Part shown: positions 1 to 64,000 of the stretch, piece by piece | Layout of the letters: every line of letters starts with the position of its first letter | How positions within the stretch are numbered: position 1 is the stretch's first letter | Source: Elusimicrobiales bacterium | GTDB lineage: Bacteria; Elusimicrobiota; Elusimicrobia; Elusimicrobiales; UBA9959 | Assembly (NCBI GenBank): GCA_028713125.1 | Contig: JAQTOU010000002.1 | Coordinates: forward strand, 462,583-526,582 | DNA length: 64,000 nucleotides | Direction: 5' to 3' | Notes under the pieces: model-generated | The model's database searches: none | Told to the model about the DNA's origin: nothing | What the model saw: only the letters and a program-made list of their open reading frames with translations | Position numbers and translations under genes: made by a program

Positions 1-3000
1 CCTATTCCGGCAGCAGCACCGGCGAGGAAGCCGGCTATGGTATAGCGGTCAATGGAAATAACGTTTATGTGACCGGCTCTTCCTATGAGCCCGGCGAAGC
101 TTCTTCCTTCTGGCTGGGCCGCTTCTCGGCGACTACCCTCGCCGCGCAGGGTACGGTCAAGAGGAGCTCCGATCCCACCGGCGGCTACGATGAGGCCGGC
201 TATGACGTGGTAGTGGACAGCCTGGGCTATGTCTTCGCGGCCGGCGCGCTGTACGGCGCGGATACGTATTCCCTGGACGCCGTGGTCATAAAGAGTTCCG
301 CCAACCTGGCGGCGGCGGACTGGGCCGGAGCGGCCTGGTACGGCAGCCAGGCCGGCGGCGCAGACGCGGCCTACGGCATTACCCTCGGCGCGGGGGCCGG
401 CGGCAATGTCAACGTGGCCGGTTATACCGAGCGCTACGATATAAACCAGGATAAGAACCTCTGGATCCGCAAGTTCGCCCACGACGGCTCCGAGCTGATG
501 ACGCAGGAATTCAATTCCAGCGCCCTGCCCGGCGACTATACCGGCGGTCCGAACTCAGACATGGGCTTCGACCTGGTGGCCGGCGGGGGCAACATAGCGG
601 TGAGCGGCAGGTTCAACGGCTATTACGGCATGTACCGCTACAAGCAGTCCAATACCCTTACGGTCAACCCGCTGCTGACAGTGGTTGTTTCCAGCGCCGC
701 CTGTTCATCCTGCGCCTCCTCGCCTTTCGCGGGAGTGGGCGTTTCCCTTATCCCCTACTCCCAGACCGGCGGCATCGACGCCTCCAGCATCAGGAGTTCC
801 GTCACCTCCCCTTCGGGGACGGCCTTCTTCCAAGTCCCGGCGGGCAAGCAGTATTTCATCGCGCTGGACAAGCAGGGCTATAGCCCGAATATAAAAGACC
901 AGCAGATGGACCCTTACGGCAGCTACTTCGTGCAGCTCGACGCGGATACTAATAAACAGTACACCCTGCAGCCGCGCCCGGCCAATGACCCGTATTACCC
1001 TCTCAGGGTGACGGTAACCTCGGCCACCGCCAGCGACTTTATAATGGCGGAAGTCTTCTTCACACAGACCGGCGAGAAAGCGGCCTACGGCATAGCGCAG
1101 GTCCCCGTGAACAGGAGCAGCGTGACCTTCACGGTCACCAATGTTCCTCCCATGGACGCCGGCGCTTATACGCTGGGCATAACCATCCCCGGCCGCGGCC
1201 TGTCGCGCAGCATCGTGATGGACGCGCTTTTCCCGCAGACCAGCTCTTACGCGGTCAATATGTCCACCTCGGCCGGCGCTATCTCGACCACCGGCGGCTT
1301 CGACGTCGGCGCCTCCACCACGCCGCCTTCAGTGGAAGGCGTGGTCAGGAGCGCCCAGACGAGGGCCCCGCTTGAAGAAGTGCGCGTCAGGATGTGGAAT
1401 TCCCCGCAGAACTGCAGCCCGGGCAGCCCCTGCATGGACTCCAACGTCTATGAGACGCTCACGGACGTGAACGGGAAGTACTCGTTCTACAATGTGGTAA
1501 GCACCGCGGCGATGTACAATTTGGCGGCGCAGAAGTCCGGCTACAAGCGGACCGGAGCCGGCATCAACATCTTCACCTCGACGGCGCCCACCGTCTACCG
1601 CGAATTCCAGCTGGAAGAGGCCACCTATACCCTGCGCGGCGTCATCCGCTACAGGGATATCCCGGTGCCCAACGCCGACGTCATGGTCTGGGGCGATTAT
1701 AACTGGTACGGCGGCTCCGACAGCTACCGCAACGGGCGCGGCCTGGAAACCGACGCCAGGACGCGGACGGCGGCCGACGGCTCCTTCGTCTTCAGCCCCG
1801 CCACCCTTAACGGCCTGCCTGACGGACAGCTCCGCATGAACGTGGCTTTCTTCGGAACCTGGGTGGACCTCAACGAGGGCAATAATAAGTCCAATTCCAT
1901 GGACGCCGACGACGTGCGCATCGTGATCTCCAGCGCCGGGGCCAAATGGAGCCCCAACAGCCCGGGCAACTGCGCGCCGGGCAGGGCCTGGAAGCTCCTG
2001 GCCCTCAGCGGTGTCTGCCATGGCTCCGGCGATGTCAACTTCAACATCATGCCCCAGGGGCAGAACGACTATGCCACGCTGAGCGGCTCCGTGACCTTCG
2101 TGACCACCTACCCGGTTACGGCGCTGAACCCGCTGGTAATTAGCTCCGTAACTCCCGTAACGGTGATGGCCATGCAGGAATGCAGCGGCGACTGTCTTAA
2201 CAGGTCCATGGGTTTCGCCGTGCTCAGCGGGACCTATACGGTCAATTCGGCCACCTACAGCATCACGCTGTCCACCGGCGTCTCCTACTACACGCGCATA
2301 ACTTCAAGCGAGTGGGGGGAAGTCAGCTCCTTCGACGACAGGGCAGATTTCCGCTCCACCGTCACGGCCTCGGTCGTCATGAACTTCGTAGTGACGAAAG
2401 CCGGTTCCATGAAGGGCGTAGTGAAGGCTCCGGACGGCTCCAACTACAAGCCGGCCAATAACCTCCCGGAGGCGCAGCGCCACAGCATTAATATAGAAGT
2501 GCGCGGCCAGAACGTGAACGTGAGCGAAGGCTGGAACGTGGACGACTACGGCGCCTTCGAGTTCCCCAACCTGGCGCCCGGCCTCTATACCGTGACCATG
2601 AGGCCGCAGGGCCTTGGTTTCCACTGGGCGGCTCCGGTGATGACGGACGTGGCGGTCGTGGCCGGGAAAACCACCCAGGTCACCCTGAAGCTGGAGGACG
2701 GCCTGGTGGTGCAGCCGCAGATCATAGGCCTGCCCGATATCTCCACGCCTACCTGGGCTTACGTGATAATCCCGGTGGAATCCGGCACGGAGATGAACCA
2801 GAAGAAGGTCACCGACCTCTTCTTCGGGGACAATACCTTCGCCTTCAACTATAGCACCACGACGCATACCTGGGACAAGAAGGTGATGCTTACCGGCCAG
2901 TACGACTTCTACCTGATGATGGGGGCGCGCTACAACCCGGAGGGCGGGAACGGCGAACCGCCGAGCTATGACCAGTTCGGCAACTTCATAGGCAAGGTGA

Positions 3001-5348
3001 AGGGCGTGGCCGTGCAGCGCGTCGAGTCCACGCCCAATCTGGGCACGGACTTCCAGCCCATCCCGGTAAGCATACTGGGCTCGCTGGGGCAGGACTCGTT
3101 CGAGGGCACTATCCTCGGCCGGCGAATCTACACGGACGCCGACCTGGATAAGATCTTCTCCAACTTCAACGAGATCATGCAGCTCATCCCGGCCGTCATG
3201 ATCTACGACGCGGCCGGGGACCTGCGCGGGTATACCGCCGGCCTGCCTACCGAGGCGGATTTCCAGGCCTTCGAAGATGCCCTGGAAACCAAGGACAAGG
3301 CCATCGTGAAGGCTTACTTCGCGGCGCACAGCGGCCGGTTCATGGTCTCTGGCCTGCCGCCCGGGCGCTATACCGTGGTCTTCTCCAACCCCAACTATCC
3401 CCCGATAGCCAAGGAACTGGACATACCGCTGGCGTCCTCCTATAACGGGAGCTACCCGTTCAGCTTCGACGAACAGAGCGTGCGCACCGGGGATATCTAC
3501 GGAACGGTCCGGAGCAGCGCCACCGGCGCCGGCCTGGGCGACGCCGTGGTCTACCTGAAGCACCGGACCGTGGAGAAGTTCACCAATACCCTGGCGGACG
3601 GCTCCTACTCCTTCGACAACCTGCCCCCCGGCATCTACCGCCTGGAGGTAACGCGCGAAGGTTTCGTGAAGACCGGGCAGAAGACCTCGCTTACGGGCTC
3701 GCTGACCGGCGACGACCAGGCGAACCTGGACTTCTACATGACGCCGTCGCAGTCCAATATGACCGGCAAGGTCTACCTGAGCAAGTTCCCGGCCCCGCTC
3801 ACCAAGTCCGGAGTGAAGATTGTCGCTTACGACGAGACTTACAATACCGAGCACCCGTCCGAGTACCTGCCCAAGATGGAAGCCACCACCAACGACGCCG
3901 GCGAGTATGAGCTGGCCGGAGTGGTTCCGGGACATAATTACAAAGTCTCCGCCTTCTACGGCAGCAAGCTGCCGGCCACGCTGGACGTCTCCAGCGAGAC
4001 CGTGACGGAAGGCGTCACCTACCTGCCGGACATTGTCCTGCGCGAGGTCCCGCCGCAGATCAAGGTGAAGGTCCGCAAGTCGCCGGATTCCGTCAACAAG
4101 GTGGACGTCACCATCAAGTCGCCAAAGCAGCTGGTCTCGACGCCGGTCTGCAAGGTGAACCCGGGCTCGGAGTACGTCCCGGGGACGGCGGTCAGCCTTG
4201 CGCTGGTCCCGGGCCCCAACAACACCTACCTGGGCCAGTTCACCGTGTCCAACAGCCAGGCGTTCTACAATGTCTACGTCAAGGCCGGCGACGGCAGCAA
4301 CAAGATGGAGAAATCCGTCACCTACAGCCCCAATAACCAGGCCAAGACCGAGCAGTACATCCAGGACGAGGCCATAAAGGGAGGCGAGGTGCAGATGGAC
4401 AAGGAGTCGGAGGAATATTCCGGCATAGAGCTGGACGCCGGCGGTTTGGCCTACTCCACCTTCAGCGCTTCCGGGGTCTCGGCTTACAGGACCTCAGCCT
4501 CGGGCGACCTGGTCGGCGGCTTCTTCAGCGCCCTGCCCTCGGTGCGCACCATAAAGACCGCCAAGGGCGACCTGAGCATCACGCAGGCCCTGCAGGACCT
4601 GATGGCTTCCGAGGTCTACAACATGGAGCTGGAGAACGCCTCCGCCAACAAGCCTTTCACGCTGACGCTCAAGTACGATAAGGAGAAGGCGGCGGACAAC
4701 AGCGACCTCCGCATCTACCAGTACGACGACGCTACCAGCGGCTGGAAAGAGGTCCCCGGCGACTACACGATAGACCCGATGCTGGGCGTGCTGTCCGTGG
4801 GGGTGGCCAGCCTGAACGACGCCTCGGTCGGGATCAGCGGCGCAAATACGCCGCTGGGCCGCAAGCGCTTCGGGATGAGCGCCGTGGTCAACGGCCGCTA
4901 CGTCCCGTCTGCCGCGGGTACTTCCCAGAGCGGGCGCTTCGCCGTATTCACGGCTAACCCTCCCACCGGTACGGCGGCGTTCAGTTCGGCGCTAGAGGTC
5001 TATAACCTGCCCAATCCGTTCAACCTCAAGAGCAAGAGGGTCACGCTGAGCGCGGACGTGGGCACGTCGGGGGTGGCCAATCCGTATCCCACGAACGGCA
5101 CGGTCATAAAGTATAACCTGCCCGCGGGCAAGACGGGTATGCTGAAGTTCGTCATCTACAATATGGCTGGCGAGAAGGTGCGCACAATAGACGAGGGCTC
5201 GCGCGCCGGCGGCCAGATCTACTACTCGGAATGGGACGGCAAGAACGACACTAACCAGGACTGCGCGTCCGGCGTGTACTTCATGCTGACCTACGTGGAC
5301 GGGAAGAAGCTGGGTACCAAGGCGCATAAGATGGCGATAATCAAATAG
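1..5348 (+). CDS. Giant secreted beta-propeller/CnaB-like repeat protein with C-terminal FlgD-like sorting domain (5' end outside window)
   Basis: The reading frame is open from base 3 upstream of any start codon, so the gene begins before the window. The first part (to about base 650) has SBBP-type propeller repeats with the motif GYGIAV..NNVYVTG. The middle holds several carboxypeptidase-regulatory/CnaB-like beta-sandwich repeats of the form G.V...TG..L....V.L....DG.Y.F.NLPPG.Y, for example near bases 3490-3680. The C-terminus (about 5000-5345) starts with YNLPNPFN and ends in an FlgD-like Ig domain (YNMAGEKVRTI, WDGKND, ASGVYF). Such tails act as cell-surface or type IX-like sorting domains in Bacteroidetes-Fibrobacteres relatives. 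A surface or secreted role is inferred; the ligand is unknown. The PorV-like gene follows 62 bases downstream. Confidence 0.85.
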   Translation, partial: YSGSSTGEEAGYGIAVNGNNVYVTGSSYEPGEASSFWLGRFSATTLAAQGTVKRSSDPTGGYDEAGYDVVVDSLGYVFAAGALYGADTYSLDAVVIKSSANLAAADWAGAAWYGSQAGGADAAYGITLGAGAGGNVNVAGYTERYDINQDKNLWIRKFAHDGSELMTQEFNSSALPGDYTGGPNSDMGFDLVAGGGNIAVSGRFNGYYGMYRYKQSNTLTVNPLLTVVVSSAACSSCASSPFAGVGVSLIPYSQTGGIDASSIRSSVTSPSGTAFFQVPAGKQYFIALDKQGYSPNIKDQQMDPYGSYFVQLDADTNKQYTLQPRPANDPYYPLRVTVTSATASDFIMAEVFFTQTGEKAAYGIAQVPVNRSSVTFTVTNVPPMDAGAYTLGITIPGRGLSRSIVMDALFPQTSSYAVNMSTSAGAISTTGGFDVGASTTPPSVEGVVRSAQTRAPLEEVRVRMWNSPQNCSPGSPCMDSNVYETLTDVNGKYSFYNVVSTAAMYNLAAQKSGYKRTGAGINIFTSTAPTVYREFQLEEATYTLRGVIRYRDIPVPNADVMVWGDYNWYGGSDSYRNGRGLETDARTRTAADGSFVFSPATLNGLPDGQLRMNVAFFGTWVDLNEGNNKSNSMDADDVRIVISSAGAKWSPNSPGNCAPGRAWKLLALSGVCHGSGDVNFNIMPQGQNDYATLSGSVTFVTTYPVTALNPLVISSVTPVTVMAMQECSGDCLNRSMGFAVLSGTYTVNSATYSITLSTGVSYYTRITSSEWGEVSSFDDRADFRSTVTASVVMNFVVTKAGSMKGVVKAPDGSNYKPANNLPEAQRHSINIEVRGQNVNVSEGWNVDDYGAFEFPNLAPGLYTVTMRPQGLGFHWAAPVMTDVAVVAGKTTQVTLKLEDGLVVQPQIIGLPDISTPTWAYVIIPVESGTEMNQKKVTDLFFGDNTFAFNYSTTTHTWDKKVMLTGQYDFYLMMGARYNPEGGNGEPPSYDQFGNFIGKVKGVAVQRVESTPNLGTDFQPIPVSILGSLGQDSFEGTILGRRIYTDADLDKIFSNFNEIMQLIPAVMIYDAAGDLRGYTAGLPTEADFQAFEDALETKDKAIVKAYFAAHSGRFMVSGLPPGRYTVVFSNPNYPPIAKELDIPLASSYNGSYPFSFDEQSVRTGDIYGTVRSSATGAGLGDAVVYLKHRTVEKFTNTLADGSYSFDNLPPGIYRLEVTREGFVKTGQKTSLTGSLTGDDQANLDFYMTPSQSNMTGKVYLSKFPAPLTKSGVKIVAYDETYNTEHPSEYLPKMEATTNDAGEYELAGVVPGHNYKVSAFYGSKLPATLDVSSETVTEGVTYLPDIVLREVPPQIKVKVRKSPDSVNKVDVTIKSPKQLVSTPVCKVNPGSEYVPGTAVSLALVPGPNNTYLGQFTVSNSQAFYNVYVKAGDGSNKMEKSVTYSPNNQAKTEQYIQDEAIKGGEVQMDKESEEYSGIELDAGGLAYSTFSASGVSAYRTSASGDLVGGFFSALPSVRTIKTAKGDLSITQALQDLMASEVYNMELENASANKPFTLTLKYDKEKAADNSDLRIYQYDDATSGWKEVPGDYTIDPMLGVLSVGVASLNDASVGISGANTPLGRKRFGMSAVVNGRYVPSAAGTSQSGRFAVFTANPPTGTAAFSSALEVYNLPNPFNLKSKRVTLSADVGTSGVANPYPTNGTVIKYNLPAGKTGMLKFVIYNMAGEKVRTIDEGSRAGGQIYYSEWDGKNDTNQDCASGVYFMLTYVDGKKLGTKAHKMAIIK

Positions 5349-5352
5349 GATT

Positions 5353-5387
5353 TCCGCCGAAGGCGGACCCGCCGGGCGGCCGGCGGG
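5353..5387. repeat. Two tandem GC-rich hairpins between genes
   Basis: TCCGCC/GGCGGA (5353-5358 with 5362-5367) is followed directly by CCCGCCGG/CCGGCGGG (5368-5375 with 5380-5387). There is no T-run, so an intrinsic terminator is unlikely. It could be an mRNA-stabilising hairpin between two co-directional genes. Confidence 0.5.
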
Positions 5388-5410
5388 CAAGGCTCAGGAC
5401 GAGGTAACTT

Positions 5411-6340
5411 ATGAAGAAAACACTATTTTTTATGCTGGCGCTCTGCCTGCCGGCGGGGGCCTGGGCCTCCGGGGCGGGGACTACGGCGGCGCCTTTCCTT
5501 AAGGCGGCCATGAGCCCGCGCGCGGTGTCCATGGCAGGGGCCTTCAGCTCGCTGGCGGACGATTCCGGCGCGGTCTTCGTGAACCCGGCGGGGCTGGCGC
5601 AGTTCGACAAGCGGGAGGCGGCGCTGGACTTCAGCACCTATCTGCAGGACGCCAGGATGGGGAACCTGTCCTACGCCGGGATGGTCAAGGATAACCGCTT
5701 CGGCTTCGGGGCCACTTTCATGACGGTGGGGGGTATCGGGAAAACCGGGCTTACCGACGCCGTGGGGGCCGTGCCGGAGATCGGGACCTTCGACGCCAGC
5801 GACCTGGCCATAACCCTGGCCTACGCCAAGAAGGAATTCGCCCCGGACCTGCTGCCGCGCCTCGACGGCGGCTTCGCCGTAAAATTCATACGTTCGGCCA
5901 TAGACACCAAGACCGCTTTCGCCGTGGCGGTGGACGCCGGCGCTATCTACCGCGCTACCGAAAAGATCAACTTGTCCATGGCCGTCCAGAACCTGGGCAC
6001 CAAAATGAAATTCGTGGACGAGTCGGACCCTCTTCCGCTCAATCTGCGCGCCGGGGCCTTGTATAAGGCCTCCACCAAGCTTAACTTGGCGGTCGAGATA
6101 AACGAGTACCTGCAGGACGAGAAGTTCTATCCTTCCGTGGGCGCCGAGTACTGGTTCCGCGACTCCCTCGCGCTGCGCGGCGGCTATAAATTCGGCTATG
6201 ATACTTCCAATTTGGGGTCGGAGGTGGGCCTTAGCCTGGGGTTCGGGATAAAGGTGCAGGGCCTCGGAGTAGATTATGCCTTCCTCCCCTTCGGAGATCT
6301 CGGCAGCATCCACCGCTTCGGGGTCTGGGTGCAGTTCTAG
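5411..6340 (+). CDS. PorV/PorQ-family outer-membrane beta-barrel protein
   Basis: This 309-residue protein has a signal peptide (MKKTLFFMLALCLPAGAWAS). The segment after it is typical of PorV/UPF0164 proteins: FLK....PRAVSMAGAFSSLADDSGAVFVNPAGLA. The rest alternates short amphipathic strands and ends in a hydrophobic strand with C-terminal phenylalanine (RFGVWVQF), as in outer-membrane barrels. In type IX secretion PorV shuttles cargo from the translocon to the surface attachment complex. The gene sits directly behind a giant protein with a FlgD-like sorting tail, which supports a cargo-handling role here. No SprA-like translocon is visible in the window. A bidirectional terminator follows. 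Confidence 0.85.
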   Translation: MKKTLFFMLALCLPAGAWASGAGTTAAPFLKAAMSPRAVSMAGAFSSLADDSGAVFVNPAGLAQFDKREAALDFSTYLQDARMGNLSYAGMVKDNRFGFGATFMTVGGIGKTGLTDAVGAVPEIGTFDASDLAITLAYAKKEFAPDLLPRLDGGFAVKFIRSAIDTKTAFAVAVDAGAIYRATEKINLSMAVQNLGTKMKFVDESDPLPLNLRAGALYKASTKLNLAVEINEYLQDEKFYPSVGAEYWFRDSLALRGGYKFGYDTSNLGSEVGLSLGFGIKVQGLGVDYAFLPFGDLGSIHRFGVWVQF

Positions 6341-6377
6341 GCTGGAAGCGGCCCGGATAAGCCGGAACGGGATAAAG

Positions 6378-6405
6378 AAAAGAGCCGCTCTTCAGCGGCT
6401 CTTTT
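6378..6405. terminator. Bidirectional intrinsic terminator
   Basis: An 11-bp perfect stem AAAAGAGCCGC/GCGGCTCTTTT with loop TCTTCA lies between the convergent PorV-like gene and the minus-strand membrane gene. The A-run and T-run make it work in both directions. Confidence 0.9.
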
Positions 6406-6426
6406 CTTTATCGCCCTTTTCCGCTT

Positions 6427-7065
6427 CTAGAATCTTATGAAATCCTCGCCGGGCCAGTCGCCGGGGGCCCCTTCCACGGAAATAAGGCGCTGGTCCTCGT
6501 GGGAGGCCGCGGACATTTTCTTGAAGGATTCCTTGAGCTCGGTGAAAGAGACGTCGGATTTTTTTATCTTCATCAATACGATGTAGCCGATGACGGTCGT
6601 GACCGCCGAGACCGGCAGAACGTAGATCCAGGCGCCCGAGTCCAGCCGGAAGATAAGGACCGCGCAAAGAAAGATCCAGAACGAAATGGCGGCGCTGGCC
6701 CCGGAAAGAACATAGGCCACTATTATATTGTACTCCTCGGTTTTTGAAAGGGACAGGATGATGGCTATAAGCGCTATGTTTATAAGCGTGAGGTAAAGCG
6801 AGCGCGTGACCCAGTTCCTCCACCGGTATTTCGAGAACATTACCGTACCGTAGATGGGGTGGTTCACCATAACGGCGTCCTCGAAGGTGGTCTCGGCCGC
6901 GAACTGCTGTATCTTCGGGGTTTCCTTCCCGGCGCCGGGATCGTAGTCGAAGGACTGCTCCTCCGGCTTCGCGCCGAGCTGGGCCGCCAGCGGCGCCGGG
7001 CAGAATGCGGCTGCCAGGGACAGCGCGATAAAAAGACCTGCCGCGAGGGCTCTATTCGTCGTAAT
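6427..7065 (-). CDS. Membrane protein with probable signal peptide; non-canonical start
   Basis: The frame contains an internal ATG at 6870, but coding character continues upstream. Residues encoded at about 7050-6980 form a signal-peptide-like stretch (LAAGLFIALSLAAAF, then PLAAQ), followed by LGAKPEEQSFDYDPG. No ATG, GTG or TTG lies in frame before this stretch. The best candidate start is ATT at 7065-7063, directly behind GGGGGAAG and overlapping the stop of the upstream gene, which would couple translation. The mature part has about three hydrophobic helices (LTLINIALIAIILSL, VLSGASAAISFWIFLCAVLIF, WIYVLPVSAVTTVIGYIVL) and a charged tail. Function is not recognised. If ATT is not used, the shorter form 6427-6870 (147 aa) is the fallback. 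Confidence 0.6.
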   Translation of the reverse strand: MTTNRALAAGLFIALSLAAAFCPAPLAAQLGAKPEEQSFDYDPGAGKETPKIQQFAAETTFEDAVMVNHPIYGTVMFSKYRWRNWVTRSLYLTLINIALIAIILSLSKTEEYNIIVAYVLSGASAAISFWIFLCAVLIFRLDSGAWIYVLPVSAVTTVIGYIVLMKIKKSDVSFTELKESFKKMSAASHEDQRLISVEGAPGDWPGEDFIRF

Positions 7066-7348
7066 CTTCCCCCATCTTCGGCACGGACGGCTTTGAATAA
7101 TCGTCCAGCCGGTAATACTGCGTGGCTCCAGAGCGCAGCTTCGTCGGGGTGTACTGAACCTCTCTAAGCTTGGACTGCTGTGTCTTGGTTGGCGCGGTCT
7201 CCCTCAGCTTTATGTTCTGGCGCACCGTTATGCGGTCGGTGAAATGCCAGTACGACGATACGAAGCCGCCTACGCTGCAGGCGAGTATCACTCCGGTCAG
7301 GAAATAAGTTTCCCTGTCCCTTCGTATCCAGAACGCTCTGATGTTCAC
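7052..7348 (-). CDS. Small single-pass membrane protein, unknown
   Basis: The 98-residue product has an N-terminal basic segment (RAFWIRRDRE), one transmembrane helix (about residues 15-35, TYFLTGVILACSVGGF) and a polar C-terminal tail rich in Tyr, Lys and Asp. Its stop overlaps the probable start of the next membrane gene by about 14 bases, so the two are likely one transcript and may form one complex. No family recognised. Confidence 0.65.
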   Translation of the reverse strand: MNIRAFWIRRDRETYFLTGVILACSVGGFVSSYWHFTDRITVRQNIKLRETAPTKTQQSKLREVQYTPTKLRSGATQYYRLDDYSKPSVPKMGEDYDE

Positions 7349-7434
7349 TTAAGCTCCTCGGGCATGCGGTCAGCTTTGAAATATTTATGCGGCCTTTCTT
7401 GCCTTGTCCGGCGGCTGCGGCGGGCGAACCGGGC

Positions 7435-8526
7435 TTATACGAATTCGCGGAAAACTATATTGGAAACGTAAAGCCGGTCTTCTCTTATCTTTATGCGGCT
7501 GCCGCTCCTTTCAAGGAAGCCGGCTTTGGTCAGCCGGGTCAGCTCCTCATTGAATTCTATAAATATATGGTCCGGCAGTTCAATTCCGGCGGTCTTGCGC
7601 AGGCCCAGCATTATTCTTTCCGCGTCCTTCTTCCGCCCGGAGAGGGTTTCGCCGTACTGCCCGGGGATTTCCTCCCCGGCCAGCGCGGCCCTGACATAGG
7701 CCGCCGTGCCGGGGATATTCGCCCGGCGCTCCCCGTCGAGGTAAGAGGCGGCCGAGGGGCCGAGCCCCAGGTATTCGCCCTGCTCCCAATAATTCAGGTT
7801 GTGCACGGATTCCCTGCCCGGCCTGGCGAAATTCGAGATCTCGTAGCGGTTAAGGCCGGCCAGCAGGAGGGAGGCCGCTCCCTCTTCGTACATGTCGGCC
7901 GACTCTTCGGGTTCCTCTTTGACCCCGTCCGCGGAAAAAGGCGTGCCGTCATGCACCTCGAGGGCGTAAAAAGAAACGTGTTCCGGCTTCAGCTTCAGCA
8001 GCCACTCTATGGACTCCGCGAAGTCCTTCCGCGTCTGGCCGGGCAGGCCGCACATCAGGTCCGCGTTGATATTCTCGAAGCCAGCGGCCCTCAGCAGGGC
8101 GAAGGCTTTAAGGAAATCCCCCGACATGGCCACCCTGCCCAGGCGCTTCAGCAGTCTGTCCTGCGAGGCCTGGAGGCCCAGGCTTATGCGGTTTATACCG
8201 GCTTTCTTCAGGCACGCGGCTTTCTCCGCGTCGAGGCTCTCGGGGTTAACCTCGAAAGTGCTTTCAGACAGCCGGAGCAGGGGCCCGGTCAGCCCCGAAA
8301 TTACGGAGAAAAGCTTTTCAAGCTGGGCGGGGGAGAGAAGGCTGGGGGTTCCGCCGCCGACATAAAGCGTGGTGAAGCTCCCGGCCCGGCCCGCATAGGC
8401 GGAAGCTTCTCGGGCGAGCGCCTCCAGGAAAAGGTCTATCTCCCCTGCCGTGGCGGGGGCGGAGGCGAAGTCGCAATAGCCGCATTTCGCCCGGCAGAAC
8501 GGGATATGGATGTAAAGGCCCGGCAT
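7435..8526 (-). CDS. hemW: HemW-like radical SAM protein (heme chaperone / coproporphyrinogen oxidase-like)
   Basis: The start is taken at ATG 8526, giving MPGLYIHIPFC, because homologues begin here and the upstream codons run through a promoter and terminator. Cys11, Cys15 and Cys18 form the radical-SAM CxxxCxxC motif. GGGTPS follows, then the conserved ESTFEVNPESL, NRISLGLQ, LMCGLPGQT and LNYWEQGEYLGLGPSA blocks of the HemN/HemW family. HemW lacks the extra cysteine arrangement of true HemN and inserts heme into respiratory proteins. Length (363 aa) is normal. The C-terminal HemN_C domain is present. Confidence 0.9.
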   Translation of the reverse strand: MPGLYIHIPFCRAKCGYCDFASAPATAGEIDLFLEALAREASAYAGRAGSFTTLYVGGGTPSLLSPAQLEKLFSVISGLTGPLLRLSESTFEVNPESLDAEKAACLKKAGINRISLGLQASQDRLLKRLGRVAMSGDFLKAFALLRAAGFENINADLMCGLPGQTRKDFAESIEWLLKLKPEHVSFYALEVHDGTPFSADGVKEEPEESADMYEEGAASLLLAGLNRYEISNFARPGRESVHNLNYWEQGEYLGLGPSAASYLDGERRANIPGTAAYVRAALAGEEIPGQYGETLSGRKKDAERIMLGLRKTAGIELPDHIFIEFNEELTRLTKAGFLERSGSRIKIREDRLYVSNIVFREFV

Positions 8527-8532
8527 ATACAG

Positions 8533-8538
8533 ATTATA
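8533..8538 (-). promoter_or_regulatory. -10 box for hemW, probably leaderless
   Basis: TATAAT on the minus strand ends six bases before the hemW ATG. A transcription start about seven bases downstream of a -10 box would fall on or next to the start codon, and no Shine-Dalgarno sequence fits between. The -35 region is weak. Confidence 0.5.
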
Positions 8539-8568
8539 GCGAATAGGCGATGATAAAACGGGGCGAAT

Positions 8569-8598
8569 AAAAACGGGAGCGGCGTAAACCGCTCCCGT
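8569..8598 (-). terminator. Intrinsic terminator of slipin gene
   Basis: Read on the minus strand, a 10-bp stem ACGGGAGCGG/CCGCTCCCGT is followed by TTTTATT. It lies between the slipin stop (8624) and the hemW promoter. Confidence 0.85.
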
Positions 8599-8623
8599 CG
8601 TCACGTCCCGCCGCCCTTGCGGC

Positions 8624-9370
8624 TTACTTGGAGTCGTTCTTCTTCATGAACATGTTCAGCATGTCTATCGGCACCGGGAAGATGGTAGTGGAATTATTGT
8701 CCGTGGCTATCTCGGTGAGGGTCTGCAGGTAGCGCAGCTGTATGGCCGCGGGGTTCACCGCCATAATGGCGGCGGCGTCGGAGAGCTTCTGGGCCGCCTG
8801 GAATTCGCCTTCGGCGTGGATGACCTTGGCGCGGCGCTCGCGCTCGGCCTCGGCCTGGCGGGCGATGGCGCGCTGCATTTCCTGCGGCAGGTCCACGTTC
8901 TTGACCTCGACGCTGGAGATCTTTATGCCCCAGGGCTCGGTGTGCAGGTCCAGGATCTCCTGGAGGTTCTTGTTGATCTTGTCGCGCTGCGCGAGCAGGT
9001 CGTCCAGCTCCTGCTGGCCGAGCACGCTGCGGAGCGTGGTCTGCGCCAGCTGGCTGGTGGCGTACATATAATTTTCCACGTTGAGCACGGCGGCCTGCGG
9101 GTCAACTACCCTGAAGTAGATGACGGCGTTCACTTTGACGGAGATATTGTCGCGGGTGATCACGTCCTGCGGGGGGACGTCGAGCACCACCACGCGGGTG
9201 CTCATGCGGAACATCTGCTGGATGCCGGGGATAAGGAAGATCAGCCCGGGGCCCTTTACGCCCGTGAAGCGGCCCAGCGTAAGCGTGACGCCGCGCTCGT
9301 ATTCGTTAAGGACCTTGATACTGGCGAAAAGTAACACCACCGCGATTATTATTAAGGGAGCCATGGTCAT
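8624..9370 (-). CDS. Slipin / stomatin-like SPFH membrane protein
   Basis: The start is placed at ATG 9370 because GGAGG stands six bases upstream. The protein (248 aa) begins with one membrane helix ([15 protein letters not shown]) followed by the SPFH domain: [42 protein letters not shown], then the coiled Ala/Glu-rich helix [17 protein letters not shown]. This order is that of bacterial slipins, which form membrane-microdomain oligomers. Slipins usually pair with an NfeD protein; none is adjacent here. The client is unknown. Confidence 0.9.
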
Positions 9371-9499
9371 TTCAAACCTCCGTACCCAGAGAGATGTCTT
9401 CTTCAGTTCAAGTCTATCAAAGAAGCCGGCGGAAAGCAAAGGCCGCTGGCCCGGGGGTCCGGATATTTTGTATCATATAACAACAGGGTCTTTAATTTT

Positions 9500-11925
<2,426 letters not shown>

Positions 11926-11954
11926 AGGGACGTCAGCGCCCCGGGAGCAGAAAA

Positions 11955-13586
11955 ATGGACTATAAAATTTTAGCGGCCGCCCTGGCTATTTCGGCTCAAT
12001 GTCCTCTTAAAGCCGCGCCGGCGGTGGAAACCTCCCTTTTGACCGCTGCCCCGCCCAAGGCGGCCAGCCTGAACGAAGTGGTCAAGTTCAGGACGAAAGC
12101 CGGCTATCACTTTAACCTGGAAGCCCCGCAGGAATGCGGCGCTTCGGAAGCTTTCGAGATCACTAAGCCTTCGCTGAAGTGCAAATTCGCCGCCGCCGGT
12201 GAGCAGATAGTCAGCTTGAAAATCTGCGACGATGGCGGGACGGCCTGCATGTTCGAGGATTTTACCGTGAGGGTGGCTGGCGCGGAGCCGAAGCCGCAGG
12301 CCGCCGACGCTGCGCAGGGGCCGAAGGACGTCGGGCTTGAAGGCTTCCTGCTGAACAATCCCGCGGCCGCGCTCGAGCAGGCTAAAAAAGAACATAAGCT
12401 GCTGTTCGTAGATTTTTTCGGCAGGTGGTGCCCGCCGTGCAGGGTGATGGAGGACACCGTCCTGACGCACCCGGCCTTCCTCGAGGCCACGCGGGAGATG
12501 GTGCGCATCAGCCTCGACGTGGACAGGCCGGAGGTGCGCGAATGGCGCTCCCTCTTCAAGCCCGGCGGCTATCCGACCTACCTAATAGCCGACGCCGAAC
12601 TGAACGAGATCGGGCGCTGGAGCGGGAGCGGCAACCTCTCGGCTTTTAATTCATGGATCGGAGAACAAGTGCGCTGGAAAGACCAGCCCATCGAAAAAGC
12701 CAAGGCCGCCGCCGGCCTGGACGAGGCGGGCAGGCTGCGCGTGGCGAAAAATTATATGGCCGCGGAGAAATGGGCGGAGGCGCGGAAAGCGCTGGCCGGA
12801 ATAGGCACGCGGACCGCCGCTTACCTGGACGCGCAGGCGCAGATCTCCGGGGCCGAGTCCACCGAAACGGTTAAAATGCTGCCCCTTTACATGGGCTTTA
12901 TAGACCGCTTCGACGGGCATGACGGCCTGCCTGCGGAGGGCGCGGTGCTGGACTGGATAGCGGCCCTCCATAAACTTGACCCGGAGGCCGCGAAGCCCTA
13001 CGTCTCCGGCCTGGACGCGCTTATCGAGCGCCTGAATAATTCCAAGGACGCTTTGCAGGAAGGTTATGCTCCCACTGATGTCCTCTACCAGGCGGCCACG
13101 GATATGGACGAAGCCGGGCTCGCGGACCTGTCGAACGGACTTTATATCCGCGCGGCCGGGGCTTACGGCGTGCAGGCGGATAAAGCGGAGAAGCCCGAAC
13201 TCGCAAAGGGCTTGCGGATGTCGCAGGCCCGCTGCCTTATGGGCGCGAAGCTCTACAAGGACGCGGCCGCGGTTTACGGCGGGCTCGCCGAAAAATTCCC
13301 GGGCGAGTACGCTTTCCACCGTTCGTACGCAAGTGCGCTGCTGCAGCTGAAGAATTACCCCGAGGCCCTCAAAGAAGCCGGCCTCGCGGTCGACCTTTCC
13401 TACGGGGACATTCATTCCAGCGCCGTGATACTGAAAGCCAGGATAGAACTGGCCCAGAAGAACAAAGCCGGGGCGCTTAAGACGATCAAGGACGCGCTTG
13501 CTAAGCTGGAGGCCTCCAAGGACAACACTCCCTCGGCTTCGCGCGGCCTTAAGGCCTACCTGAAGGATTTAACCGCGCCCGAGTAA
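11955..13586 (+). CDS. Secreted thioredoxin-fold protein with DsbD-like N-domain and TPR tail
   Basis: The 543-residue protein begins with a signal peptide (AALAISAQCPLKAAPA). Residues about 35-115 look like a small beta domain similar to the N-terminal part of DsbD/TlpA-type proteins. A thioredoxin fold covers about 135-240, with active site WCPPC near residues 157-161 and the cis-proline block GGYPTYLI. The C-terminal half is helical and TPR-like (AAAVYGGLAEKFPGEYAFH, LLQLKNYPEALKEAGLAV). A periplasmic disulfide reductase or isomerase is likely; the substrate is unknown. It lies 29 bases after ligA and 9 bases before the purH-like gene. Confidence 0.8.
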   Translation: MDYKILAAALAISAQCPLKAAPAVETSLLTAAPPKAASLNEVVKFRTKAGYHFNLEAPQECGASEAFEITKPSLKCKFAAAGEQIVSLKICDDGGTACMFEDFTVRVAGAEPKPQAADAAQGPKDVGLEGFLLNNPAAALEQAKKEHKLLFVDFFGRWCPPCRVMEDTVLTHPAFLEATREMVRISLDVDRPEVREWRSLFKPGGYPTYLIADAELNEIGRWSGSGNLSAFNSWIGEQVRWKDQPIEKAKAAAGLDEAGRLRVAKNYMAAEKWAEARKALAGIGTRTAAYLDAQAQISGAESTETVKMLPLYMGFIDRFDGHDGLPAEGAVLDWIAALHKLDPEAAKPYVSGLDALIERLNNSKDALQEGYAPTDVLYQAATDMDEAGLADLSNGLYIRAAGAYGVQADKAEKPELAKGLRMSQARCLMGAKLYKDAAAVYGGLAEKFPGEYAFHRSYASALLQLKNYPEALKEAGLAVDLSYGDIHSSAVILKARIELAQKNKAGALKTIKDALAKLEASKDNTPSASRGLKAYLKDLTAPE

Positions 13587-13595
13587 AACGGACCT

Positions 13596-15095
13596 ATGGA
13601 TAAAACAGCGTACCTGAGCGTTTACGACAAGACCGGGCTGGAGGAATTCGCCCTCGGCCTGGAAGCGCTCGGCTTCGGGATCTACGCCTCCGGTTCCACC
13701 TATAAACTTCTGGCCGAGGCCGGCATCGAAGCGGAGGAAGTCCGCTATTCCCCGCCGGTCCCTTACGCCGTCCTTAAAGCAATGTCGGGCCGCTTTCCCG
13801 CCGTTTCCGAGAACGGGGTGGAGCTGCCGGGCTTTTACGTAGTGGCCGCGAACCTTTACCCCATTGCCAGCATAGTCGGCCAGGAGGAGTTCGCCATCGG
13901 GGAGCTTTCCAGCTATCTTGACCAGGCCAACTCCGCCGTTCTGCGCGCCGCCGCCCGCGATTTCGAGAATGTTATTACGGCGTCCAGCCCGGCGGATTAT
14001 GCGCCTTTGCTCCTCGCCCTCAAAGAGGCCGGCGGCCTCGAGCCGGAAGTGAAGAAGCAGCTGGCCGCCAGGGCCTGGCAGCACCTGGCCGCTTACGACG
14101 CCACCGTGGCGCAGTACCTTTCCGAGACCGGAAACCTGCTGGGCGACGAAGTGGTTCTGAGCCTGAAAAAAGTCTCGGACCTGGAGTACGGGGAGAACCG
14201 TCACCAGAGAGCCGCTTTCTACGCCCTCAGCGGAGCCCGCCCGCGCGGCCTAAACGCCGCGAAGACCCTGGCCGGGGCCGGGCTAAACCTCAATCACTAC
14301 CTGGACCTGGATACCGCCTTCGAGCTCGCCCTCGAATTCGAAGAGCCAGTCTGCGCTATTTCAAAGCATGACAGGCCGACCGGGGTCTGCGCCGCCGGCA
14401 CGCAGGCGGAGTCCCTGCGCTGCGCCTTAAAGAGCGACCCGGCGGGAGCCGTGGGCGGCACTGCAGCTTTCAACCGGCAGGTGGAGAGCGAGACGGCCTC
14501 GGTTCTGGCCGGAACTTTTATCGAAAGCGTGATCGCCCCGGACTACAGCCCCGAGGCCCTTAAAATACTGCGCGCCAAGGAAGGCCTGCGGGTCCTGTCG
14601 CTTTCCGCCCCGGTGCTTTCCCCTTACGAGGTGGAGCTGCACTCCGTTTCCGGCGGCGTGCTGATAGAGTCCAAGGATAACAGGCTTTTTTCCTCGGAGC
14701 CGGCCTCCGTCGCCAGGCGCAAGCCTTCCGACGCCGAGCTGCGGGCGCTGCTTCTGGCCTGGAAAACCGTCAAATACGCCAAGACCTACGCCGCGGTCCT
14801 CGCAGAAGGGCACAATGTCCTGTCCGTCAGCGCCTCGGAAAGCTCCAGCTACGACGCGGTCAGGAACGCCCTCTGGAAAATGCGCGATAAGCGCTCCATC
14901 CTGCCGGGCTCCGGCCCGCTGGTTATGGCAGCCGACGCGGCGCTCCCTCTTAAAACGCTGCAGGCCGCCCTGGCCGGCGGCGTCAGCGCGATCATCCAGC
15001 CCGGCGGCTGGCAGGACGACGAAGACTGCGTAAAGCTCTGCGACTCCAAGAACGCCGCGATGCTCTTCGCCGGCATCCGCCACTTCAGGCACTAA
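13596..15095 (+). CDS. Divergent PurH-like bifunctional protein with altered active sites
   Basis: Length (499 aa) and overall alignment match PurH (IMP cyclohydrolase plus AICAR transformylase). Conserved stretches include VYDKTGLEEFA, the YGENRHQRAAFY block and the C-terminal IIQPGGW...LFAGIRHFRH. Several catalytic blocks are changed. The cyclohydrolase GRVKTLHPKIHGG block is absent from the N-terminal region. IGGPT is replaced by DQANS. KHxNPCG of the transformylase reads KHDRPTG near residue 257. GIGAGQMSR reads SVSASESSS near residue 412, and FFPFRDG reads ALPLKTL. The reading frame is intact, so it is not a pseudogene. It could be a PurH with relaxed or new activity; a second, normal purH elsewhere would support that. 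It is immediately followed by composite repeat A. Confidence 0.75.
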   Translation: MDKTAYLSVYDKTGLEEFALGLEALGFGIYASGSTYKLLAEAGIEAEEVRYSPPVPYAVLKAMSGRFPAVSENGVELPGFYVVAANLYPIASIVGQEEFAIGELSSYLDQANSAVLRAAARDFENVITASSPADYAPLLLALKEAGGLEPEVKKQLAARAWQHLAAYDATVAQYLSETGNLLGDEVVLSLKKVSDLEYGENRHQRAAFYALSGARPRGLNAAKTLAGAGLNLNHYLDLDTAFELALEFEEPVCAISKHDRPTGVCAAGTQAESLRCALKSDPAGAVGGTAAFNRQVESETASVLAGTFIESVIAPDYSPEALKILRAKEGLRVLSLSAPVLSPYEVELHSVSGGVLIESKDNRLFSSEPASVARRKPSDAELRALLLAWKTVKYAKTYAAVLAEGHNVLSVSASESSSYDAVRNALWKMRDKRSILPGSGPLVMAADAALPLKTLQAALAGGVSAIIQPGGWQDDEDCVKLCDSKNAAMLFAGIRHFRH

Positions 15096-15106
15096 AACGA
15101 TAACTT

Positions 15107-15472
15107 AACCGCGAGATGTAAAGTCGGGGCGGCAAGGGTATGGGCCCGTCGCTCACGGCGTCGCGCACACCGTGCGCGCGCCTCCTCTCTCGGCCCTCGC
15201 GCTTATGCAAGCTCGGGCCTCCGAGAGGTCGCTCCGAACCCATACCCTTGCCGCCCCTCCGCTCGACTTTATCGGTCAACGAGTTTCCCGTAAAGGTTGT
15301 GATCTGGGCGGAGACCGTGACGATCGGATAAGCAAAACCCTCTCGGAGCCCGACGCTTGCGTAAGCGCGGAGGGCGAGAGCGGGAGTTGCGAGCACGGTG
15401 TGCGGGTGACCGCGGCGGTCACTGCAGTGACAACGTTTTTGCGTTCCGGTCGGCACGGTAGGCCGCCCAGCC
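15107..15472 (-). repeat. Composite inverted-arm structured repeat, copy A
   Basis: This copy is in reverse orientation relative to copies B and C. Its conserved right end (CCCCGACTT....TCTCGCGGT, read on the minus strand) abuts the purH-like stop, and its left end (GGCTGGGCGGCC) is at 15472. Arm A1 spans 15126-15257 and closes with a 19-bp perfect inverted repeat (15126-15144 with 15239-15257). Arm A2 spans 15306-15468; its basal stem is GGGCGG-AGA-CCGTG...CACGG-TAGG-CCGCCC. Both arms hold the GCTTGC(A/G)TAAGC hairpin and the CACGGTGTG hairpin. The 48-bp spacer (15258-15305) separates them. No ORF in it resembles a protein. This explains most of the 483-bp gene-free stretch 15096-15578. Confidence 0.85.
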
Positions 15473-15557
15473 GCCCGTTGCTTGCTAGTGTAGACGGTTG
15501 TGCTTTGCGCTCAGACCCCTATGACACGCCATTGGCCGAGTGTACACCTCTAACGCT

Positions 15558-15572
15558 TATAATTGTTATAAT
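15558..15572 (+). promoter_or_regulatory. Double -10 box for glnS, probably leaderless
   Basis: Two perfect TATAAT hexamers lie at 15558-15563 and 15567-15572; the glnS ATG starts at 15579. Only six bases separate the second box from the start codon, so transcription would begin at or next to the ATG. No Shine-Dalgarno is present. Between repeat A and these boxes (15473-15557) I see no other feature. Confidence 0.55.
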
Positions 15573-15578
15573 TTTTAG

Positions 15579-17273
15579 ATGGAAACTCCGGAACCTAAAT
15601 CTAATTTTATTCGCGAAATTATAGACGCCGACCTCGCCTCGGGCAAGTTCGGCGGCCGCGTTCACACCCGCTTTCCACCGGAGCCCAATGGCTACCTCCA
15701 TATCGGCCACGCCAAATCCATCTGCCTCAACTCCGGCCTCGCCCGCGACTACAAGGGAAAATTCAACCTTCGCTTCGACGACACCAACCCGTCCAAGGAA
15801 GAGCAGGAATACGTGGATTCCATCATCGAGGACGTGAAATGGCTGGGAGGGGATTTCGAGGACCGCCTGCTTTTCGCCTCCGACTATTTCCAGCAGATGT
15901 ACGACTTGGCCGTGACGCTCGTCAAAAAAGGCAAGGCCTATGTCTGCGACCTGAGCGCGGAAGAGATGCGCAACTACCGCGGCTCGCCTATGGAACCCGG
16001 AAAAGACAGCCCGTTCCGGAACCGCTCCATAGAAGAGAACGCCGACCTCTTCGAGCGGATGAAGAACGGGGAATTCCCGGACGGCTCGCGCACCCTGCGC
16101 GCCAAGATCGACATGAAGCACCCGAATATCAACCTGCGCGACCCGGCGATGTACCGCATCCTGCACGCCGAGCATCACCGCCAGGGGAACAAATGGTGCG
16201 TCTACCCCATGTACGACTGGGCCCACGGCCTGGAAGATTCCATAGAGCAGATAACGCATTCCATCTGCACGCTGGAGTTCGCCGACCACCGGCCGCTTTA
16301 CGACTGGTTCCTGAACGAGCTGGGCGTCTACCACCCGCAGCAGCTAGAATTCGCGCGCCTGAACCTTAGCAATACCGTGCTCAGCAAGCGCAAGCTGCTC
16401 GAGCTGGTCAGGGACAACCACGTGAGCGGCTGGGACGACCCGCGAATGCCTACAATTTCCGGCTTCCGGCGCCGGGGCTACACTTCTTCCTCCATCCGCG
16501 CTTTCTGCGAGGAGATAGGCGTGGCCAAGTTCAACAGCATCATAGATATCTGGGTGCTCGAGAATTCTATCCGCAACGAACTGAACAGGACCTCGCCCCG
16601 CGCTATGGCCGTGCTGCGCCCGCTCAAGCTGGTGATAACCAATTATCCGCAGGACCAGGTCGAGGAGATGGAGACGGCTAACCACCCCGACGACGCGGCC
16701 GCGGGAACGCGCAAAGTTCCTTTCTGCCGCGAAATCTACGTGGAGCAGGACGATTTCAAGGAAATCCCGCCGAAGAAATTCTTCCGACTGACCCCCGGCC
16801 AGGAAGTGCGCCTGCGCTCGGCCTATATAATCAAATGCGAAACGGTCGTAAAGGACGCCTCCGGAAATGTCACCGAAGTCCATTGCACCTATGACCCGGC
16901 CACCCGCGGCGGGAACGTGCCCGACGGGCGCAAAATAAAGGGCACCATCCACTGGGTTTCGGCACGGCACGCGGTCCCGGCGCAGGTGCGGCTCTATGAC
17001 GCTCTCTTCACCAAGCGCAACCCCGACGACGTGGAAGAGGGCCGCGACTATAAAGAGAATATGAACCCCGCTTCGCTGGAAGTGATAAACAGCGCTTACT
17101 GCGAGCCCGCTTTGAAGAACGCAGCCGCCGGCGCCCACTTCCAGTTCGAGCGGCTCGGCTATTTCTTCGCCGACCCGAAGGATTCAAAGCCCGGCGCGCC
17201 GGTGTTCAACCGCACCGTCACGCTGAAGGACACCTGGGCCAAGATAGAGCAGAAGGATCCGGCGGCCAAATAG
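15579..17273 (+). CDS. glnS: Glutaminyl-tRNA synthetase
   Basis: The 564-residue class I synthetase has the HIGH signature as HIGH in [15 protein letters not shown] (about residues 31-45) and the KMSKS-equivalent VLSKRKL near residue 267. GlnRS-specific blocks follow: [33 protein letters not shown], and the C-terminal two-barrel anticodon domain ([32 protein letters not shown]). It charges tRNA-Gln directly. A GlnRS is mostly gammaproteobacterial and eukaryotic, with scattered presence in other phyla, so it was probably acquired by transfer in the lineage. nadK follows 18 bases downstream. Confidence 0.96.
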
Positions 17274-17291
17274 CGGCAGGCAGACCGACTT

Positions 17292-18134
17292 ATGAAACGC
17301 ATAAAGAGCATAATCCTTTTTTACAACTCCAAAAGCAGCAAAGCGGTGGGCTACGCTTCCGCCGTTGAGCGCAAACTGCGCGGCGCGGGGGTCAAGGTTC
17401 AGAGGGTCTGCGTTAACGACGCCTGCTGCGATATAAGGAACGCGGACGCTGCGGTTACCGTCGGAGGCGACGGCACGGTGCTTTACGCCGCCCGCCACGT
17501 TATAAAGCGCGGCATCCCGGTGCTGGGCATAAACGCCGGCGGCCTGGGCTTCCTGAGCGGCATGGAGCAGAAGGAATTCATGAAAAGCGCCGGCCTTTTC
17601 CTGGCCGGCGGGTTCAGCAAGATCAAGCGCAGCCTGCTTTCCGTAAGCGTGAGCCGCGGGCGCACAACAGTTTTCGGCCCTCTTCCCGCGCTGAACGACG
17701 CGGTGATACGCAGCCCCGAGGCGCGCGCCTTTACGCTGCGGGCCTCCTACGGCCGCCAGTTCCTGTCGGAGTATTTCGGCGACGGGCTTATCATTTCCAC
17801 CCCGAGCGGCTCTACGGCCTACAGCCTGGCCGCCTCCGGACCGATCGTGTTGCCGGACCTGGAGGTTTTTCTCCTTTCCCCGATCTGCCCGCACACCCTG
17901 ACCCACCGCCCCATAGTCCTTTCCGCGAAGGAAGAGCTGGAGGTCACCGTGGTCGGAGGCCGCTCCGGGCCGCAGCTTATGTCCCTCTCCATCGACGGGC
18001 AGGAAAACTTTATCCTGGAGCCCGGAGATATAGTCAGGGTCCTGAGGCACCGGCGCAGTTTCGAGATGCTTGCGCCCGACGGCTTTTCCTATTTCGATAT
18101 CCTCCGCCGCAAACTGAGCTGGGGGGAGAGATAG
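17292..18134 (+). CDS. nadK: NAD kinase
   Basis: The 280-residue protein carries the NAD kinase signature GGDGTVLYAAR (near residues 58-68), the substrate loop LGINAGGLGFLS, NDAVI, and TPSGSTAYSLAASGPIV. It phosphorylates NAD to NADP with ATP or polyphosphate. It is tightly packed with recN (9 bases) behind glnS. Confidence 0.95.
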   Translation: MKRIKSIILFYNSKSSKAVGYASAVERKLRGAGVKVQRVCVNDACCDIRNADAAVTVGGDGTVLYAARHVIKRGIPVLGINAGGLGFLSGMEQKEFMKSAGLFLAGGFSKIKRSLLSVSVSRGRTTVFGPLPALNDAVIRSPEARAFTLRASYGRQFLSEYFGDGLIISTPSGSTAYSLAASGPIVLPDLEVFLLSPICPHTLTHRPIVLSAKEELEVTVVGGRSGPQLMSLSIDGQENFILEPGDIVRVLRHRRSFEMLAPDGFSYFDILRRKLSWGER

Positions 18135-18143
18135 GCGGTAAGC

Positions 18144-19793
18144 ATGCTGAAGAAACTTTCCATAAAGAATTTCGCGGTAATAGAAGCCCTGGAGCTGGAG
18201 CCGGCGCCGGGACTTAATATTTTCACGGGCGAGACCGGGGCCGGCAAATCCATAATAATTTCCGCGCTCGGCTTCCTGCTGGGTGAGCGCTCCGGGTCGG
18301 ATATCCTGAGGCCCGGCGCCGCTTCCGCCGAAGTGGAGGGGACGTTCCTCGTAGAAAATCTGCCCCCGGCCCTGGCAGAGCGCTGGGGCGTGAAGTCCGG
18401 CGCCGTGGTCATACGCCGCCAGGCCGACGCTAAAGGCCGCACCAAGGCGGCTATAAACGGTTCGCCGGCCACGCTTGCGCAACTTTCGGAGCTGGGCGGC
18501 TTCCTGGTGGATTTCCACGGCCAGAACGAGCACCAGAGCCTGCTGAAGCCGGAAACGCAGAGGGATCTGCTGGACCGCTACGGCAAACTGGAGAGAGAGG
18601 TAAAATCGGTCTTAGAAGCCTGGCAGGCGGCCCATTCGCTTGAGGAGAGTCTCAACGCCGTTTCGATGTCGGAGGACGAGCGCGCCCGCCTGCTCGACTT
18701 GTACCGCTTTCAGCTTAACGAGATAGAAGCCGCGAATTTAAAAGAAGGCGAGGAGGAGGAGCTGGAAGCTCTCTGGCCCCGCCTTAAGAACTCCGAGAAA
18801 CTTTTCACCCTTTCAGGGGAAACGCACGCTTTTGTGGACGACGCCGCGGGGAATGCCGAAAAGGCCGCGGAGAAAATAAAGGCGCTGTCGGCTATCGACC
18901 CTTCAGCGGAGCGCCTGACCGCGAGGCTGGCTTCGGCGGCGCTGGAGCTGCGCGACCTCTCCTGCGAGCTGCGCTCCTACGGGAAAGGCGTGCATTCCAA
19001 TCCTTCCGAGGTGGACCGCTGCCTTTCCCGACTTGAAAAGTTCAAGACCCTTAAAAAGAAATACGGCGCCGATATCCCCGCGGTGCTGGCCAAAGCCGCG
19101 GAACTCCGCGCCAAGGTAAACAGCCTCGAAGATCTGACGCTGGACCGCTCCGAGCTGGAGAAGAAACTGGCCGCGGCCCGCGGCAAGCTGGAAAAAGCCG
19201 CGCTGGCCCTGCACGAAAAACGGCTGGCGGCGGCCAAAAAACTTTCGGCCGAGATACTTAAAGAGGCCCAGGGTCTCGGTTTCAAGGAAGTGCGCTTCGA
19301 CGTTGACGCCGCCTACGACGAGGCGGCCATCGCCTCCTCAGGCGGCGACTCCGTGGAATATCTTTTCACCGCCAACCCGGGCTACCCGCTTCGGCCGCTT
19401 CGCTATACGGCCTCCGGCGGAGAGATGGCGCGCATCATGCTAGCTCTTAAGACCGCTCTTTCCCGCGCGGACCGCATAGGCGCCCAGGTCTTCGACGAGG
19501 TGGACGCCGGCGTAGGCGCGGTCACCGGCCGCCTGGTGGGGGAAAAACTCGCCCGGCTGGCGGCCGATAAACAGATCTTCTGCATCACCCATCTGCCGCA
19601 GGTGGCGGCTTTCGGCGGGGCGCATTTCTTCGTCGAGAAAGCCGTTAAGAACGGCGTTTCCGCCGCCGCCGTGAACCGTCTCGACCCCTCCGCCCGCGAG
19701 CGCGAGATCGCCAGGATGCTGGGCGGAAAGAAACAATCCTCGGAACTGGGGCTCAAACACGCTAAAGAGCTTCTGGAAGAAAGCCAAAAGTAA
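18144..19793 (+). CDS. recN: DNA repair protein RecN
   Basis: This 549-residue SMC-like ATPase has Walker A GETGAGKS near residues 30-37 and the RecN motif DFHGQNEHQSLLK. A central coiled coil covers about 150-380. The signature segment ASGGEMARIMLALK is followed by Walker B VFDEVDAGVGAVTG and ITHLPQVAAF. It tethers DNA ends during double-strand-break repair. Length is normal. Confidence 0.96.
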   Translation: MLKKLSIKNFAVIEALELEPAPGLNIFTGETGAGKSIIISALGFLLGERSGSDILRPGAASAEVEGTFLVENLPPALAERWGVKSGAVVIRRQADAKGRTKAAINGSPATLAQLSELGGFLVDFHGQNEHQSLLKPETQRDLLDRYGKLEREVKSVLEAWQAAHSLEESLNAVSMSEDERARLLDLYRFQLNEIEAANLKEGEEEELEALWPRLKNSEKLFTLSGETHAFVDDAAGNAEKAAEKIKALSAIDPSAERLTARLASAALELRDLSCELRSYGKGVHSNPSEVDRCLSRLEKFKTLKKKYGADIPAVLAKAAELRAKVNSLEDLTLDRSELEKKLAAARGKLEKAALALHEKRLAAAKKLSAEILKEAQGLGFKEVRFDVDAAYDEAAIASSGGDSVEYLFTANPGYPLRPLRYTASGGEMARIMLALKTALSRADRIGAQVFDEVDAGVGAVTGRLVGEKLARLAADKQIFCITHLPQVAAFGGAHFFVEKAVKNGVSAAAVNRLDPSAREREIARMLGGKKQSSELGLKHAKELLEESQK

Positions 19794-19820
19794 GTCAAGC
19801 ATCGGAAATAAAGGAAACAT

Positions 19821-21275
19821 ATGAACCGCGTCAGATTTGCTCCCTCCCCCACCGGCCACCTCCACATCGGCGGCGCCCGCACCGCGCTTTTTAACTATCT
19901 TTTCGCCAAAAAAGTCGGCGGGACTTTTATCCTGCGCATCGAGGACACCGACGAAGACCGTTCGACCGCCGAGTCCGTGAAGTCTATTTACGAGAGCATG
20001 CGCTGGCTGGACCTGGCCTGGGACGAGGGCGTCATGGCCGACGGCACGGAGAAGGGCGCCTACGGGCCCTACGTGCAGAGCGTGCGCGAGTCGCAGGGGA
20101 TCTACCGCAAATACGCGGACCAGCTGATAGCGGAAGGAAAGGCGTACCGCTGCTACTGCACGCCCGAAGAGCTGGACGAGGTGCGCAAGAAAGCGGCGCT
20201 GGAGAAGCGCCCGCTCACTTACGGCGGCCGCTGCCGGAACCTTACCGAAGAGCAAAAAAAGGAGTTCGAAGCCCAGGGCCGCAAGTCGGTGGTGCGCTTC
20301 CGCATGCCCGACGCCGGCTTCACCGGCTGGCACGACCTGATCCACAAGGACGTGAAGTTCGAGAATAAGCTGCTCACCGATTTCGTGATGCTGAAAACTT
20401 CCGGCTACCCGACCTACAACTTCGCCTGCGTCGTGGACGACCACCTGATGGAGATCTCCCACGTGATCCGCGGCGACGACCACATCTCCAACACCCCGCT
20501 GCAGATCTGTCTTTACAATGCGCTTGGCTGGAAACTGCCGGAATTCGCCCACCTTTCGATGATCCTCGGGCCCGACGGGACCCGCCTCTCCAAGCGGCAC
20601 GGCGCTACCAGCGTTGGCGAGTACCATAAGCAGGGCTACCTGTCAGAGACCATGAAGAACTACCTGGCCCTGCTGGGCTGGTCGAACGCGGAAAGCCAGC
20701 AGATCTTCAAGAAGGGCGAGCTGGAAGAAAAGTTCGACCTCAAAGGCTGTCAGAAGAGCCCCGCGATCTTCGACCCGGTAAAGCTGGACTGGATGAACGG
20801 CGAATATATCCGCCTGCTTCCTAAAACTGAAATGCTGGACCTGGTCATGCCCTACATAAAAGAGTCGGGCCTGGATACTTCCGCGAGCAAGGTTCCGCTC
20901 ATCGATATCGTGGCGCTGGAGCAGGAGAAATGCAAGCTCCTTTCGGAGCTCCCCGGCAAGATAGAGTTCTTCTTCAAAGACCCGGTCTACAACCCCGAAG
21001 CCGTTGAAAAGACCCTTAAGGCCCCTGAAGTCCCGAAAATACTTAGCGGGATAAAAGAGGCTTACGCCGCCCTGCCCGAGTTCAAGGAAGCCGCCATCGA
21101 AGCCGCCACCCGCGCTTTCGCCAAGGCCAATGCCCTCAAAGCCGGGCAGGTCTTCCACCCCGTCCGCGTAGCCCTCTCCGGCCGCGCCGAAGGCCCCACC
21201 CTCTTCAGGATGATAGAGTACATAGGCAAAGAAGAATCACTGAAGCGGCTCGATAAAGCGCTGACGCTTATTTAA
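19821..21275 (+). CDS. gltX: Glutamyl-tRNA synthetase
   Basis: The 484-residue class I enzyme begins RVRFAPSPTGHLHIGGARTA-like (RFAPSPTGHLHIGG), the HIGH region. It has a four-cysteine-type zinc insertion region around RCYCTPEEL...CRNL and the KMSKS motif as RLSKRHGAT. The C-terminal anticodon-binding domain is complete. With both GlnRS and GltX encoded here, tRNA-Gln need not pass through the amidotransferase route. Composite repeat B begins 11 bases after the stop. Confidence 0.97.
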   Translation: MNRVRFAPSPTGHLHIGGARTALFNYLFAKKVGGTFILRIEDTDEDRSTAESVKSIYESMRWLDLAWDEGVMADGTEKGAYGPYVQSVRESQGIYRKYADQLIAEGKAYRCYCTPEELDEVRKKAALEKRPLTYGGRCRNLTEEQKKEFEAQGRKSVVRFRMPDAGFTGWHDLIHKDVKFENKLLTDFVMLKTSGYPTYNFACVVDDHLMEISHVIRGDDHISNTPLQICLYNALGWKLPEFAHLSMILGPDGTRLSKRHGATSVGEYHKQGYLSETMKNYLALLGWSNAESQQIFKKGELEEKFDLKGCQKSPAIFDPVKLDWMNGEYIRLLPKTEMLDLVMPYIKESGLDTSASKVPLIDIVALEQEKCKLLSELPGKIEFFFKDPVYNPEAVEKTLKAPEVPKILSGIKEAYAALPEFKEAAIEAATRAFAKANALKAGQVFHPVRVALSGRAEGPTLFRMIEYIGKEESLKRLDKALTLI

Positions 21276-21285
21276 ATACTTAGTT

Positions 21286-21625
21286 GGCTGGCGGCCTACC
21301 GTACGGGCCGGAACGCAAAACGCGTTCGGGCACACCGTGCCCTCACTCCGTGTTCGCCCGCCGGGCTATGCAACCGGCGGGCTCTCCGAGGGTTTTGCTA
21401 ACCCGGCCCGCACGGTCTCCGCCAGGCTTTTTGTTGTAACAGAGAGGGATTAGTCTTTGCAAGTGAGTGGAGGGGAGACCACAGGGGCCAGGTTAGCAAA
21501 AGCCCCTCGGAAGGCGAGGCTTGCGTAAGCGCCGAGCCTGAGAGCGGCAGGCGCGCGCACGGTGTGCGCGACGCCGGTTTTGCGATCTGGCCCCTGTGGT
21601 AGGCCCCGACTTCGCTTCTCGCGGT
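21286..21625 (+). repeat. Composite inverted-arm structured repeat, copy B
   Basis: The left end GGCTGGCGGCC begins at 21286 and the right end CCCCGACTTCGCTTCTCGCGGT finishes at 21625. Arm B1 (21290-21423) pairs ACCGT.CGGGCCGG (298-311) with its complement at 21403-21416. It holds hairpins GAACGC/GCGTTC (21311-21327), GGGCAC/GTGCCC (21328-21342) and GCCCGCCGG/CCGGCGGGC (21356-21382). Arm B2 (21472-21607) has basal stem GGGG-AGA-CCACAGGGGCCAG against CTGGCCCCTGTGG-TAGG-CCCC. The spacer is 48 bp (21424-21471). It fills most of the 454-bp gap 21276-21729. From 21626 to 21729 I see only AT-richer leader sequence of the next gene. Confidence 0.87.
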
Positions 21626-21729
21626 CCCCATCCCTCTTCATAGGGGGAAACCGGCCCGGGTTCTGTGTAACAATTTTGCCACATTCCTGTATTAAATCCT
21701 AAATAGGGAAAAGGTAAACTTTCCTTGTA

Positions 21730-24099
21730 ATGAAATACTGGTTCTACTCGGAAGGCAATATCCTCGGCCCGTACGATCCGGCAGAAATGCTGGCTCTTCC
21801 CGCTTTTGCCGACGAAAGCCTGGTCTGTCCCGAGAGCGCCACCGGCGACAACCCAGGCGACTGGCGCCCCGCCTCGCAGGTGGGGGAGATAGCCGCCGCC
21901 ATGAGCTTCGGCGCCGGCCGCACCATCACCGCTAACGCGGTAGCGGGGGCTTACGAATACGAGACCGGCTTCAGCTCCGCCGTAAATTATTTCGAGAACA
22001 AAGAGCCCTCCCCCGGGGCTTCTTACGGGGAACTCCTCGACACCATAGACAATATCCTCGGCGCTTATAAGGATGGCCCCTCCGCTCCCGGCAGACCTCC
22101 CGAAACTGATTACGACCTGGCCGAGAAGTTCGATATCCGCCTCTCCCATATACAGGAAGAGCTTGAAGCCGCCCGCTGGGAGAAGAACCTGCTGCTCGAA
22201 AAGATCCGCGCGAAGGACAATGAGGAGAAGAGGAACCGCGAGAAGATAGCCGAGCTTGAAGCCCGCCTTAAAAGCGAGATCGGCAAGACCCATGAAGGGT
22301 CCAGAGAGCTCGAGCAGGTGCGCCACCTGGCCGACCTCAAGGAAAAAGCCGAGACGGTGCGCCAGATAGAGGAGATAAAGAAAGAAGAGCTTGAGCTCTC
22401 CCGCGATATCCCGCCGGTCAAGCGCCTCGGCCAGCCCGCCGAAGCCGCCCCCTCGCAGTCCGGCGCCGCCCAGCCGGCCAATGAATTTCAGGCGCTTAAG
22501 CCCCAGTCTCTTTCCGAAACCCGCCAGCCCGAGGAAAAGCCCGGTCCTAAAATAGAGGTCAAATCGTTTAAGAGCATGTCCCGCAGCTCGGAGGTGAAAC
22601 TCGAGACCTCCCTTGGCAAGGAGCTGAAGGAAGAGGCCGATGACGCCGGGCTTACCAGCCGCAAATTCAGGAGCCTGGGTCAGACCCAGCCGCCTGCCTA
22701 CGCCTACAGCGGCTCCCATCATGACAAACCCCTGCCCGGCCCCGAAGCCGCTCCCCCCGGAGCGTTCAAGCCCCAGGAGACTTTCGAGCCCCTTCCCCAG
22801 CAGGCTGGCGGCATCGTTTACGATTTTACCGTAGTTACCGCCAAGCAGCCGGAGACCTCGCAGCAGTTCCAGATAGAGACCCGCTACGAAGCTCCGGCTT
22901 ATCAGCCCCCGCAGGCGCAGCCCCAGGCGGCAAAGCCGCCCGCTTATGATTTCGGCGCGGCGCAGCCCGCGCCGGCTCCGGCGCAGCAGCCGGCTCCCGC
23001 CCAGCAGCAGGCCCCTGTCCAGTACAAAGCTCCCCAGATAAATCAGGGCTTCCAGTTCCAGCCCATGTCCCAGACGATGGGCAATCAGCCGGCCCCGGCG
23101 CAGCAGCCTGCTCCGGCCCGGCAGCCCGCGCCGGCTCCCCGCGCAAGCGCGCCCGAGCTCCAGGCAGCTTCACCTTCGGGCCAGCCTTCATCCGCCGCTA
23201 TTCCCGCTTCCCAGGAAAAGGCGGCCGCCGCTTCAGAATCTCCCGATACTACGATGCGCGTGCCGGTCCCCAATTCAAAAGGAAAGCCGGACGCGAAAGC
23301 GCCCGACAAGCCGAAGAGAAAGGGGGGCAGGTCGGCCTTCCTGGCCATACTCGTGGTTTTCGGTTCGATGGCAGCCGGCGGCCTCGGTTACTTCTTTATG
23401 GGCGAGGGCCTGAGCTTTTCCGAATTCTCAATGCTTAATCTCGGCAGCAAGAAAAAGCCCGCGTCCATGGACAGCCAGCTCGAAGCTAAGGCCGCTCCCG
23501 CGCCCGCCCCTGTACAGCAGCAGGCGCCGGAGCCTGAGCCCCAGCCGGCCCCGCAGCCCGCTCCCGCCCCGGTCGAGAAACCGGCGAGCGAGAACATCAA
23601 AAAAGCCCTCGATATCGTTAAGGGCTATAAGCTTTCCGGCGGCCGCGGCAACATCGCCACTTGGTTCGCCAACTCTTTCCTTTCAAGCTCCTCCGGCGGC
23701 GCGAACGAGGAGTGGACCGCGACCCCCCTGCACGGCGACATACTCGTAGTTCAGTACCGCCTGCTCAGGCCCAGGCAGGAGCCGCTGATCTACCAGTTCG
23801 AAGTCGATGCGGCAAAGCGCGATATCGTGCGCGGTATAAACAATAACGCCATAGAGCTCCTTGATCTGTCCTCGAAAGAAAAAACGGCCAGCGCGGCTCC
23901 CGCGAAAAAGCCCGCGCCCAAACCTAAGGCGCGCAAAACTGCCGGGCGCGGGGAGATCCCCATCCTCCCGCTGCCTGATGCCCCGCCCTCCGGAACCCAG
24001 GCGGAGCAGGACCCTACCGGGTTCGAGACTTCCCCGGCCGAGGGCTCGGAGCAGGTAAAATACCTCAAGGCCCAGGAATCCGACGAAGAGCTGTTTTAA
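21730..24099 (+). CDS. GYF_2-domain, Pro/Ala-rich single-pass membrane protein
   Basis: The 789-residue protein starts with a GYF_2-like domain (YWFYSEGNILGPYDPAEM...DWRPASQVGEI, about residues 3-57). A charged coiled coil follows at about 130-225 (EELEAARWEKNLLLEKIRA). A long low-complexity Pro/Ala/Gln linker runs to about 530, then one transmembrane helix at about 536-558 (FLAILVVFGSMAAGGLGYFF). A second Pro/Ala linker leads to a small extracytoplasmic domain near residues 620-715. GYF_2 domains bind proline-rich partners at the cytoplasmic face. Placement just before pilT and pilC suggests, but does not show, a link to pilus function. No named family covers the whole. Confidence 0.8.
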   Translation: MKYWFYSEGNILGPYDPAEMLALPAFADESLVCPESATGDNPGDWRPASQVGEIAAAMSFGAGRTITANAVAGAYEYETGFSSAVNYFENKEPSPGASYGELLDTIDNILGAYKDGPSAPGRPPETDYDLAEKFDIRLSHIQEELEAARWEKNLLLEKIRAKDNEEKRNREKIAELEARLKSEIGKTHEGSRELEQVRHLADLKEKAETVRQIEEIKKEELELSRDIPPVKRLGQPAEAAPSQSGAAQPANEFQALKPQSLSETRQPEEKPGPKIEVKSFKSMSRSSEVKLETSLGKELKEEADDAGLTSRKFRSLGQTQPPAYAYSGSHHDKPLPGPEAAPPGAFKPQETFEPLPQQAGGIVYDFTVVTAKQPETSQQFQIETRYEAPAYQPPQAQPQAAKPPAYDFGAAQPAPAPAQQPAPAQQQAPVQYKAPQINQGFQFQPMSQTMGNQPAPAQQPAPARQPAPAPRASAPELQAASPSGQPSSAAIPASQEKAAAASESPDTTMRVPVPNSKGKPDAKAPDKPKRKGGRSAFLAILVVFGSMAAGGLGYFFMGEGLSFSEFSMLNLGSKKKPASMDSQLEAKAAPAPAPVQQQAPEPEPQPAPQPAPAPVEKPASENIKKALDIVKGYKLSGGRGNIATWFANSFLSSSSGGANEEWTATPLHGDILVVQYRLLRPRQEPLIYQFEVDAAKRDIVRGINNNAIELLDLSSKEKTASAAPAKKPAPKPKARKTAGRGEIPILPLPDAPPSGTQAEQDPTGFETSPAEGSEQVKYLKAQESDEELF

Positions 24100-24165
24100 C
24101 CCGGGATTTTCCAGTGCGCGCGACAGGCGCGGGATACTGGCCGGGGCCCCCGGTTAAATCACGGG
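24100..24165 (+). other. Three-way-junction-like structured segment after the GYF_2 gene
   Basis: Starting at the stop codon, 24100-24109 (CCCGGGATTT) pairs with 24156-24165 (AAATCACGGG) with one mismatch. Inside are CCAGT/ACTGG (24111-24115 with 24136-24140, extended by GCGC/GCGC) and CCGG..CCGG (24141-24153). There is no T-run. It could be an mRNA 3' structure or a regulatory element ahead of pilT. Confidence 0.4.
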
Positions 24166-24187
24166 TCCTGCCCGCTAAAAACTATCC

Positions 24188-24215
24188 TTGATAATAATAA
24201 TAAAAATGGTAAAAT
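24188..24215 (+). promoter_or_regulatory. Promoter ahead of pilT
   Basis: TTGATA (24188-24193) and TAAAAT (24210-24215) are separated by 16 bases within an AT-rich patch unlike the surrounding GC-rich DNA. The pilT ATG lies 84 bases downstream behind an AGGAG ribosome site. Confidence 0.5.
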
Positions 24216-24299
24216 ACTGCAGTTAAGGGCGGGGCTGAGCGTCAGGAGCGGGGCTTTGTAAATTTTCGGTCCAGCGGGCTTTTTTTAGGAGCTATCTTT

Positions 24300-25376
24300 A
24301 TGGTAACAATGAGCGAGCTGTTTATAATGATGCATGAAAAGAACGCATCCGACCTCCACCTTACCGCCGGCGCCACCCCGATGCTCCGCATCGACGGGGA
24401 CCTCGTGCAAACCCCGTTCGAAAAGCTTACCCCGGAAATGTGCCAGACGCTGATCTTCTCGCTGATGACGGACGCCCAGCGGCAGCGCTTCGAGGCCACC
24501 AACGAACTCGACTTCGCCTTCGGCATCAAGGGCATGGGCCGCCTGCGCATGAACGCCTACCGCCAGCGCGGCGTCGTCGGCGCGGCCATCCGCTCCATCC
24601 CCAGCAAGTACAAGACTTTCGAAGAACTGAACCTGCCCCCGGTCGTTTATGAGCTGATGAAGATGACCAAGGGCCTGCTCCTGATAACCGGCCCTACAGG
24701 CTCCGGCAAATCCACCACGCTGGCCTCGATGATAGACTACCTCAACGAGCACCGCAACTACCATATCATCACCGTCGAGGACCCCATCGAGTACGTGCAC
24801 ACGCACAAGAAGAGCATCGTCAACCAGCGCGAAGTCGGCGCCGACACCGAAACTTTCGGTGCGGCCCTTCGCCACGTGCTTCGGCAGGACCCCGACGTCA
24901 TCCTGATCGGCGAGTTGCGCGACCTGGAGACCATCGGCGCCGCCCTGAACATCGCCGAAACCGGCCACCTGGTGCTGTCCACGCTGCACACCTCGGACGC
25001 CGCCCAGACCATCAACCGCATCATCGACGTTTTCCCGCCGCACCAGCAGGAGCAGATCCGCGTGCAGCTCTCGTTCGTCCTGCAGGGCGTGTTCGCCCAG
25101 CAGCTGCTGCCTATGGCCAGCGGCACCGGCCGCACGCTGTGCTGCGAGGTTCTTATCGCCAATTCAGCCGTCCGGAATTTGATCCGCGAGCAGAAGATCG
25201 AGCAGATCCCGACCATCATCCAGACGGGCGGCAAGTATGGCATGGTCACAATGAACCAGTCGCTCGTGGACCTTTACAAGAAGCAGAAGATCAGCTACCA
25301 GGAAGCCGTGACGCGCTCGTCCGATCCCGAGGACCTGAAGAAGCTGCTGCAGAAGACCCTTTCAGTTACGAGCTGA
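24300..25376 (+). CDS. pilT: Type IV pilus retraction ATPase PilT
   Basis: The 358-residue protein begins with the PilT N-domain (LHLTAGATPMLRIDGDL). It has Walker A GPTGSGKST near residue 133, the Asp box VEDPIEYVH, Walker B ILIGELRDLETI and the His box LVLSTLHTSDAAQTI. The C-terminal AIRNLIRE-like retraction motif appears as SAVRNLIREQKIEQIPTIIQT. It powers pilus retraction at the inner-membrane base. pilC follows 71 bases downstream, probably co-transcribed. Confidence 0.95.
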   Translation: MVTMSELFIMMHEKNASDLHLTAGATPMLRIDGDLVQTPFEKLTPEMCQTLIFSLMTDAQRQRFEATNELDFAFGIKGMGRLRMNAYRQRGVVGAAIRSIPSKYKTFEELNLPPVVYELMKMTKGLLLITGPTGSGKSTTLASMIDYLNEHRNYHIITVEDPIEYVHTHKKSIVNQREVGADTETFGAALRHVLRQDPDVILIGELRDLETIGAALNIAETGHLVLSTLHTSDAAQTINRIIDVFPPHQQEQIRVQLSFVLQGVFAQQLLPMASGTGRTLCCEVLIANSAVRNLIREQKIEQIPTIIQTGGKYGMVTMNQSLVDLYKKQKISYQEAVTRSSDPEDLKKLLQKTLSVTS

Positions 25377-25447
25377 GCGTCGGGGGGGAGTAAAAGGACC
25401 AGGGGGCAAGCGTCCGCTTACCGCCTGGTCCCGGCGGTTTACCAATT

Positions 25448-26638
25448 ATGCAATTTGCCTATAAAGCCAAGGAAGCGGGCGGCAAGGTCAAGGAGGGCCA
25501 GGTAGAGGCCCCCGACCAGAAAGCCGCCATGGCCCGGCTGCGCGAGCAGAAGCTGTCCGTTATAGAGATAAAGCAGTCCGCCGCCAAAAAAATTAAAAAA
25601 GGCAAGGTCGACAGTAAGGACGTCGTCATGTTCTCCCGCCAGCTCTCCACGCTGGTGTCCGCCGGCGTGCCCATCGTGCAGGGGCTCAACATCCTCGAGG
25701 CCCAGGCGGAAAGCCCCGCCTTCAAATACGTGGTTGGAGCGCTGCGCACCGATATCGAGGCCGGCCTTTCCATAGCCGACGCCATGGGGAAGCACCCGCA
25801 GGCCTTTACCGAGCTTTATGTTGCCATGATCAAGGCCGGCGAGGTGGGCGGTATCCTGGATACCATCCTCGAGCGGCTTTCCGGCTTCCTGGAATCAGCC
25901 GAGCAGCTGAGGGCCAAGGTAAAGAGCGCGCTTATGTACCCCACGGTCGTATTCAGCGCGGCCGGTATCATCACTATCTTCCTGATAGTTTTCGTCATCC
26001 CGATCTTCAAGGATATCTTCGGCAGCTTCGGCGCCGAACTGCCCATGCTGACGCGCGTTATCATAGGGATCTCCGACTTCCTGCGCGCCAAGCTGCTTTA
26101 TATGCTGCCTTTCATAGGCGGCGGCGTCTGGCTGTTCAAGAAGTGGTCGAAGACCGCGAAGGGCCAGGAGAAGATCGACGAGATCACGCTCAAGTTACCC
26201 GTTTTCGGCATCCTGCTGAAGAAGGTCGCCATAGCCAAATTTACACGCACGCTGGGGACGCTTATCAAATCCGGCGTGCCGATCCTGCAGGGCCTCGAGA
26301 CGGTCGCCAAGACCTCCGGCAATAAGGTCATAGAGCGGGCCATCAATTCCAGCCGCGACTCCATCAAAGAGGGCGGCCGTATTTCCGACCCCCTGAAAAA
26401 AGCCAATATTTTCCCGCCGATGGTCATCCAGATGATAAGCGTCGGAGAAGAGACCGGCGGGCTCGATAACATGCTGAACAAGATCGCCGACTTCTACGAC
26501 CAGGAAGTCGATACCGCCGTAAAGGGCCTGACCTCCATGATAGAGCCCATCATCATCATCGTCCTTGGCTTCGTGGTCGGAACCATCGTCATCGCCATGT
26601 TCATGCCCATGTTCGCCCTGGGCGACATGGTCGGTTAA
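25448..26638 (+). CDS. pilC: Type IV pilus inner-membrane platform protein PilC / type II secretion F family
   Basis: The 396-residue protein starts FAYKAKEAGGKVKEGQVEA, typical of PilC/GspF. It contains two T2SSF domains (VVMFSRQLSTLVSAGVPIVQGL near residue 60 and AKFTRTLGTLIKSGVPILQGLE near 260). Each is followed by membrane helices (VVFSAAGIITIFLIVFVIPIF; IIIIVLGFVVGTIVIAMFMPMF). It forms the membrane platform on which the PilB/PilT motors act. A strong terminator follows. Confidence 0.95.
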   Translation: MQFAYKAKEAGGKVKEGQVEAPDQKAAMARLREQKLSVIEIKQSAAKKIKKGKVDSKDVVMFSRQLSTLVSAGVPIVQGLNILEAQAESPAFKYVVGALRTDIEAGLSIADAMGKHPQAFTELYVAMIKAGEVGGILDTILERLSGFLESAEQLRAKVKSALMYPTVVFSAAGIITIFLIVFVIPIFKDIFGSFGAELPMLTRVIIGISDFLRAKLLYMLPFIGGGVWLFKKWSKTAKGQEKIDEITLKLPVFGILLKKVAIAKFTRTLGTLIKSGVPILQGLETVAKTSGNKVIERAINSSRDSIKEGGRISDPLKKANIFPPMVIQMISVGEETGGLDNMLNKIADFYDQEVDTAVKGLTSMIEPIIIIVLGFVVGTIVIAMFMPMFALGDMVG

Positions 26639-26654
26639 AGCTTTCCGCCAAAAT

Positions 26655-26682
26655 AAAAAGCCCGGGCTTCCCCGGGCTTTTT
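26655..26682. terminator. Bidirectional intrinsic terminator
   Basis: A 12-bp perfect stem AAAAAGCCCGGG/CCCGGGCTTTTT with loop CTTC lies between pilC and the convergent minus-strand gene. Confidence 0.92.
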
Positions 26683-26693
26683 TATTCGGTCTT

Positions 26694-27332
26694 CTAAATA
26701 GAGGGGCAGGCTCCTGGTTTGTTTATATAGCTCTCGCGGAAGAGGGTCTGGAACTCTACGGCCTGGGGCTCGTAGCCCGGATCGTCCAGCGACAGGTCCC
26801 AGCCGCGGTACCTGTGCTGGATATAATGCACGAACTCATGGGCCAGCGAGTCGTCCATCGCCCGTCCGTGCTCCGCGTACCACGCCGCTTCGTCCATGAG
26901 GTAGATCTCGTTCCTGTCCCAAACGTAAACATTAGTAAGTTGGGCGGGGCGCTGCCCCCACTGCGGCTCGACCGCGTCCTGGAACTGTTTGAGGGGCACC
27001 GAGCTTTCAAAAAATATTTTAGGCAGCGGAATGTCGGGCCGGTATTTCTGTTCCATCATTCCGGCGACCGCTTTAAGTACGCACTCCGGAGCGTATCTGA
27101 GTTCCGCGGGCTTCGCGGCGGAAACTTTTGACATTGGGGCGCGCGACAGTACAAGTATGGGGCGAGGCTCTTCCGCTTTAGGCCAGCTTAGGTCCGGATA
27201 GATGTCCAGCAGCTGCTTTCCTGCGGGGCCAGGAATATCCGCGACTCGGGAATCATCCTGGCAGGCGTGCGCCGGGGTCAGGAACAAGGGAAAAAATACA
27301 AGGGCCGAAACCGCAATATTTTTGATTTTCAT
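26694..27332 (-). CDS. Secreted HExxH metallopeptidase-like protein
   Basis: The 212-residue product has a signal peptide (NIAVSALVFFPLFLTPAHA). Near its C-terminus it carries HEFVHYIQHRYRG, a zincin-type HExxH motif, followed by GYEPQAVEFQTLF, where a downstream Glu may be the third zinc ligand. MDEAAWYAEHGRAMDDSLAHE upstream resembles a structural loop seen in DUF-type zincins. A periplasmic or extracellular protease or wall-modifying function is possible. The family is not recognised beyond the motif. Confidence 0.7.
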   Translation of the reverse strand: MKIKNIAVSALVFFPLFLTPAHACQDDSRVADIPGPAGKQLLDIYPDLSWPKAEEPRPILVLSRAPMSKVSAAKPAELRYAPECVLKAVAGMMEQKYRPDIPLPKIFFESSVPLKQFQDAVEPQWGQRPAQLTNVYVWDRNEIYLMDEAAWYAEHGRAMDDSLAHEFVHYIQHRYRGWDLSLDDPGYEPQAVEFQTLFRESYINKPGACPSI

Positions 27333-27427
27333 GTCCGTGCCTGCCTGCTATATTGGCTTCAATCAGAGTTTAATGTCCGCTCCGGAATTTGTCAAGTGCC
27401 GCCGCGGCCGCGCTACGCCGAGCCCTC

Positions 27428-27727
27428 TTATAAAGTCTTTTCTTTTTTGAGGAGGGCCAGCTTGGCCTTCAGCCCGCCGGGGGCGGAGAAGCCGCCGAGG
27501 CTCCCGTCGGACTTGATAACCCGGTGGCAGGGAACTGTCGGCGCGAAAGGGTTTTTCCCCAGGGCCGAGCCTACCGCCCGCACCGCGCCGGGCCTTCCTA
27601 TCTGTTCCGCTATCCACTTGTAGCTGCGGGTCTGTCCCGCCGGGATCCTCATGCAGGCCCGCCAAACCGCCTGCTGGAAAGGCGTGTAAGCCTTCATTTT
27701 CAGGAGCGCTTCCTCTTTCTTCATCAT
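27428..27727 (-). CDS. ogt: Methylated-DNA-cysteine S-methyltransferase, catalytic domain only
   Basis: At 99 residues this contains only the C-terminal helix-turn-helix/catalytic domain of O6-alkylguanine-DNA alkyltransferase. It has FQQAVWRACMRIPAGQTRSY, the arginine-finger region AVRAVGSALGKNP and the active-site PCHRVI. The N-terminal RNase-H-like domain of full-length Ogt/Ada is absent. Because the acceptor cysteine is kept, it should be a true transferase rather than an alkyltransferase-like protein. Its ATG overlaps the uvrC stop by four bases, placing two repair genes in one unit. Confidence 0.88.
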   Translation of the reverse strand: MMKKEEALLKMKAYTPFQQAVWRACMRIPAGQTRSYKWIAEQIGRPGAVRAVGSALGKNPFAPTVPCHRVIKSDGSLGGFSAPGGLKAKLALLKKEKTL

Positions 27728-29028
27728 CCCTCCAGTTCCGCCCTGCCCCGCAGCTTGCGGTGATAGGTTACCCCGAAGCGGTGCGCTTCGTCGCGCAGCG
27801 CCTGCAGGAGCCGGAGTCCCGCGTGCGCCCGGTCGAGCAGCAGCGGCAGCGCCCGCCCCGGCATAAAGATCTCCTCGAGCTTTTTAGCCAGGCCTATGAC
27901 AGGGATCTTCAGCCCGGCCGCGCGCAGCGCCTTCATCGCCGCCGCCAGCTGCCCCGGTCCGCCGTCTATCAGCAGCAGGTCCGGAAGGGCTTCCTCTTTT
28001 TTCTTCAGCTGGGCGAGTCGGCGGCCCACTATTTCCTCCATCATTGCGAAGTCATTGCCGCCTTCGGGGGTGTTCTCGAAATTGATCCTGTATTTGCGGT
28101 AATGCGCCGTGTTCTTTTCCCCGTTTATAAAGCATACGGAGGAGCCGACGGCCTGTTTGCCGAAAAGGCTGGAGGTGTCGAAGGCTTCGATATGGACCGG
28201 GGGGCGGGCCAGCCCGAGCGCCGCCTTAAGCGAGGTGACAGAGCCCGTGCGGCCGGTGGCCTGCTGCAGGAAATCCTGGTCCAGCTTGTGCACCAGGACG
28301 CGTTCCTCCATGTGGGAGAAAGCGTCAAGGAAGTCACGGTACGTCGCGGCTTCCTCGTAGCTCAGCTTCGCGGCTGCGCGTTCCATCCTGGCATTGAAGG
28401 CGAGGCGGAGCTTTTCGTAATCCCCCTTCAGGAAGTCCGCGACCCGCGCGACCAGCGCGTTATAGGCCGCTTTCGAGATCCTGCCGGCGCAGGGCGCGGT
28501 GCACTGCCCGGTATGGAAATAGAGGCAGGCCTTTATCTTGCGCTCGTCCAGCGGCTTCGCCAGCGAAAAATCCCAGCGGCAGCGGCGGAGGTTGATGAAT
28601 TTTATGCGCCAGAGATAGGCCGTGAGTTTTTTGAGCGGCTCCACTTTAGGGAAGGGGCCGAAGTAGCGCCCGCCGTCCCTCGTTTTCCTGCGCGTGAAGA
28701 GCAGGCGGGGGAAATCCCCGCCGGTGAGCTCCAGGTACGGGTAGGTCTTGGAGTCCTTCCACATCTCGTTGAAGAAGGGCTGGAGGCCGTGGATAAGCTG
28801 GCGCTCGGTCAGGAGGGCCTCCCGCTCGCTGGCCGAAGCGATATAGTCTATGCTGCGGATGAGGGCCACGAGGTTGGGGATCTTTCCCCTGGTATCCGAC
28901 GGGTTCTTCCTGAAATACTGCGCTACGCGGTGGCGCAGGTTCTTGGCTTTGCCTACGTAAAGCACCGTGCCTGTCGCGTCGCGCATCAGGTAAACTCCCG
29001 GGCCGTCAGGTAAATGCGTGAGGTCCAT
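27724..29028 (-). CDS. uvrC: UvrC-like excinuclease subunit lacking the C-terminal HhH domain
   Basis: The 434-residue protein has the N-terminal GIY-YIG nuclease (GPGVYLMRDATGTVLYVGKAKNL, residues about 9-31). A cysteine region follows (CLYFHTGQCTAPCAG), then the UvrB-binding UVR helix pair near residue 210 (LSYEEAATYRDFLDAF). The RNase-H-like second nuclease begins at EAFDTSSLFGKQAVGS and includes LLLIDGGPGQL. Typical UvrC is about 600 residues and ends with tandem helix-hairpin-helix motifs; here the protein stops soon after RDEAHRFGVTYHRKLR. No frameshift is visible after the stop, since ogt begins at once. Both incision centres should be present. Confidence 0.88.
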   Translation of the reverse strand: MDLTHLPDGPGVYLMRDATGTVLYVGKAKNLRHRVAQYFRKNPSDTRGKIPNLVALIRSIDYIASASEREALLTERQLIHGLQPFFNEMWKDSKTYPYLELTGGDFPRLLFTRRKTRDGGRYFGPFPKVEPLKKLTAYLWRIKFINLRRCRWDFSLAKPLDERKIKACLYFHTGQCTAPCAGRISKAAYNALVARVADFLKGDYEKLRLAFNARMERAAAKLSYEEAATYRDFLDAFSHMEERVLVHKLDQDFLQQATGRTGSVTSLKAALGLARPPVHIEAFDTSSLFGKQAVGSSVCFINGEKNTAHYRKYRINFENTPEGGNDFAMMEEIVGRRLAQLKKKEEALPDLLLIDGGPGQLAAAMKALRAAGLKIPVIGLAKKLEEIFMPGRALPLLLDRAHAGLRLLQALRDEAHRFGVTYHRKLRGRAELEG

Positions 29029-29032
29029 GGTT

Positions 29033-30622
29033 TTAGAACTTGCCGCCCGTAACTAAATTTCTTTCTTCCACTTTAAGGAGCCTGAGGGCTGTGAAATAAA
29101 CGGCTACCGCGGCCGGCACCGAGACTACCGTTACCGCGAGGGGGCCTGCGGGAGCCAGGAGCTCCCGCAGCGCGAGCGCGGCCAGGGCGCAGGCGGCCGC
29201 CGCCAGCGAAGGACGGAAAAGCGGCATGGTCAAAGGGCTGAAGCCGGCTTCCCGCTTAAGCGCGAAAAGGAAAGCGAGGGCCGCGGCCCAGGAGCTCAGG
29301 GAGGTTGCCAGCATCAGGCCTCCCGCGCCCATCGGCCGCATCAGAAGGAGGCACAGCAGGGCGTTCAGGGCCAGCTGTCCCGAGATTATCGCTATGGGCG
29401 CTTTCTGCCTGCGCATCGCGTACAGGGCCGAGGCGGCCACTTTATTCAGGCCGTAAGCGGGCAGGCCCAGCGCCAGCCAGAAAAGCGCCCGCGCCGTGAC
29501 CAGGCTCTGCTCCGGCAGGAATTTCCCGTGTTCGAAGAGCGCCCTGCAGACGGGCAGGGCCGTAACGGCGATGCCCAGCGCGGCCGGCAGCATTATGAGC
29601 CAGGAAGCCGTAAGCGCCGGCTTCAGCCTCCGCCTGAAACCTTCGGCGTCCCCGGCGGCCGACCTCGCCGCCAGCTCTGGCAGCGACAGCGTAGCCGCGG
29701 CCGCCGCGAAAAGGGAAACGGGGAACTGCACCAAGCGGGCGGAATTGTAGATGGCGGTGATGGAACCCGGCTCCAGGAAGCTGGCGTACATCGTGTTTAT
29801 CAGCATGGAAACCTGGTCCTGGGCCAGCGTCAGGGCCGCTGGCGCCGCGGCCATCAGGGCGGGGGCCGCCCCGAGGTTTTTCAGGGGATTATTGAACGCC
29901 AGCCCGTACCCCTCGCGCCGGAGCAGCGGGAGCAGCGCCATGACCTGCAGCAGGCCCGATGCCGAAGCAGCGGCCGCGACGAGGATTATCTTCCCGCGCG
30001 CGTCCAGCCCGCCGAACAGCCCGAAATGAAAAGCCGTCAGCAGGGCTATTACGGAAACGGAAAACGCGGCTGGAGCCAGCGCCGGCAGGAAGAATTTCCG
30101 CGCCGAATTAAGCGCGGCCGTGAAAAGCGCCGCCGCGTTCACGAAGACCAGGTGCGGCATGAAGACCGCGGCGAGCAGCGCCGTGAGTTCAAGCTGGCCG
30201 GGAGAGGAGCGGAAGCCCCGGGCCGCCAGCAGGACCAGTTCCTGCCGGAAGAGTATGCCGGCGGCGGCGATCAGGGCGGAGCTCCAGAAAATAATCGTCC
30301 AGGAGGAGGAGAAGAATCCCTGCGCGGCGGCTTTCCCGCGCGTTTTTTCTTTTTCGAGGAGGGGGATGAAGACGGCGTTGAGCGCGCCTTCGCCCACGGT
30401 GCGCCGGAAAACGTTCATCAGCCGGAAAGCCGCGTAGTAAGCGTCGGCCAGGGCGCCGCCGCCGAAAAAAGCCACCAGCAAAGCGTCGCGCGCGTAGCCG
30501 AGGACCTTGGTTATCAGCCCGGCTCCCGCCATCCCGGACAGGCCCCTCGCGAATGCGCCGTGCCCTTCCGGCGCGGCTTCTTCGCTGTTCGTCCCAGCGC
30601 GGGTATTTGCTTTTTCTGGCAT
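29033..30622 (-). CDS. murJ: Lipid II flippase MurJ
   Basis: The start is taken at ATG 30622 (MPEKANTRAG) because a longer frame would run through rpsT on the other strand. The 529-residue protein has about 14 hydrophobic helices and the MurJ N-terminal signature (TKVLGYARDALLVAFFGGGALADAYYAAFRLMN) with VGEGALNAVFIPLL. It moves lipid II across the inner membrane for peptidoglycan synthesis. It lies four bases upstream of uvrC, in the same direction. Confidence 0.93.
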   Translation of the reverse strand: MPEKANTRAGTNSEEAAPEGHGAFARGLSGMAGAGLITKVLGYARDALLVAFFGGGALADAYYAAFRLMNVFRRTVGEGALNAVFIPLLEKEKTRGKAAAQGFFSSSWTIIFWSSALIAAAGILFRQELVLLAARGFRSSPGQLELTALLAAVFMPHLVFVNAAALFTAALNSARKFFLPALAPAAFSVSVIALLTAFHFGLFGGLDARGKIILVAAAASASGLLQVMALLPLLRREGYGLAFNNPLKNLGAAPALMAAAPAALTLAQDQVSMLINTMYASFLEPGSITAIYNSARLVQFPVSLFAAAAATLSLPELAARSAAGDAEGFRRRLKPALTASWLIMLPAALGIAVTALPVCRALFEHGKFLPEQSLVTARALFWLALGLPAYGLNKVAASALYAMRRQKAPIAIISGQLALNALLCLLLMRPMGAGGLMLATSLSSWAAALAFLFALKREAGFSPLTMPLFRPSLAAAACALAALALRELLAPAGPLAVTVVSVPAAVAVYFTALRLLKVEERNLVTGGKF

Positions 30623-30644
30623 AGAATGATAAACTATCGTTACT

Positions 30645-30941
30645 ATGGCAAAACTAAAGACCGGAAGACATACCAGCGCTATAAAAGCCTGGCGCAAATC
30701 AGAAAAGCTGGCCTCCAAGAACAGAGGCGTAAAAACCAGGATTCACGACACCGCGAAAGAGTTCGGAACTCTCGTCGCCAAGAAGGACATGGAGGGCGCG
30801 CAGAAAATGCTGCCCAAAACCTATGCCCTGCTTGATAAAGCCGCGAAGACCGGCACTATCCACTGGAAAGCCGCCGCGCGGAAGAAGTCCCGCCTCGCCG
30901 CGCGCATAAAGTCGATAGCCCAGAATCCTTCCGTTAAATAA
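30645..30941 (+). CDS. rpsT: 30S ribosomal protein S20
   Basis: The 98-residue basic protein shows the S20 pattern: short N-terminal KLKTGRHTSAIKAWRKSEK, then paired helices with the conserved IHWKAAARKKSRLAARI end. It binds 16S rRNA. Only 22 bases separate its ATG from the divergent murJ ATG, so its promoter must lie inside the murJ coding region or overlap its start. Confidence 0.95.
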   Translation: MAKLKTGRHTSAIKAWRKSEKLASKNRGVKTRIHDTAKEFGTLVAKKDMEGAQKMLPKTYALLDKAAKTGTIHWKAAARKKSRLAARIKSIAQNPSVK

Positions 30942-30963
30942 CTTTCCCTTAAAAAGAAAGAGC

Positions 30964-30990
30964 GGACCCCGGCGCAGTCAGCCGGGGTTC
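30964..30990. terminator. Terminator between rpsT and holA
   Basis: The stem GGACCCCGGC/GCCGGGGTTC (one G-T pair) with loop GCAGTCA lies between the convergent rpsT and holA. On the minus strand it is followed by TCTTTCTTTTT, on the plus strand by a weaker TTCTGCTATTT. Confidence 0.75.
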
Positions 30991-30992
30991 TG

Positions 30993-31994
30993 CTATTTGG
31001 CTCCGGTTATCTCGAAGGCCAGCTGCTTGATCACCAGGCCCGGGTCCCGCTTCGAGGAGGACTTCAGCAGCTCCTCGGCTTCCAGGCAGCGCCTCAGGGA
31101 GCGCAGCAGCTTTTCCTCTGTATAAGCTCCCGCGTCGCGCAGAGCAGCGTGGTACTGGCCTGGCGACATGCCGGCCTGGTAGCAGGCGCCGGGGCCCTCG
31201 CCCGCGGCGGACAGGCGCTTGACTTTAAGGAGGCGTTCCACCGAGCGCGAGATCTGCGACAGCAGGGCCAGGGGCTCGGCGCCGGAAGCCAGCATGCCGG
31301 CGGCGGCCTGCGCGGCCTGGGCGGGGCGCTTCGCGCAGACGGCGTTTGAAAGTTCGAAAGGGTTCTGCGTGCGGGCGAAGCCGGCCAGCGCCAGCGCGTC
31401 GTCAGGGTTGAAGACCCTGTTCTGCCCGTGCATATAGATGGCGATCTTCTCCGCTTCTCCGTCCAGCGTGACGGAATCCGTGCCAAGCAGCTCCACCAGC
31501 GTTTCCAGCGCTTCCCCGTCCGTCTTCACTCCGCCCGCGAGAAGCACGGTATTGAGGTGCTCCACGGCCTGGGCGGGGGACATCGGGTTGAAATTGACTA
31601 TAGCGCACTCCGCCCCGAGCGCGGCGGGGATGGGGTCCGCTTTCTCGCGCGGCCAGTCGGACAGCAGGAGCAGGCAGGCGCTGGGGCAGGGGTTTTCAAG
31701 GTAGGCCAGCAGGGCCTTCATCGGTTCTTTTTTGAGTTTTTCCACCCGCTTCAGCGCCACGAAGCGCACCTCGGCCAGCATCGGAGAGGTCTGCGCCTCG
31801 TCCAGGGCCTGGGCGATGTCAGTGGTTTCGGAGTCCCTCACCGAGAAGTTGAACGACTCCGGCTTGAAGATAGCTTCGAGCCGCTTCAGGGCCGACTCCT
31901 TCATAGCGGTTTCCTCGCCGCATAGATAGTACACGGGGCGGGTTTTGCTTTTGGCCCATTCGTCGGCCAGCGCTTTCGGTGTTAAGGTCTGCAT
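30993..31994 (-). CDS. holA: DNA polymerase III delta subunit
   Basis: The 333-residue protein follows the HolA plan: N-terminal AAA-like domain opening with VYYLCGEETAMKESAL (a degenerate Walker region), the ESFNF..RD block, a helical domain with LLGTDSVTLDGEAEKIAIY, and a C-terminal collar domain (NPFELSNAVCAKRPAQA, RSLRRCLEAEELLKSSSKRDPGLVIKQLAF). Delta opens the beta clamp in the clamp loader. It is last in the nine-gene minus-strand run. Confidence 0.88.
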   Translation of the reverse strand: MQTLTPKALADEWAKSKTRPVYYLCGEETAMKESALKRLEAIFKPESFNFSVRDSETTDIAQALDEAQTSPMLAEVRFVALKRVEKLKKEPMKALLAYLENPCPSACLLLLSDWPREKADPIPAALGAECAIVNFNPMSPAQAVEHLNTVLLAGGVKTDGEALETLVELLGTDSVTLDGEAEKIAIYMHGQNRVFNPDDALALAGFARTQNPFELSNAVCAKRPAQAAQAAAGMLASGAEPLALLSQISRSVERLLKVKRLSAAGEGPGACYQAGMSPGQYHAALRDAGAYTEEKLLRSLRRCLEAEELLKSSSKRDPGLVIKQLAFEITGAK

Positions 31995-32012
31995 AGTTAA
32001 GGCGCTTCGCCT

Positions 32013-32606
32013 CTATCTGCCGTTAAGCGTTCCGGACGACTGCTGCACTTCCGGGTTCCCGGGGATCTTTTTCTGCGAGGCGCTGGAGACCGAGCCGAAG
32101 CCGGAGACCGTCCGCAGCACTACGTCCTTGGCCAGGATCTCCCACAGGGCTTCCCTGGCCTGCTCCTCGGTAAGGCCGCCGGGCAGGTTGGCGGCGGAAT
32201 ACATCTTGGTGACCTGGAGGGCGGGCTCCTCCCAGAGGTAGCGGTTCTGCTCGCGGTCCAGCAGGCGCAGGCCCGCTATCACGTTAAGCTTGTAGACCGT
32301 GGGCACCAGGTTCACGTCGTATTGTATAGGCGTCAGGATATAGTGGCTTATCTCTCCCACTATCACCCCCTGCGCCGCGTTCTCGGGGGACACCAGGTAT
32401 TCCCCGTTCTTCAGGAATTCGTCTATCACTTTCAGCGTTATCTTTTCTTCCAGCCCGAACTGCTGCGTCTTGTTGGCGAAAGGGCGTACGGCGATGCGCT
32501 TGATGTAGATCGGCAGTTTCTGCTCCGCCGGCTTGTAGACTATATCCGGGCTTGTCTGGCACGCGGCGAGCCCTACCGCCGCTATTAGAAATATCAGTTT
32601 CTTCAT
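32013..32606 (-). CDS. lptE: LptE-family LPS-assembly lipoprotein
   Basis: The 197-residue product has a lipoprotein signal (FLIAAVGLAAC; lipobox LAAC, Cys16) and the LptE/RlpB-type domain: IAVRPFANKTQQFGLEEKITLKVIDEFLKNGEYLV followed by the Y.L..I....D...N..Y...V.A strand pattern. LptE plugs the LptD barrel in LPS export, implying an outer membrane. leuS lies 22 bases upstream, holA 18 bases downstream. Confidence 0.82.
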   Translation of the reverse strand: MKKLIFLIAAVGLAACQTSPDIVYKPAEQKLPIYIKRIAVRPFANKTQQFGLEEKITLKVIDEFLKNGEYLVSPENAAQGVIVGEISHYILTPIQYDVNLVPTVYKLNVIAGLRLLDREQNRYLWEEPALQVTKMYSAANLPGGLTEEQAREALWEILAKDVVLRTVSGFGSVSSASQKKIPGNPEVQQSSGTLNGR

Positions 32607-32628
32607 AATTCCCCCGTAACTCCGGCCG

Positions 32629-35141
<2,513 letters not shown>

Positions 35142-35145
<4 letters not shown>

Positions 35146-35804
35146 TTTGAAGCCTCCGTGCGTTTTCTGCCCTTCTTCCGGTCGAAGATGATGCTGACCA
35201 CGCCCTTCGCGGCCTTTACCCTGTATTTGGCGGGATCCGCGCCTTTGGGCACCGCCATCACGCGCTGGTTCCGCTTCATGAAAGACGAGGAGGAAACGCT
35301 TCCGTCTGGGTTCGTGACCTGCCGGTTTACAGCCTGGGCGTAGTTGATCTTGATGCGCTTTCCGTCTATATTAACTTTCATCGAATCGCTGTCCGCCTGC
35401 GGGGCTTTGAGGCTGACCGTGACATGCTCGTCATCAGAGATCACCTCGGGTTTCAGGTCCGCCGGGGACATCTTCCCGGCCACCCATTTGCCGTAAGAGG
35501 CGTCGAAATCTTTCTGCTTCGGGCCCAGCTTCGAGGCGATCTTCTTCTGCGCCGCCTCTATGTCCCGTATCGGGTCTTCGGAGCCGGAAAAAAAAGAATC
35601 GCCGAAGAGGGAGTCGAAATCCTCGGAGCTTACCGGCTTGTCGGACTGCAGCTTATTGTTCACCTGGCCGATCCAGGTGTCTATATTCTTTATCAGGTCC
35701 TGGCCCAGCTGCTCTGAGTCCGCGGCCTGTTCCTGCTGCTGCGCGGGAGCCGGCGACGCGGTAATGAAAATGAGAAGGACCAGCGCGGTGCATGAATTTC
35801 GCAT
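35142..35804 (-). CDS. Secreted Hsp20/alpha-crystallin-fold-like protein
   Basis: The 220-residue product begins with a signal peptide ([17 protein letters not shown]). The middle is acidic and helical. The C-terminal half (about 118-210) has the strand pattern of an alpha-crystallin/Hsp20 domain: [57 protein letters not shown]. In Hsp20 proteins this last block is typically the A.Y.NGVL.I.. strand pair. A periplasmic small chaperone is plausible. Translation is coupled to leuS by a GTGA overlap. Confidence 0.65.
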
Positions 35805-35844
35805 ATTTACACTTATTTTATCAAATAAGGCGGAGCGTGAGGGG

Positions 35845-36294
35845 CTAGGCCAGCTTTTTCAGCAGGGCGGCGGTCTTCTCGTTCATCGCCCTGCGCTTCG
35901 CGGGGGTAGCGTCGTCCATGCCGGACAGGTGCAGGGCGCCGTGCGCCGCCAGCACCAGCAGCTCCGTCAGCAGGGAGTGCCCCATCGCGCGCGCCTGCCT
36001 CGCGGCGACCGGCAGGCAGATATAGATCTCGCCCCAGGCCGCGCCCGGGACCGGCGAGGGGGGGAAGTTAAAAGCTATGACGTCGGTCAGGCGGTTCTTG
36101 CCGAGGAAGCGGCGGTTAAGCGCCTTTATCCCCGGGCCGCCGGTGAAGATCAGATTGACCGGCTTTTTGGCGTTTTTCCCGCCCAGGCCGAGCGCGGAGG
36201 CGCGGGAGAGCAGCGGCCTGGCCGCTTTCACTTCCCTCGGAACCTCGGTTTCAAAAAAAACGGTGATCGGCACCGGGCGCTTTCCTATTGCCAC
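35845..36294 (-). CDS. ybeY: Endoribonuclease YbeY with altered third zinc ligand
   Basis: The 149-residue protein has YbeY features: LNRRFLGKNRLTDVIAFNFP, GEIYICLPVAARQA and the metal motif HGALHLSGMDD. In most YbeY proteins this motif reads HGxLHLxGYDH; here the third histidine is aspartate, which can also bind zinc. YbeY matures 16S rRNA ends and supports ribosome quality control. The start overlaps the end of glgC by 10 bases. Confidence 0.88.
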   Translation of the reverse strand: MAIGKRPVPITVFFETEVPREVKAARPLLSRASALGLGGKNAKKPVNLIFTGGPGIKALNRRFLGKNRLTDVIAFNFPPSPVPGAAWGEIYICLPVAARQARAMGHSLLTELLVLAAHGALHLSGMDDATPAKRRAMNEKTAALLKKLA

Positions 36295-37493
36295 TTCGAG
36301 ATCCCGCGCGGTATGACGACTATGCCGTCGGGGTCTATGTAATAATGCTGGGCGTCCTGGTCCTGGTTGTAGCCTATCGTGGTTTTCGCCTCGATAGTGT
36401 TATAGCGGTCCATGATGACCTTCTTCAGGCGCGAGCCGGCCTTTATCTCGCAGGCGTCCATTATGATGCAGTCTTCCAACTGGCATTTCTCGTGGATGAT
36501 GACGTCGTTGGAAAGGATGCAGCGCTTCAGCGAGGATTGGCTTATCACGCAGCCGTCGCAGATCATGCAGTCCTGCAGGTTCGACTCTATGATCTTGGCG
36601 GGCGCCGTGGTGTTCCTGGAGTCCTGCACCGGCCACTGTTTATTGTTCAGGTCCAGTTTGGGCTTTGCGCCCAGCAGGTCCATATGGGTCTGCCAGAAAG
36701 CTTCCAGCGTCCCTACGTCGCGCCAGTAATTCTTTTCCTCGTAAGCTTTCACACCGGGCAGTTTCTGCCCGTCGAAGTTGTAGGCGAAGACACGGTAGCG
36801 CTTGTGGATGTTGGGTAAAATGGTCTTGCCGAAGTCAAGCGCGGCGGCCTCGCCAGACTCCTCGTGCAGGATCTTGACCAGGGCGTCGTAGCTGAAGATA
36901 TAATTCCCCATGGACGCGTAGACGGAGTTCGGGTTGCCGGGCATCGGCTTGGGGTTCTTCGGCTTCTCCTCGAAGCCCGTGATGCGGTTCTTCGCGTCCA
37001 CCACCAGGGTCCCGAAGCGCGAGGCCTGCTTGATCGGCACGGGCAGGGCCGACACGGTCACGTCGGCCTTGTTCGCCACATGGAAGTCTATCATCTGGCG
37101 GATATCCATGCGGTAGATGTGATCGGCGCCGAAGATGGCCACCAGGTCCGGCTTATAGTCGTTGATGAGGTTCAGGTTCTGCTTCACGGCGTCGGCGGTG
37201 CCGCGGTACCACATCTCCCCCAGGCGCATCTGCGGGGGGACCACGGTTATGAAGTGCTCCTTGGTGATTCCGCCCAGGTTCCAGGTGGAGCGCAGGTATT
37301 CTATGAGGGACTGCGACATGTACTGCACCAGCACGTAGTTGGAGTAGATGCCGGAGTTGATGAAGTTCGAGAGCACGAAGTCGATGATCCGGTATTTGCC
37401 GCCGAACGGCACGGCCGGCTTGGAGCGCTCCTTGGTGAGCGGGTAAAGCCTTTCGCCCTTGCCGCCCGCCATGATGATGCCTATGGTTTTCAT
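36285..37493 (-). CDS. glgC: Glucose-1-phosphate adenylyltransferase
   Basis: The 402-residue enzyme has the nucleotidyl signature GGKGERLYPLTKERSKPAVPFGGKYRIIDFVLSN, the catalytic IFGADHIYRMD and the substrate site GFEEKPKNP. A left-handed beta-helix C-domain follows (CVISQSSLKRCILSNDVIIHEKCQLEDCII). It makes ADP-glucose for glycogen. The branching enzyme at 59.8 kb would act downstream. AAGGAG precedes the ATG. Confidence 0.96.
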   Translation of the reverse strand: MKTIGIIMAGGKGERLYPLTKERSKPAVPFGGKYRIIDFVLSNFINSGIYSNYVLVQYMSQSLIEYLRSTWNLGGITKEHFITVVPPQMRLGEMWYRGTADAVKQNLNLINDYKPDLVAIFGADHIYRMDIRQMIDFHVANKADVTVSALPVPIKQASRFGTLVVDAKNRITGFEEKPKNPKPMPGNPNSVYASMGNYIFSYDALVKILHEESGEAAALDFGKTILPNIHKRYRVFAYNFDGQKLPGVKAYEEKNYWRDVGTLEAFWQTHMDLLGAKPKLDLNNKQWPVQDSRNTTAPAKIIESNLQDCMICDGCVISQSSLKRCILSNDVIIHEKCQLEDCIIMDACEIKAGSRLKKVIMDRYNTIEAKTTIGYNQDQDAQHYYIDPDGIVVIPRGISKWQ

Positions 37494-37515
37494 ATGCTTG
37501 TCTCCTTGAAAGATC

Positions 37516-38214
37516 CTAGCTTATCGCGTCCAGTATCTCGGTCAGGGGCTTGCCCAGGCAAAGGAACACCGGCTTGTCTACGGTAGTGTAATTCTTTATG
37601 CGGAGCTGCCTGAGCTCCTGCGTGGCCGAGATAAGGTCCTCGAGGGCCTTGGCCTCGCGCGCGACGATTATCTCCTGGTCGTCCAGGCCGTAGGAGAGGA
37701 AGAAATTCTCGTGGATCTCCTTGTAGCGGTTCACGACAAGCCGGCGCTCCGCCATCAGCTTTTCCCTTTCCTGCTCCGAGAGCTCGTACCAGGTATGGGC
37801 CTTCACCACCGGGTGCAGCAGCATGTAGCGGTAGCGCCCGAAAGTGTCCTTGGGGAGGAAGCCGAAATCCAGGTCCTTTTTCGGCAGGGAGGCCTCGGGG
37901 CCGTGGTTCACGCCCAGGAAAGAATGTACCGGGGTGAAATATTTGCCGGCGCCGGTGGAAAAAGTGCGCGCGCAGATCTCCTGCAGGTAGGTCAGGTCGT
38001 CGGACATCCGCCAGAAAAGAATGTCAGAATCGGCTCGCAGGCCGGAAACCATGTAGGTGCGCAGGAAGACTTTTTCCTGGCAGGCGCCCACCATGTTCTC
38101 GAATTCCTGCTTGGCCGCTATCTTTTCGTTGGAAATGAGCCGCCGGAAATCCGGCTGCAGCTTCACGAACAGGAAGCTGGAGTAGATGTTAGCGGGCTTT
38201 TTTGTTTTTTCCAT
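37516..38214 (-). CDS. Chlorite dismutase-family (HemQ-like) protein
   Basis: The 232-residue product shows the two-halved dimeric alpha-beta barrel of the Cld/DyP superfamily. The C-terminal half carries WYELSEQEREKLMAERRLVVNRYKEIHENFFLSYGLDD-like sequence, then IVAREAKALEDL...QELRQLRIKNYTTVDKPVFLCLGKPL, which aligns with HemQ. The usual proximal histidine follows LM.EH; here that position is ER, and the nearest histidine is in EIHENF. Heme binding is therefore uncertain. In Gram-positives and some phyla HemQ decarboxylates coproheme. Confidence 0.75.
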   Translation of the reverse strand: MEKTKKPANIYSSFLFVKLQPDFRRLISNEKIAAKQEFENMVGACQEKVFLRTYMVSGLRADSDILFWRMSDDLTYLQEICARTFSTGAGKYFTPVHSFLGVNHGPEASLPKKDLDFGFLPKDTFGRYRYMLLHPVVKAHTWYELSEQEREKLMAERRLVVNRYKEIHENFFLSYGLDDQEIIVAREAKALEDLISATQELRQLRIKNYTTVDKPVFLCLGKPLTEILDAIS

Positions 38215-39154
38215 CTTTTGTCTCCGCCGCCGGCCTGAAGGGTTCCAGGTACAGCGAGCTGTGTCCGAGAATTTCCACCTCGTCCGCGGTTTCCAGGCCG
38301 GTCTGGATCTCCGTTATCAGGAAGCGCCTGCCGCCGGATTCTATCATGTGCCCGCGGGGGAGCAGCATGGCATTGTCGCTCTTTCCCACGAAAAGTATGC
38401 CGTTGAACTGCTCGCCTATCTTTATGCCGTCCTTCAGGTCCAGCACTTCCAGCCAGAGGCGGTTGATCAGGTTGGAGCCTTTCACGTGCAGGAAATTAAC
38501 CAGCTTGGTCTCGAATTTATCGTCGGTGTTCCGGGCGTGCTCCAGGTTAGCGGTCATGCCGGGCGTCAGCTTGGAATACAGCGGCTCCGTGTTCCTGCCC
38601 ACTATCACCACTTTCCTCGCGACGGTGAAAAGGCGGTCCCCCTTGTTTATCCGGGTCCTCGGCTCTACGTAAATATTCGAGATCACGCCCGGCGTCTCCG
38701 GCTTGATCTCCGTGTAGCTGTACACGTCCTGCCAGCGGCGTTCCGTCTGTTTGCGCGACTCCTCCGAACTGGAGTCCAGCAGGGCCGCCATTTCGGTGGA
38801 GACCATTTTCGTCAGCACCGTTTTCGGGGTGACGAAGCTGAAAACCTCGGTCTGCACTTCCTCTATGCGGCCGTCGAAGGGGGCGAAAATGTCGTAGGTG
38901 TCCTGCGCGGTGCTGATACCGGTGACCGGAGTGTAGACGGCTATGGTCCCGGTCTTGATGTTGCGCTGGGCAAGACCGTCCCAGGGCGAGGCCTCCTGGC
39001 CCCCCGCCGCGGACTCCCCGGCTTTCTGGGCCGCGGGGGTCTCGGCTTTCGGCGCGGCGGCCGGCTTGTTTTTCGGCGCGCCGGCGGGTTTTGCCGCGTA
39101 CGCGGCGCAGGCCAGCAGCAGCAGCGCCGAGACGTTAATGAATTTTCTTTTCAT
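38189..39154 (-). CDS. Periplasmic adaptor (HlyD/MFP-like) protein
   Basis: The 321-residue product has a signal peptide (VSALLLLACAAYA), a Pro/Ala/Lys linker to about residue 55 and then a biotinyl-lipoyl-like pair of half-motifs (IFAPFDGRIEEVQTEVFSFVTPKTVL; KPETPGVISNIYVEPRTRINKGDRLFTVA). A beta-barrel and C-terminal domain follow. The helical hairpin is short. Typical partners (RND or ABC pump, TolC) are not adjacent, so its pump is unknown. It overlaps thyX by 20 bases and the Cld-like gene by 26 bases. Confidence 0.7.
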   Translation of the reverse strand: MKRKFINVSALLLLACAAYAAKPAGAPKNKPAAAPKAETPAAQKAGESAAGGQEASPWDGLAQRNIKTGTIAVYTPVTGISTAQDTYDIFAPFDGRIEEVQTEVFSFVTPKTVLTKMVSTEMAALLDSSSEESRKQTERRWQDVYSYTEIKPETPGVISNIYVEPRTRINKGDRLFTVARKVVIVGRNTEPLYSKLTPGMTANLEHARNTDDKFETKLVNFLHVKGSNLINRLWLEVLDLKDGIKIGEQFNGILFVGKSDNAMLLPRGHMIESGGRRFLITEIQTGLETADEVEILGHSSLYLEPFRPAAETKDGKNKKAR

Positions 39155-39833
39155 TCAGTTTCGACCAGGCCTCCCAGGTCCAGGGCATTTTAGAGCGGAA
39201 GATCTCCGTTATCGCGTCGGCGTACTGGCGGATCTCGTACTGGGCGTGGGCGTCGGCGCGCAGGTTTATGAAGTTGAGCAGGCTGCGCGCGTTTATGGTC
39301 CAGTGGAACTGCGTATACTGCGCCACCGGCAGCACCATGCGCGCCATCTCCCGGGCGACGCCGGCCTCGAGGAGCTCGGCGTAGGCGGCGAAGGACGCTT
39401 TTATGGCCTTGTCGTAAACGGCCAGCAGTTTTTCCTGGTCAAGCGCTCCGGAGCGCACCGAGCCCTGCCGGTTTATCTTGTCCTGCACCCTGAAAGCTTC
39501 GGGGTAGTAGAACTCTTCCTTCACTTCGGTATAGCGGGCGGAAATCTCGTTATAGGAGGCTATGCGGTGGCGCATCCACTGCCTGGCCACGAAGATGGGG
39601 CACTTTATATGGAACTGGAAAACCGAGTGTTCGAAGGGGCTCAGGTGGCCGTTGGCCAGCAGGTATTCCAGAAGTTTCCTGTCCTGCTCCGTGCCTTTCG
39701 AGACCGAGCCGAAAGATACCCGTGCCGAATCGACGGCGCGCTGGTCCCCTCCCATGAATTCCACCAGCTTCACAAAGCCCTTGTCCAGAGTTTTGTAAAG
39801 GTCCTGTCCTGCTTTGATTTCGGTTTCAGACAT
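39135..39833 (-). CDS. thyX: Flavin-dependent thymidylate synthase
   Basis: The 232-residue enzyme has the ThyX motif RHRIASYNEISARY near residues 93-106, the EHSVFQFHIKCPIFVARQW block, and the C-terminal INARSLLNFINLRADAHAQ that binds dUMP. It makes dTMP from dUMP with FAD and methylenetetrahydrofolate. It is first in the minus-strand run ending at holA. The 70-bp AT-rich gap to mazG must hold divergent promoters. Confidence 0.96.
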   Translation of the reverse strand: MSETEIKAGQDLYKTLDKGFVKLVEFMGGDQRAVDSARVSFGSVSKGTEQDRKLLEYLLANGHLSPFEHSVFQFHIKCPIFVARQWMRHRIASYNEISARYTEVKEEFYYPEAFRVQDKINRQGSVRSGALDQEKLLAVYDKAIKASFAAYAELLEAGVAREMARMVLPVAQYTQFHWTINARSLLNFINLRADAHAQYEIRQYADAITEIFRSKMPWTWEAWSKLNEKKIH

Positions 39834-39903
39834 GCGCCCTCCGCGCTCCGCCCTTTGCCAGTTTGTTTAATTGATATAAAATTATATACTTTTAAAACTT
39901 CTA

Positions 39904-40365
39904 ATGAAAGATAAGGCGGCCATGAAACCCAAATTTACCCGCGAAGCCTCCAGGCTCGCGCGCAGTTCTTCGCTCGGCTCCCTGGAAAAAATAATGAAAA
40001 TGCTGCTGGCCCCGGGCGGCTGCCCGTGGGACCGCAGGCAGACCCACTCCACCCTGGTCAAGTACCTGCACGAGGAGGCCGGCGAGGTGGGCCGCGCCGT
40101 GCGGAAAAAAGACTGGAAGAACCTTCAGGAAGAGCTCGGCGACGTGCTCCTGCAGGTGGTGTTCCACAGCGCGCTGGCCCGCCGGGACGGGCGCTTCGCC
40201 CTGGGCGACGTCATAAGAACGATAAACGCCAAAATGGTGCGGCGCCACCCGCATGTTTTCGCCGGCGGCAGCGAGAAGTTCTCCACTCCGGCCCAGGTTC
40301 TGCGGCAGTGGAAGATAATAAAGAAAGGCGAAAAAGCGCGCGCGGCGCGGGGAAAGAAGGCTTGA
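39904..40365 (+). CDS. mazG: MazG-like nucleotide pyrophosphohydrolase
   Basis: The 153-residue protein has one MazG domain: LEKIMKMLLAPGGCPWDRRQTHSTLVKYLHEEAGEVGRAV, then LQEELGDVLLQVVFHS, carrying the acidic Mg-binding EExxE and ExxxD residues. A second in-frame ATG is at 39922. Escherichia coli MazG has two such domains; single-domain forms are common. It hydrolyses NTPs to NMPs. Its TGA overlaps the TTG start of nagZ. Confidence 0.92.
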   Translation: MKDKAAMKPKFTREASRLARSSSLGSLEKIMKMLLAPGGCPWDRRQTHSTLVKYLHEEAGEVGRAVRKKDWKNLQEELGDVLLQVVFHSALARRDGRFALGDVIRTINAKMVRRHPHVFAGGSEKFSTPAQVLRQWKIIKKGEKARAARGKKA

Positions 40366-41831
40366 ACCCTAAAAAACTGGCGCGTCTCATTTACCCCGGT
40401 TTCAGGTTCGGTGCGACGGATCCCGGCCTGGCGCTGCGGCTTGTGGAGCTGGGCGTGGGCGGTTTTTGTTTTTACGGAGGGAAAGCCGCCGAGGTCTTCG
40501 AAATGTCCCGGCTGCTGCGCTCCGCCTCCGATACTCCGCTGCTGATAGCTTCCGACTACGAGAACGGCGCCGGGCAATGGGTCTCTGGCGCTACCGAGCT
40601 GCCCTCCAATATGGCGATAGGCGCTTCCGGCTCCGAGGCGCTGGCCAGGCGCAAGGGCGAGATAACTGCCCTCGAGGCCAGGGCCCTTGGCGTGGATTGG
40701 GTCTTCGCCCCGGTAGTCGACCTGGGCTCGAAAGCCTCTAACCCGATAGTTAACGTGCGCGCTTTCGGCGCCGATCCCAACCTCGTCGCGGCCATGGCGG
40801 GCGCCTATCTTTCGGGTGTAAGCTCGCAGGGCGCCCTCTCGACTCTGAAGCATTTCCCGGGCCACGGCGACACGGAAGCCGACTCCCACCTGGAGCTGCC
40901 CTCCGTGAGTAAGAACATGCAGGCCCTGTCGGACTCGGACCTGCGGCCTTTCGCGGCGCTTGCGCGGCAGGCGGATTCGATAATGGCCGGACACCTCATG
41001 CTGCCCGGGCTGGACCCGGCGAACCCCGCCTCCCTTTCGAAGGAAATTTTAACCGGGCTGCTGCGCGGAAAGCTGAAATATGGCGGTGTGATAGTTACCG
41101 ACGCGCTGGAGATGAAGGCTGTTTCGGCCGACGGACATGCCGGGGTAAAGGCTTTCCTCGCCGGAGCCGATATCCTGCTGGTCCCCGATGATCCTTTCGC
41201 CCTGCATGAGGCGCTTGTTCGGGCCTCCAATGACGGGCTGATAACCGCCGCCGCAGTGGAGCTCGCGCTGGCCAGGCAGGACCTGATGGCGCGCAAGCTT
41301 TCTCCTTTCCGCTCGGCTCCGCCGCCTCTTGATTCGGTGCGCTGCGCCGAACACCTGGCCTTTAACGCCGAGGCGGCTCCTGCCTGTCTGGCCTGGGCTT
41401 CCGGAGCGGAAAAATTCAGGGTGAGGCCGGGAGAGACCCTGGGCTATTTCGAGCCGCTTACCTCCCCCGATAACTGGCGGGGCGCCGCCTTCGCCGACGA
41501 GCTCGTCCGCCTTGGCGCCCGCGTCGTCCCTTACCGGCCCGGCTGCGGCATGAAGCTTGCGGCAGGCTGCTTTTCCAAACCGCGGGCCGGCAGCGGCCGC
41601 ATAAACCTGGCGGCTGAAGAGAAAGCCGCGCTCGCGGCGGCGATGGCCGGCGCGCCCGATTCGGCGGCGCTTGCCTTCGGGAGCCCTTTTGTCCTGAGCG
41701 GGCTCAAGCCTACGTCCGGGCTTTGCGCTTTCTGTTCGCTGGAGGAGTTTCAAAAGGGCGCGGCGCGCGCGCTTTTCGGTAAAGCCAGGGCCGGCGGCTC
41801 GATGCCGGTCAATATAGGGGAACTATCATGA
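40362..41831 (+). CDS. nagZ: GH3-family beta-N-acetylhexosaminidase (NagZ-like)
   Basis: The start is placed at TTG 40362, inside TTGA shared with the mazG stop and behind GGAAAGAAGG; upstream frame is antisense-like overlap with mazG and not conserved. The product (489 aa) carries the NagZ signature LKHFPGHGDTEADSHLELP near residue 163. The nucleophile region is VIVTDALEMKAV near residue 245. A C-terminal domain of about 150 residues is longer than in compact NagZ. It lacks a signal peptide, consistent with cytosolic muropeptide recycling. The stop overlaps the symporter ATG by four bases. Confidence 0.88.
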   Translation: MNPKKLARLIYPGFRFGATDPGLALRLVELGVGGFCFYGGKAAEVFEMSRLLRSASDTPLLIASDYENGAGQWVSGATELPSNMAIGASGSEALARRKGEITALEARALGVDWVFAPVVDLGSKASNPIVNVRAFGADPNLVAAMAGAYLSGVSSQGALSTLKHFPGHGDTEADSHLELPSVSKNMQALSDSDLRPFAALARQADSIMAGHLMLPGLDPANPASLSKEILTGLLRGKLKYGGVIVTDALEMKAVSADGHAGVKAFLAGADILLVPDDPFALHEALVRASNDGLITAAAVELALARQDLMARKLSPFRSAPPPLDSVRCAEHLAFNAEAAPACLAWASGAEKFRVRPGETLGYFEPLTSPDNWRGAAFADELVRLGARVVPYRPGCGMKLAAGCFSKPRAGSGRINLAAEEKAALAAAMAGAPDSAALAFGSPFVLSGLKPTSGLCAFCSLEEFQKGAARALFGKARAGGSMPVNIGELS

Positions 41832-43306
41832 ACGAAACCGCCGCCTTGCAGCAAATTACCGGGCTCGCCCCGCTGGACTACGGCCTGCTTGGAGTCGCCG
41901 TCATAGCCTTCTTCTTAATAGCCTACTTCAAGGGCAGGGGGGAAAAAGACACGCAGGACTATTTCCTGGGCAACCGCAAGACCCCCGTCTGGGTGGGGAC
42001 GCTTTCTTTCGTCGCCACCGAGATAAGCGCGATGACCATAGTGGGCATCCCGCCGATAGGTTTCACCGAGAACCTCCAGTACCTGCAGTTCTTCATCGGC
42101 TCGGCGTCCGCCCGCATACTGATAGCCTTCTTCTTTATCCCCGCCTTCTATAAATTCAATTGTACTACCATCTACGAGTTCCTGAAGCACCGTTTCGGCG
42201 CTGAAACCCAGTACGCCGGCTCGGCTTTCTTTTTTGTCACGCGGCTCTTCGCTTCCGGCGTGAGGCTTTACGCCGCCTCGCTGGCCGTGTCCGTGATCAT
42301 GGGCTGGCAGCTTGGCTACACCCTGGCCTTTTTCACCCTGTTCAGCATCATGTTCATCGGTTTCGGCGGGATCAAGGCCGTTCTTTGGACGGGCGCCTTC
42401 GAAGCCGTGACTTTCTATATCGCGGGCGCGGCGGTGGCCGGCTACCTGATCCTGCACATCGACGGCGGGTTTTCCGGAGCGTGGCAATTGGCTCACGACG
42501 CCGGGAAGCTTTCCATCTTTAATCTCGGCTGGGGCGTTAAGGATCCCAACCTGCTTTGGGTCGCGGTGCTTAACGGGATCTTCGGCTCGATGGCGGCCTT
42601 CGGCACCGACCAGGAGCTGATGCAGCGCCTGCTGACGCTGGAGACGCGCAGGGAGAGCCAGAAAACCATCATAGCGACCATCTTTACCAGCTTCCCCGTC
42701 ACCGCTCTTTACCTGCTCATCGGCACGCTGCTCTTCGTCTTCTACAAACAGCACCCGGGGCTGCTGCTGCCCGACAACCCCGATAAAATACTGTCCCACT
42801 TCACCGTGCACGTGCTTCCTGCCGGGATCAAAGGGCTGGTGCTTATCGCCGTAATAATGGCCAGCATAGACTCGCCGCTGAACTCTCTCTCTTCTTCTTT
42901 CGTAACGGATATTTACCGGCCGCTGATCAAAAAAGACGGGGAGGAAAAGCATTATCTCCTGGTCTCGCGCATCAGCGTGGCCTGCTTCGGCCTCCTGCTC
43001 GCGGTCATCGCGTGGCTGTGCGCCGCCGGCTCCGGGCGCATGCTCTGGCTGGCCTTCAAGATAAACGGCGTCACCGCCGGCAGCCTGCTCGGCGTCTTCC
43101 TCCTAGGCCTGCTGACTAAACGGGTTGCTAACCGCGTGAACGTCTTCGCCATGATCTTCAGCGCCGCTCTCGCGGGGTTCACACTATATCTCTCCGAAAA
43201 AGGCATAGCCCCCATAGGCTGGAGCTGGGTCATAGTAATAGGCACGGTTTCTACGTTCACCCTGGGCTGGGTCTTGTCGCCGTTTGAGGCAAAACTAAAC
43301 AAATAG
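41828..43306 (+). CDS. Sodium/solute symporter (SSS family)
   Basis: The 492-residue protein has 13 or so membrane helices and SSS-family features: GNRKTPVWVGTLSFVATEISAMTIVGIPP, the FGGIKAVLWTGAFEAVTFYI block, GTDQELMQRLL and the DSPLNSLSSSFVTDIYRP sodium-site helix. Its place behind nagZ suggests uptake of a sugar or amino-sugar/muropeptide product. This is inference; SSS substrates cannot be read from sequence alone. A ghost copy of its last codons follows the stop. Confidence 0.88.
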   Translation: MNETAALQQITGLAPLDYGLLGVAVIAFFLIAYFKGRGEKDTQDYFLGNRKTPVWVGTLSFVATEISAMTIVGIPPIGFTENLQYLQFFIGSASARILIAFFFIPAFYKFNCTTIYEFLKHRFGAETQYAGSAFFFVTRLFASGVRLYAASLAVSVIMGWQLGYTLAFFTLFSIMFIGFGGIKAVLWTGAFEAVTFYIAGAAVAGYLILHIDGGFSGAWQLAHDAGKLSIFNLGWGVKDPNLLWVAVLNGIFGSMAAFGTDQELMQRLLTLETRRESQKTIIATIFTSFPVTALYLLIGTLLFVFYKQHPGLLLPDNPDKILSHFTVHVLPAGIKGLVLIAVIMASIDSPLNSLSSSFVTDIYRPLIKKDGEEKHYLLVSRISVACFGLLLAVIAWLCAAGSGRMLWLAFKINGVTAGSLLGVFLLGLLTKRVANRVNVFAMIFSAALAGFTLYLSEKGIAPIGWSWVIVIGTVSTFTLGWVLSPFEAKLNK

Positions 43307-43364
43307 CAGAAGTCGGCTGGGTTCTCTCTCCGTTGGAATCTAAACTAAACAAATAGCGAGGGTC
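43265..43364 (+). repeat. Tandem 50-bp duplication of the symporter 3' end (ghost gene end)
   Basis: Unit 1 (43265-43314) contains the last 13 codons plus stop of the symporter and 8 following bases. Unit 2 (43315-43364) repeats it with 38 of 50 identical. In frame, unit 2 encodes GWVLSPLESKLNK-stop against GWVLSPFEAKLNK-stop in the gene. Most differences fall in third codon positions or are conservative, the mark of two coding copies that diverged under selection. The next bases (GGCTGGGCGG) repeat the unit start and open composite repeat C. Confidence 0.75.
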
Positions 43365-43709
43365 GGCTGGGCGGCCTACCGTGGGGACGGGGTCATCAAA
43401 ACCGCGGTCTCGCACCCCGTGCTCGCCGCTGCCGCTCTCAGGCTCGGCGCTTACGCAAGCCTCGCCTTCCGAGGGGCTTTTGCTGACCCCATCCCCACGG
43501 TCTCCGCCCAGTTGCTCGATCCAGTAAAGAATTAGCCGACTCACAAAGCTGAGTGGAGGGGGAGACCGCGCGGGCCGGATAAGAAAAACCGTCGTTGAGC
43601 CCGCCGGTTGCATAGCCCGGCGGGCGAATACCGAGTGAGGCCACGGTGTGGCCGAACGTGTTTTTCGTTCCGGCCCGTGCGGTAGGCCCCCGACTTAACT
43701 TCTCGCGGT
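43365..43709 (+). repeat. Composite inverted-arm structured repeat, copy C
   Basis: The left end GGCTGGGCGGCC is at 43365; the right end CCCCGACTTAACTTCTCGCGGT finishes at 43709. Arm C1 (43370-43508) pairs 43378-43395 with 43484-43501 (17 of 18, the exception being G-U on the minus strand). Arm C2 (43558-43691) pairs 43565-43578 with 43670-43683 and holds GCCCGCCGG/CCGGCGGGC (43599-43625) and GGCCAC/GTGGCC (43639-43653). The spacer is 49 bp (43509-43557). The interior of C1 matches that of B2 and the interior of C2 matches that of B1. It fills the 469-bp gap 43307-43775 with the duplication and a terminator. Confidence 0.87.
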
Positions 43710-43727
43710 TCTTTCCCTGTATAAAAT

Positions 43728-43758
43728 AAAAACCCCGCGGTTTGGACGCGGGGTTTTT
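43728..43758. terminator. Bidirectional intrinsic terminator
   Basis: A 12-bp perfect stem AAAAACCCCGCG/CGCGGGGTTTTT with loop GTTTGGA follows composite repeat C and faces the end of the minus-strand YtxH gene. Confidence 0.92.
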
Positions 43759-43775
43759 GCCTGGCGCAACAACGA

Positions 43776-43997
43776 TTAGTTGGTGTGCTTGAGCAGCTGG
43801 TCTTTGCGGTGCTTTATCTCGTCTTCCAGCTTCTCGAATTTTTCCTTGGCTTTTTCCTTGGTCTCGTCCATCCAGTCGCCAAGCTCCGCGCGGGTGGCTT
43901 TACCCGATTTGGGGGCGAACAGGATCCCGAGGGCCGCGCCGATGAGGCCGCCGACCACGAACGCGCCGATTATTTCTCCGCCTTTGTTATCAGACAT
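43776..43997 (-). CDS. YtxH-domain small membrane protein
   Basis: The 73-residue protein has one glycine-rich helix (IIGAFVVGGLIGAALGILFAPKSG) directly followed by KATRAELGDWMDETKEKAKEKFEKLEDEI, the amphipathic charged helix of YtxH/DUF883-like stress proteins. These often respond to general or envelope stress; the molecular role is unknown. A ribosome site (GGAGGACACC) precedes the ATG. Confidence 0.85.
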   Translation of the reverse strand: MSDNKGGEIIGAFVVGGLIGAALGILFAPKSGKATRAELGDWMDETKEKAKEKFEKLEDEIKHRKDQLLKHTN

Positions 43998-44079
43998 GGT
44001 GTCCTCCAGCTAAATTTAGTTGAACCTTATACCTAATCTTATACATTGCCGTGCCCTTTGTCAAATCCAATTAAAGCAC

Positions 44080-44085
44080 TATAAT
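44080..44085 (+). promoter_or_regulatory. -10 box, probably leaderless start of the 44094 gene
   Basis: TATAAT ends eight bases before the ATG at 44094. The interval ATTCCGTA holds no ribosome site, so the transcript probably starts at or next to the start codon. Confidence 0.5.
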
Positions 44086-44093
44086 ATTCCGTA

Positions 44094-45368
44094 ATGAAGA
44101 CGGGACTTTTATTCCTCGCGCTTTTGGTCCTGCCGGTTTTTGCCGGGGCCTACCCGTATGACGCGCGGCTGAGCGCAAAATTGAAGAAAGAGTTCGAGCT
44201 CCAGCTCCGCGCCGTCCCCGCGGGCAGGGAGCTTTACGCCAGGCTTGAAAAATCAAAGGGTTATAAGACCCTCCGCGTGCTCGTCCGGCGGGACGCTTCG
44301 CCCTGCTTCGCCTGGTTCGACCCGGAAAAGAACGCCGTCTACTTTAACTCCCGGTTCATCCTTAAACTATTCGAGGCCAAAGGGTTCAAGGACTCCAAGG
44401 TGGTGGAGGTTCTGTGGGGGAATAAAGAGGTGCGCGCGGAGCTGGTCAAGTACTCAAATCCTATCTACCTGCACGAGCTGGTTCACGCCGCGCAGTGCTA
44501 CCTCTACCCTGAATACCGGCAGGACGCCGGGGCCAACCCGCTCGAATTCGAATATGAAGCCTACCTTACCGAAGATATCTACGTCCACGAGCGGATGAAG
44601 GCGGACCCGGCCCTGCTGAAGAGCTTCATCCGCGGCGCTTACACCGACCTCTATACGGACAATATTTTCGGCAGCTACTTCACCCTGTCTCTGGATATGG
44701 GCCGCTACAAAGAGAAGATCCGCAAATATTACGAAGAGCAGCTGGGCGGCTATCTCAGCCTGGAGAAGGCCGAGACCCTGCAGAAGAACCGGGAGGCCGA
44801 CTCGAAAATATTCGCCTACGCATCCGGGAACGTAGGTGATTACGCGCGGAACGGGGTCTCGCTGGCAAGGCTGCAGAAGGAAAAGGCCGAGTACGCCAGA
44901 TTCCTGGAGGATTTTTACAGGACCCGCTGGCCCGCCTTCAGCGCGGACGCGCTGCTTTTCGTGGGCACGATAGCCCTGGAGGGGAAAAATTATCCGCTGG
45001 CGCTGGACTGCCTGGCCGTGGCCGACGTGAACTCCGGCAGTTACGGGCTCGACCCGGAAGTGCTTAATTCTCTTAAAACGAAGGGCGCCCTGGCCATACT
45101 CGAGGCGGCTTCCTTCCTGCGCGACAATTCCAAAAAGATGGATATAGAAGTTCTGAGCCAGCATTTGAAATCGCTCGAGAAAGCCTGCGCCGCCACGGGG
45201 CGGCCTTTCCCGGAGGATCTGCAGGAACTGAAGGATTCTGCCTATCCCAGGGCCATGGCCTACTACGACAAAAAACATTCCGCCGAAACGGATCCGGCAA
45301 AAAAGGACTACTACAAGGAAAACCTGGACTACTTCGCCGCCGCCGCGAAGGCGCCCCCCGGCCAGTAG
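44094..45368 (+). CDS. Secreted HExxH zincin-like protein with helical C-terminal half
   Basis: The 424-residue product has a signal peptide (LLFLALLVLPVFAGA). Residues about 60-170 contain AVYFNSRFI and HELVHAAQCYL (HExxH at about residues 126-130). EFEYEAYLTE follows, where a Glu about 25 residues on could be the third ligand, as in gluzincins. The C-terminal half is helical and TPR-like. A periplasmic peptidase is plausible, unproven. It is unrelated by eye to the other HExxH protein at 26.7 kb except for the motif. An intrinsic terminator overlaps the stop codon. Confidence 0.7.
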   Translation: MKTGLLFLALLVLPVFAGAYPYDARLSAKLKKEFELQLRAVPAGRELYARLEKSKGYKTLRVLVRRDASPCFAWFDPEKNAVYFNSRFILKLFEAKGFKDSKVVEVLWGNKEVRAELVKYSNPIYLHELVHAAQCYLYPEYRQDAGANPLEFEYEAYLTEDIYVHERMKADPALLKSFIRGAYTDLYTDNIFGSYFTLSLDMGRYKEKIRKYYEEQLGGYLSLEKAETLQKNREADSKIFAYASGNVGDYARNGVSLARLQKEKAEYARFLEDFYRTRWPAFSADALLFVGTIALEGKNYPLALDCLAVADVNSGSYGLDPEVLNSLKTKGALAILEAASFLRDNSKKMDIEVLSQHLKSLEKACAATGRPFPEDLQELKDSAYPRAMAYYDKKHSAETDPAKKDYYKENLDYFAAAAKAPPGQ

Positions 45369-45385
45369 CCGGGGTTCCCTTTTTT
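45356..45385 (+). terminator. Intrinsic terminator overlapping the stop codon
   Basis: CCCCGGC (45356-45362) pairs with GCCGGGG (45368-45374) around the TAG, then TTCCCTTTTTT follows. It isolates the BMC locus from the upstream gene. Confidence 0.8.
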
Positions 45386-45456
45386 GCTTGAATTAGTATG
45401 TTTAATTGAGTAGATTATCACTAGAGGCAAAGCCCTAATATTAAAGCGGAGGAACA

Positions 45457-46686
45457 ATGATCGACATCACAAAGAATATCGCCACCGCCCCCAGGCGCAC
45501 TAAAGCTTCCGTAATCCGCGAACTCCTGAAGATAACCAACAAGCCGGGAGTCATCTCATTCGCGGGCGGCCTGCCCGACCCCCAGCATTTCCCCTACGAT
45601 TTCGTCGCCAACTCCGTGAAGGAGATCATGGCAAAGCAGGGCAGGGTGGCCCTGCAGTACGGGCCCACCGACGGGCTGCCCGAACTGAAAGAGGAATTCA
45701 TAAAGTTCCTGCAGAAGCACGAAGGCATAACCGCCAAGCCGGAGAACCTTATCGTTACCACCGCCTCCCAGCAGGCGCTCGACATGGTAGGCCGCCTGTT
45801 CATAGACGCCTCCGACCCCGTGATCGTGGAAAAGCCCAGCTACATGGGCGGTCTCCAGGTCTTTAAATCCTACGGCTGCGAATTCGTGGGCGTGAAGCTG
45901 GAGGACGACGGGATAAGCACCGAGGAGCTCGAAGAGAAGCTGCTCTGGCTCAGGGCCCAGGACGAGCACTATAAGTTCCTCTACCTGGTCCCGGATTTCC
46001 AGAACCCCAGCGGCGTGACGCTTTCCCAGGAAAAGCGCAAGAAGGTCATCGAGCTTTCCGAAAAATACAATGTGGCAGTGATAGAGGATTCTCCCTACCG
46101 CCAGATACGCTTCGAGGGCAAGGCCCCGGAGATGCTCTACCGCCTGGACCAGAACAGCCGCAAGACCGACAATATCATCTCGCTGTTCACTTTCTCAAAG
46201 ACCTTCGCCCCGGGCCTGCGCCTCGGCATCATCCTCGCGCACCCGCAGATCATCAAGAAGATGGAGATCCTCAAGCAGTCGCTCGACCTCTGCACCTCCA
46301 GCCTCAACCAGCTGATCGCGGCGGACTTCCTCCGCTCCGGTTTCTTCGAGAAGCACATCGAGGTCATCAAGAAGACCTACAAGCTGAAGAAAGACACCAT
46401 GGTGGCCGCGCTGGAAAAATATATGCCGGAGGGCGTTACCTGGACGAAGCCGGAGGGCGGTCTCTTCCTGTGGGTGCGCCTGCCCGAGAGCATGAGCGCC
46501 GACGAGATGTTCGCGGACGCCCTGAAAGAGAACGTGGCCTACGTGATAGGGTCCGCTTTCCACAGCGACGGCTCGGGCAAGAACACTATGCGCCTGAATT
46601 TTTCCTATCCCACCCCGGAAGATATCGACGAGGGGATAAAGCGCCTCGCCACGGCCGTCAAAAAGCGCATGGTCGCGGCCAAGTAG
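45457..46686 (+). CDS. PLP-dependent class I aminotransferase (LysN/2-aminoadipate type)
   Basis: The 409-residue fold-type I enzyme shows VISFAGGLPDP, LQYGPTDGLPELKEE, TTASQQALDMVGR, the PDFQNPSGVTLS block and the PLP lysine in FTFSKTFAPGLRLG (near residue 248). This subgroup resembles the catalytic part of MocR proteins and LysN-type 2-oxoacid aminotransferases. A clear ribosome site (GGAGGAAC) precedes the ATG. The BMC pduS-like gene begins 16 bases after its stop, so it is probably the first gene of that operon. It has no encapsulation helix. Its substrate cannot be told from sequence. Confidence 0.85.
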   Translation: MIDITKNIATAPRRTKASVIRELLKITNKPGVISFAGGLPDPQHFPYDFVANSVKEIMAKQGRVALQYGPTDGLPELKEEFIKFLQKHEGITAKPENLIVTTASQQALDMVGRLFIDASDPVIVEKPSYMGGLQVFKSYGCEFVGVKLEDDGISTEELEEKLLWLRAQDEHYKFLYLVPDFQNPSGVTLSQEKRKKVIELSEKYNVAVIEDSPYRQIRFEGKAPEMLYRLDQNSRKTDNIISLFTFSKTFAPGLRLGIILAHPQIIKKMEILKQSLDLCTSSLNQLIAADFLRSGFFEKHIEVIKKTYKLKKDTMVAALEKYMPEGVTWTKPEGGLFLWVRLPESMSADEMFADALKENVAYVIGSAFHSDGSGKNTMRLNFSYPTPEDIDEGIKRLATAVKKRMVAAK

Positions 46687-46702
46687 TTTTTTCAAGTAAC
46701 TG

Positions 46703-48046
46703 ATGTCCGACTTCTCAGCCGAATTCAGCCGAAACCTGCGCAGCGCCGGAGTGGTAGGAGCCGGCGGCGCGGGTTTTCCTTCCTATGTGAAAGCGCAGGG
46801 GCGGGCCGAGTACGCTCTGGTGAACGCGGCCGAATGCGAACCTCTCCTTAAAAAGGACCAGAAGATACTTGAATACTTCCCCGGGAAGGTTTTCGACGGG
46901 CTCGAGTTGCTTATGCGCGCCGTGGGCGCGAAAAAAGGGATAGTCGGCATAAAGAAAAAGCACGAGAGGCTCATCCCGCGCCTCGAGGAAATAGCGAAGG
47001 GCAGGAAAAACATCTCGGTCCTGAAGCTGGGCGATTATTATCCCGCCGGCGACGAACAGTGCCTGGTCCTCGAGGCTACTGGCCGCGTGGTCCCGCCCGG
47101 CGGCATCCCGCTGGACGTCGGCTGCGTGGTCTGCAATGTGGAGACCCTCTACAACGCGGCTTTTCCCGGCAGGCCCGTCACCGAAACTTTTATAACCGTG
47201 AACGGAGCGGTGAAAAAGCCGGCCACTTTCCGGGTTCCTGTCGGCATAACCTGGCGCGAGGCCGTAGAGCTCTGCGGCGGCTTCACGGTAAAGGACCCGG
47301 CCTATATCGACGGCGGGCCGATGATGGGCAAGGTCATGACGGATTTCGAAGCGCCGGTAGTCAAAGCCTCGGGCGGCATCGTGGTCCTCCCCAAAAACCA
47401 TCCCCTTATCGTTAAAAAATCGCAGAGCCGGCCCGTCTTCACCCGTGTGGGGCGTTCCACCTGCGACCAGTGCTCTTTCTGCACCGAGTTCTGCCCGCGC
47501 TACCTGCTCGGGCATAATGTGCAGCCGCACCGCGTGATGCGCACCATGCTTTTTTCCGGCGGGCCGGAACATAAACTGCACAGCCAGTACGGCCTGCTCT
47601 GCTGCGAATGCTCGCTTTGCAGTCTCTACTCCTGCCCCGAGGGCCTCAACCCCCGGGAAGCCTGCGTCTCGGCCAAGTCGGACCTCCGCGAGCTGAAAAT
47701 GGGCTTTAAGAATTCTACGCTGAACACCGGCCGCGCTCCTCAGGTCCATCCCGTGCGCGATTTCAGAAAGGTCCCGGTTTCTAAGCTTATCAAGCGCCTC
47801 GGTCTCGAGGACTACAATAAAGACGCTCCCTGGGCCGACATCTCTTATAAACCGGCCAAGGTTAAAATTTTAATGAGCCAGCATATCGGCGTTCCCTGCA
47901 GTCCCTCGGTCAAAGAGGGGCAGCGGGTCGAGAAAGGCGCGGTGGTGGGGGACGTCCCCGCCGATAAACTGGGCTGCCCGGTGCACGCGAGCATCTCCGG
48001 CGCCGTCGGAAAGGTCAATGAAAAATACGTGGAGATAATCGCTTAA
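46703..48046 (+). CDS. pduS: PduS-like RnfC-family flavin/iron-sulfur electron-transfer protein of the BMC
   Basis: The 447-residue protein opens with the RnfC/NuoF-type glycine-rich site (GVVGAGGAGFPSYVK; NAAECEPLLKKD) that binds NADH and FMN. A SLBB-type segment follows, then two ferredoxin clusters: CDQCSFCTEFCP near residues 254-265 and CCECSLCSLYSCPEG near 300-315. The C-terminus is a barrel-sandwich (RVEKGAVVGDVP). PduS of propanediol microcompartments reduces cobalamin and partners with shell protein PduT. No cobalamin enzyme is visible here, so it more likely re-oxidises NADH made by the aldehyde dehydrogenase. The pduT-like gene starts 8 bases downstream. Confidence 0.88.
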   Translation: MSDFSAEFSRNLRSAGVVGAGGAGFPSYVKAQGRAEYALVNAAECEPLLKKDQKILEYFPGKVFDGLELLMRAVGAKKGIVGIKKKHERLIPRLEEIAKGRKNISVLKLGDYYPAGDEQCLVLEATGRVVPPGGIPLDVGCVVCNVETLYNAAFPGRPVTETFITVNGAVKKPATFRVPVGITWREAVELCGGFTVKDPAYIDGGPMMGKVMTDFEAPVVKASGGIVVLPKNHPLIVKKSQSRPVFTRVGRSTCDQCSFCTEFCPRYLLGHNVQPHRVMRTMLFSGGPEHKLHSQYGLLCCECSLCSLYSCPEGLNPREACVSAKSDLRELKMGFKNSTLNTGRAPQVHPVRDFRKVPVSKLIKRLGLEDYNKDAPWADISYKPAKVKILMSQHIGVPCSPSVKEGQRVEKGAVVGDVPADKLGCPVHASISGAVGKVNEKYVEIIA

Positions 48047-48054
48047 GGGTTATT

Positions 48055-48603
48055 ATGTTAAACGCAATCGGCGGGGTTGAACTCTCGAGCGTGGCGAAGG
48101 GCCTGGAAGCGGCCGACGCCATGCTGAAAACTTCCAATATAAAGCTGCTTCTGTCGCGCTCGATCTGCCCCGGCAAGTATATCATCCTGCTGGCCGGAGA
48201 CGTGGGCGACGTGAACGCGGCCGTGGAAGCCGGAACCTCGAAGGCCGCGCACGCCCTCGTGGACAGCTTCGTTATCGCCAATATCCATCCCGACGTTTTT
48301 CCGGCCATAGCTGGAACCACCGTGGTCGAGGGCCTCGAGGCCCTCGGCATAATAGAGGCCTTCTCCGTTTCCGCCCTGGTAGAGGCCGCCGACGCCGCCG
48401 TAAAAGCCGCGCCCGTTAAACTCCTTGAGATCCGCCTCGCCATGGCGCTGGGCGGGAAAGCTTTCGTAACCCTGACCGGCTCCGTGGCCGCCGCCGAAAC
48501 CGCGGTGGCCGCCGGCGCCGCCGTGGTAGCCAAAAAAGGCCTGCTGGTGGAAAAAGTAGTCATCCCCCAGCCCAGGCAGGAGCTCCTCAGGGAGATAATT
48601 TAG
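48055..48603 (+). CDS. pduT: BMC-T shell protein, PduT-like with cluster-ligand cysteine
   Basis: The 182-residue protein has two BMC domains (AIGGVELSSVAKGLEAADAMLK and [21 protein letters not shown]). It aligns along its length with PduT, including SICPGKYIILLAGDV and SFVIANIHPDVFPAI. Cys38 sits in SICPGKY, the position whose three copies in the PduT trimer hold a [4Fe-4S] cluster at the pore. Standing next to pduS, it is the likely transshell electron conduit. Confidence 0.92.
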   Translation: MLNAIGGVELSSVAKGLEAADAMLKTSNIKLLLSRSICPGKYIILLAGDVGDVNAAVEAGTSKAAHALVDSFVIANIHPDVFPAIAGTTVVEGLEALGIIEAFSVSALVEAADAAVKAAPVKLLEIRLAMALGGKAFVTLTGSVAAAETAVAAGAAVVAKKGLLVEKVVIPQPRQELLREII

Positions 48604-48644
48604 GGCGCTTTGCCCGGATGGGCGATACTGAACCGCAAGATTTG

Positions 48645-48650
48645 TATAAT
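48645..48650 (+). promoter_or_regulatory. Internal -10 box ahead of tpiA
   Basis: A perfect TATAAT in an AT-rich patch lies 29 bases before the tpiA start codon and upstream of its AGGAGA ribosome site. No good -35 is seen. An internal promoter would let tpiA and downstream shell genes be expressed apart from the aminotransferase, pduS and pduT. Confidence 0.45.
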
Positions 48651-48678
48651 ATTTTATTGTTAACTAGGAGACCTAAAA

Positions 48679-49458
48679 ATGGCTTCGAACAAACGGACAC
48701 CCCTTATCGCAGGCAACTGGAAGATGCATCTCACCTCGAAAGAGGCCGCGGACCTCGCCGCCGCCATAAAGAAAGGGCTCGATCCCGATCTTAAACACGA
48801 GGTTCTCCTCGCTCCCGGTTTTACCTGCCTTCACGCCGTAAAAGCCGCGCTTGCCGGTTCTAAAGTTTTCCTCTCCTCGCAGGACGTGGCCTGGGAAGAA
48901 AAAGGCGCTTTCACCGGGGCCGTTTCCCCGTCGCAGATCATCGACGCCGGCTGCACTCACGCTATCATCGGCCATTCCGAGCGCCGCAAGATCTTCCTCG
49001 AGACGGACGAGGTCATAAACAAGAAAGTGAAAGCCGCTATAAAGGCCAATATCGTGCCCGTGCTCTGCATAGGCGAAACCCTCGAGGAGCGCGAGAGCCA
49101 GAGAACCTACCGCGTGCTAGAGACCCAGCTCAACGGAGCTTTCGCCGGCATCACCGCCGCCGAGGCCTCCAAAGTCGTCATCGCCTACGAGCCCGTCTGG
49201 GCCATCGGCACCGGCAAGACCGCCACTCCCGACCAGGCGCAGGACGCCCACGTTTTCGTGCGCAAACAGATGGAGCGCATTTACGGCCAGCCCTACGCCG
49301 AGGCCGTGCGCGTGCTTTACGGCGGTTCGGTGAAAGCCGATAACGTCGACGAACTTATGGCCCAGCCCGATATCGACGGCGCGCTGGTGGGCGGCGAGAG
49401 CCTTAAGGCCGACAAGTTCCTGCGCGTCATACATTTCCAGGCGGTGCTTAGCAGATAA
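48679..49458 (+). CDS. tpiA: Triosephosphate isomerase within the BMC locus
   Basis: The 259-residue enzyme has all TIM signatures: GNWKMH with the catalytic lysine, IIGHSERR with the catalytic histidine, AYEPVWAIGTGKTA with the catalytic glutamate and LYGGSVKADN. Length is close to normal and there is no encapsulation helix, so it may work outside the shell or be the housekeeping copy captured by the operon. Functionally it would convert the glyceraldehyde-3-phosphate released by DeoC to dihydroxyacetone phosphate. One base separates it from pduL. Confidence 0.95.
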   Translation: MASNKRTPLIAGNWKMHLTSKEAADLAAAIKKGLDPDLKHEVLLAPGFTCLHAVKAALAGSKVFLSSQDVAWEEKGAFTGAVSPSQIIDAGCTHAIIGHSERRKIFLETDEVINKKVKAAIKANIVPVLCIGETLEERESQRTYRVLETQLNGAFAGITAAEASKVVIAYEPVWAIGTGKTATPDQAQDAHVFVRKQMERIYGQPYAEAVRVLYGGSVKADNVDELMAQPDIDGALVGGESLKADKFLRVIHFQAVLSR

Positions 49459-49459
49459 A

Positions 49460-50092
49460 ATGGACGAGAAGCTGCTGAAAGAAATACTCGAGGACCTGAA
49501 GCTCCGGCAGGAGCGTTCGGCTCTGTCCGTCCCCGTGGGCATCTCCAACCGGCACGTCCACCTGACAAAAGAGGATTTCAAGACCCTGTTCGGAGCGGAA
49601 GCCGAAGACACCCAGCTCAAAGCTGTGAAGCAGCCCGGCCAGTACGCCTGCAATGAGCGGGTGACCGTGGAGGGGCCCAAGGGCGTCCTGAAGGACGTCC
49701 GGATGATAGGGCCGTACCGGAAATACAGCCAGGTGGAAGTTTCGCTGGGGGACGCGCGCAGGCTGGGCGTGGAGCCGCCGATCCGGGACTCCGGCAAGCT
49801 GGAGAATTCTCCTGGCATCAGGCTCTCGGGGCCGAAAGGTTCGGTCGCTATCAGGCAGGGCCTGATCCTGTCCAAGAGGCACATCCATTTCAACGTTAAG
49901 GAAGGCGCGGCGTACAAGGTCAGGGACGGCCAGGAAGTGCGCGTGCTCTGCGGCCGCGGCACGGAGCGCGAGACGATTTACGAAAGGGTGCTCTGCCGCG
50001 TTTCCGACGCTTACTCGCTGGAGCTGCACCTCGACGTGGAAGAAGCCAACGCCGCCGGGCTCAGGAACGGCGACGGGGCGTACATAGTCTGA
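49460..50092 (+). CDS. pduL: PduL-type phosphotransacylase with N-terminal encapsulation helix
   Basis: The 210-residue protein has the two PduL barrels with their zinc histidines: GISNRHVHLTKEDF (His32, His34) and LSKRHIHFNVKEG. Residues 1-17 (MDEKLLKEILEDLKLR) form an amphipathic helix of the kind that targets cargo into BMCs. It converts acetyl-CoA plus phosphate to acetyl-phosphate and recycles CoA inside the shell. The start is fixed by the one-base gap to tpiA. Confidence 0.95.
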   Translation: MDEKLLKEILEDLKLRQERSALSVPVGISNRHVHLTKEDFKTLFGAEAEDTQLKAVKQPGQYACNERVTVEGPKGVLKDVRMIGPYRKYSQVEVSLGDARRLGVEPPIRDSGKLENSPGIRLSGPKGSVAIRQGLILSKRHIHFNVKEGAAYKVRDGQEVRVLCGRGTERETIYERVLCRVSDAYSLELHLDVEEANAAGLRNGDGAYIV

Positions 50093-50133
50093 AATTTTCG
50101 GTAATTTGATCAGCAGTTCTACAGGAGGATACA

Positions 50134-50418
50134 ATGGACGCACTTGGAATGATAGAGACGAAGGGCCTCGTGGCCTGCGTGGAAGCGGCCGACGCCGCCG
50201 TGAAAGCCGCCAATGTTAAAATTGTCGGTTACGAGAAGGTCGGTTCCGGCCTGGTGACCATCCTTTTCAGGGGCGAAGTCGCCGCCTGCCGCGCCGCCTG
50301 CGATTCCGGCGCCGCCGCCGCCCAGAAAGTCGGGGAGCTCGTGAGCGTGCACGTGATACCGCAGCCCCACGGCGACCTGGAAGGCAAGCTGCCGATAAGC
50401 GACAACAAGAAGAAATAG
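50134..50418 (+). CDS. BMC-H hexameric shell protein (PduA/PduJ type)
   Basis: The 94-residue single BMC domain starts [26 protein letters not shown] and has the pore loop EKVGSGLVT, then the edge motif [11 protein letters not shown]. It would tile the facets and carry small metabolites through its pore. It shares most of its core with the second BMC-H at 54947 but has a basic C-terminal tail (SDNKKK). The ribosome site AGGAGG is strong. Confidence 0.96.
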
Positions 50419-50419
50419 T

Positions 50420-50516
50420 CGAAAATCGAAGATCGAAAATCGAAGATCGGCGGAAAAGAAACTCAGGTCCGCGTTTTCGATTTTCGGCTGCCGGTTCTTG
50501 ATTTTCGATTGTTTTG
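50420..50516 (+). repeat. AT-rich direct and inverted repeats between BMC-H and BMC-P genes
   Basis: CGAAAATCGAAGAT occurs twice in tandem (50420-50433, 50434-50447). TTTTCGATTTTCG (50474-50486) is complementary to it with one G-T pair, and TTGATTTTCGATTG follows near 50499-50512. Either copy can pair with the downstream arm. A related short tract (TTTTCGATCTTTCGG) lies before the third BMC-P gene at about 53596. This type of TCGAAAATCG filler is unlike the local base composition. Confidence 0.6.
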
Positions 50517-50524
50517 GAGGTTCT

Positions 50525-50830
50525 ATGCTTTTTGCACGAGTAGTGGGCAATGTGGTCTGCACCCGCAAGGACGACAAGCTTGTGGGTACGAAGCTGCTGA
50601 TGGTGCAGCCGGTGGGCCTGGACGACAAGCCGCGCGGCAATACGCTGGTCGGCATCGACGCCGTCGGCGCCGGCACCGGCGAACTGGTCCTGCTGGTGCA
50701 GGGCTCCAGCGCGCGCCAGACCTCGAAGACGGAGAACACCCCGGTAGACTGCACTATTTTCGCCATTGTGGACACTATCGAGAAAGAAGGCAAAGTGGTG
50801 TTCACCAAATCAGTAGGTAAGATGCAGTAA
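50525..50830 (+). CDS. BMC-P pentameric vertex protein (EutN/CcmL family), first copy
   Basis: The start is placed at ATG 50525, eight bases behind GGAGG; an in-frame upstream codon gives no conserved residues. The 101-residue product has MLFARVVGNVVCTRKDDKLVGTKLLMVQP, GNTLVGIDAVGAGTGELVLLVQGSSAR and DCTIFAIVDTIE, the EutN/CcmL plan. It caps the shell vertices. Confidence 0.95.
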   Translation: MLFARVVGNVVCTRKDDKLVGTKLLMVQPVGLDDKPRGNTLVGIDAVGAGTGELVLLVQGSSARQTSKTENTPVDCTIFAIVDTIEKEGKVVFTKSVGKMQ

Positions 50831-50842
50831 AGCGGAGCTCTT

Positions 50843-52258
50843 ATGCCTATCAGCGAAGAAGAACTTAAAAAAATAGTGGCCGAGGTCGTCAGGAATCTCG
50901 CGCCCCAGGCCGAAGCCTCCTCCGCTGCCCCTTCGGGCGGGCCGGTTTTCGACACGGTGGATGAAGCCGTAAACGCGGCGGAAGCCGCCCAGCCGGTATT
51001 CCAGGACCTTGGCCTCGATGCCCGCGAAAAGATCATAGCCGCGATGCGCGAAACCTCCCGCGCCAACGCCAGGCGCTGGGCCGAAGCCGCCGTGGCCGAG
51101 ACCGGCATGGGCCGCGTGGCTGACAAGGTGCTCAAGAACCTGGTGTGCGCGGACAATACGCCCGGCGTGGAAGACCTCCGCGCGGTGGCCTATACCGGCG
51201 ACAAGGGCATGACCCTGGTCGAGTACGCGCCTTTCGGCGTGGTAGCCGCCATAACCCCTTCCACCAATGCCGTAGCCACTATCGTAAGCAACGCCATCGG
51301 GATTCTCTCCGCCGGTAATTCCGTAGTGTTCTCTCCCCATCCCGCCGCCAAAGGCTGCGTGGCCGACGCGGTCCGCCTGCTCGATAAAGCTATCGTGGCC
51401 GCGGGCGGGCCGGCGAATCTGATCACGACCATAGCCAAGCCCACCCAGGAAGCCACCAAACAGCTTTTATGTCACCCTAAGGGCCGGATGAATATCGTCA
51501 CCGGCGGCCCGGCCATAGTGAAAGTGGCTATGACGGCCGGCAAGGCCTGCAAGACCATAGCCGCCGGCCCGGGCAACCCGCCCATCGTCGTGGACGAGAC
51601 GGCCGTTTTTCCCGACTGCGCCGCCGAGATCATATCCGGCTGCGGTTTCGATAATAACGTTCTTTGTATCGCCGAGAAAGAAGTGATAGTGACGGAGGCG
51701 GCCCGCGCGCGCTTCCTCGAAGCAATGCGCCGGGACCACCGCGCCCATGAACTTACCGCCGCGCAGATGTCCCAGCTCACAAAGCTCGCCATCCTGGAGC
51801 CCGGCCCGGAGCCGAAGATCAACCGCGACTTCATCGGCAAGAACCCGTCGGTGATCGCCAGGTCCATAGGCCTGAACCTTTCCGACGATATCCGCGTGCT
51901 CTGGGCCGAGGTGTCCAACGACCATCCTTTCGTCGTCAGCGAGCAGCTGATGCCGGTGCTGCCGGTCACCGTCTCGCGCGATATCGACGCCGCCATAGAA
52001 CTGGCGTATCTCGTAGAGGGCGGCCACCACCACACGGCGGGGATGTACTCCACCAATATCAAGAACATGACGAAGATGAGCCGCCGCATGGCCTGCTCCA
52101 TCTTCGTCAAGAACGGCTGCACGCTCCACGGGCTGGGGCTGGGCGAAGGCTACGCCTCCATGTCCATCGGCACGCCCACCGGGGACGGCATCACCAAGAC
52201 CAGCCATTTCGTGCGGCCGCTGCAGTGCAGCGTGGTCGGAGATTTCAGGATAGCTTAA
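50843..52258 (+). CDS. pduP: CoA-acylating aldehyde dehydrogenase (PduP/EutE type) with encapsulation helix
   Basis: The 471-residue enzyme has an N-terminal amphipathic helix (SEEELKKIVAEVVRNL, residues 4-19), a Pro/Ala linker, and then the ALDH fold. It shows AAITPSTNAVATIVSNAI, IVTGGPAIVKVAM, AGPGNPPIVVDE and catalytic Cys275 in GFDNNVLCIAEKE. It oxidises acetaldehyde to acetyl-CoA with NAD+. The helix closely matches that of DeoC ([14 protein letters not shown]), so both enzymes probably share one docking site in the lumen. It lies 12 bases after the first BMC-P gene. Confidence 0.95.
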   Translation: MPISEEELKKIVAEVVRNLAPQAEASSAAPSGGPVFDTVDEAVNAAEAAQPVFQDLGLDAREKIIAAMRETSRANARRWAEAAVAETGMGRVADKVLKNLVCADNTPGVEDLRAVAYTGDKGMTLVEYAPFGVVAAITPSTNAVATIVSNAIGILSAGNSVVFSPHPAAKGCVADAVRLLDKAIVAAGGPANLITTIAKPTQEATKQLLCHPKGRMNIVTGGPAIVKVAMTAGKACKTIAAGPGNPPIVVDETAVFPDCAAEIISGCGFDNNVLCIAEKEVIVTEAARARFLEAMRRDHRAHELTAAQMSQLTKLAILEPGPEPKINRDFIGKNPSVIARSIGLNLSDDIRVLWAEVSNDHPFVVSEQLMPVLPVTVSRDIDAAIELAYLVEGGHHHTAGMYSTNIKNMTKMSRRMACSIFVKNGCTLHGLGLGEGYASMSIGTPTGDGITKTSHFVRPLQCSVVGDFRIA

Positions 52259-52269
52259 GGAGAATTTCT

Positions 52270-52818
52270 ATGCAGGCAAATATCTCGCTCGGACTTGTTG
52301 AAACCTCGTCGATAGCCAGGGGCATAGAGGTCCTGGACGCAATGTGCAAGGCCGCGGGCGTAAAGCCCGAGGTGCACCAGGCCATCTCCAAGGGAAAATA
52401 TATCATCGTCATCTCCGGCCCCCTGGGCGAAGTGGAATCCTCCCTGGCCAAAGGCCGGGAGATCGGCGGCAATACCGTGATCGCCAGCCATATCATCCGC
52501 AACGTGCACTCAGGAGCGCTGGCCGCGCTCAACAAGAAAGTTAAGGCGGAGAAGATCGAGGCCGTGGGCATCGTAGAGACTAAAGAAGCTTTGCCGGCCC
52601 TTTTCGCCGCCGACGCCGCGGCCAAGGCGGCTTTCGTGCACGTGGCCGAAGTGAATACCGGCAAGGGTATAGGCGGCAAAGGCTATTTCACCGTGGTGGG
52701 GGAGCCGGGCGCAGTTCGCACCGCCGTCTCGGCGGGCGTAAAGGCCATAGGCGAGGACGCCGTGGTGAGCCGCATAGTCATACCCAACGCGCACGCGCAT
52801 ATCGGCGCGGCGATCTAG
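52270..52818 (+). CDS. BMC-T tandem-domain shell protein, no cluster cysteine
   Basis: The start at 52270 follows AAGGAG; a longer frame overlapping the dehydrogenase is not needed. The 182-residue protein has two BMC domains (LGLVETSSIARGIEVLDAMCKAAGV; AVGIVETKEALPALFAADAAAKAAF). The first pore loop is AISKGKYIIVISG, with no cysteine where the PduT-like paralogue has one. It would form a trimeric facet tile with a distinct pore, maybe for larger substrates such as sugar phosphates. Confidence 0.93.
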   Translation: MQANISLGLVETSSIARGIEVLDAMCKAAGVKPEVHQAISKGKYIIVISGPLGEVESSLAKGREIGGNTVIASHIIRNVHSGALAALNKKVKAEKIEAVGIVETKEALPALFAADAAAKAAFVHVAEVNTGKGIGGKGYFTVVGEPGAVRTAVSAGVKAIGEDAVVSRIVIPNAHAHIGAAI

Positions 52819-52827
52819 GAGCTATTT

Positions 52828-53274
52828 ATGAGATTAGTCATAGGCGCGGACCACGCTGGCTTCGAGGCGAAGGAAAAACTTAAGAAGTTCCTCCTTGGCC
52901 TCGGCCATGAAGTGATGGATTTCGGCTGCTACTCCACCGAGCCGGTGGATTTCCCGGATATAGCGCTGCTCGTCAGCGAAGCCGTGCGCAAAAAAGAATT
53001 CGACAGGGCCGTGCTGGTGGACGGCTTTAACGGCGCGATGCCGCTGGCCGCCAACAAGGTGCACGGCATACGCGCCGTGGCCGCCTACGATATTATTTCG
53101 GCCCGCTTCGCTTCCGCCCACGAGGACTGCAACGTCCTTTGTCTCGGCGGCAAGACGCACGGAGAGCTGGCCCTGCAGGAGATGGTCAAGGTCTGGCTCA
53201 ATACCCCTTTCGAAGGCGGCAAGTACCAGAAGCGCCTGGACAAGATAACGGCGATAGAACAGCGCTGCTGCTGA
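52828..53274 (+). CDS. RpiB/LacAB-family sugar-phosphate isomerase-like protein with altered catalytic loop
   Basis: The 148-residue protein aligns without gaps to RpiB: GADHAGFEAKEKLK (Asp8, His9), DFGCYS, DFPDIA, AANKVHGIRA, His98 in SAHED and FEGGKYQKR (Arg136). The catalytic loop CGTGIG is replaced by DGFNGA, so Cys65 is Asp, Thr67 is Phe and two glycines are lost; Arg132 is Lys. Cysteine is the usual proton-transfer base in RpiB, while some homologues use another acid. It may isomerise a different sugar phosphate, use Asp65 as base, or only bind ligand. It sits amid shell genes but has no encapsulation helix. Confidence 0.85.
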   Translation: MRLVIGADHAGFEAKEKLKKFLLGLGHEVMDFGCYSTEPVDFPDIALLVSEAVRKKEFDRAVLVDGFNGAMPLAANKVHGIRAVAAYDIISARFASAHEDCNVLCLGGKTHGELALQEMVKVWLNTPFEGGKYQKRLDKITAIEQRCC

Positions 53275-53281
53275 ATTTTAA

Positions 53282-53581
53282 ATGAAACAGGCAAAGGTAA
53301 TAGGACGGGTTTTCTGCTCGCAGCAATGCTGCGGCATGGAGCAGAAGACGATGCTGCTTATCCAGCCGTTGGACTGGGAGACGGACAAGCCGGCGGGAGA
53401 CCCGCTGGTGGCCTGCGATACCGTGGGCTCCGGCTCCGGTGAAACTGTTTTTTTCGTCGCCTCGCGCGAGGCCATACTCGCTTTCGAAGGCTGGGAAGGG
53501 GAAACGGCCGTCGGCGCCCTCCCTCCCCCGATAGACGCGGCGATAGTGGGAATAATAGACGGGAAGACAATAAAGATCTGA
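53282..53581 (+). CDS. BMC-P vertex protein, second copy, with Cys cluster
   Basis: The 99-residue EutN/CcmL-family protein reads KVIGRVFCSQQCCGMEQKTMLLIQPLDW then ACDTVGSGSGETVFFVASREA. Cys12, Cys16 and Cys17 lie in the loop after the first strand, where the paralogues have charged residues (CTRKDDK, ATRKHPG). A pentamer would present a ring of up to fifteen cysteines. Whether they bind metal is unknown. Confidence 0.92.
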   Translation: MKQAKVIGRVFCSQQCCGMEQKTMLLIQPLDWETDKPAGDPLVACDTVGSGSGETVFFVASREAILAFEGWEGETAVGALPPPIDAAIVGIIDGKTIKI

Positions 53582-53623
53582 GTAAAGCCGCACTTTGTTT
53601 TCGATCTTTCGGTTTTTAATTTT

Positions 53624-53911
53624 ATGTTCATAGCAAAAGTTATCGGCAATGTCTGGGCCACCCGCAAACACCCGGGACTGAAGAACGCGACCATGCTGCT
53701 GGTTAAGGCCGTGGATCCGATGGACGGGAACAAGCTCGTCGGAGAGGCCACGCTGGCCATAGACGGGAACCAGGGGGCTGGAACCGGCGACACGGTGCTG
53801 ATAGTGGACGAGGGCGGCTCCGCCAGGAAGATCTTGAAGAACCCGAAAGCGCCGGTGCGCACCTTGATAGCCGGCATAGTGGACAAGGTTCACATTACAG
53901 GGAAGGAATAA
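53624..53911 (+). CDS. BMC-P vertex protein, third copy
   Basis: The 95-residue EutN/CcmL-family protein shows [51 protein letters not shown] and [11 protein letters not shown]. It is nearest to the first copy. Three vertex paralogues in one locus is the usual pattern for SPU-like and Haliangium-type shells. DeoC begins two bases after its stop. Confidence 0.95.
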
Positions 53912-53913
53912 AT

Positions 53914-54921
53914 ATGAACGACGAAGATATAAAGAAAATAGCCGCCGAAGTGGCCAGGATAATGAAGGCCGGCGGGCAGTCCGCCCCGCGGCAGACGCTC
54001 GGGGATTCCGTAAGCATCGGCTCCGCCGGCAAGGTCTTTCAGCATCCGCTCCTGAATCCGGCCGGAAATTTCAGCGGGACGGCAAAGCCCGCCGCCTCCG
54101 CTCCCAAAGCCTGCTCCGGCCAGGGCGACTGCCGCCTGGAAGAAAACACCTGCAGCTCCTCCTGCCAAAGCTGCAATCCGCTGACCAACTACACGCCCCA
54201 GCAGGTAAAGGCCAGCGTCGACCGCGTCAGTTTCTGCAACCCCAACGAAGCCAGCAACTCGATCGCCGGCATGATAGACCATACCCTGCTCAAGGCCAAC
54301 GCCACGCAGGAGGAGATCGGCAAGCTCTGCGAGGAAGCCCGCAAATACCGCTTCGCCTCGGTCTGCGTCAACCCCGGCTACGTCGCGATGGCGTCCCGCC
54401 TGCTGCGCGGTTCCGGCGTGATGGTCTGCACCGTGATCGGTTTCCCTCTCGGTTCCACCACGCCGACCGTCAAGGCCATCGAGGCCCGCGACGCCATAGC
54501 CAACGGCGCCGACGAGATAGACATGGTCATCAATATCGGCGCGCTCAAGTCCGGCAGCGACCAGCTCGTGCTGGACGATATAAAAGCGGTGCGCGAAGCC
54601 ACCCGCGGCAAAACGCTCAAGGTTATCCTTGAGACCTCCTACCTTACCAGGGACGAGAAGATCCGCGCCTGCAAAATGTCCAAGCTGGCCCAGGCCGATT
54701 TCGTGAAGACCTCCACCGGCTTCGGCTCCGGCGGGGCGACCCCCGAGGACATCGCGCTGATGCGCGAGACCGTGGGCCCCGAGATGGGCGTGAAGGCCTC
54801 CGGCGGGATCAAGAACGCGGAAGTGGCCGCGGCCATGATAAAGGCCGGCGCCACCCGCCTCGGAACCAGCGCGAGCATAGCCATAGTTTCCGGCGGGGAA
54901 GCCGCCAAAGGGCAGTACTAA
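53914..54921 (+). CDS. deoC: Deoxyribose-phosphate aldolase with encapsulation helix and Cys-rich linker
   Basis: The 335-residue protein is about 110 residues longer than housekeeping DeoC at its N-terminus. Residues 3-18 ([16 protein letters not shown]) form an encapsulation helix like that of the aldehyde dehydrogenase. A linker follows with Cys67, 73, 80, 84 and 87 (plus Cys108). The DeoC barrel starts near 113 ([16 protein letters not shown]) and keeps Asp203 (EIDMVIN), the Schiff-base Lys265 (VKTSTGFG) and Lys294 (GVKASGGI). It cleaves deoxyribose-5-phosphate to acetaldehyde and glyceraldehyde-3-phosphate and is the probable signature enzyme of this BMC. Confidence 0.95.
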
Positions 54922-54946
54922 ATAGATCAAGGTATAAGGAGCGAAT

Positions 54947-55243
54947 ATGTCAGAACCGAAAGAAGCGTTAGGAATGATAGAGACCAAGGGTTTCATAGGC
55001 ATGATAGAGGCCTCCGACGCCATGTCGAAGGCCGCCAAGGTACGCCTGCTCGGCTACGAGAAGATAGGCTCGGGTTACGTCACCACCCTGTGCGCGGGCG
55101 AAGTCGGGGCCGTGCGCGCCGCCGTGGAAGCCGGCGCCGCCGCCGCCCAGAAGGCTGGAGAGCTCGTAGGGATGCACGTAATCCCGCGCCCTTCCGACGA
55201 CCTGGATAAATACCTCGCGAAGATCTCGGTAAAAGTAAGCTAG
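54947..55243 (+). CDS. BMC-H hexameric shell protein, second copy
   Basis: The 98-residue single BMC domain reads [26 protein letters not shown], with pore loop EKIGSGYVT and edge motif [14 protein letters not shown]. It lacks the basic tail of the first copy. Two BMC-H paralogues allow mixed facets with different pore properties. It follows deoC by 25 bases. Confidence 0.96.
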
Positions 55244-55265
55244 ACGGCCTGCCGGCTTTCGGCCA

Positions 55266-55299
55266 GGCGGCTTTTTAAGGCGTTTTGCGCCTAGCCGCC
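55266..55299 (+). other. Nested hairpin between BMC-H2 and the 80-aa gene
   Basis: GGCGGCT (55266-55272) pairs with AGCCGCC (55293-55299), enclosing AGGCG/CGCCT (55278-55282 with 55288-55292). No terminal T-run follows, so attenuation or mRNA protection is more likely than full termination. Confidence 0.5.
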
Positions 55300-55324
55300 G
55301 GCGTCTGACCGCAAAGTTAACCAT

Positions 55325-55567
55325 ATGCTTACCAAGGGCGCCGTCGAAGACATCATAATGCAGCACCTCGCCGGCAGAGCGGGGGTAGCGGCGCCCGCGG
55401 CTAGAAAAGCCCCGGAGCTGAAAAGGAAGGTCTTCCTCAGCGACTGGGAACTGCGCCGGATATATATCCCCGGTTCAAAGTCCGTCCAGGTCCCCGCTGA
55501 TTCGATAATAAGCCCTCTTTCGCTCGACTGGCTGGATTACGACGGGATAAAGGTTGTGCGCGAATAG
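55325..55567 (+). CDS. Small BMC-associated protein with encapsulation-like N-terminus
   Basis: The 80-residue protein starts with a short amphipathic helix (TKGAVEDIIMQHLAG), then an Ala/Pro linker, then a compact domain: KVFLSDWELRRIYIPGSKSVQVPADSIISPLSLDWL. This second part resembles the small N-terminal module found in EutT-like and other BMC proteins (FLTE.DLR....P.g....TP.A...L), an assignment made by eye. It could be a cargo adaptor or scaffold. It ends the BMC gene cluster. Confidence 0.7.
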   Translation: MLTKGAVEDIIMQHLAGRAGVAAPAARKAPELKRKVFLSDWELRRIYIPGSKSVQVPADSIISPLSLDWLDYDGIKVVRE

Positions 55568-55623
55568 ATCGAGTGTTTTCCCCGCTGAATTTGGCTGCTA
55601 ACTACAACGCTGGAGAATAAATC

Positions 55624-56928
55624 ATGACTAAATTGAAACCCCTGTTCTTGACGGCTGTCTTAACTTTTGCCTGCGGCCTCCCGTCAGCCGCGCAGAAGGC
55701 CGAAGCGCCTAAAGCGGCCGCGCCCGCCGCCCGCGGCCCCTCCGTACAGCTTGCGGAAGCCGAATGGAACTTCCTGAAGGCCGCCGGACAGGACAAGAAC
55801 GAGGACGTGCTGGAGCTTGCGCTGCCGCAGCTGGAAGACTGGCTGGCCCGCAACCCGACGAATTCAAATGCGCCGGAGGCGCAGCTGCTGAAAGCCAACC
55901 TGCACCAGAAGCTGGGGGACTACAAGGCCGCCCAGGTAGATCTGCTCAGGTATTTCCACGCCTATCCGCAGGGCTCGACCCTGGAAGAGGCTAAAAAACT
56001 TTTCAACGAGATCCTCGGAAAAAAGGCCGATAAAAAGACCCGCCCCGCCCTTGAAGAGGCCGCGCTCATCCCCGAAACTACGGAAGCGGACGAGAACGTC
56101 TCCTCGATGCTGGAGAAGTTCTCCGCGCAGGTCGGGGAAGTTTATTACGAGCCCCTGACCGCGGAGTTCCGGGCCTTTTTCAACAGGTTCCCTAATTATT
56201 CCAAAAACGACTCCCTGCTTCTCTCGCTGGCGGACCTGCACCAGAAGAAAAGCAAGTCCCTTGCCGCCAGGCTTGACTACGAAAAAATGATACAGCTGTA
56301 CCCCTCGAGCTCCCTGCTGCCGCAGGCAAAGCGGTCGCTCGGCGGCATCCTCGCCGACAACCTGCGGGAGTATGACAAGGCCATAGAGGTCTACCAGGAC
56401 ATCGCGGCCTCTTTCCCCGGGTCCGAGGAGGCCTGGGCGGCTTACGGCAGGCTGCCCGCCCTGGCGGAGAAGCAGAAAAAATACGACCTCGCCGTGGAAG
56501 TCTATGAAAAGATAATACAGCTTTACCCGGACCGGGACGAGGCTTACAATTCCTATAAGGCAGAGGCGCGCGTGCTCCGCGAGGAACTGAAAAAATTCCC
56601 CGAGGCCGTGGCGGTGCTCAACAGGATCGCCGACAAATACAAGGACGCGAAAGCCATAGAGGCCCTGCTGCTTGCGGCCGAGGTCTACAGGAAGGACCTC
56701 AAGGATCCGGAAGGCGAGGTCAAAATGTACGACAGGATAGCCGCTGAATACGAGGCGGACCCGCAGGCCCCGAAGGCCCTCTTTGCCGCCGGGGACGTCT
56801 ACAGCAAGGCGAAGGACGCGGAAAAAGCCAGGGAGTATTACCAGAAAATACTTGAGAAGTACCCGGACAATCCCTTGTCGAAGAAAGCGGAGAGCCGCGT
56901 CTCGGCGATCATTTCCGGCAAGATCTAG
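55624..56928 (+). CDS. Secreted TPR-repeat protein
   Basis: The 434-residue protein has a signal peptide (PLFLTAVLTFACGLPSAAQ) and about eight TPR-like helical pairs (for example KLGDYKAAQVDLLRYFHAYPQG, EYDKAIEVYQDIAASFPGS, KYDLAVEVYEKIIQLYPDRDEA, DAEKAREYYQKILEKYPDN). It resembles YbgF/BamD-type periplasmic TPR proteins. Its partner is unknown. A ribosome site (GGAGAATAA) precedes ATG; the GH84 gene starts 14 bases after the stop. It is probably not part of the BMC. Confidence 0.8.
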   Translation: MTKLKPLFLTAVLTFACGLPSAAQKAEAPKAAAPAARGPSVQLAEAEWNFLKAAGQDKNEDVLELALPQLEDWLARNPTNSNAPEAQLLKANLHQKLGDYKAAQVDLLRYFHAYPQGSTLEEAKKLFNEILGKKADKKTRPALEEAALIPETTEADENVSSMLEKFSAQVGEVYYEPLTAEFRAFFNRFPNYSKNDSLLLSLADLHQKKSKSLAARLDYEKMIQLYPSSSLLPQAKRSLGGILADNLREYDKAIEVYQDIAASFPGSEEAWAAYGRLPALAEKQKKYDLAVEVYEKIIQLYPDRDEAYNSYKAEARVLREELKKFPEAVAVLNRIADKYKDAKAIEALLLAAEVYRKDLKDPEGEVKMYDRIAAEYEADPQAPKALFAAGDVYSKAKDAEKAREYYQKILEKYPDNPLSKKAESRVSAIISGKI

Positions 56929-56942
56929 GCCAGAGGAAAACA

Positions 56943-58034
56943 ATGAACACTAAACTTGGCGTTATCGAGGGTTTTTACGGCGAGCAGTGGAGCTGGGGCG
57001 AGCGCGTGGATTACGCCGGCTTTCTTAAAAAGCACGGCTTCTCCTTCTACATATACGCGCCCAAGGCTGACGGCTATCTGCGCAAGAAATGGCGCGAGCC
57101 GTTCCCTAAAAGCCTGGAGGAGAAACTTGCCAAGCTGGCGGGGCAGTACCATTCCGCGGGCCTCGAGTTCGGCGTAGGGTTCAGCCCTTACGAGATCTAC
57201 CTAGCCCCGTTCGACCTTGAAGTAAAGAGGTTGCTGCAGCACCGCCTGGACGTGTTCAACCGCATCGGAGTAAATAAGCTCGGTATCCTGATGGACGATA
57301 TGAAGGGAGACCTACCGGGTCTCGCGGACAAGCAGATCGAGATAGTCAACTGGATAGCCGCGCGCTCGAACGCCAGGCAGTTCGTTTTCTGCCCCACCTA
57401 TTATTCCGCCGACCCCGTCCTGGAAAAACTTTTCGGCAAGATGCCGGAGGGCTATCTGGAGAAGCTGGGTAAAGAGCTGGATAAGAAGGTCAGCATGTTC
57501 TGGACCGGCGAGCAGGTCTGCTCGAAGTCCTACAGCGCCGAGCACCTGGGCGCGACCGCCGGGAAACTCGGCCGCAAGCCTTTCCTCTGGGACAATTATC
57601 CTGTCAACGACGGACCGCGCATGTGCAAGTTCCTGCACCTGCGCCCGGTCACGGGCCGCCCCTCGGAGATAGGCGCCTGCCTCGAAGCCCACGCCGTCAA
57701 TCCCATGAACCAGGCGGCGCTTTCAAAGATAGTCCTGCTCACGCTTAAGGCCAGCTACGAACAGGGCGCGGCGTATAACCCGGCCAAGGCCTTCAGGAAG
57801 GCCGCCGACATGGTTACCTGCCGAGAAATGACGCTGCTGCTGGAAAGGGACCTTCCCGCTTTCATGGACAGGGGCCTGGACGCCCTCACTTACGAGGAGA
57901 AAGGGGCTTTGACCGACGATTATTCCTCTTTCCTCGATTCGCGCGAGAACGATACCGCCCAGGCGGCGAAAGAGATCACGGGCTGGCTGGCCGGCCGCTA
58001 TACCGTCACGAAAGACCTTTTCCTGACGCAGTAG
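56943..58034 (+). CDS. GH84-like beta-N-acetylglucosaminidase
   Basis: The 363-residue protein starts GVIEGFYGEQWSWGERVDY, a hallmark of GH84 (O-GlcNAcase/hyaluronidase-like NAGidase). The catalytic aspartate pair is Asp118-Asp119 in GILMDDMKGD. Later blocks WDNYPVNDGPRMC and NPMNQAALSKI match the substrate-binding part of the barrel. No signal peptide is visible, so it may act in the cytoplasm. It could serve amino-sugar recycling with NagZ. A strong terminator follows. Confidence 0.88.
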   Translation: MNTKLGVIEGFYGEQWSWGERVDYAGFLKKHGFSFYIYAPKADGYLRKKWREPFPKSLEEKLAKLAGQYHSAGLEFGVGFSPYEIYLAPFDLEVKRLLQHRLDVFNRIGVNKLGILMDDMKGDLPGLADKQIEIVNWIAARSNARQFVFCPTYYSADPVLEKLFGKMPEGYLEKLGKELDKKVSMFWTGEQVCSKSYSAEHLGATAGKLGRKPFLWDNYPVNDGPRMCKFLHLRPVTGRPSEIGACLEAHAVNPMNQAALSKIVLLTLKASYEQGAAYNPAKAFRKAADMVTCREMTLLLERDLPAFMDRGLDALTYEEKGALTDDYSSFLDSRENDTAQAAKEITGWLAGRYTVTKDLFLTQ

Positions 58035-58048
58035 CCGTTCGCCGATAT

Positions 58049-58089
58049 AAAAAGCGGCCGCGGGAGGTAAACCCGCGGCCGCTCTTTTT
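58049..58089. terminator. Bidirectional intrinsic terminator
   Basis: AAAAAGCGGCCGCGGG (58049-58064) pairs with CCCGCGGCCGCT.TTTTT (58072-58089, one bulge). It separates the GH84 gene from the convergent kbl-like gene. Confidence 0.9.
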
Positions 58090-58096
58090 ATCTCGT

Positions 58097-59278
58097 TTAT
58101 ATAATGTTCAGCTCTTTGCCGACTTTCCTGAATTTCTCCACCGCGAATTCAAGGTCCTTTATAGTGTGCCCTGCAGTGACTATCGTGCGCAGGCGCTCTT
58201 TGCCCTTCGGCACGGTAGGGAAGCCGAGGGCGAGCGCGAAGACGCCCTCTTCGAAAAGGCGGGTAGAGAATTCCACGGCTTTCGCCGTCATGATCGGGGT
58301 GATGGGCGTTACCGAGGCGCCAGTGTCGAAGCCGGCTTTCTTAAGCTCTTCCTTCAGGAAAGCGGTGTTGGCCCAGAGATTTTTCAGGTGCTGCGGCTCG
58401 GTCAGCAGGATCTCCAGGACCGCCAGGGAGGTGGCCGCCACCGACGGCGGCTGGGAGCTTGAGAACAGGAAGGGCCTGGCCACCGAGCCCATATAGTCCC
58501 TCAGGCTCTGCGTCGTCGCCGCGTAGCCTCCTACCGAGGCGAAAGCCTTTGAAAGCGTTCCTATCTGTATTTCCACCTTTCCGTCGAGGCCGAAGTGGCT
58601 CACAGTGCCCCTGCCTTCTTTGCCTATCACTCCGCTGGCGTGCGCGTCGTCCACCATCACGAAAGCTCCGTATTTGTGCGCTACGGCCACCACTTCATCG
58701 AGGTTGGCTATGTCGCCGTCCATCGAGAACACGCCGTCGGTCACCACCATCTTGCGGCGCGCGCTCCTGGCTTCCGGGGTTTCGAGTATCTCGGCCAGGT
58801 GCTTTATGTCCTTGTGGCGGTAGATCTTCCGCGGGGCCTTCGCCAGGCGCGCCCCGTCGATGATGGAGGCGTGGTTGAGCTCGTCGGAGATAAGCAGGTC
58901 GGTCTCGCTGGACATCAGCGACTGGCAGACGGCGACGTTGGAGGTGAAGCCGGACTGGAACAGGATCGAGGCCTCGGCGTGCTTGAACTCCGAGAACTTC
59001 CTCTCCAGCTCCTGGTGTATCGACATGGTGCCGATGATGGTGCGCACCGCGGCGGAGCCGACGCCGTATTTTTCTATGGCTTCGATGGCGGCCTTTTTTA
59101 CCTTCGGGTTATTGGCCAGCGCGAGATAATTATTGGAGGTGAGGTTCACTACTTTCTTGCCGTCGATGACGGAGACGGGCTCCTGCGCCGACTCGAGCAC
59201 GCGGGGCCTGATAAAGCGGTTTTCCTTTTTAAGCGCGGCAACTTCCTCGTCGGCGAATTTCAGCGTGTCGAATTGCAT
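58097..59278 (-). CDS. kbl: Glycine C-acetyltransferase / 8-amino-7-oxononanoate synthase-like alpha-oxoamine synthase
   Basis: The 393-residue PLP enzyme has LTSNNYLALANNPKV, GSAAVRTIIGTMSIHQELE, DDAHASGVIG and the PLP lysine Lys244 in TLSKAFASVGGY. Family members (Kbl, BioF, HemA, SPT) condense an acyl-CoA with an amino acid. The overall match is closest to Kbl, which makes 2-amino-3-ketobutyrate from glycine and acetyl-CoA. No tdh or bio genes lie nearby, so substrate assignment is tentative. A ribosome site (GGAAGGGAG) precedes the ATG. Confidence 0.85.
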   Translation of the reverse strand: MQFDTLKFADEEVAALKKENRFIRPRVLESAQEPVSVIDGKKVVNLTSNNYLALANNPKVKKAAIEAIEKYGVGSAAVRTIIGTMSIHQELERKFSEFKHAEASILFQSGFTSNVAVCQSLMSSETDLLISDELNHASIIDGARLAKAPRKIYRHKDIKHLAEILETPEARSARRKMVVTDGVFSMDGDIANLDEVVAVAHKYGAFVMVDDAHASGVIGKEGRGTVSHFGLDGKVEIQIGTLSKAFASVGGYAATTQSLRDYMGSVARPFLFSSSQPPSVAATSLAVLEILLTEPQHLKNLWANTAFLKEELKKAGFDTGASVTPITPIMTAKAVEFSTRLFEEGVFALALGFPTVPKGKERLRTIVTAGHTIKDLEFAVEKFRKVGKELNII

Positions 59279-59395
59279 AGGTGTTCTCCCTTCCTGTCCG
59301 TCTGTTAGTATGATATAAAAAAAAGGCCGGTAAAAAAATGAGGAAAAATTTATATTTAAGTGCGGGGAAATTTAGTAAATTATAGGTGGCCCTAT

Positions 59396-59781
59396 ATGCC
59401 GGAACTTTCAAGCCCGCTCCCTCCCGAAGACTGCCTGGTCCTTCTCCCGAAGAACCCGGGGACTTTTTTCGTCTTCTGGCGGTTCTCCTCGGGCCGCGCG
59501 GAGGCCTTCCGCCTCGCGTCTTTTTCCCCCGAGATAGAGCTGCGCCTTTTTTACGCCGAGGATAAAACCCCGGCTTCCTCCCATAAAGCCCAGTGGCAGG
59601 CCGGGCGCGCCTACCTGCCGGTGCCGGAGCGCGGGGGGAACTGCGAAGCGGCCCTTTACGCCCTGCGCAACGGCGCCTGGGAAAGGCTGCTGGATTCCAA
59701 CCAGGCCGCCGCCCCGGCCGCTGCCGGCATGGCCGAAGACAGGGCCTACGCCAGCCTGGAATTCCATAAGAAGGTCCTCTC

Positions 59782-59785
<4 letters not shown>
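59396..59785 (+). CDS. DUF4912-like protein preceding the GH57 enzyme
   Basis: The start at ATG 59396 gives MPELSSPLPPEDCLVLLPKNPGTFFVFWRFS. The LP..D..VLL.K.P...F.FW pattern matches the DUF4912 core, which is commonly found beside GH57 enzymes; it was thought to bind glycan or act as a regulatory module. The 129-residue protein has Trp-rich beta strands and ends in SLEFHKKVLS. Its stop overlaps the GH57 start by four bases, so the two are translated together. Confidence 0.75.
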
Positions 59786-61377
<1,592 letters not shown>

Positions 61378-61392
61378 AGGCCGGCGCATGAA

Positions 61393-61421
61393 AAAACCGC
61401 CCGGGGCAGCCGGGCGGTTTT
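61393..61421. terminator. Bidirectional intrinsic terminator
   Basis: AAAACCGCCCGG/CCGGGCGGTTTT, a 12-bp perfect stem with loop GGCAG, separates the GH57 gene from the convergent pseudouridine synthase. Confidence 0.92.
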
Positions 61422-61440
61422 CGTTTTTTGCTGGCGCGTG

Positions 61441-62358
61441 TTAAGCGCGCGCTTTCGCTTTCAGGGATTTCCAGGCCTTCGTGAAATCCTCGGGGAGCGG
61501 CGCCTCGAGCGTTCTTTTCCTGCCGGTGGAAAAGTGCTTGAAGCCGATGCTGAGAGAATGCAGGAGCATCCGCGGGGCGGTGGGGCCGCCGTAGAGCTTG
61601 TCGCCCATTATCGGGTGGCCTATGTGGGCGAGGTGTATCCTTATCTGGTTGGTGCGGCCGGTCTGCGGGTGGATCTCCAGCAGCGCGCAGGTCTTCGCCC
61701 GCTCCTTAACTACATAATCCGTAAGCGCTTCCCGGCCGTATTCCCATACTTTGATCTTCTTGAAGCCGCTGGCGCGGCCTATGGGCGCGTCGATGGAGCC
61801 TTTTCTTTGAGCCGGGATCCCGGAGACGACGCCTATATAGGTCTTCTCCATCAGGCGCTCCCTGAAGCCGTCCGTAAGGGCTTTCTGCGCGTACACGTTC
61901 TTGGCCAGAAGCATCAGGCCGCTGGTATCGCGGTCCAGGCGGTGAACAAGCCCCAGCCTTTCGATCCCGCCTTTGGCCATTTCCGGCCGCGCCGAAAATA
62001 TCATGGAGACCAGCGTCGGCTCTCCAAGCAGGGAGGCCGCCGGGTTTATCTCCCAGTTGGCGGCGTTAGGATGTACCGCCAGCCCGGCCGGCTTGCTTAT
62101 GGCTATCATGTCCTTATCCTCGAACAGGATCAGGTCCTCGAATCCCTCCTGGGCTTCGTCAGAGTCCGGGGACGAAAATTCCACGACGGTGCCTTCGTTG
62201 AGGATGTAGCCGGGCTTTTTAGTCTGCCCGTTCACCGTGGCCAGGCCTTCTTCGGCCAGGCGCCGCGCGAAGGAGCGGGAAAAATTCTCACCCATCTCGC
62301 TCAGGAAGACGTCCAGCCTTTTGGGCTCGCCGGAATATACCAGTTTAGTTTTTTTCAT
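61441..62358 (-). CDS. rluD: RluA-family pseudouridine synthase
   Basis: The 305-residue protein has an N-terminal S4 domain (RLDVFLSEMGENFSRSFARRLAEEGLATVNG) and the RluA catalytic motif LVHRLDRDTSGLMLLAKN, plus LLEIHPQTGRTNQIRIHLAHIGHPIMGDKLYGG. RluD/RluC-type enzymes modify 23S rRNA uridines; exact target not readable. It overlaps lgt by 14 bases. Confidence 0.93.
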   Translation of the reverse strand: MKKTKLVYSGEPKRLDVFLSEMGENFSRSFARRLAEEGLATVNGQTKKPGYILNEGTVVEFSSPDSDEAQEGFEDLILFEDKDMIAISKPAGLAVHPNAANWEINPAASLLGEPTLVSMIFSARPEMAKGGIERLGLVHRLDRDTSGLMLLAKNVYAQKALTDGFRERLMEKTYIGVVSGIPAQRKGSIDAPIGRASGFKKIKVWEYGREALTDYVVKERAKTCALLEIHPQTGRTNQIRIHLAHIGHPIMGDKLYGGPTAPRMLLHSLSIGFKHFSTGRKRTLEAPLPEDFTKAWKSLKAKARA

Positions 62359-63148
62359 ATTTTGCCTTTGACCGCATTCTTAAAAATACCGCCGCAGCGG
62401 CCGCGAAGACCGCGGCGGAGATCAGCTGCGCCGGGGAAAGGCCGAGGCGCATCGCGCCCCGGTCGTCGCCGCGCAGGAATTCAACGAAGAAGCGCAACGC
62501 GGCATAGAGCGCCGCATAAAGCGAGAGCACCGCGCCCTGCGGAAGTTTCCCTTCGTGCGAGCGGCGCAGCGCCGCGTTCAGGAGGAAAAAGATCGCCAGG
62601 TTCCCGGCCGCCTCGTAGAGCTGGGCCGGGTGGAGCGGAACTCCGAGGTAAAGCGGGTTGACCTCCGAAGCCGGGTCGGTAAAGGTGACGGCCGCGGGGC
62701 AGGCGGTCGGCCGGCCGTGGCAGCAGCCGGCCATGAAACACCCGATCCGTCCGAAAGCGTGCCCCAGGGCCAGGGCCGCGGCGAACAGGTCGGCGGCTTT
62801 CAAAACGTTCAGCTTCGCGCGGCGGGCCGCCAGGAAAAAGACGGCCGCTCCGGTAATGAGCCCGCCGTAAAAAACAAAGCCGTACCGGAAGCTCTTCAGG
62901 AGATAGGAAGCCCTGGAAAAGAAGTCCGCGCCGAAGTCTCCCCAATAGGTGGCGGCGTAGAAAAGCTTTGCGCCGAGCATCCCGCTGAGCACGGTGTAGA
63001 AGATAAGGTCCGAAAGCGGCTCCTTCTCGAACCCGGCGGCCTCGGCCTTCCGGAAGATATAGAAGATTCCCGCGAGGTAGCCGCAGGCGACAAGCAGGCC
63101 GTAGGCGGGCAGCGTAAAGGAACCGAGGCGGAAAATTATAGGGTGCAT
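62345..63148 (-). CDS. lgt: Prolipoprotein diacylglyceryl transferase
   Basis: The 267-residue membrane protein has about seven helices, the YGLLVACGYLAGIFY N-terminal block, and the Lgt signature HAFGRIGCFMAGCCHG. It attaches diacylglycerol to lipobox cysteines, matching the lipoprotein LptE in this window. The catalytic region is intact. Confidence 0.95.
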   Translation of the reverse strand: MHPIIFRLGSFTLPAYGLLVACGYLAGIFYIFRKAEAAGFEKEPLSDLIFYTVLSGMLGAKLFYAATYWGDFGADFFSRASYLLKSFRYGFVFYGGLITGAAVFFLAARRAKLNVLKAADLFAAALALGHAFGRIGCFMAGCCHGRPTACPAAVTFTDPASEVNPLYLGVPLHPAQLYEAAGNLAIFFLLNAALRRSHEGKLPQGAVLSLYAALYAALRFFVEFLRGDDRGAMRLGLSPAQLISAAVFAAAAAVFLRMRSKAKYEKN

Positions 63149-63166
63149 TGAAAAAAGGGCCGGGGA

Positions 63167-63820
63167 TCAGGAGCCGCGAGTCGCGAGCGCTGTGTTCTTC
63201 CTTATAAAAATTGCCGCTTTGCGGAAATCGGTCAGCGGGGCGGCCGCTATGCCGCGCTCCCTGCAGAGCTTGAGCAGGCGGCCCGTGGCGTAAACTTTCT
63301 CCGCGAGCTCCGCTGCCTTCAGGTCGTTGGGCCCGTCGCCGAAAAAAACCACCTTCCGGCCCGCGCTCTGCATGCGGCGCACTCTCGAGGCCTTGAAGGC
63401 GCTCAGGTCCATCCGCTTCAGGAAGGGGTAGTCTATCCTGATGCCGCCTTTCAGCACCCGCGCCCTGCCGAAGAAAGATTTTACCTTTACTCCGTGCTTT
63501 TTAAAGAACGGATCGGCGTACAGGTCTATCCCGCCGCTGGCGATCTCGAACGGGACGCCGGCGGCCTCGCAGAAAAGTATGAACTCCCTGAATCCCGCCC
63601 TTGCCCGGACTTTCTCGCGCACAAAGCACGCTATTACTTCTTCCGTAAGCTTCGCTCCGGCGAAAGCGCGTTTCATGAAATCCTCTACGCGCACTTTAAG
63701 CGAATACGATTCCTCTATCGTCTTCTTGTCGGAAAAGCCGTAATGGAGCAGCAGGTGGTCGCCTACGTCGCGCAGGGTTATCGTCCCGTCGAAGTCGGAA
63801 ACCGCCGCCCAGCCTTTCAC
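63167..63820 (-). CDS. MtnX-like HAD phosphatase
   Basis: The 217-residue protein uses a GTG start (63820-63818) inside GTGA shared with the stop of the upstream gene. HAD motifs are present: SDFDGTITLRDVGD (nucleophile Asp), EIASGGIDLYADPF, and FFGDGPNDLKAAELA. The cap type and length fit MtnX/ThrH-like phosphatases of the methionine-salvage or phosphoserine type. No other methionine-salvage gene is nearby, so the substrate is open. Confidence 0.82.
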   Translation of the reverse strand: MKGWAAVSDFDGTITLRDVGDHLLLHYGFSDKKTIEESYSLKVRVEDFMKRAFAGAKLTEEVIACFVREKVRARAGFREFILFCEAAGVPFEIASGGIDLYADPFFKKHGVKVKSFFGRARVLKGGIRIDYPFLKRMDLSAFKASRVRRMQSAGRKVVFFGDGPNDLKAAELAEKVYATGRLLKLCRERGIAAAPLTDFRKAAIFIRKNTALATRGS

Positions 63821-64000
63821 CTGACCGCCTTCAGGAATTCCTCGCGGCGGCCGGCCCGGGCCAGCTTCAGGTAAAGGTTGTATTCCTTCTGCACGCCGAA
63901 AGTGGACTTGTCGCCGTTATAGGAATGGCCCGGGTAGACGGCGGTCCCGTCCGGCATCCCGGAAAGCTTCACGAAGCTTTCGTAAAGGTCCTCCGCGCTG
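63817..64000 (-). CDS. Metallo-beta-lactamase-fold hydrolase, C-terminal part (runs off window)
   Basis: Only the last 60 residues are inside the window. They read YESFVKLSGMPDGTAVYPGHSYNGDKS-like, with VYPGHSY matching the last metal-binding histidine block of glyoxalase II-type enzymes (VYPGHDY). YNLYLK and EEFLKAV match the usual C-terminal end. The 5' part is outside, so the substrate group is unknown. It is translationally coupled to the HAD phosphatase. Confidence 0.75.
   Translation of the reverse strand, partial: SAEDLYESFVKLSGMPDGTAVYPGHSYNGDKSTFGVQKEYNLYLKLARAGRREEFLKAVR

Follow-up and report, generated by a model that had tools for sequence, protein, structure and literature searches.

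A PduS-PduT gene pair as a candidate for an optional electron valve in an Elusimicrobiota SPU microcompartment

What does a PduS-PduT pair do at the head of a BMC locus in which we found neither an alcohol dehydrogenase (ADH) nor a B12-dependent enzyme? The question arises in the window, by which we mean the whole 64,000-nucleotide stretch of DNA analysed here, where the PduS and PduT ORFs lie on the same (+) strand, 8 bases apart, ahead of a set of shell-protein and enzyme genes. A preliminary description had proposed that electrons from NADH made by the aldehyde dehydrogenase leave through PduS and PduT, and had tied the presence of the pair to the missing ADH. The question whether electrons cross a microcompartment shell via PduT goes back to 2010. 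The genes of the locus are as follows.

45457-46686, + strand: aminotransferase class I/II, 16 bases 5' of PduS (PF00155, synteny)
46703-48046, + strand: PduS-like flavo-iron-sulfur NADH oxidoreductase, 447 aa (Pfam domains, eight invariant cysteines, AF2 model)
48055-48603, + strand: PduT-like shell protein, predicted trimeric (BMC-T), with Cys38 at the pore, 182 aa (two PF00936 domains, fold match)
48679-49458, + strand: triosephosphate isomerase, TIM (PF00121; TIGR00419 above cut-off)
49460-50092, + strand: PduL phosphotransacylase with EP-like N-terminus (PF06130; NF011652 above cut-off; moment 0.44)
50134-50418, + strand: BMC-H shell protein 1 (PF00936)
50525-50830, + strand: BMC-P vertex protein 1 (ORF, kept in related loci)
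50843-52258, + strand: CoA-acylating aldehyde dehydrogenase, AldDH, with EP-like N-terminus (NF011927 at 567.7 bits, above cut-off; moment 0.64)
52270-52818, + strand: second BMC-T shell protein, BMC-T2, with Ser or Ala and never Cys at the pore (two PF00936 domains, pore column)
52828-53274, + strand: RpiB sugar-phosphate isomerase (TIGR00689 and NF004051 above cut-off)
53282-53581, + strand: BMC-P vertex protein 2 (ORF, conserved)
53624-53911, + strand: BMC-P vertex protein 3 (EutN/CcmL-like)
53914-54921, + strand: DeoC deoxyribose-phosphate aldolase with EP-like N-terminus (TIGR00126 at 292.5 bits, above cut-off; moment 0.70)
54947-55243, + strand: BMC-H shell protein 2 (PF00936 match in own genome)
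55325-55567, + strand: small conserved protein of 80 aa, the last gene of most loci (no Pfam match)

DeoC, RpiB and AldDH occur together within this shell-protein locus, the combination that marks SPU loci, and by gene content it is an SPU locus as Axen 2014 and Sutter 2021 use the term. It is the single BMC locus of its own genome, and no B12-dependent signature enzyme of the Pdu or Eut type was found in or near it. Like described SPU loci, it carries DeoC, RpiB, AldDH, PduL and BMC-H, BMC-T and BMC-P proteins and has no ADH, and it shares TIM with the Atribacteria SPU locus. It differs from them in its Elusimicrobiota host (Sutter 2021 does not use the word 'Elusimicrobiota' in its main text) and in the placement of the pair, which stands at the operon head in its own family and is unlinked or absent in others. 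The named relatives of the locus are Elusimicrobia or Elusimicrobiota MAGs. Short amphipathic N-termini resembling encapsulation peptides (EP-like) were present on DeoC, AldDH and PduL only; an assembled shell around the enzymes of the locus is predicted. The compartment is predicted to burn DNA sugar.

The PduS-like protein has the domain order PF01512-PF10531-PF13534-PF13375 with the RnfC_N-like domain C-terminal, as in PduS, and the two expected tetracysteine motifs (C254-C257-C260-C264 and C300-C303-C306-C311). Its glycine-rich NADH/FMN site reads GAGGAGFP. ORFs, domains and motifs thus agree with the preliminary description of an RnfC-like PduS, 8 bases 5' of PduT, with two 4Fe-4S motifs. 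We rejected assignment to RnfC itself, as the protein scores 221.5 bits against TIGR01945, below the curated NCBIfam cut-off of 245.95, and its barrel domain is C-terminal (383-442) rather than N-terminal. The AlphaFold model (pLDDT 93.5) had as its best Foldseek match the RnfC subunit of Rnf complexes, and also matched NuoF. Across 50 PduS sequences with 34-100% identity to the window's PduS, none of the eight cluster cysteines varies, nor does the glycine-rich motif, and the invariance of the cysteines of both PduS and PduT was found again in more diverse alignments of 40 and 39 sequences. Nine cysteines have been mutated in Citrobacter PduS (C54, C264, C267, C270, C274, C309, C312, C315 and C320; PMC2982820), and their equivalents by spacing in the window's protein (C45, C254, C257, C260, C264, C300, C303, C306 and C311) are all invariant. 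NADH reduces the Citrobacter protein, which carries FMN and two [4Fe-4S] clusters, reduces cobalamin and co-purifies with PduT (PMC2982820); by analogy, we predict FMN and [4Fe-4S] binding, NADH oxidation and PduT binding for the protein encoded here. Axen 2014 suggested that PduS itself might reduce the aldehyde to an alcohol, in place of an ADH (PMC4207490). This suggestion from the literature is barely credible for the window's protein, which has no alcohol-dehydrogenase domain and whose fold is that of an RnfC/NuoF NADH-FMN module plus a ferredoxin.

PduT consists of two BMC domains, with Cys38 inside the motif SRSICPGKY. Its nearest solved relatives by sequence are 3nwg and the PduT entries 3n79 and 3pac. 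Alignment placed Cys38 on Cys38 of 3pac and on Ser38 of the C38S mutant 3n79, which bears out its earlier assignment to the pore position. The window's protein conforms to the published PduT pore motif, C-(P/S/A)-G-(K/R/S)-(Y/F) (PMC6325248). Cys38, Gly40, Lys41 and Tyr42 do not vary among 47 distinct PduT sequences that are 44-100% identical to the window's PduT, so the loss of Cys38 in relatives, which the preliminary description had named as evidence that would count against it, was not seen. The paralogous BMC-T at 52270 served as an internal control and never had a cysteine at the pore wherever the motif was readable. Because Cys38 is invariant in the 47 PduT and the eight cluster cysteines in the 50 PduS, and the paralogue has no pore cysteine, these features are not due to chance. 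The AlphaFold model of the monomer (pLDDT 93.8) matched 3pac in Foldseek with a TM score of 0.92 and has the PduT subunit fold. On the strength of homologues, a [4Fe-4S] cluster is predicted at the pore.

The pair as a whole resembles PduS-PduT of the Pdu systems of Salmonella and Citrobacter in the four PduS domains, the nine cysteines, Cys38 within CPGK, gene adjacency and fold. Unlike a Pdu locus, however, the window's locus has no diol dehydratase or PduO, and its PduT scores 136.2 bits against the NCBIfam equivalog TIGR02526, under the cut-off of 250.3; as this cut-off is a naming threshold, we label the protein PduT-like. Two other known systems are also close. The isethionate compartment of Bilophila wadsworthia is likewise acetaldehyde-oxidising and has PduS-PduT with no B12 enzyme or ADH, but it uses a glycyl radical enzyme rather than an aldolase, and sulfite respiration is a possible acceptor there (PMC8667426). 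For the Listeria eut compartment, a PduT-like shell protein has similarly been proposed to pass electrons to extracellular electron transfer; that locus differs in being an EUT locus with the EutG alcohol dehydrogenase, and the genetic evidence there concerns Ndh2 and does not extend to the shell protein (PMC8547011).

We hold with moderate confidence that PduS-PduT is an optional NADH-to-cytosol electron valve of the SPU microcompartment, by a mechanism modelled on homologues. AldDH and PduL would convert acetaldehyde to acetyl-phosphate, making NADH in the lumen. PduS, presumably encapsulated and attached to PduT on its lumen side, would oxidise this NADH by its FMN and pass electrons one at a time along its two [4Fe-4S] clusters. 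From there, electrons would move to a cluster held by the three Cys38 residues in the PduT pore and on to a cytosolic acceptor. The pair would be an auxiliary route, used for overflow or under specific conditions. One point against this reading is that no microcompartment is known to us to transfer electrons from PduS via PduT to an acceptor in the cytosol. The potentials reported for the studied proteins, about -262/-150 mV for PduS and +99 mV for PduT (PMC2982820), run downhill from NADH and count in favor of the valve. Against it we also count that the +99 mV of the studied PduT cluster is high for the carriers of an anaerobe and that sequence does not reveal which way the electrons flow. 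The idea of a conduit is not new (PMC8667426, PMC2982820, PMC6325248, PMC4207490). Electron export by PduS-PduT was proposed by Parsons 2010 (PMC2982820) and discussed for GRMs by Ferlez 2019 (PMC6325248), and the Bilophila study of 2021 made the same argument, from no ADH and no B12 to an NADH outlet via PduS-PduT (PMC8667426). The phylum-wide comparison and the cassette behaviour described below were not found in the literature that we compared.

The direction of flow could also be the reverse. AldDH would then use NADH to make acetaldehyde, which DeoC would condense with glyceraldehyde-3-phosphate. Electrons would move inward through PduT and PduS, or the two would not be needed for NADH. 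Both DeoC and AldDH can in principle run either way, which counts for such a direction. It was proposed for Atribacteria by Nobu 2016, according to a passage in PMC6281690. We consider it quite unlikely here, since a +99 mV cluster such as that of the studied PduT is ill suited to reducing NAD+ (PMC2982820) and a 5'-nucleotidase gene beside related loci fits nucleotide breakdown. PduL and TIM in the operon also fit the oxidative way, without excluding the other.

We then considered the rest of the genome, where the preliminary description's two statements of absence, true of the BMC locus, do not carry over. The cell is free neither of B12 enzymes nor of alcohol dehydrogenases. There is one Fe-ADH genome-wide, a protein of 381 aa that starts directly with its enzyme domain; its best match is the YqhD-like PRK15138 (258 bits against a 645-bit cut-off), with EutG lower at 113 bits. 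Being YqhD-like, on a different contig from the BMC locus and with no N-terminal extension, it was rejected as a hidden BMC-ADH. Two Zn-type MDR dehydrogenases also lack an N-terminal extension or targeting peptide; we read one as threonine-dehydrogenase-like, and the other adjoins a gene that we read as pyruvate-decarboxylase-like. Neither EutB nor an AdhE-sized Fe-ADH was found genome-wide. The preliminary description had held that a BMC-targeted ADH or a BMC B12 enzyme elsewhere in the genome would speak against it, and searches for EutB, AdhE, Fe-ADH and Zn-ADH turned up neither.

The genome does encode a PduO-type adenosyltransferase and gives 18 B12-binding matches, so 'no B12 enzyme' is true of the locus only. 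These genes raise the alternative that PduS is a corrinoid reductase for the cell's adenosyltransferase, as in Pdu, with PduT only tethering PduS. The adenosyltransferase (PF01923) is present in 23 of the 23 genomes of the genus searched, this one included, and the studied PduS reduces cobalamin (PMC2982820). However, the enzyme lies on contig C26 and the BMC locus on C15, the genome has no EutB and no second BMC locus, and the invariant pore cluster ligand of PduT would be left unexplained. We regard this alternative as distinctly improbable.

If the pair were instead the main, compulsory NADH outlet, replacing the missing ADH in SPU compartments, it should accompany the compartment. The nearest genomes are consistent with this: PduT is present in 32 of the 35 BMC-bearing genomes of the family among the 61 nearest, and the three exceptions (G008, G032 and G033) have contigs that end inside the BMC locus, so we did not count them as losses. 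The window's locus, with no ADH or B12 enzyme, in a genome where no ADH bears a targeting peptide, also favors a compulsory outlet, as does the same proposal for Bilophila (PMC8667426). The wider phylum does not follow this pattern. Among 341 Elusimicrobiota genomes, 122 had BMC-T, and 78 of these were good genomes (at least 90% complete, at most 5% contamination). PduT is absent from 20 of the 78, which show only non-Cys BMC-T. PduS is absent from all 20 as well and present in 12 of 12 pair-having controls, so that in each of the 32 genomes tested the two proteins occurred together or were both missing. Two further loci that had seemed pair-free (L143 and L146) were set aside, because the pair is located elsewhere in both genomes. 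That the absences come from draft metagenome assemblies counts against the valve, even with a completeness of 90% or more for each of the 20.

We read the BMC locus in 17 of the 20 pair-free genomes. TIM, PduL, AldDH, BMC-T2, RpiB and DeoC occur together in 15; of the other two, one stops at a contig edge (G203) and one is broken by insertions (G193). No ADH was found in any of the 17. Several candidate replacements were rejected: a gene of about 200 aa before TIM has no Pfam match and is no recognisable oxidoreductase, a gene of about 430 aa between AldDH and BMC-T2 in L109 is MORN/CsgG-like, and the paralogous BMC-T has no pore cysteine where the motif is readable. Zn-ADH-like genes flanking 6 of 44 Elusimicrobia loci were likewise rejected as BMC-ADHs, as they lie on the opposite strand, beyond the BMC genes, and have no extension. 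They are about 25% identical to the own genome's Zn-ADH and are probable threonine dehydrogenases; a seventh locus (L116) gave a weak Zn-ADH match only.

The relation between the pair and ADH, which the preliminary description had expected to be one of substitution, came out the other way when its proposed co-occurrence check was run across Elusimicrobiota. A genuine Fe-ADH (more than 90 bits) was found in 2 of the 20 pair-free genomes versus 13 of 20 pair-having ones (Fisher p 0.0008, for genomes that are related by descent), leaving 18 pair-free genomes with no genuine Fe-ADH anywhere. A tree-based test had too few independent pairs for significance, with a trend that also runs against substitution. 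In another Elusimicrobiota genome, an EUT locus (L229, with EutA and EutH) has an Fe-ADH gene alongside PduS and PduT. The SPU loci of Axen 2014 all lack AlcDH, and PduS was reported only in the Atribacteria ones, again with no B12 enzyme (PMC4207490). A compulsory outlet is thus unlikely. What stands of the original proposal is that every sequence feature needed for a relay from NADH over FMN and [4Fe-4S] to a shell cluster is there, invariant where the pair is present; the explanation of the pair by a missing ADH is not supported. Since relatives run the same compartment with neither the pair nor a recognised ADH, the pair is better seen as auxiliary than as compulsory for NAD+ regeneration.

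We also compared where the pair lies. In the window's own family it heads the BMC locus, and in other Elusimicrobiota families, in Muiribacterium and in Clostridia it lies 3' of AldDH. Elsewhere it forms a two-gene unit on a contig other than that of the BMC genes (G061, G062, G134, G176, G178, G191, G192, G194, G197-G199, G205, G218, G221, G222, G239, G242 and G243). Even far from the BMC locus, the two genes stay adjacent. On an AldDH tree, the presence of the pair changes at least five times, three of them on strongly supported branches; this is a parsimony count on a tree of AldDH rather than of species, and it does not distinguish gain from loss. On the same tree G204, which lacks the pair, groups at very short distance with G205 and G218, which have it.

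That the pair is dispensable in many relatives would suit an option raised in Axen 2014, by which it is a functionless remnant inherited from a Pdu- or Eut-type locus. This reading is already disfavoured, and we consider it very improbable: the eight cluster cysteines, the glycine-rich site and Cys38 are invariant over 34-100% identity, and the pair has been kept together after leaving the BMC locus in several lineages. We tentatively suggest instead, as something quite possible, that the pair is a plug-in valve that has been repeatedly added or dropped, and that pair-free SPU compartments with no ADH need another, unrecognised way to recycle NAD+. If so, the redox balance of a compartment would be evolvable by a single two-gene cassette. 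The comparison separates two questions that are usually merged, as the pair is strongly constrained where present and the compartment is kept without the pair or a recognised ADH. Sister species that differ in the pair, G204 against G205 or G218, lend themselves to natural comparison, and the loci without it hint at a further, unexplained way in which SPU compartments regenerate NAD+.

Several other features of these loci were noted. The order aminotransferase-PduS-PduT, with the gene at 45457-46686 in first place, holds in most of the family, and in L140 the aminotransferase is at the opposite end of the BMC locus; in L177, L234 and L237 other aminotransferase-like genes adjoin the unlinked pair. 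Several kilobases of unrelated genes separate PduT from TIM in L089 (2741-10226), L090 (4691-9974) and L091 (1221-6902), and such insertions occur in several species of the genus. A pair-free locus, L219, has a 5'-nucleotidase gene (PF02872, PF00149) and a gene for a protein of about 200 aa before TIM (2221-4365); nucleotide scavenging that feeds the SPU pathway fits the position of the nucleotidase beside pair-free loci. After the BMC region of the window, a gene on the - strand (58097-59278) reads like 2-amino-3-ketobutyrate CoA ligase, and the matching flank of related loci holds a probable threonine dehydrogenase.

The 80-aa protein at 55325-55567 closes nearly all Elusimicrobiota SPU loci at 28-89% identity; a relation to EutT was considered and dropped, there being no detectable similarity. 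In other Elusimicrobiota families, a second RpiB-like gene adjoins the first (L227, 8641-9564; L231, 7591-8923). Finally, many loci in one group of families encode a zinc-ribbon-like protein of about 107 aa between DeoC and BMC-H2, as in L213 (10578-10898).
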